Assembly (NCBI GenBank): GCA_000961805.1
Contig: LADV01000005.1
Location: forward strand, 1 to 14,289
Direction of reading: 5' to 3'
Length of the DNA: 14,289 bases
Source: Peptococcaceae bacterium BRH_c23
GTDB lineage: Bacteria > Bacillota_B > Desulfitobacteriia > Desulfitobacteriales > Desulfitobacteriaceae
Shown here one piece after another: positions 1-14,289 of the stretch (positions are counted from its first letter, which is position 1; each line of letters starts with the position of its first letter). The notes under the pieces were generated by a model. It made no database searches. It worked only from the letters and a program-made list of their open reading frames with translations, and had not been told where the DNA came from. The translations under genes were made by a program, and so were the position numbers.

Positions 1-23
1 ACCCACCCCCATCCTTGATATGA

Positions 24-40
24 CTATGTCAGATAGGGGA
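24..40 (+). promoter_or_regulatory. Possible tail hairpin of an upstream cobalamin riboswitch (partial, at window edge)
   Basis: The stretch reads CTA, seven bases, then TAGGGGA. The same 17-base layout follows both recognisable cobalamin aptamers in this window (346-362 and 873-889), 22-23 bases after their B12 boxes. Here the corresponding B12 box would fall at or just outside the left edge, and only a weak outer stem (TAT/ATA) can be drawn. No ORF or U-rich terminator follows before the promoter at 115. This may be the end of a third riboswitch or a decayed copy. The call depends on sequence outside the window. Confidence 0.3.
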
Positions 41-114
41 TAGAAATACCCAGTGAATACATCAGTTAGTTTGACAATCAGTGCTAATAATTGTAAATTT
101 ATGTACTGAAAGGG

Positions 115-144
115 TTTACAAGAATTTAGAATTAAGGTTATAAT
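115..144 (+). promoter_or_regulatory. Sigma-70/A-type promoter for the cobalamin-controlled gene set
   Basis: A -35 box TTTACA (115-120) and a perfect -10 box TATAAT (139-144) are separated by 18 bases. Transcription would begin near 150, just ahead of the first cobalamin aptamer at about 162. That is where a riboswitch-controlled transcript should start. A weaker overlapping option uses TTGACA at 71-76 with TAAATT at 94-99. Confidence 0.7.
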
Positions 145-161
145 GAAAACAATTCAATATT

Positions 162-328
162 AGGTAATGAGTGATTTTTTTCTAAGGAAAAGAATTTAAA
201 AGGGAAGTCAGTTAAAATCTGACGCGGTCTCGCCACTGTCATAGGGAGTTGCCTCACAAAGTGTCACTGGATTTTATCTGGGAAGACGTGGGGTAATGAT
301 GAACTAAAGCCAGGAAACCTGCTCATTT
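162..328 (+). ncRNA. Cobalamin riboswitch aptamer 1
   Basis: The core consensus of the B12 riboswitch family (Rfam RF00174) is visible. It includes GGGAAGTC near 212, a GTTAAAATCTGACGCGGT stretch, the CGCCACTG element at 231-238, GTCACTGG and TGGGAAG further on, a GATGAAC stretch at about 298, and the B12 box AGCCAGGAAACCTGC (308-322). The closing helix P1 can be drawn from AATGAG (166-171) paired with CTCATT (322-327). A hairpin (about 335-367) and an intrinsic terminator (422-452) follow, so the likely mode is B12-dependent premature termination. Family knowledge says the ligand is adenosyl-, methyl- or another cobalamin. The boundaries are approximate. Confidence 0.93.
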
Positions 329-334
329 CAGATC

Positions 335-367
335 AACACAGGAACCTACGGAAGATAGGGGAGGTGT
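335..367 (+). promoter_or_regulatory. P13-like hairpin after aptamer 1
   Basis: An outer stem ACAC/GTGT and an inner stem CCTA/TAGG enclose a 7-base loop (CGGAAGA, 349-355). The position just after the B12 box fits the regulatory hairpin that, in characterised cobalamin riboswitches, makes a kissing contact with the aptamer. A matching hairpin follows aptamer 2 with a different outer stem, which supports the fold. Confidence 0.5.
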
Positions 368-421
368 CGTTTATGTCGGGAAGTCAGCGTATATTATCCG
401 GCTAACCGGAGTCACTATATC

Positions 422-452
422 CCTTTACAGGTATTCTGTAGAGGCTTTTTTT
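422..452 (+). terminator. Intrinsic terminator of riboswitch 1
   Basis: CCTTTACAG (422-430) pairs with CTGTAGAGG (436-444) as a 9-bp stem with one G-U pair and loop GTATT. A run of seven T follows (446-452). It sits between aptamer 1 and the small ORF at 478, as expected for the off-switch of a transcriptional riboswitch. A further short hairpin, TCCGG-CTAA-CCGGA (397-410), lies just upstream and may belong to the alternative fold. Confidence 0.85.
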
Positions 453-462
453 GTTTCTCTTG

Positions 463-469
463 AAGGAGG
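463..469 (+). promoter_or_regulatory. Strong ribosome binding site for the 66-residue ORF
   Basis: AAGGAGG ends 8 bases before the GTG at 478. This near-perfect Shine-Dalgarno sequence, directly after a riboswitch terminator, is the main reason to accept the small ORF as translated. Confidence 0.7.
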
Positions 470-477
470 CCTGACGG

Positions 478-678
478 GTGAGAGACCGAGAGAAGAATAA
501 GGAGATGGAAGAGCACAGGCAAGCGTTGCTTGATGCGCGAGGGGAAATCTTGGGGAGGTATAATTCGGAAAAGGAGCAGAGGATTCAGTGGCTAGTGAAG
601 TTTATTGATATTGAAGATGAACTCGAAGAATTATCCCGACGGCAAAGCCAATGGGTGAACTTATTGACGATTGAGTAA
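478..678 (+). CDS. Small charged helical protein of unknown function, between two cobalamin riboswitches
   Basis: This 66-residue ORF starts at GTG behind a very good ribosome binding site. Its sequence is rich in Glu, Arg, Lys and Gln, has no signal peptide or membrane segment, and looks almost wholly alpha-helical, possibly a coiled coil (for example residues 6-25 and 40-56). I do not recognise a family. It lies downstream of the terminator of riboswitch 1 and ends some 17 bases before aptamer 2, so it should be made only when cobalamin is scarce. It could be a small regulatory or accessory protein of the uptake system. It could also be a leader ORF whose translation matters for what follows, or a remnant of a gene once controlled by riboswitch 1. 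Translation is likely and the role is unknown. Confidence 0.55.
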   Translation: MRDREKNKEMEEHRQALLDARGEILGRYNSEKEQRIQWLVKFIDIEDELEELSRRQSQWVNLLTIE

Positions 679-694
679 AATCGAATAACATTGG

Positions 695-856
695 AATTCA
701 GGTATCGGAGTATGAGTGCTTCGGTTAAAAAGGAAGCAGGTGTAATTCCTGCACGGTCCCGCCGCTGTGATGGGGAGATGTTTCGTAAAGGCCACTGGTT
801 TAGTCTGGGAAGGTGCGAAACATTGATGATCCAGAGTCAGAAGACCTGCCTGTATT
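695..856 (+). ncRNA. Cobalamin riboswitch aptamer 2
   Basis: This is a second independent copy of the B12 aptamer. It shows GGTGTAATTCCTGCACGGTC, the CCGCCGCTGTGATG element (variant of CCGCCACTGT), GGCCACTGG, TCTGGGAAGGTGCG, GATGATCC and the B12 box AGTCAGAAGACCTGCC (835-850). P1 can be drawn from CAGGT (699-703) with GCCTG (848-852). It differs from aptamer 1 across most variable stems, so it is not a recent copy. A P13-like hairpin (about 864-894) and a terminator (934-966) follow, then the 1421-residue gene at 1024. Small ORFs reading through this segment on either strand are riboswitch sequence, not genes. A weak promoter just upstream (TTGACG 664-669, TAACAT 686-691) cannot be excluded. 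Confidence 0.94.
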
Positions 857-863
857 TTAGACA

Positions 864-894
864 CCAACGACTCTACGAGCGATAGGGGAAGTTG
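864..894 (+). promoter_or_regulatory. P13-like hairpin after aptamer 2
   Basis: An outer stem CAAC/GTTG and an inner stem CTA/TAG enclose loop CGAGCGA (876-882), with the shared TAGGGGA on the 3' side. It has the same place and shape as the hairpin at 335-367. The outer stem has changed on both sides (ACAC/GTGT to CAAC/GTTG), which is covariation supporting a real structure. Confidence 0.5.
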
Positions 895-933
895 TTAAAG
901 TGCTGGCATCAATCTATGATTATCAGTATTTTT

Positions 934-966
934 AGCCTCTTGACCAATCGGTTAAGAGGCTTTTTG
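934..966 (+). terminator. Intrinsic terminator of riboswitch 2
   Basis: AGCCTCTTGACC (934-945) pairs with GGTTAAGAGGCT (950-961) as a 12-bp stem containing one G-U pair, with loop AATC and a following T run. It lies 58 bases before the start codon at 1024 and should stop transcription when cobalamin is bound. Confidence 0.9.
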
Positions 967-1023
967 ATGTTCAAAGTGACCAAGGGGATATGTTAGATAG
1001 GTATATAGAGGGGAAGAATAGAA

Positions 1024-4000
1024 ATGAAAAGAGAATTTCAAAAATTATATTCATGGCTACTGATAGTTGTAATGACGATTTCCATGTTGGTTATGCAAAT
1101 GCCTTTGGCTAAACCGGTTTATGCGGCATTAGATCAGAACAGTACTATAATGCCTGTGACAGCTGTTTTTGACAAGAATTCTGCTCATCAAGCCGATGTG
1201 CAAATAACGACGACTCTTAATGGTAATAATTTAATCAGTATAACCAATGGTGGAACTCCGCTGACGGTAGGGAACGACTATACAGTAACAACCGGCAGTA
1301 GTATTACCATTGGTAAAGGATATTTGGCCCAACAGGCGATAGGAACAACCACTCTGAATTTTATTTTCAGTGCAGGCAATCCTCAGGCTTTGCAGATAAC
1401 TGTTTCTGACTCTACACCGGCTTTAACAAAAGTGCTTAACTATTATCAAAGCAAAAATTATAGTAATGCCACTACCTGGTGGGATATGGCAGGACTCTGG
1501 GGCGCCGGGAATACACAAAAAACCAGTTGGGACACCAGTCAAACCAGTCTTTATGGAAATATTTTGGGAACACTGGCCAAGGGGGGAGATCCGAGCAATA
1601 CTCTCAACGGACGTAACCTCTTGTCTGAACTAAAGGCGACGCAGAATAGTAGTACAGGTGCTTTCCCCGGTTCCTATGGTCTAACTTCAGGCGACCAAAT
1701 CTGGGCTATGGTAGCTCTGGATGCTGCTAAAACAGAATATGACCAAGAAAAAGCGGTCTTAAATTTATTGACGTATCAAAATTCGGATGGCGCTTTTTTC
1801 TACTCGACTGATTACAACACCAGTGATCCTGACCAAACGGGGATGGCCCTGCTGGCTCTGGCCAATCATCAAACGCTGACTGGTGTTACAGATTCTATTG
1901 TTAAAGCCAAGGCTTATCTTAAGGGGATACAAGAGAATACAGGAGGATTTGCTTCCTGGGGAATCGATAATCCTAACAGTGTTGCTACTGTAATTTCGGG
2001 TTTAGTAGCTATCGGTGAAGATCCCGTAGCGGATGGCTGGAAAAAGAATGGGAAAACTATGCTGGATGATCTGCTCAGGTTTCAGTTAGACGACGGGTCA
2101 TTTTACTCTCCCTATAGTCCAGGAGTAACCGATGATATGGCAACGTATCAGTCCTTGATTGCGTTGGGGGATATAAATGCCCATGAATCGGTCTGGCAGA
2201 GGCTGCAAGAAAGCAGTCCTCAAGAAACAAGTGACAGTACAATCACGCCAGTGACGGCTGTTTTTGACAAAAAGACTGCGAATCAAGCCGATGTGCCAAT
2301 AACAATGACTCTTAACGGAAATACTTTAAACAGTATAACCAATGGCGAGACTACGCTGACGGCAGGGAGCGACTATACGGTTGCGAACGACGGCAGTACT
2401 GTAACCATTGGTAAAAACTACCTTGCCAACCAGGCGACAGGAACAACAACACTGAATTTCATTTTCAGTGCCGGCAATTCTCAGGCTTTGCAGATCACGA
2501 TTTCTGATACTACTTCGTCTTCTACGCAGCAGCCTGCCCAAAGTAATATTACTTTAGAGGTTGTCGGAAAGAACGGACAAACTATTCTCTCATCAGCTAC
2601 TATGTCATTAGTAAGTGGGGATACGGCTTATTCCGTTCTGATAAGGGAGCTAGGTCAGGGTCAGGTGACGGTTACCGGATCAGGTTCTTCCTTTTATGTC
2701 AGCGGGATCAATGGGCTAAATGCAGGGGATGATGGTGCTACAAGCGGTTGGATGTATTCAATAAATGGTGTTTATCCAAGTGTAGGTGCTGCTTCAATTT
2801 CTTTAAAAAATGGTGATGTAGTGGCATGGCGCTATACAACCAATCTGGGCAAAGACGTAGGTGACAGCAGTACAGGAACTACAACCGTTACTAGCCCTGC
2901 CACCCCGGCTGCTTCAACCGGCTCAACCGGCCTAAGTAACCAAGAAGTATTAGCAGGATTGAATAATGCCACGGCACAGCAGAAGTCCGATGCTAGACTG
3001 CTAGACACCACTCCCTCTGTCAGTCCGACGGCTACTGAACAGGTGGCACTGAAGACCGTGGACGGAGTTCAACTAATCATACCTACGGGAGCACTAAGTA
3101 ATCAGAGTGCGCCGGTTAACTTCACAGTTGAAATCGGCAACGTGATGACTCCACCTAAGGCCGATACAGGTGCCATAGTAATCGATCCTCTTAAGTACCA
3201 GCGCCAGTTTGGCATTAAAAACCCTTCAGGAACGGTTCAGGAAGAGCCTATTCAGTTTAATGCTCCCGTTAACATTAGTTTCCCTATCGCGTTAGGAGAT
3301 CTTCCCAGCGGGATCACGAGCCAACAACTGGCCATCTATTGGTGGGATACGGTCAAAACTGATTGGGTTAAATTGGGTGGCGTTTATAACCCGGTCACCA
3401 AGACCCTGTCCGTGCCGACGTATCACTTCTCCACGTTTGCAGTAATGGCAGATGGCTCTAGTGTTCCTAAGCGTTTAGCCGGTCTTGACCGGTTCCATAC
3501 AGCCAACACGGTAGCAACACAGGGCTGGAAAGCCGGAGCAGACAATGTGGTATTGGTTAACGCCTACGCATTTTTCGATGCCCTAGCTGCGGTTCCCCTA
3601 GCCTTTAAGCTCAACGCTCCCATCCTGTTAACGGAGAAAGAAACGCTTACCCCGTCGACACTGGAAGAAATACAGAAGCTAGCACCGAAAAAAATTACCT
3701 TAATAGGAGGTACAGCCGTCATTTCCCAGGCTATTCAAGCTGAGCTGGAAAAAGTCTACGGAGCGGACAATGTGCTGCGCTACGGTGGGCCGGACAGTTA
3801 TAGCACGGCTGCTGTTATTGCCACTGCCTTGGGTACGACAGGGAAGGCGATCATTGCCAACGGTGGTGAAAATAGCTATGCCGATGCTCTCGCTGTATCC
3901 AGTTATGCTGCCTACAAGGGAATTCCTATTCTTTTCACAGAAAGAACGGTTCTCCCAGCAGCCACAGTTCAGGCTCTGACTGCGCAAAAAGTCACCTCCA

Positions 4001-5289
4001 CAATTGTGGTGGGCGGCAGTTACGTCATACCGGAAGAAATCACTCAGAGTTTACCGGGAGTGGTACGCTACGCTGGAAGCGACCATTATTCGACAGCAAC
4101 CGCCATCGCTCAGGGGTTAAGTCTTAATACGAACCGGGTGTATGTAGTGACAGGTCTAAATTTTGCTGATGCCTTAACCGCTGGGAATTTGGCTGCGCAT
4201 TCTTTTTCCCCGGTTATTATGGTGGATACTACCATACCGGAAGCCGCTTCAAGTTTCCTAACCGTCCACAAAGACACAATCTCCGACCTGGTCATTGTTG
4301 GAGGAGAAGGGATTATCAGCACGGATCAAGAAAACCAGCTGCGAACGATCGTTACGAACCCAGTCCAGTCCCAGGTAGGCGTTTCAACACGCCAGCAGGT
4401 GAATGAAACAATCAAAAGTTTGGCAGGCTGGGAAAAGGCCTATATCCAAGCCGCCTTCACTCAAAAGGCTTCGGGTGAAATCCTTGATCCCACGGTCTAT
4501 AATTGGCCCACTGTCGGACTGGGGCGTCTGGAACGCTACGACGGCTTGTCTTATTATCTGGCAGAAAACGAGAAGTACCTTGCCCAAGATTGGAACTCCG
4601 TCACACGGAAAGTGACTAACTTGGCCAGAATAAGCTTGGCTGTAGGAGCTGCCAAAGGAGATCCTCGCAATTTCGGTGGTAAGGACTTGATTGCTGAGAT
4701 AGCTAACTATTCTGATGTTGAAGCACAGGGCATCAATGGACCGATTTTTGCCCTGATTGCCCTGAACAGCAGTGATTACGATTTACCGTCGACGGCTCTA
4801 TGGACGCCGGAAAAATTGCTAAAAATCATTTTAAACAAGCAGCTAACGGATGGCGGATTTTCCCTGGACGGAGCCGGGGATAGTGATCCAGATATTACGG
4901 CGATGGCTCTTCAGGCCTTAGCCCCTTACTACACAGACAGCCATCCGGAAGTGCAGGCGGTTGTGAAGAAGGCGATAGCTTGTTTAGCCGCGCAGCAGGA
5001 CTCAGAGGGAGGATTCAAATCCGGGGGCATCGACAGCAGTGAAAGCGTTAGTCAAACAATTATTGCATTGTCGTCTTTAGGGATTGATATTGATACCAAC
5101 TCGTTGTTTATTAAAAATAACAAGACCCTCTTGAGTGCCTTGCTTCGATTTAGCTCTACGGACGGTGGTTTTAAACATCTTTTAATGGGGAAATCGGATA
5201 ACACTGCGTCCCAGCAAGCATTGCTTGCCTTAGCATCTTATGTAAGATTTAAGGATGGAAAGAATTCCTTATATGATTTTCGCCCCTAG
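1024..5289 (+). CDS. Secreted wall-bound protein with intrinsic-factor-like barrel, DUF4430 and cell-wall-binding repeats; predicted corrinoid-capture protein
   Basis: The protein has 1421 residues and an ATG start, with AGAGGGGA 9 bases upstream. In order: signal peptide 1-34 (cut after VYA); X2-type Ig-like module 41-129; alpha/alpha-barrel prenyltransferase-like repeats 134-392; second X2 module 405-495; DUF4430 508-613, with the signature GWMYSINGVYP and KNGDVVAWRY; a Ser/Thr/Ala/Pro linker 614-640; a ZU5-like beta domain about 665-808; three CWB2 repeats 817-1110 that should hold it to the cell wall; and a second alpha/alpha-barrel domain about 1120-1412. Family knowledge: mammalian intrinsic factor and transcobalamin consist of an alpha/alpha barrel plus a DUF4430-like beta domain that clasp B12 between them. 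Motifs such as SDPDQTGMALLAL and SDPDITAMALQAL resemble the DTGAMA-type helices of those carriers. With two cobalamin riboswitches upstream and an ECF transporter downstream, a role in trapping cobalamin or other corrinoids at the surface is well supported but not proven. A terpene-cyclase activity is unlikely for a secreted protein with this context. Confidence 0.85.
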   Translation: MKREFQKLYSWLLIVVMTISMLVMQMPLAKPVYAALDQNSTIMPVTAVFDKNSAHQADVQITTTLNGNNLISITNGGTPLTVGNDYTVTTGSSITIGKGYLAQQAIGTTTLNFIFSAGNPQALQITVSDSTPALTKVLNYYQSKNYSNATTWWDMAGLWGAGNTQKTSWDTSQTSLYGNILGTLAKGGDPSNTLNGRNLLSELKATQNSSTGAFPGSYGLTSGDQIWAMVALDAAKTEYDQEKAVLNLLTYQNSDGAFFYSTDYNTSDPDQTGMALLALANHQTLTGVTDSIVKAKAYLKGIQENTGGFASWGIDNPNSVATVISGLVAIGEDPVADGWKKNGKTMLDDLLRFQLDDGSFYSPYSPGVTDDMATYQSLIALGDINAHESVWQRLQESSPQETSDSTITPVTAVFDKKTANQADVPITMTLNGNTLNSITNGETTLTAGSDYTVANDGSTVTIGKNYLANQATGTTTLNFIFSAGNSQALQITISDTTSSSTQQPAQSNITLEVVGKNGQTILSSATMSLVSGDTAYSVLIRELGQGQVTVTGSGSSFYVSGINGLNAGDDGATSGWMYSINGVYPSVGAASISLKNGDVVAWRYTTNLGKDVGDSSTGTTTVTSPATPAASTGSTGLSNQEVLAGLNNATAQQKSDARLLDTTPSVSPTATEQVALKTVDGVQLIIPTGALSNQSAPVNFTVEIGNVMTPPKADTGAIVIDPLKYQRQFGIKNPSGTVQEEPIQFNAPVNISFPIALGDLPSGITSQQLAIYWWDTVKTDWVKLGGVYNPVTKTLSVPTYHFSTFAVMADGSSVPKRLAGLDRFHTANTVATQGWKAGADNVVLVNAYAFFDALAAVPLAFKLNAPILLTEKETLTPSTLEEIQKLAPKKITLIGGTAVISQAIQAELEKVYGADNVLRYGGPDSYSTAAVIATALGTTGKAIIANGGENSYADALAVSSYAAYKGIPILFTERTVLPAATVQALTAQKVTSTIVVGGSYVIPEEITQSLPGVVRYAGSDHYSTATAIAQGLSLNTNRVYVVTGLNFADALTAGNLAAHSFSPVIMVDTTIPEAASSFLTVHKDTISDLVIVGGEGIISTDQENQLRTIVTNPVQSQVGVSTRQQVNETIKSLAGWEKAYIQAAFTQKASGEILDPTVYNWPTVGLGRLERYDGLSYYLAENEKYLAQDWNSVTRKVTNLARISLAVGAAKGDPRNFGGKDLIAEIANYSDVEAQGINGPIFALIALNSSDYDLPSTALWTPEKLLKIILNKQLTDGGFSLDGAGDSDPDITAMALQALAPYYTDSHPEVQAVVKKAIACLAAQQDSEGGFKSGGIDSSESVSQTIIALSSLGIDIDTNSLFIKNNKTLLSALLRFSSTDGGFKHLLMGKSDNTASQQALLALASYVRFKDGKNSLYDFRP
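1144..1410 (+). repeat. Internal duplicated X2 module, copy 1 (copy 2 at 2242-2508)
   Basis: Both stretches encode PVTAVFDK, a Gln-Ala-Asp-Val segment, a TLNGN turn, DYTV, and TLNFIFSAGN followed by QALQIT. They stay clearly alike at the DNA level, 1098 bases apart. Conservation of this kind inside one gene indicates a duplication. The copies flank the first alpha/alpha barrel and may act as spacers or carbohydrate-contacting modules. Confidence 0.8.
2242..2508 (+). repeat. Internal duplicated X2 module, copy 2
   Basis: This is the partner of 1144-1410. It lies between the first alpha/alpha barrel and the DUF4430 domain, so an Ig-like spacer separates the two putative B12-clasping modules. 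Mammalian carriers have a short linker there. Confidence 0.8.
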
Positions 5290-5478
5290 TAGAGCCTGAC
5301 TGTTCAGACCTCTTCTGTTAATGCAGGAGACTGAACCATGCTCATGCTCACTCTATTGCGAGGGGCTTTGTCTGAGAGATAATTTTGTTCAGTAGAGGGA
5401 GGGGCTGTTAACGATTAGATAATCTCTGATCCATACGGACCCTCATAGACAAAAAGTGTTTGAAGGAAGGAATAGAAT
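5290..5478 (+). other. Intergenic stretch between capture protein and lipoprotein genes
   Basis: These 189 bases hold no ORF I can support and no cobalamin aptamer. GTTCAG (5302-5307) can pair with CTGAAC (5331-5336) around a partly paired interior, giving a hairpin without a T run. It is therefore not a standard terminator and may be a processing or partial attenuation element. No convincing promoter is visible, so co-transcription with the upstream gene is likely. Confidence 0.35.
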
Positions 5479-6243
5479 TTGAAAAAGATAGCATCGTTTC
5501 TTTCCGTGGTTCTGTTAATAGTGGCCCTTCTTTTGACGGGCTGCGGTGCAGATAAGAACGCTGCATCAGGGTCGTCTAATGACAGCGTGACGAAGGTATC
5601 AAGCAATATTGAAGAAACCAAATTAAACGATACCGCTCTTGGATCAGACAACAAAAATTATTCAACAGATAGCGGTAAATCCCAAGTTGAACCCCTTAAC
5701 TCAGATGTGTCCAAAACAACCGAGAACGACCTAAGTCAAGGAAATACCACCAAAGTCGCCGCGGCATCCACGACGCTTATTGAAGCTAATCCTTCCTCGC
5801 AAACACCGGCAATTCAAGTTCCGATTCCTGTCAAACCTGAAAACTCAGATAAGAAAGCAGTAACTATCGCCATTAACTGTGCTACTGCAGTAGCTAAAGG
5901 TCTCGACAAGCAGGAAAAATTCAAAGATGTCGTTCCGGCTAATGGGATCATTTTGCCTGCCACAACAGTTGAGTTTAAAGAGGGAGAAACTGTGTTTGAT
6001 GCCTTGAAGTTGGTTGTTCGCGAAAATAAAATTCAGATGCAGTATGAAGGTTCCAAGGGAACACCCTATATAAAAGGGATTAATAATCTTTATGAGTTTG
6101 ACGGCGGACCTTTAAGCGGGTGGATGTATAGTGTCAACGAAGTGAATGCAAGCTATGGGTGTAATGAAGCTAAGCTCAAAAATGGTGACGTCATTGAATG
6201 GAACTATACCTGTGATATGGGTAGAGATATAGGGAATAAGTGA
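5479..6243 (+). CDS. DUF4430 lipoprotein; predicted membrane-tethered corrinoid-binding partner of the ECF transporter
   Basis: This 254-residue protein starts at TTG, with a ribosome binding site (AAGGAAGGA) in the 16 bases before it. Residues 1-21 form a lipoprotein signal with lipobox LTGC, so Cys22 should be lipidated on the outer face of the membrane. Residues 23-125 are a polar, Ser/Thr/Asn/Lys-rich flexible linker. Residues 126-254 form a DUF4430 domain (GWMYSVNEV, KNGDVIEWNYT, GRDIG) like that at 508-613 of the upstream protein. Three cysteines (134, 228, 245) in this domain are absent from the upstream copy and could form a disulfide. No alpha/alpha barrel is present, so it is half of an intrinsic-factor-type pair. 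Its stop overlaps a possible GTG start of the EcfT gene (6240). Inference: it hands the ligand from the wall protein to the S component. DUF4430 lipoproteins with other ligands cannot be excluded. Confidence 0.85.
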   Translation: MKKIASFLSVVLLIVALLLTGCGADKNAASGSSNDSVTKVSSNIEETKLNDTALGSDNKNYSTDSGKSQVEPLNSDVSKTTENDLSQGNTTKVAAASTTLIEANPSSQTPAIQVPIPVKPENSDKKAVTIAINCATAVAKGLDKQEKFKDVVPANGIILPATTVEFKEGETVFDALKLVVRENKIQMQYEGSKGTPYIKGINNLYEFDGGPLSGWMYSVNEVNASYGCNEAKLKNGDVIEWNYTCDMGRDIGNK

Positions 6244-6296
6244 CCGGGGGAGTGAAGAAGGACGAAAGTGGTTACGGAAATAAGGGGGAGACAGCC

Positions 6297-7184
6297 TTGA
6301 ACAGAGCATTCTCAGCGTTTCATCCATCAGTGAACTTTGTATTTTTTGCAATTATCTTAGCATTTACGATGCTTTTTATGCATCCGATTTTTTTGGGCTT
6401 AACCTTAACTTCAGCCCTTATTTTCTCCTTAATTTTGAATGGGCGAAGGGGCGTGAAGCTAAGTCTCTTATTCTATCTCCCCATGTTCTTATTAATCGCC
6501 ATCATTAACCCCTTATTCAATCATAGAGGAAGAACAATGTTGTTTTACTTCATGGACAATCCCATTACGTTAGAGGCCATCTTTTTTGGAATATGTTCGG
6601 CGGCGTCTCTGATCGCCATTATGGCCTGGTTCTCTTGTTACAATAAAGTCATTACCTCGGATAAGTTTTTGTATTTGTTTGCCAAGATGATTCCGGCGGT
6701 GGCCTTGCTGATTACAATGACGATTCGAATGACTTCTAAACTAAAATATCAACTGAAGACAATATCGAATGCTCAACACACGATAGGGATAGATCATAGT
6801 ACAGGAAATCTAATCGAGAGAGTAAAAAAAGGAATGAGAGTCATATCCATACTGCTGAGCTGGTCTATGGAGGATGCGATTGAAACGGCGGATTCCATGA
6901 AGGCTAGAGGATATGGGCTGAAAAATCGAACGACATTTTCACTTTTTAACTTTGATAAGCGGGATGGTTTAGTATTAGGCGTGATTAGCGTACTAGGGGG
7001 CATATGCTTTGCGGGATATTTCGCAGGATACGGGACGATGCAATTTTATCCGTCAATCAGGCCTATGGATTTATCAACCCCGGCTATCGTCCTATACCTA
7101 GTATTTGCTGTGTTAGCGTTTTTACCGATTATTATCGAAGTAAAGGAGAGCTACAAATGGCGTTTTTACAAATCAAAAATTTGA
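6297..7184 (+). CDS. ecfT: EcfT: transmembrane scaffold of an energy-coupling-factor (ECF) transporter (CbiQ family)
   Basis: EcfT links the two ATPases to the substrate-binding S component in the cytoplasmic membrane. I prefer the TTG at 6297, 6 bases behind AGGGGGAG. It gives a 295-residue protein whose beginning (FSAFHPSVNFVFFAI) matches the usual CbiQ/EcfT start. A longer in-frame form from GTG 6240 (314 residues) would overlap the lipoprotein stop by 4 bases. Several hydrophobic stretches alternate with a long cytoplasmic region. The coupling-helix signature Ala-Arg-Gly occurs in ADSMKARGYG (residues 223-232 in the longer numbering), the motif that docks on the ATPase groove. The end of the gene overlaps the ATPase gene by 28 bp, which implies translational coupling. 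The family identity is secure. B12 as substrate is inferred from the operon. Confidence 0.9.
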   Translation: MNRAFSAFHPSVNFVFFAIILAFTMLFMHPIFLGLTLTSALIFSLILNGRRGVKLSLLFYLPMFLLIAIINPLFNHRGRTMLFYFMDNPITLEAIFFGICSAASLIAIMAWFSCYNKVITSDKFLYLFAKMIPAVALLITMTIRMTSKLKYQLKTISNAQHTIGIDHSTGNLIERVKKGMRVISILLSWSMEDAIETADSMKARGYGLKNRTTFSLFNFDKRDGLVLGVISVLGGICFAGYFAGYGTMQFYPSIRPMDLSTPAIVLYLVFAVLAFLPIIIEVKESYKWRFYKSKI

Positions 7185-8830
7185 GCTTTTCCTATCCTAA
7201 GACCGAGGCAAGAGCACTCCAAAGTGTGAACTTAGAGATTAAGGAAGGCGAGCTTATTTTAGTCTGTGGGGTGTCAGGCTGTGGCAAGAGCACCCTTTTA
7301 CGGCATATAAAACGTGAGATTACGCCGCATGGTCGTAAGAGGGGTACGGTACTCTATAGAGGTCTAGAAATTGAAAAATTAGATCGAAAAATCGCAGCCT
7401 CTGAAATTGGATTTGTGATGCAAGATCCTGAAACTCAGTTAGTGACAGATACCGTTTGGCATGAATTGGCCTTTGGTCTTGAAAATTTAGGGCTAAGCAC
7501 GTCCGAAATTCGTCGTAAGGTGGCCGAAATGGCGAGCTTCTTTGGTATCGATGGCTGGTTTAGAAAATCGGTGGATGAATTGTCCGGCGGCCAAAAACAG
7601 CTCTTAAACCTAGCCTCGGTGATGGCCATGCAACCCAAGCTACTAATCTTAGATGAACCGACGGCCCAGCTAGATCCGATTGCGGCTCAAGACTTCCTAG
7701 CAACGATCGCCAAAATCAATCGAGACTTAGCGGTAACCGTCATTTTGACAGAACATCGACTAGAAGAAGTATTCCTAATGGCGGATAGAATTGTGGTCAT
7801 GGAAAAAGGGAAAATAGTTTGTTTTGATACACCGGAGCAAACCGCCAAACTCTTAGCGGATAGGAAGGCTCAACAGACGATCTTTAAAGGATTGCCTTCT
7901 GCAATTCGAATTTATAGCGAGATAAGGTTGGGCAATGATTGTCCTTTAAGCGTGAGGGACGGGAGAAAATGGCTCGATGAATTTATGACCCCAGTCGGGA
8001 GGGTCTTCAATGATCCAGTGAATGATCAAGCTCAAAAGCAAAAGCCTGTCATCAAAGCCGAAGAAATATGGTTTAAGTATGCGAAGGACGGAAATGACAT
8101 TTTGCGGGGATTTTCGCTTAAGGCCTACTCGGGGGAAATACTCTGTGTGTTAGGGGGCAACGGAACCGGTAAAACGACCATGCTCGGCGTGATTTCAGGA
8201 TTACTAAAACAGTATCGAGGAAAGGTTGAAATTAGCGGTAAAAGAATAGAAACTTTCCAAGCGAAAGAGCTTTATCGCAACAATATAGCTCTCTTACCTC
8301 AAAATCCGAGAGCGTTATTTGTTTGTGATACCGTCCTAGGGGATCTGAAAGAGGCGGCAACTATACTTAGACTGGATAATGATAGTATAAGAACTGAAAT
8401 TGACAGGATTGCCAAAGAATTGAGAATCACTCAATTCTTTGAACGACATCCGTATGATTTAAGTTGTGGAGAGCAGCAAAAGGTGGCCCTCGCTAAGTTG
8501 TTACTATTGGAACCCATAATAGTGTTATTAGACGAGCCGACCAAGGGGCTGGATGCCGAGTCTAAGGAGGAATTAGGGATAATCCTAAAAAGGTTATGCA
8601 GTAAAGAGGTTGCGATGGTTATAGTGACTCATGATATCGAATTTGCTGCGGAGTATGCAGATCAATGTGCCATGATGTTTGACGGGGATATTGTATCAGA
8701 AGGAAAACCTAATGAGTTTTTTGCAGGAAACAATTTTTATACGACAGCTGCCAATCGGATGGCAAGAGGCATCTTCCCCGATGCCGTGACTTGTGAGGAT
8801 GTGATTGAACTGTGCAAGATAAGCGTCTAA
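7157..8830 (+). CDS. Fused tandem ATPase of an ECF transporter (EcfA-EcfA' in one chain)
   Basis: This is a 557-residue double ABC ATPase. The ATG at 7157 follows AAAGGAGAG (7141-7149) and gives the expected start MAFLQIKNLSFSYP. A longer open frame back to 7004 only overlaps the EcfT gene. Domain 1 has Walker A GVSGCGKST (38-46), Q-loop MQDPETQ, signature LSGGQ (142-146), Walker B LLILDEP (162-168) and switch His200. Domain 2 has Walker A GGNGTGKTT (333-341), Q-loop LLPQNP, a variant signature LSCGEQ (435-440), Walker B IVLLDEP (455-461) and His492. Residues about 240-297 are the linker. ECF modules commonly use two separate ATPase genes. The fused form is known in several Firmicutes and fixes a 1:1 pairing, suggesting a dedicated rather than shared module. 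The stop overlaps the next gene by 19 bp. Confidence 0.92.
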   Translation: MAFLQIKNLSFSYPKTEARALQSVNLEIKEGELILVCGVSGCGKSTLLRHIKREITPHGRKRGTVLYRGLEIEKLDRKIAASEIGFVMQDPETQLVTDTVWHELAFGLENLGLSTSEIRRKVAEMASFFGIDGWFRKSVDELSGGQKQLLNLASVMAMQPKLLILDEPTAQLDPIAAQDFLATIAKINRDLAVTVILTEHRLEEVFLMADRIVVMEKGKIVCFDTPEQTAKLLADRKAQQTIFKGLPSAIRIYSEIRLGNDCPLSVRDGRKWLDEFMTPVGRVFNDPVNDQAQKQKPVIKAEEIWFKYAKDGNDILRGFSLKAYSGEILCVLGGNGTGKTTMLGVISGLLKQYRGKVEISGKRIETFQAKELYRNNIALLPQNPRALFVCDTVLGDLKEAATILRLDNDSIRTEIDRIAKELRITQFFERHPYDLSCGEQQKVALAKLLLLEPIIVLLDEPTKGLDAESKEELGIILKRLCSKEVAMVIVTHDIEFAAEYADQCAMMFDGDIVSEGKPNEFFAGNNFYTTAANRMARGIFPDAVTCEDVIELCKISV

Positions 8831-9513
8831 GCAGGTATACAAAAATAATCAGAATCATGTTGATCATTTTATTACCGTTATTGATGGTGCTATCTTCGTT
8901 AAGTGGGGATAAGAACTACGGTTTATTAAGTCTGATATTTATAATCGTTGCGATGGTTCCGTTCTTCCTAAGGTTTGAAAAGCGTCGGCCAGAGGCCAGA
9001 GAATTGGTGGTTATTGCTGTAATGGCTGCTTTGGCGGCCTTAGGGCGGGTTGTATTTGCCCCGATTCCCAATTTCAAGCCAACCTCCGCTATTATCATCA
9101 TAACAGCTCTGGCGTTCGGACCTGAGGCAGGGTTCTTAACAGGTGCTACAGCGGCAGTAGCCTCAAATTTATTTTTCGGACAAGGTCCATGGACCCCGAT
9201 GCAAATGTTTTGTTGGGGGATGATCGGTTTTGGCGCAGGGATATTGGGGAATGCAGGTTTCCTCAAACGGAAATTCAGCTTATCCGCCTATGGACTCTTA
9301 TCCGGGTTTGCCTTTGGCTGGGTCATGAATCTCTGGTATATTATCGGATTTATCAACCCTATTACCTGGCAGGCTATAGTAGCAGCGTTCATATCAAGTT
9401 TCTGGTTTGATTTTACACATGCAGTATCAACCCTAATCTTCCTTCTTGTGTTGGCGAAACCTTGGCTAAAAAAGCTAGAGAGGATAAAAGTTAAATTTGG
9501 CTTGATGGAATGA
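8812..9513 (+). CDS. ECF transporter substrate-binding membrane subunit (S component), predicted corrinoid-specific
   Basis: The protein has 233 residues, is strongly hydrophobic, and starts at GTG inside the end of the ATPase gene. The S-component core begins near residue 62 with helix 1 ELVVIAVMAALAALGR, rich in AxxxA spacing used for docking on EcfT. It continues through PTSAIIIITALAFGPEAG, GATAAVASNLFFGQGPW, MFCWGMIGFGAG and about six helices to residue 215. Two more hydrophobic segments (about 11-30 and 36-53) precede the core, giving perhaps eight helices where six are usual. Characterised B12-type ECF S components (CbrT/CblT type) have this general makeup, and the cobalamin riboswitches upstream point to the same ligand. 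Specificity for cobalamin, cobinamide or another corrinoid cannot be read from the sequence. No clear terminator follows; only a weak 4-bp hairpin near 9541-9552 precedes a T run. Confidence 0.85.
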   Translation: MQDKRLSRYTKIIRIMLIILLPLLMVLSSLSGDKNYGLLSLIFIIVAMVPFFLRFEKRRPEARELVVIAVMAALAALGRVVFAPIPNFKPTSAIIIITALAFGPEAGFLTGATAAVASNLFFGQGPWTPMQMFCWGMIGFGAGILGNAGFLKRKFSLSAYGLLSGFAFGWVMNLWYIIGFINPITWQAIVAAFISSFWFDFTHAVSTLIFLLVLAKPWLKKLERIKVKFGLME

Positions 9514-9606
9514 GCATATGCTAAGGGAGCTGTGAGAGCTCACTCGAAAGTGCATTTTTAAAGAGTACATATGTGTAAATAACATAGTGGATGGGAGTGA
9601 AATGTC

Positions 9607-10044
9607 ATGATTACAGCCACTGTTCATAGTCTAGAAGGTGTTATCTGCAGACTCGGGTTAGACCCACTCATAGTTAACCGCTTTATGGAGGAGTGGTTAC
9701 AAACTGCACACGAGGTTTCGTTTGAGGAAGCTAATGAGGTAGCTTGTATATTGAACAAAATGAAAAGATGCACTAAGTACTATTTAGCCCCAGATCCTAC
9801 ACAAGAGGGTCATCAGGTCGTGCTCATTGTGAGAAAAAATCGAGTAATTACTGTACTTACTCAGTTAACCAATTCCTTTTTCGGTGTACCTGAGGCTAAG
9901 ACGATAAATGGCACACGTATGATTAGAACACTCGGGGGTGAGATGTATGAAGACAATGGCAATATGTGCATCCTCGCTATCTGGGTAAGCCTTTTATATC
10001 TAATAGATCGCGCAGATTTTTTACTTCTTGAAGGGCTCTTTTAA
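9607..10044 (+). CDS. Hypothetical protein, 145 residues, unrecognised family
   Basis: The ATG at 9607 has GGGAGTG about 8 bases upstream; the ATG at 9602 runs into a stop at once. The first 115 residues look like a small soluble alpha/beta protein, with helical segments at about 14-50 and a strand pair around HQVVLIVRKNRVITVLTQL. I do not recognise the family. The last roughly 22 residues are hydrophobic and are encoded antisense to the isomerase remnant (9977-10261). The original C-terminus may therefore have been lost and replaced when that junction formed. It is transcribed in the same direction as the transporter genes but 93 bases away, and nothing links it to B12. It could be a genuine small gene or a partly decayed one. 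Confidence 0.5.
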   Translation: MITATVHSLEGVICRLGLDPLIVNRFMEEWLQTAHEVSFEEANEVACILNKMKRCTKYYLAPDPTQEGHQVVLIVRKNRVITVLTQLTNSFFGVPEAKTINGTRMIRTLGGEMYEDNGNMCILAIWVSLLYLIDRADFLLLEGLF

Positions 10045-10261
10045 GAAAGATCTCAGGAGACTCCTCGCGTTCCTCAGTCGTCGGATAAGCTTCTAGCGTC
10101 AAACACCCTCGATAACCAGTTGGAAAGTGTTGGGCTACCATAACCCAATCAATAATGCCATGCCCAGGTAACCAATGCCGGTCTTCGAGTCCGTCATTAT
10201 CCGACAAATGGGTCGACGCAAATTTTTTATCGGACAAACAGGACTTAAGCCTACTAGGCAA
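9977..10261 (-). pseudogene. Remnant of a sugar-phosphate isomerase/epimerase (AP-endonuclease-2-type TIM barrel), C-terminal part only
   Basis: The frame encodes about 94 residues matching the last third of this TIM-barrel family: THLSDNDG (metal-ligand His18), DRHWLPGHGIIDW, then a GYRG-to-LTLEAYP strand carrying the usual metal-binding Glu (Glu57) and SPEIFLKRAL. Intact members are about 260-300 residues. A TAG stop lies in frame two codons before the TTG that would have to serve as start, and no N-terminal barrel sequence is visible upstream, so the 5' two-thirds is deleted. It runs against the 145-residue ORF and overlaps it by 68 bp. The surviving part keeps its frame, suggesting a fairly recent loss. 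A stand-alone small protein is unlikely. Confidence 0.75.
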
Positions 10262-10263
10262 TT

Positions 10264-10292
10264 TTAACTAAAACATCCATTATTATTATGAT
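10264..10292 (+). promoter_or_regulatory. Possible promoter of the protease gene
   Basis: TTAACT (10264-10269) and TATGAT (10287-10292) are 17 bases apart, each a partial match to the -35 and -10 consensus. The region is AT-rich, so the match carries limited weight. The predicted start near 10299 would put the hairpin at 10299-10327 at the very 5' end of the transcript. Confidence 0.3.
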
Positions 10293-10298
10293 AATATT

Positions 10299-10327
10299 AA
10301 AAAGGTATGCACTAACTATGCCTTTTT
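10299..10327 (+). terminator. Hairpin with A/T arms, possible bidirectional terminator or 5' leader stem
   Basis: AAAAAGGTAT (10299-10308) pairs with ATGCCTTTTT (10318-10327) around loop GCACTAACT, with one G-U pair. An A-rich left arm and T-rich right arm suit an intrinsic terminator readable from both sides. It would end transcription from the 9607 ORF side. Its stem is short in G-C pairs, so strength is doubtful. Confidence 0.4.
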
Positions 10328-10388
10328 GTGGAAATTATGCAGGATTTTGCAGTTGAATTTATCTTATTTTATGAAGGGGGTAAATATT

Positions 10389-13300
10389 TTGATTATTAAG
10401 AAGTTTTTGAGAAAGATTATCGCCGGGTCTGTAATCTCAAGTATGCTCATTTCATCCATACTCTGCTATTCGCCTTTTCTTCCTAAGGCAGAAGCAGCAA
10501 CAACAGAACATAACAGTTCTAACTCTATGCCCTTGATTCAAACGCTTAATAAACAAATAGCCGATCCGGATCAACAGAAAGAATCTGATTCCAAAAGTGT
10601 TAATGAAATACTAGATAATCCTAGTTCTAGCAAAACTGATCCAAATAATTCATTGGAAGATCAAAAAACAGATCGTTTCATCGTTAAATACAAAAGCGAA
10701 AACCAAAAAGAAGAATTAGTCAATAAAGTAAAAGGAAATCTCAAAGAAAGAAAACTTACGAAGAACAATAAATTAGACGTTTATATAACTTCGGAAAAAC
10801 TAAAAAAAGAAGATTTCAGCGCCTTGCTCAAACAAAAAGAGGCCGATAGTAATATCGAATATATCCAACCGGACTATGAATTGGAAATATCCTCCAACGA
10901 TCCCTGCTTTGAAAGCCAGTGGGGATTAAGTAATAGTTCGCTGGTAGCAACCGGAAAGCAACTCTTACAAGATGACCCATCCAATAAAAATGATACGGAA
11001 TTTAACAAGGATTTATTAATCAGTCTGATTGGTGATCCAATAAAACTAGAAATGTTAGTACATGTACTACAAAATCTACCAATTGAGGATCCACAATACA
11101 GAAGCATACTGGATAATATAACCCATAGTAATCTCCAGCAGGAACCAATCAATGAAGAAACCCTGTACAATCTCCTAAATGATTACATAATAACAAACCC
11201 AACCTACCTGGAAATGTTTAAAAATTCACTACCTAAAGATATGGCAGATATTCTCTTCGAAGACAAAGGTCAAACTCAAACCGGCTATCAGGTAGATGCC
11301 GGGGTAGTCCCAGCCTGGCATCTATCCGAAGGTGCTGGGGTCTTGGTAGCAGTCTTAGACACCGGCATAGATATTACCCATGAAGATCTGGCAGGGAACA
11401 TCTGGGCCAACAGTACGGAAATACCCGGCAATGGAATCGATGACGACGGAAATGGCTATATAGACGATGTTAGCGGCTGGAACTTCTCTGCAGACAATAA
11501 TCTGGTTCATCAAGAGAGTCTGAGCAGTGACGAGGTGCATGGAACACAGGTAGCCGGAATCATAGCGGCAGTTAAAGATAACTCGCAAGGAATCGCCGGA
11601 GTTGCACCAGCGGCTAAAATACTGCCATTGAAGGTGTTCGAAAATGGCAAAGCCTATACCAGCAATATCATCAATGCCATCAACTACGCAGAGGAAATGG
11701 GTGCCAAGGTAGCAAACTGCAGTTGGGGCTCAAGCAATGACAACCCGGCACTTAAAGAAGCCATCGAAGGTTCCAATATGCTGTTTGTTTGTGCAGCTGG
11801 CAACAGCGGTTCAAACATCGATAATACCCCGGTATATCCGGCAGCCTTCGACTGTCCCAATATAATAACAGTAGCCTCAATAAACAATACAGGCAACTTA
11901 TCCAGCTTTTCCAATTACGGCGAAACAGCTGTCGATGTAGCAGCGCCAGGAGAAAATATTATCAGCACAACACCCGGCAATACCTATGGAGCCAACAGTG
12001 GAACCTCCATGGCGGCTGCCTTTGTCTCAGGGGAAGCTGCCCTACTGATCAGTAAATTTGGCGATTCAAATATCAGTGATCTAAAACAGAGGATCATAAA
12101 TTCTTCCGATAGATTGTCTACACTTGCCCAAAAAACCTCTCAAGGGCGAAAAATCAATTGCTCCAATGCCCTAAATGAGATCTACCCTGACGAGGTTATT
12201 GAGATACAGGGAGATTATGTTCCCAATGTCAACGAAACAACGGAAATCTCGGAAGAAGATTATAGTTTATATGCCGCAGCTGCAGCAACCGGACAGTTTA
12301 CCAGCGTTGCTTGCGGTAGTGATCATACACTGGCTTTAAAAAACGATGGAACGGTTTGGACTTGGGGGAATAACAGTTATGGTCAGCTTGGTAATGGCTC
12401 CTATAATAACAGTATATTCCCGATACAAGTACCTGGTTTAACAGGAGTGACAGCAATCGCAGGGGGATATAGTCACTCAATAGCTTTAAAAAATGATGGC
12501 ACGGTATGGACATGGGGATATAACAATTATGGCCAGCTGGGGGACGGAACGACAACAAACAGAACTACCCCGGTACAGGTGTCTGGCTTAAACGGAGTTA
12601 TTATTACGGCAATTGCAGGTGGAAGGTTACACACAGTAGCGTTGAAAAGTGATGGCACGGTCTGGACATGGGGATATAACTATTATGGCCAGCTGGGAGA
12701 CGGAACAACTACCAACAAAACTAACCCTGTACAGGTGCTAGGATTAACAGGTGTGACGTCAATTGCAGGAGGATCTTATCATACTATAGCGTTGAAGAAT
12801 GATGGCACGGTCCGGACGTGGGGATATAACTATTATGGTCAGTTGGGGGATGGCACAACCACAAATAGGACTACCCCGGTGAACGCAATTGGATTGACAG
12901 GAATGATAGCAATTGCCGGAGGATATTATCATACAATAGCATTGAAGAATGATGGCACGGTCTGGACCTGGGGAAGTAACAGTAATGGCCAGCTGGGGGA
13001 CGGAACGACTATAAAAAAATCAACCCCGGTACAGGTACCTGGATTAATGGGAGTTACTGCAATTGCCGGAGGATATTATCATACCATAGCATTGAAGAAT
13101 GATGGTACGGTCTGGGCATGGGGAGATAACACTTTTGGTCAGCTGGGAGACGGAACGACAACGAACAGATCTACTCCAGTACAGGTGTCTGGCTTGACAG
13201 GAGCGACAGCAATTGCAGGAGGATATTATCATACTATAGCACTAAAAAATGATGGTACGGTAAGGACCTGGGGATATAACTATTATGGTCAGCTGGGGGA

Positions 13301-14289
13301 CGGAACTACAACAAACAGAACTACCCCGGTACAAGTGTCTGGCTTGACAGGAGTGACAGCAATTGCAAGCGGATATGCTCATTCAATAGCGTTAAAGAAT
13401 GATGATACGGTAAGGACCTGGGGATATAACTGGTATAGCCAGCTAGGCAACAATGTTAAAGGCTATAGAGAATCACCGGCATGGGTTTTGGGAAAAAGTC
13501 AAACAGCTACATTGCCGGGTACGACGGGTAGCTTTATTAAAATTGCAAGTGGATTTAGTCACACCATCGCTTTAAAGAATGATAGTACAATATGGACTTG
13601 GGGTTCTAACAGTTATGGTCAACTGGGAGATGGAACGACTATAGATAAGTCTAGCCCAGTACAGGTGCCTGGATTAACGGGAATCACAGCCATAGCCGGT
13701 GGAGGTTCACACACAATAGCCTTAATGAATGACGGCACGGTCTGGACCTGGGGTTCTAACGGATATGGCCAGTTGGGAGACGGAACGTATACAAACAGAA
13801 CTACCCCGGTGCAGGTACCCGGATTGACGGGAGTAACGGCAATTGCAGCAGGAAATTATCATACAATCGCCTTGAAGAATGATGGTGCGGTCAGGACATG
13901 GGGATACAACAATAATGGCCAACTGGGAGACGGAACGACTACCAACAAAACTACCCCGGTACAGGTGCTAGGATTAACAGGTGTGACGTCAATTGCAGGT
14001 GGATATGGTCATACCATAGCGTTGAAGAATGATGACACGGTCTGGACATGGGGATATAACAGTAATGGCCAGTTGGGAGATGGAACGACAACAAACAAGT
14101 CTACCCCGGTGCAGGTGCCAGGCTTAACGGGAATTACGGCAATTACAAGTAGATATAGTCACACAATAGCGTTGAAAAATGATGGCACTGTCTGGACATG
14201 GGGAGATAACTATTATGGCCAACTGGGAGACGGAACGACTACACAAAAGGTAACCCCGGTACAGGTGCCAGGCTTAACGGGAGTGACGG
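10389..14289 (+). CDS. Secreted subtilisin-like (S8) serine protease with RCC1 propeller repeats (3' end outside the window)
   Basis: At least 1300 codons are open to the right edge. I chose TTG 10389 because GAAGGGGGT (10373-10381) lies 7 bases upstream; an in-frame ATG at 10371 would overlap that site and has none of its own. A signal peptide occupies about residues 1-36 (cut near AEA), then a polar stretch, then an I9/fervidolysin-type propeptide 94-168 ([21 protein letters not shown]). The catalytic domain spans about 301-580 with Asp324 (VLDTGID), His384 (VHGTQVAG), oxyanion Asn472 (AAGNSG) and Ser540 ([11 protein letters not shown]), so all key residues are present. A roughly 120-residue insertion (about 182-300) separates QWGLSN from DAGVVPAW, which in relatives are close together. 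From about residue 632 at least 13 RCC1-type units follow. The predicted product is a large extracellular protease whose propeller could bind substrate or surface. No wall anchor is visible within the window. Confidence 0.92.
12354..14289 (+). repeat. Tandem array of RCC1-type repeats, 13 units (last cut by the window)
   Basis: Units start at 12354, 12504, 12660, 12810, 12960, 13110, 13260, 13410, 13590, 13740, 13890, 14040 and 14190. Ten of the twelve complete units are exactly 150 bp (50 residues), one is 156 (unit 2) and one 180 (unit 8). The consensus begins [19 protein letters not shown], continues [17 protein letters not shown], and ends [11 protein letters not shown] first half-blade (about 12290-12353) precedes unit 1. 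The reading frame is kept throughout. RCC1 folds have seven blades, so the array should make one full propeller and most or all of a second. Confidence 0.93.

Follow-up and report, generated by a model that had tools for sequence, protein, structure and literature searches.

The window, the whole stretch of 14,289 nucleotides analysed here, contains two cobalamin riboswitches (RF00174) followed in order by genes for a wall protein, a DUF4430 lipoprotein and the T, fused A-A′ and S subunits of an ECF transporter (Table 1). All of the genes and riboswitches claimed in a preliminary description of this DNA were recovered by Pfam, Rfam and ORF scans. From the lipoprotein onward, neighboring genes overlap (lipoprotein/T by 4, T/A-A′ by 28 and A-A′/S by 19 bases). 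The listed ORF of A-A′ starts at 7004, within T, and the start is therefore likely to be 7157. The arrangement is more than chance, because relatives keep this order of genes. Judged by sequence kinship, the window DNA is Desulfosporosinus-like; its S subunit reaches 88% identity with proteins of Desulfosporosinus, and six of the ten relatives found belong to Desulfosporosinus. A plasmid collection yielded no near matches to the window, and three unannotated fecal records in a phage collection contain relatives of the S subunit. Two features, the second barrel of the wall protein and the 66-residue ORF between the riboswitches, were absent from the preliminary list.

Table 1. Positions of the features of the locus within the window
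Feature	Positions	Strand	Evidence and details
Promoter-like site 5′ of riboswitch 1	115..144	+	TTTACA-18-TATAAT, 11/12 matches; consensus match only
Cobalamin riboswitch aptamer 1	152..340	+	RF00174, 110.9 bits, full length
Intrinsic terminator-like hairpin 3′ of aptamer 1	422..444	+	Hairpin search
66-aa ORF between the two riboswitches	478..678	+	GGAGG ribosome-binding-like site upstream
Cobalamin riboswitch aptamer 2	683..867	+	RF00174, 108.7 bits, full length
Intrinsic terminator-like hairpin 3′ of aptamer 2	934..961	+	12 pairs; 62 bases 5′ of wall-protein ATG
Secreted wall-binding protein, 1421 aa	1024..5289	+	B12-carrier-like domains; signal peptide read from sequence
N-terminal alpha/alpha barrel, residues 141-396	1444..2211	+	Profile search; AlphaFold model
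DUF4430 of wall protein, residues 532-605	2617..2838	+	PF14478, 61 bits
Three CWB2 wall-binding repeats (CW_binding_2 x3), residues about 801-1110	3424..4353	+	Pfam
C-terminal alpha/alpha barrel, residues 1154-1420	4483..5283	+	Profile search
DUF4430 lipoprotein, 254 aa	5479..6243	+	Lipobox ends at Cys22; DUF4430 at 5983-6210, 73 bits
ECF T subunit, CbiQ-like	6240..7184	+	CbiQ 21.2 bits, below cut-off 25; same position in relatives
Fused ECF A-A′ ATPase	7157..8830	+	Two ABC_tran domains; TIGR04520, TIGR04521 above cut-off
ECF S subunit, CbrT-like	8812..9513	+	PF12822, PF07155 above cut-off; phmmer to 6fnp_A

Both aptamers score above the RF00174 gathering score of 31.5 (covariance model), bearing out the earlier claim of two cobalamin riboswitches ahead of the genes. 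The hairpin behind aptamer 1 and its T-run are conserved between the window and three related loci (L001-L003). Over the window, 11 terminator-like hairpins were found against 11.5 expected in shuffled sequences, which makes such hairpins weak evidence when taken alone. Together with the RF00174 matches, they suggest that high cellular cobalamin would act through the riboswitches to turn the operon off.

The 66-residue ORF has relatives in the Desulfosporosinus sp. BG and D. metallidurans loci, and its DNA can be aligned in a third locus, L002. Database searches return 24 matches, the window's own included, and a Pfam scan of the ORF matched no family. Over the first 54 codons it differs from L001 by seven synonymous and three other codon changes, and from L003 by five and four. 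The base changes are mostly in third positions (7/10 in each comparison).

The wall protein has prenyltransferase/squalene-cyclase-type barrel repeats at two sites (for profile bounds see Table 1) and two CBM_X2 domains; an X2 domain separates barrel from DUF4430. The protein contains a single Cys. As had been proposed, it shares the DUF4430 domain with the lipoprotein, both copies exceeding the curated PF14478 cut-off of 23.8 bits. The catalytic motif of class II cyclases is DXDD. This motif, taken as a mark of squalene-hopene cyclase or prenyltransferase enzymes, was looked for in 46 aligned barrels and found in none. Among DUF4430-only proteins of relatives, a crude pattern detects a lipobox in 28 of 69, implying either that lipid anchoring is not general or that the start codons chosen for the relatives are wrong.

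Animal transcobalamin and intrinsic factor hold B12 between two domains, an alpha/alpha barrel and a beta-grasp domain of the SLBB type (DUF4430). The proposal that the wall protein uses the same two folds on one chain agrees with an AlphaFold model of residues 126-613 (barrel plus DUF4430; pLDDT 88.7, pTM 0.64), for which Foldseek places only transcobalamin or haptocorrin in ranks 1-10, with intrinsic factor at 14 and 17. The modelled DUF4430 is a beta-grasp like the transcobalamin beta domain (3u7z, TMt 0.71 and 0.74; 5no0, TMt 0.68). The preliminary description looked to superposition on the animal carriers as a check: each domain does match transcobalamin, but superposition as one body gives an rmsd of about 23 Å, and the arrangement in the model is not closed.

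Sequence profiles were also compared with the PDB. A profile of bacterial DUF4430 domains, built from 58 of 68 listed short proteins that bear the domain, has as its three best matches haptocorrin and two entries for intrinsic factor, weakly (E 0.001-0.009); unrelated proteins start at E 0.03. The barrel-plus-DUF4430 profile (46 of the 47 stretches listed) did not match transcobalamin, and reached cyclases, prenyltransferases and thioester proteins via the barrel. Locus L002, where the wall-protein gene is broken in two, was excluded from the sequence sets (A1-A3) and from the set used to correlate lipoprotein and S.

The ECF set named in the preliminary description is likewise present, T being recognized below the CbiQ cut-off and by its conserved place. 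A phmmer search of the PDB with the S subunit gives a single match below E 0.1, 6fnp_A (E 1.7e-14); one further match appears up to E 10 (E 1.1), and it is no S component. The structure in 6FNP is that of ECF-CbrT from Lactobacillus delbrueckii; according to PMC5997447, this transporter binds and takes up cobalamin and cobinamide, with hemin no competitor.

A survey of 299 genomes of the window's phylum, of the kind suggested with the original proposal, found DUF4430 in 91 genomes; 87 contain a match to the S subunit of the window at E≤1e-15, a cut-off of our choice. Both occur together in 83, DUF4430 alone in eight and S alone in four (odds ratio 529, P 6e-59, with genomes counted without correction for kinship). 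At E≤1e-3, S matches appear in 131/299 genomes, many of which probably represent other S families. Within 30 genomes chosen for strong S matches, 28/32 such matches have a same-strand DUF4430 at most 20 kb upstream, and 26/32 have RF00174; among the matches listed for these genomes, RF00174 lies within 10 kb upstream of 45/53 DUF4430 matches.

Sixty clusters were fetched, chosen for DUF4430 or S matches and many with bounds set when riboswitch positions were known. In 52 of them T or S is preceded on its own strand by RF00174, which in 49 cases is no farther than 500 bases from the first recognized gene. Five of the eight remaining clusters (L068, L069, L082, L109, L111) begin where the fetched DNA itself begins, leaving L066, L067 and L071 as real exceptions. 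Riboswitches of other kinds had been named beforehand as an observation that would speak against a corrinoid system; at Rfam gathering scores, all 65 matches in the 60 clusters are RF00174. In the ten loci of S relatives, Rfam gives 14 RF00174 matches. Its two remaining matches there are c-di-GMP-I and dinG, located 3′ of S in L001, and RF00174 precedes DUF4430 or barrel in eight of the ten. L006 begins at its first gene, and L007 comprises T, A-A′ and S without barrel, DUF4430 or riboswitch. In the Ruminococcaceae MAG of L008, the single RF00174 of the genome heads this cluster. Whole-genome searches of six genomes drawn from the ten loci placed 12/12 DUF4430 matches on the cluster contig, inside the fetched stretch or right at its edge.

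Of the 60 clusters, 54 have both barrel and DUF4430: 45 encode them in a single chain and nine solely on separate proteins. Barrel and DUF4430 lie just 26 residues apart in the protein encoded at L063:1757-2938. Most often a DUF4430-only protein is encoded as well, including in clusters with a fused one. T was found in 66 of 71 loci examined, 64 of them with a domain-bearing gene upstream of T; the gene next upstream is DUF4430-only in 55 of these 64 and barrel-only in nine. Four loci (L065, L066, L067 and L004) have a DUF4430 protein beside S without a barrel, and these minimal pairs suggest that the protein with the beta domain is the closest partner of S. A distance-correlation test for lipoprotein-S pairing over the 60 clusters was uninformative. 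A rule of equal barrel and DUF4430 numbers per cluster was discarded, since the counts vary between clusters.

The CbrT-like S subunit, the transcobalamin-type pair of folds, the cobalamin riboswitches ahead of 52/60 clusters and the tight co-occurrence make it very likely (a probability of roughly 0.8) that the locus is an operon for capture and import of corrinoids (B12 or cobinamide), as proposed in the preliminary description. Capture and import are strongly supported on these four counts and the proposal as a whole in part, its clasp and relay order being putative. The wall protein, anchored by its CWB2 repeats, and the lipoprotein would bind corrinoid at the wall and at the membrane surface, respectively. 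The former bears both carrier domain types and the latter apparently the beta domain only. By analogy with transcobalamin, barrels and DUF4430 domains bound to the wall may capture the corrinoid and pass it to the beta-only lipoprotein, likely the last hand-over partner, and thence to the CbrT-like S subunit, in an order that we infer. T and A-A′ would then drive import by ATP, as proven for ECF-CbrT.

It is improbable that the transporter imports corrinoid while the barrel and DUF4430 proteins bind some other ligand (glycan, lipid or terpenoid) or mainly scaffold the wall. Cyclases and prenyltransferases have the barrel fold too, as do sugar hydrolases or epimerases, and X2 and CWB2 are carbohydrate or wall modules, as such a role would have it; however, B12 carriers rank first for the two-domain model, DUF4430 closely tracks the CbrT-like S subunit across genomes, the Rfam matches in the 60 clusters are cobalamin riboswitches only, and the aligned barrels lack the cyclase motif. 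Less probable still is a cargo of cobalt ion, lower-ligand base or another precursor or cobalt compound in place of whole corrinoids. The T subunit is CbiQ-like and, according to PMC11477304, the cbiMNQO cobalt ECF operon of C. difficile is under a cobalamin riboswitch, but the S subunit resembles CbrT, a carrier of cobalamin and cobinamide, transcobalamin-type domains bind corrinoids in animals, and Pfam matched neither CbiM nor CbiN in any of the seven window ORFs scanned.

The source of the corrinoid bears on a further alternative. CbiD, a single gene that serves only as a proxy for B12 synthesis, occurs in 44 of the 83 genomes with both DUF4430 and S and in 85 of the 216 others (P 0.04). 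It is also present in a near relative, G001, so the system extends to likely B12 producers. The 2007 view of a system of B12 non-producers, as worded in PMC1796856, is not borne out by these counts. The same figures would suit lipoprotein and wall proteins that store or recapture the cell's own leaked corrinoid, and do not scavenge from other organisms. This is rather unlikely as the general role, given that 39/83 carriers show no CbiD (some genomes being perhaps incomplete) and external supply should matter there. Recapture is compatible with capture and import, from which it differs only in the source of the corrinoid.

Within the capture-and-import reading, it is interesting to speculate how the carrier domains release their ligand. 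In transcobalamin, as described in PMC11107200 and PMC5599065, the beta domain takes B12 first and the alpha domain then closes; the isolated domains are able to bind B12, and release in animals requires proteolysis. The occurrence of barrel and DUF4430 solely apart in nine of the 60 clusters, and the usual presence of a separate DUF4430-only protein, suggest that bacterial capture could be reversible. A tentative and somewhat doubtful extension is a clasp like that of intrinsic factor, in which barrel and beta domains at the wall (on one chain or two proteins) might close, reopen and hand the corrinoid to the beta-only lipoprotein and then to CbrT without proteolysis. Such a clasp, in producers and auxotrophs alike, might be a working ancestral form of the animal B12 carriers.

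The capture idea is not new, and the locus is a well-formed example of a kind predicted by Burroughs et al. in 2007 (PMC1796856). In that paper, surface proteins of low-GC Gram-positives combining a toroid and SLBB were predicted to scavenge B12, their operons also encoding CbiO, CbiQ and another SLBB protein; the bearers were described as usually without B12 synthesis, and animals as having obtained transcobalamin from such bacteria. New here are the CbrT kinship of the S subunit, the riboswitch link, how common the gene set is, the tight co-occurrence and the match of the two-domain model, together with the presence in CbiD-bearing genomes and the 66-residue gene between the riboswitches. 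The titles and abstract starts of the open-licence literature searched contained no experiment that we recognized on whether DUF4430 proteins of bacteria bind B12. Should this reading hold, about 28% of the genomes sampled from the phylum (83/299) would combine surface B12 capture by an intrinsic-factor fold with a CbrT-type transporter. With the transporter partner defined, the 2007 prediction is now directly testable, and it bears on B12 competition among Gram-positive bacteria and on the origin of the animal B12 carriers.

Several known systems invite comparison. UniRef entries name DUF4430 proteins 'Transcobalamin-like C-ter…'. A table of PMC9963975 gives one Lacticaseibacillus protein the name 'Additional lipoprotein component of putative cobalamin ECF transporter', presumably a RAST/SEED label, and the window resembles it, by label alone, in linking a lipoprotein to a cobalamin ECF transporter. 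The proteins of Burroughs et al. are like the window's in being secreted, often wall-anchored, and in carrying SLBB (DUF4430) and an alpha/alpha toroid as a fusion. The main text of PMC1796856 uses none of the words riboswitch, lipoprotein and energy-coupling. In the window, S is linked to CbrT, and over half of the carriers in the survey have CbiD. ECF-CbrT likewise comprises an ECF module with a homologous S subunit, and the available text of PMC5997447 describes no extracellular binding protein of its own. In contrast, the window encodes T, A-A′ and two surface DUF4430 proteins together with S. Mammalian transcobalamin, intrinsic factor and haptocorrin share with the wall protein the order of an alpha/alpha barrel followed by a DUF4430-type beta domain. 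They differ from it in that the wall protein has no disulfide pattern, an X2 domain between the two, wall anchoring and a second barrel, and from the bacterial clusters in which the two domains sit solely on separate proteins. The Bacteroides lipoprotein BtuG and other surface B12-binding lipoproteins of these Gram-negative bacteria also capture B12 at the cell surface, working with BtuB, and are alike in role. The alpha domain of rat TC has four disulfides, according to PMC11107200; with its one Cys and no alpha-domain disulfides, the wall protein is accordingly not classed in the animal carrier family.

The two cobalamin riboswitches are separated by an ORF for a charged protein, which carries a ribosome-binding-like site of its own. 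The first riboswitch may therefore gate this small gene and the second the main operon. The small protein has 24 database matches, and the five that bear names are all from Desulfosporosinus; no Pfam family was found for it.

Another ORF lies just 3′ of the S gene. No Pfam family was found for its product; counterparts were matched in two related loci, L001 and L004, and its C-terminal end is unlike that of the L004 protein. Further downstream, a gene continuing past the window end encodes a large subtilase (Peptidase_S8) that is secreted and contains numerous RCC1 repeats.

Locations and lengths of features in the window and in related loci
Feature	Location	Length (aa)
ORF between riboswitches	window 478-678	66
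ORF 3′ of S	window 9607-10044	145
Subtilase	window 10326-14288	
Split wall-protein gene	L002:2128-6427	
Two barrel/T/A-A′ sets and giant barrel-DUF4430-barrel protein	L006:173-20684	
Cobalamin riboswitch	L006:12332-12514	
Gene 3′ of S	L008, L009: about 10522-11384	
A-A′–S fusion	L060	831
A-A′–S fusion	L068	886
A-A′–S fusion	L069	940
A-A′–S fusion	L106	866
A-A′–S fusion	L111	892

In Desulfosporosinus sp. I2 (L002), the gene for the wall protein seems to be split into two ORFs that overlap in different reading frames, through either a frameshift or a sequencing error. In Desulfosporosinus sp. PR (L006), barrel, T, and A-A′ genes occur as two sets lying side by side, and a giant barrel-DUF4430-barrel protein is encoded beyond a cobalamin riboswitch. 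In five clusters, A-A′ and S are fused into a single protein.

S relatives of 35–54% identity are also encoded in three unannotated faecal "Bacteriophage sp." records (MT839226.1, MT838638.1, and MT835727.1), possibly bacterial DNA within viral preparations. In two Ruminococcaceae-type MAGs (L008 and L009), the gene directly 3′ of S resembles, by eye, methylenetetrahydrofolate reductase, an assignment that would fit B12-dependent methionine synthesis.
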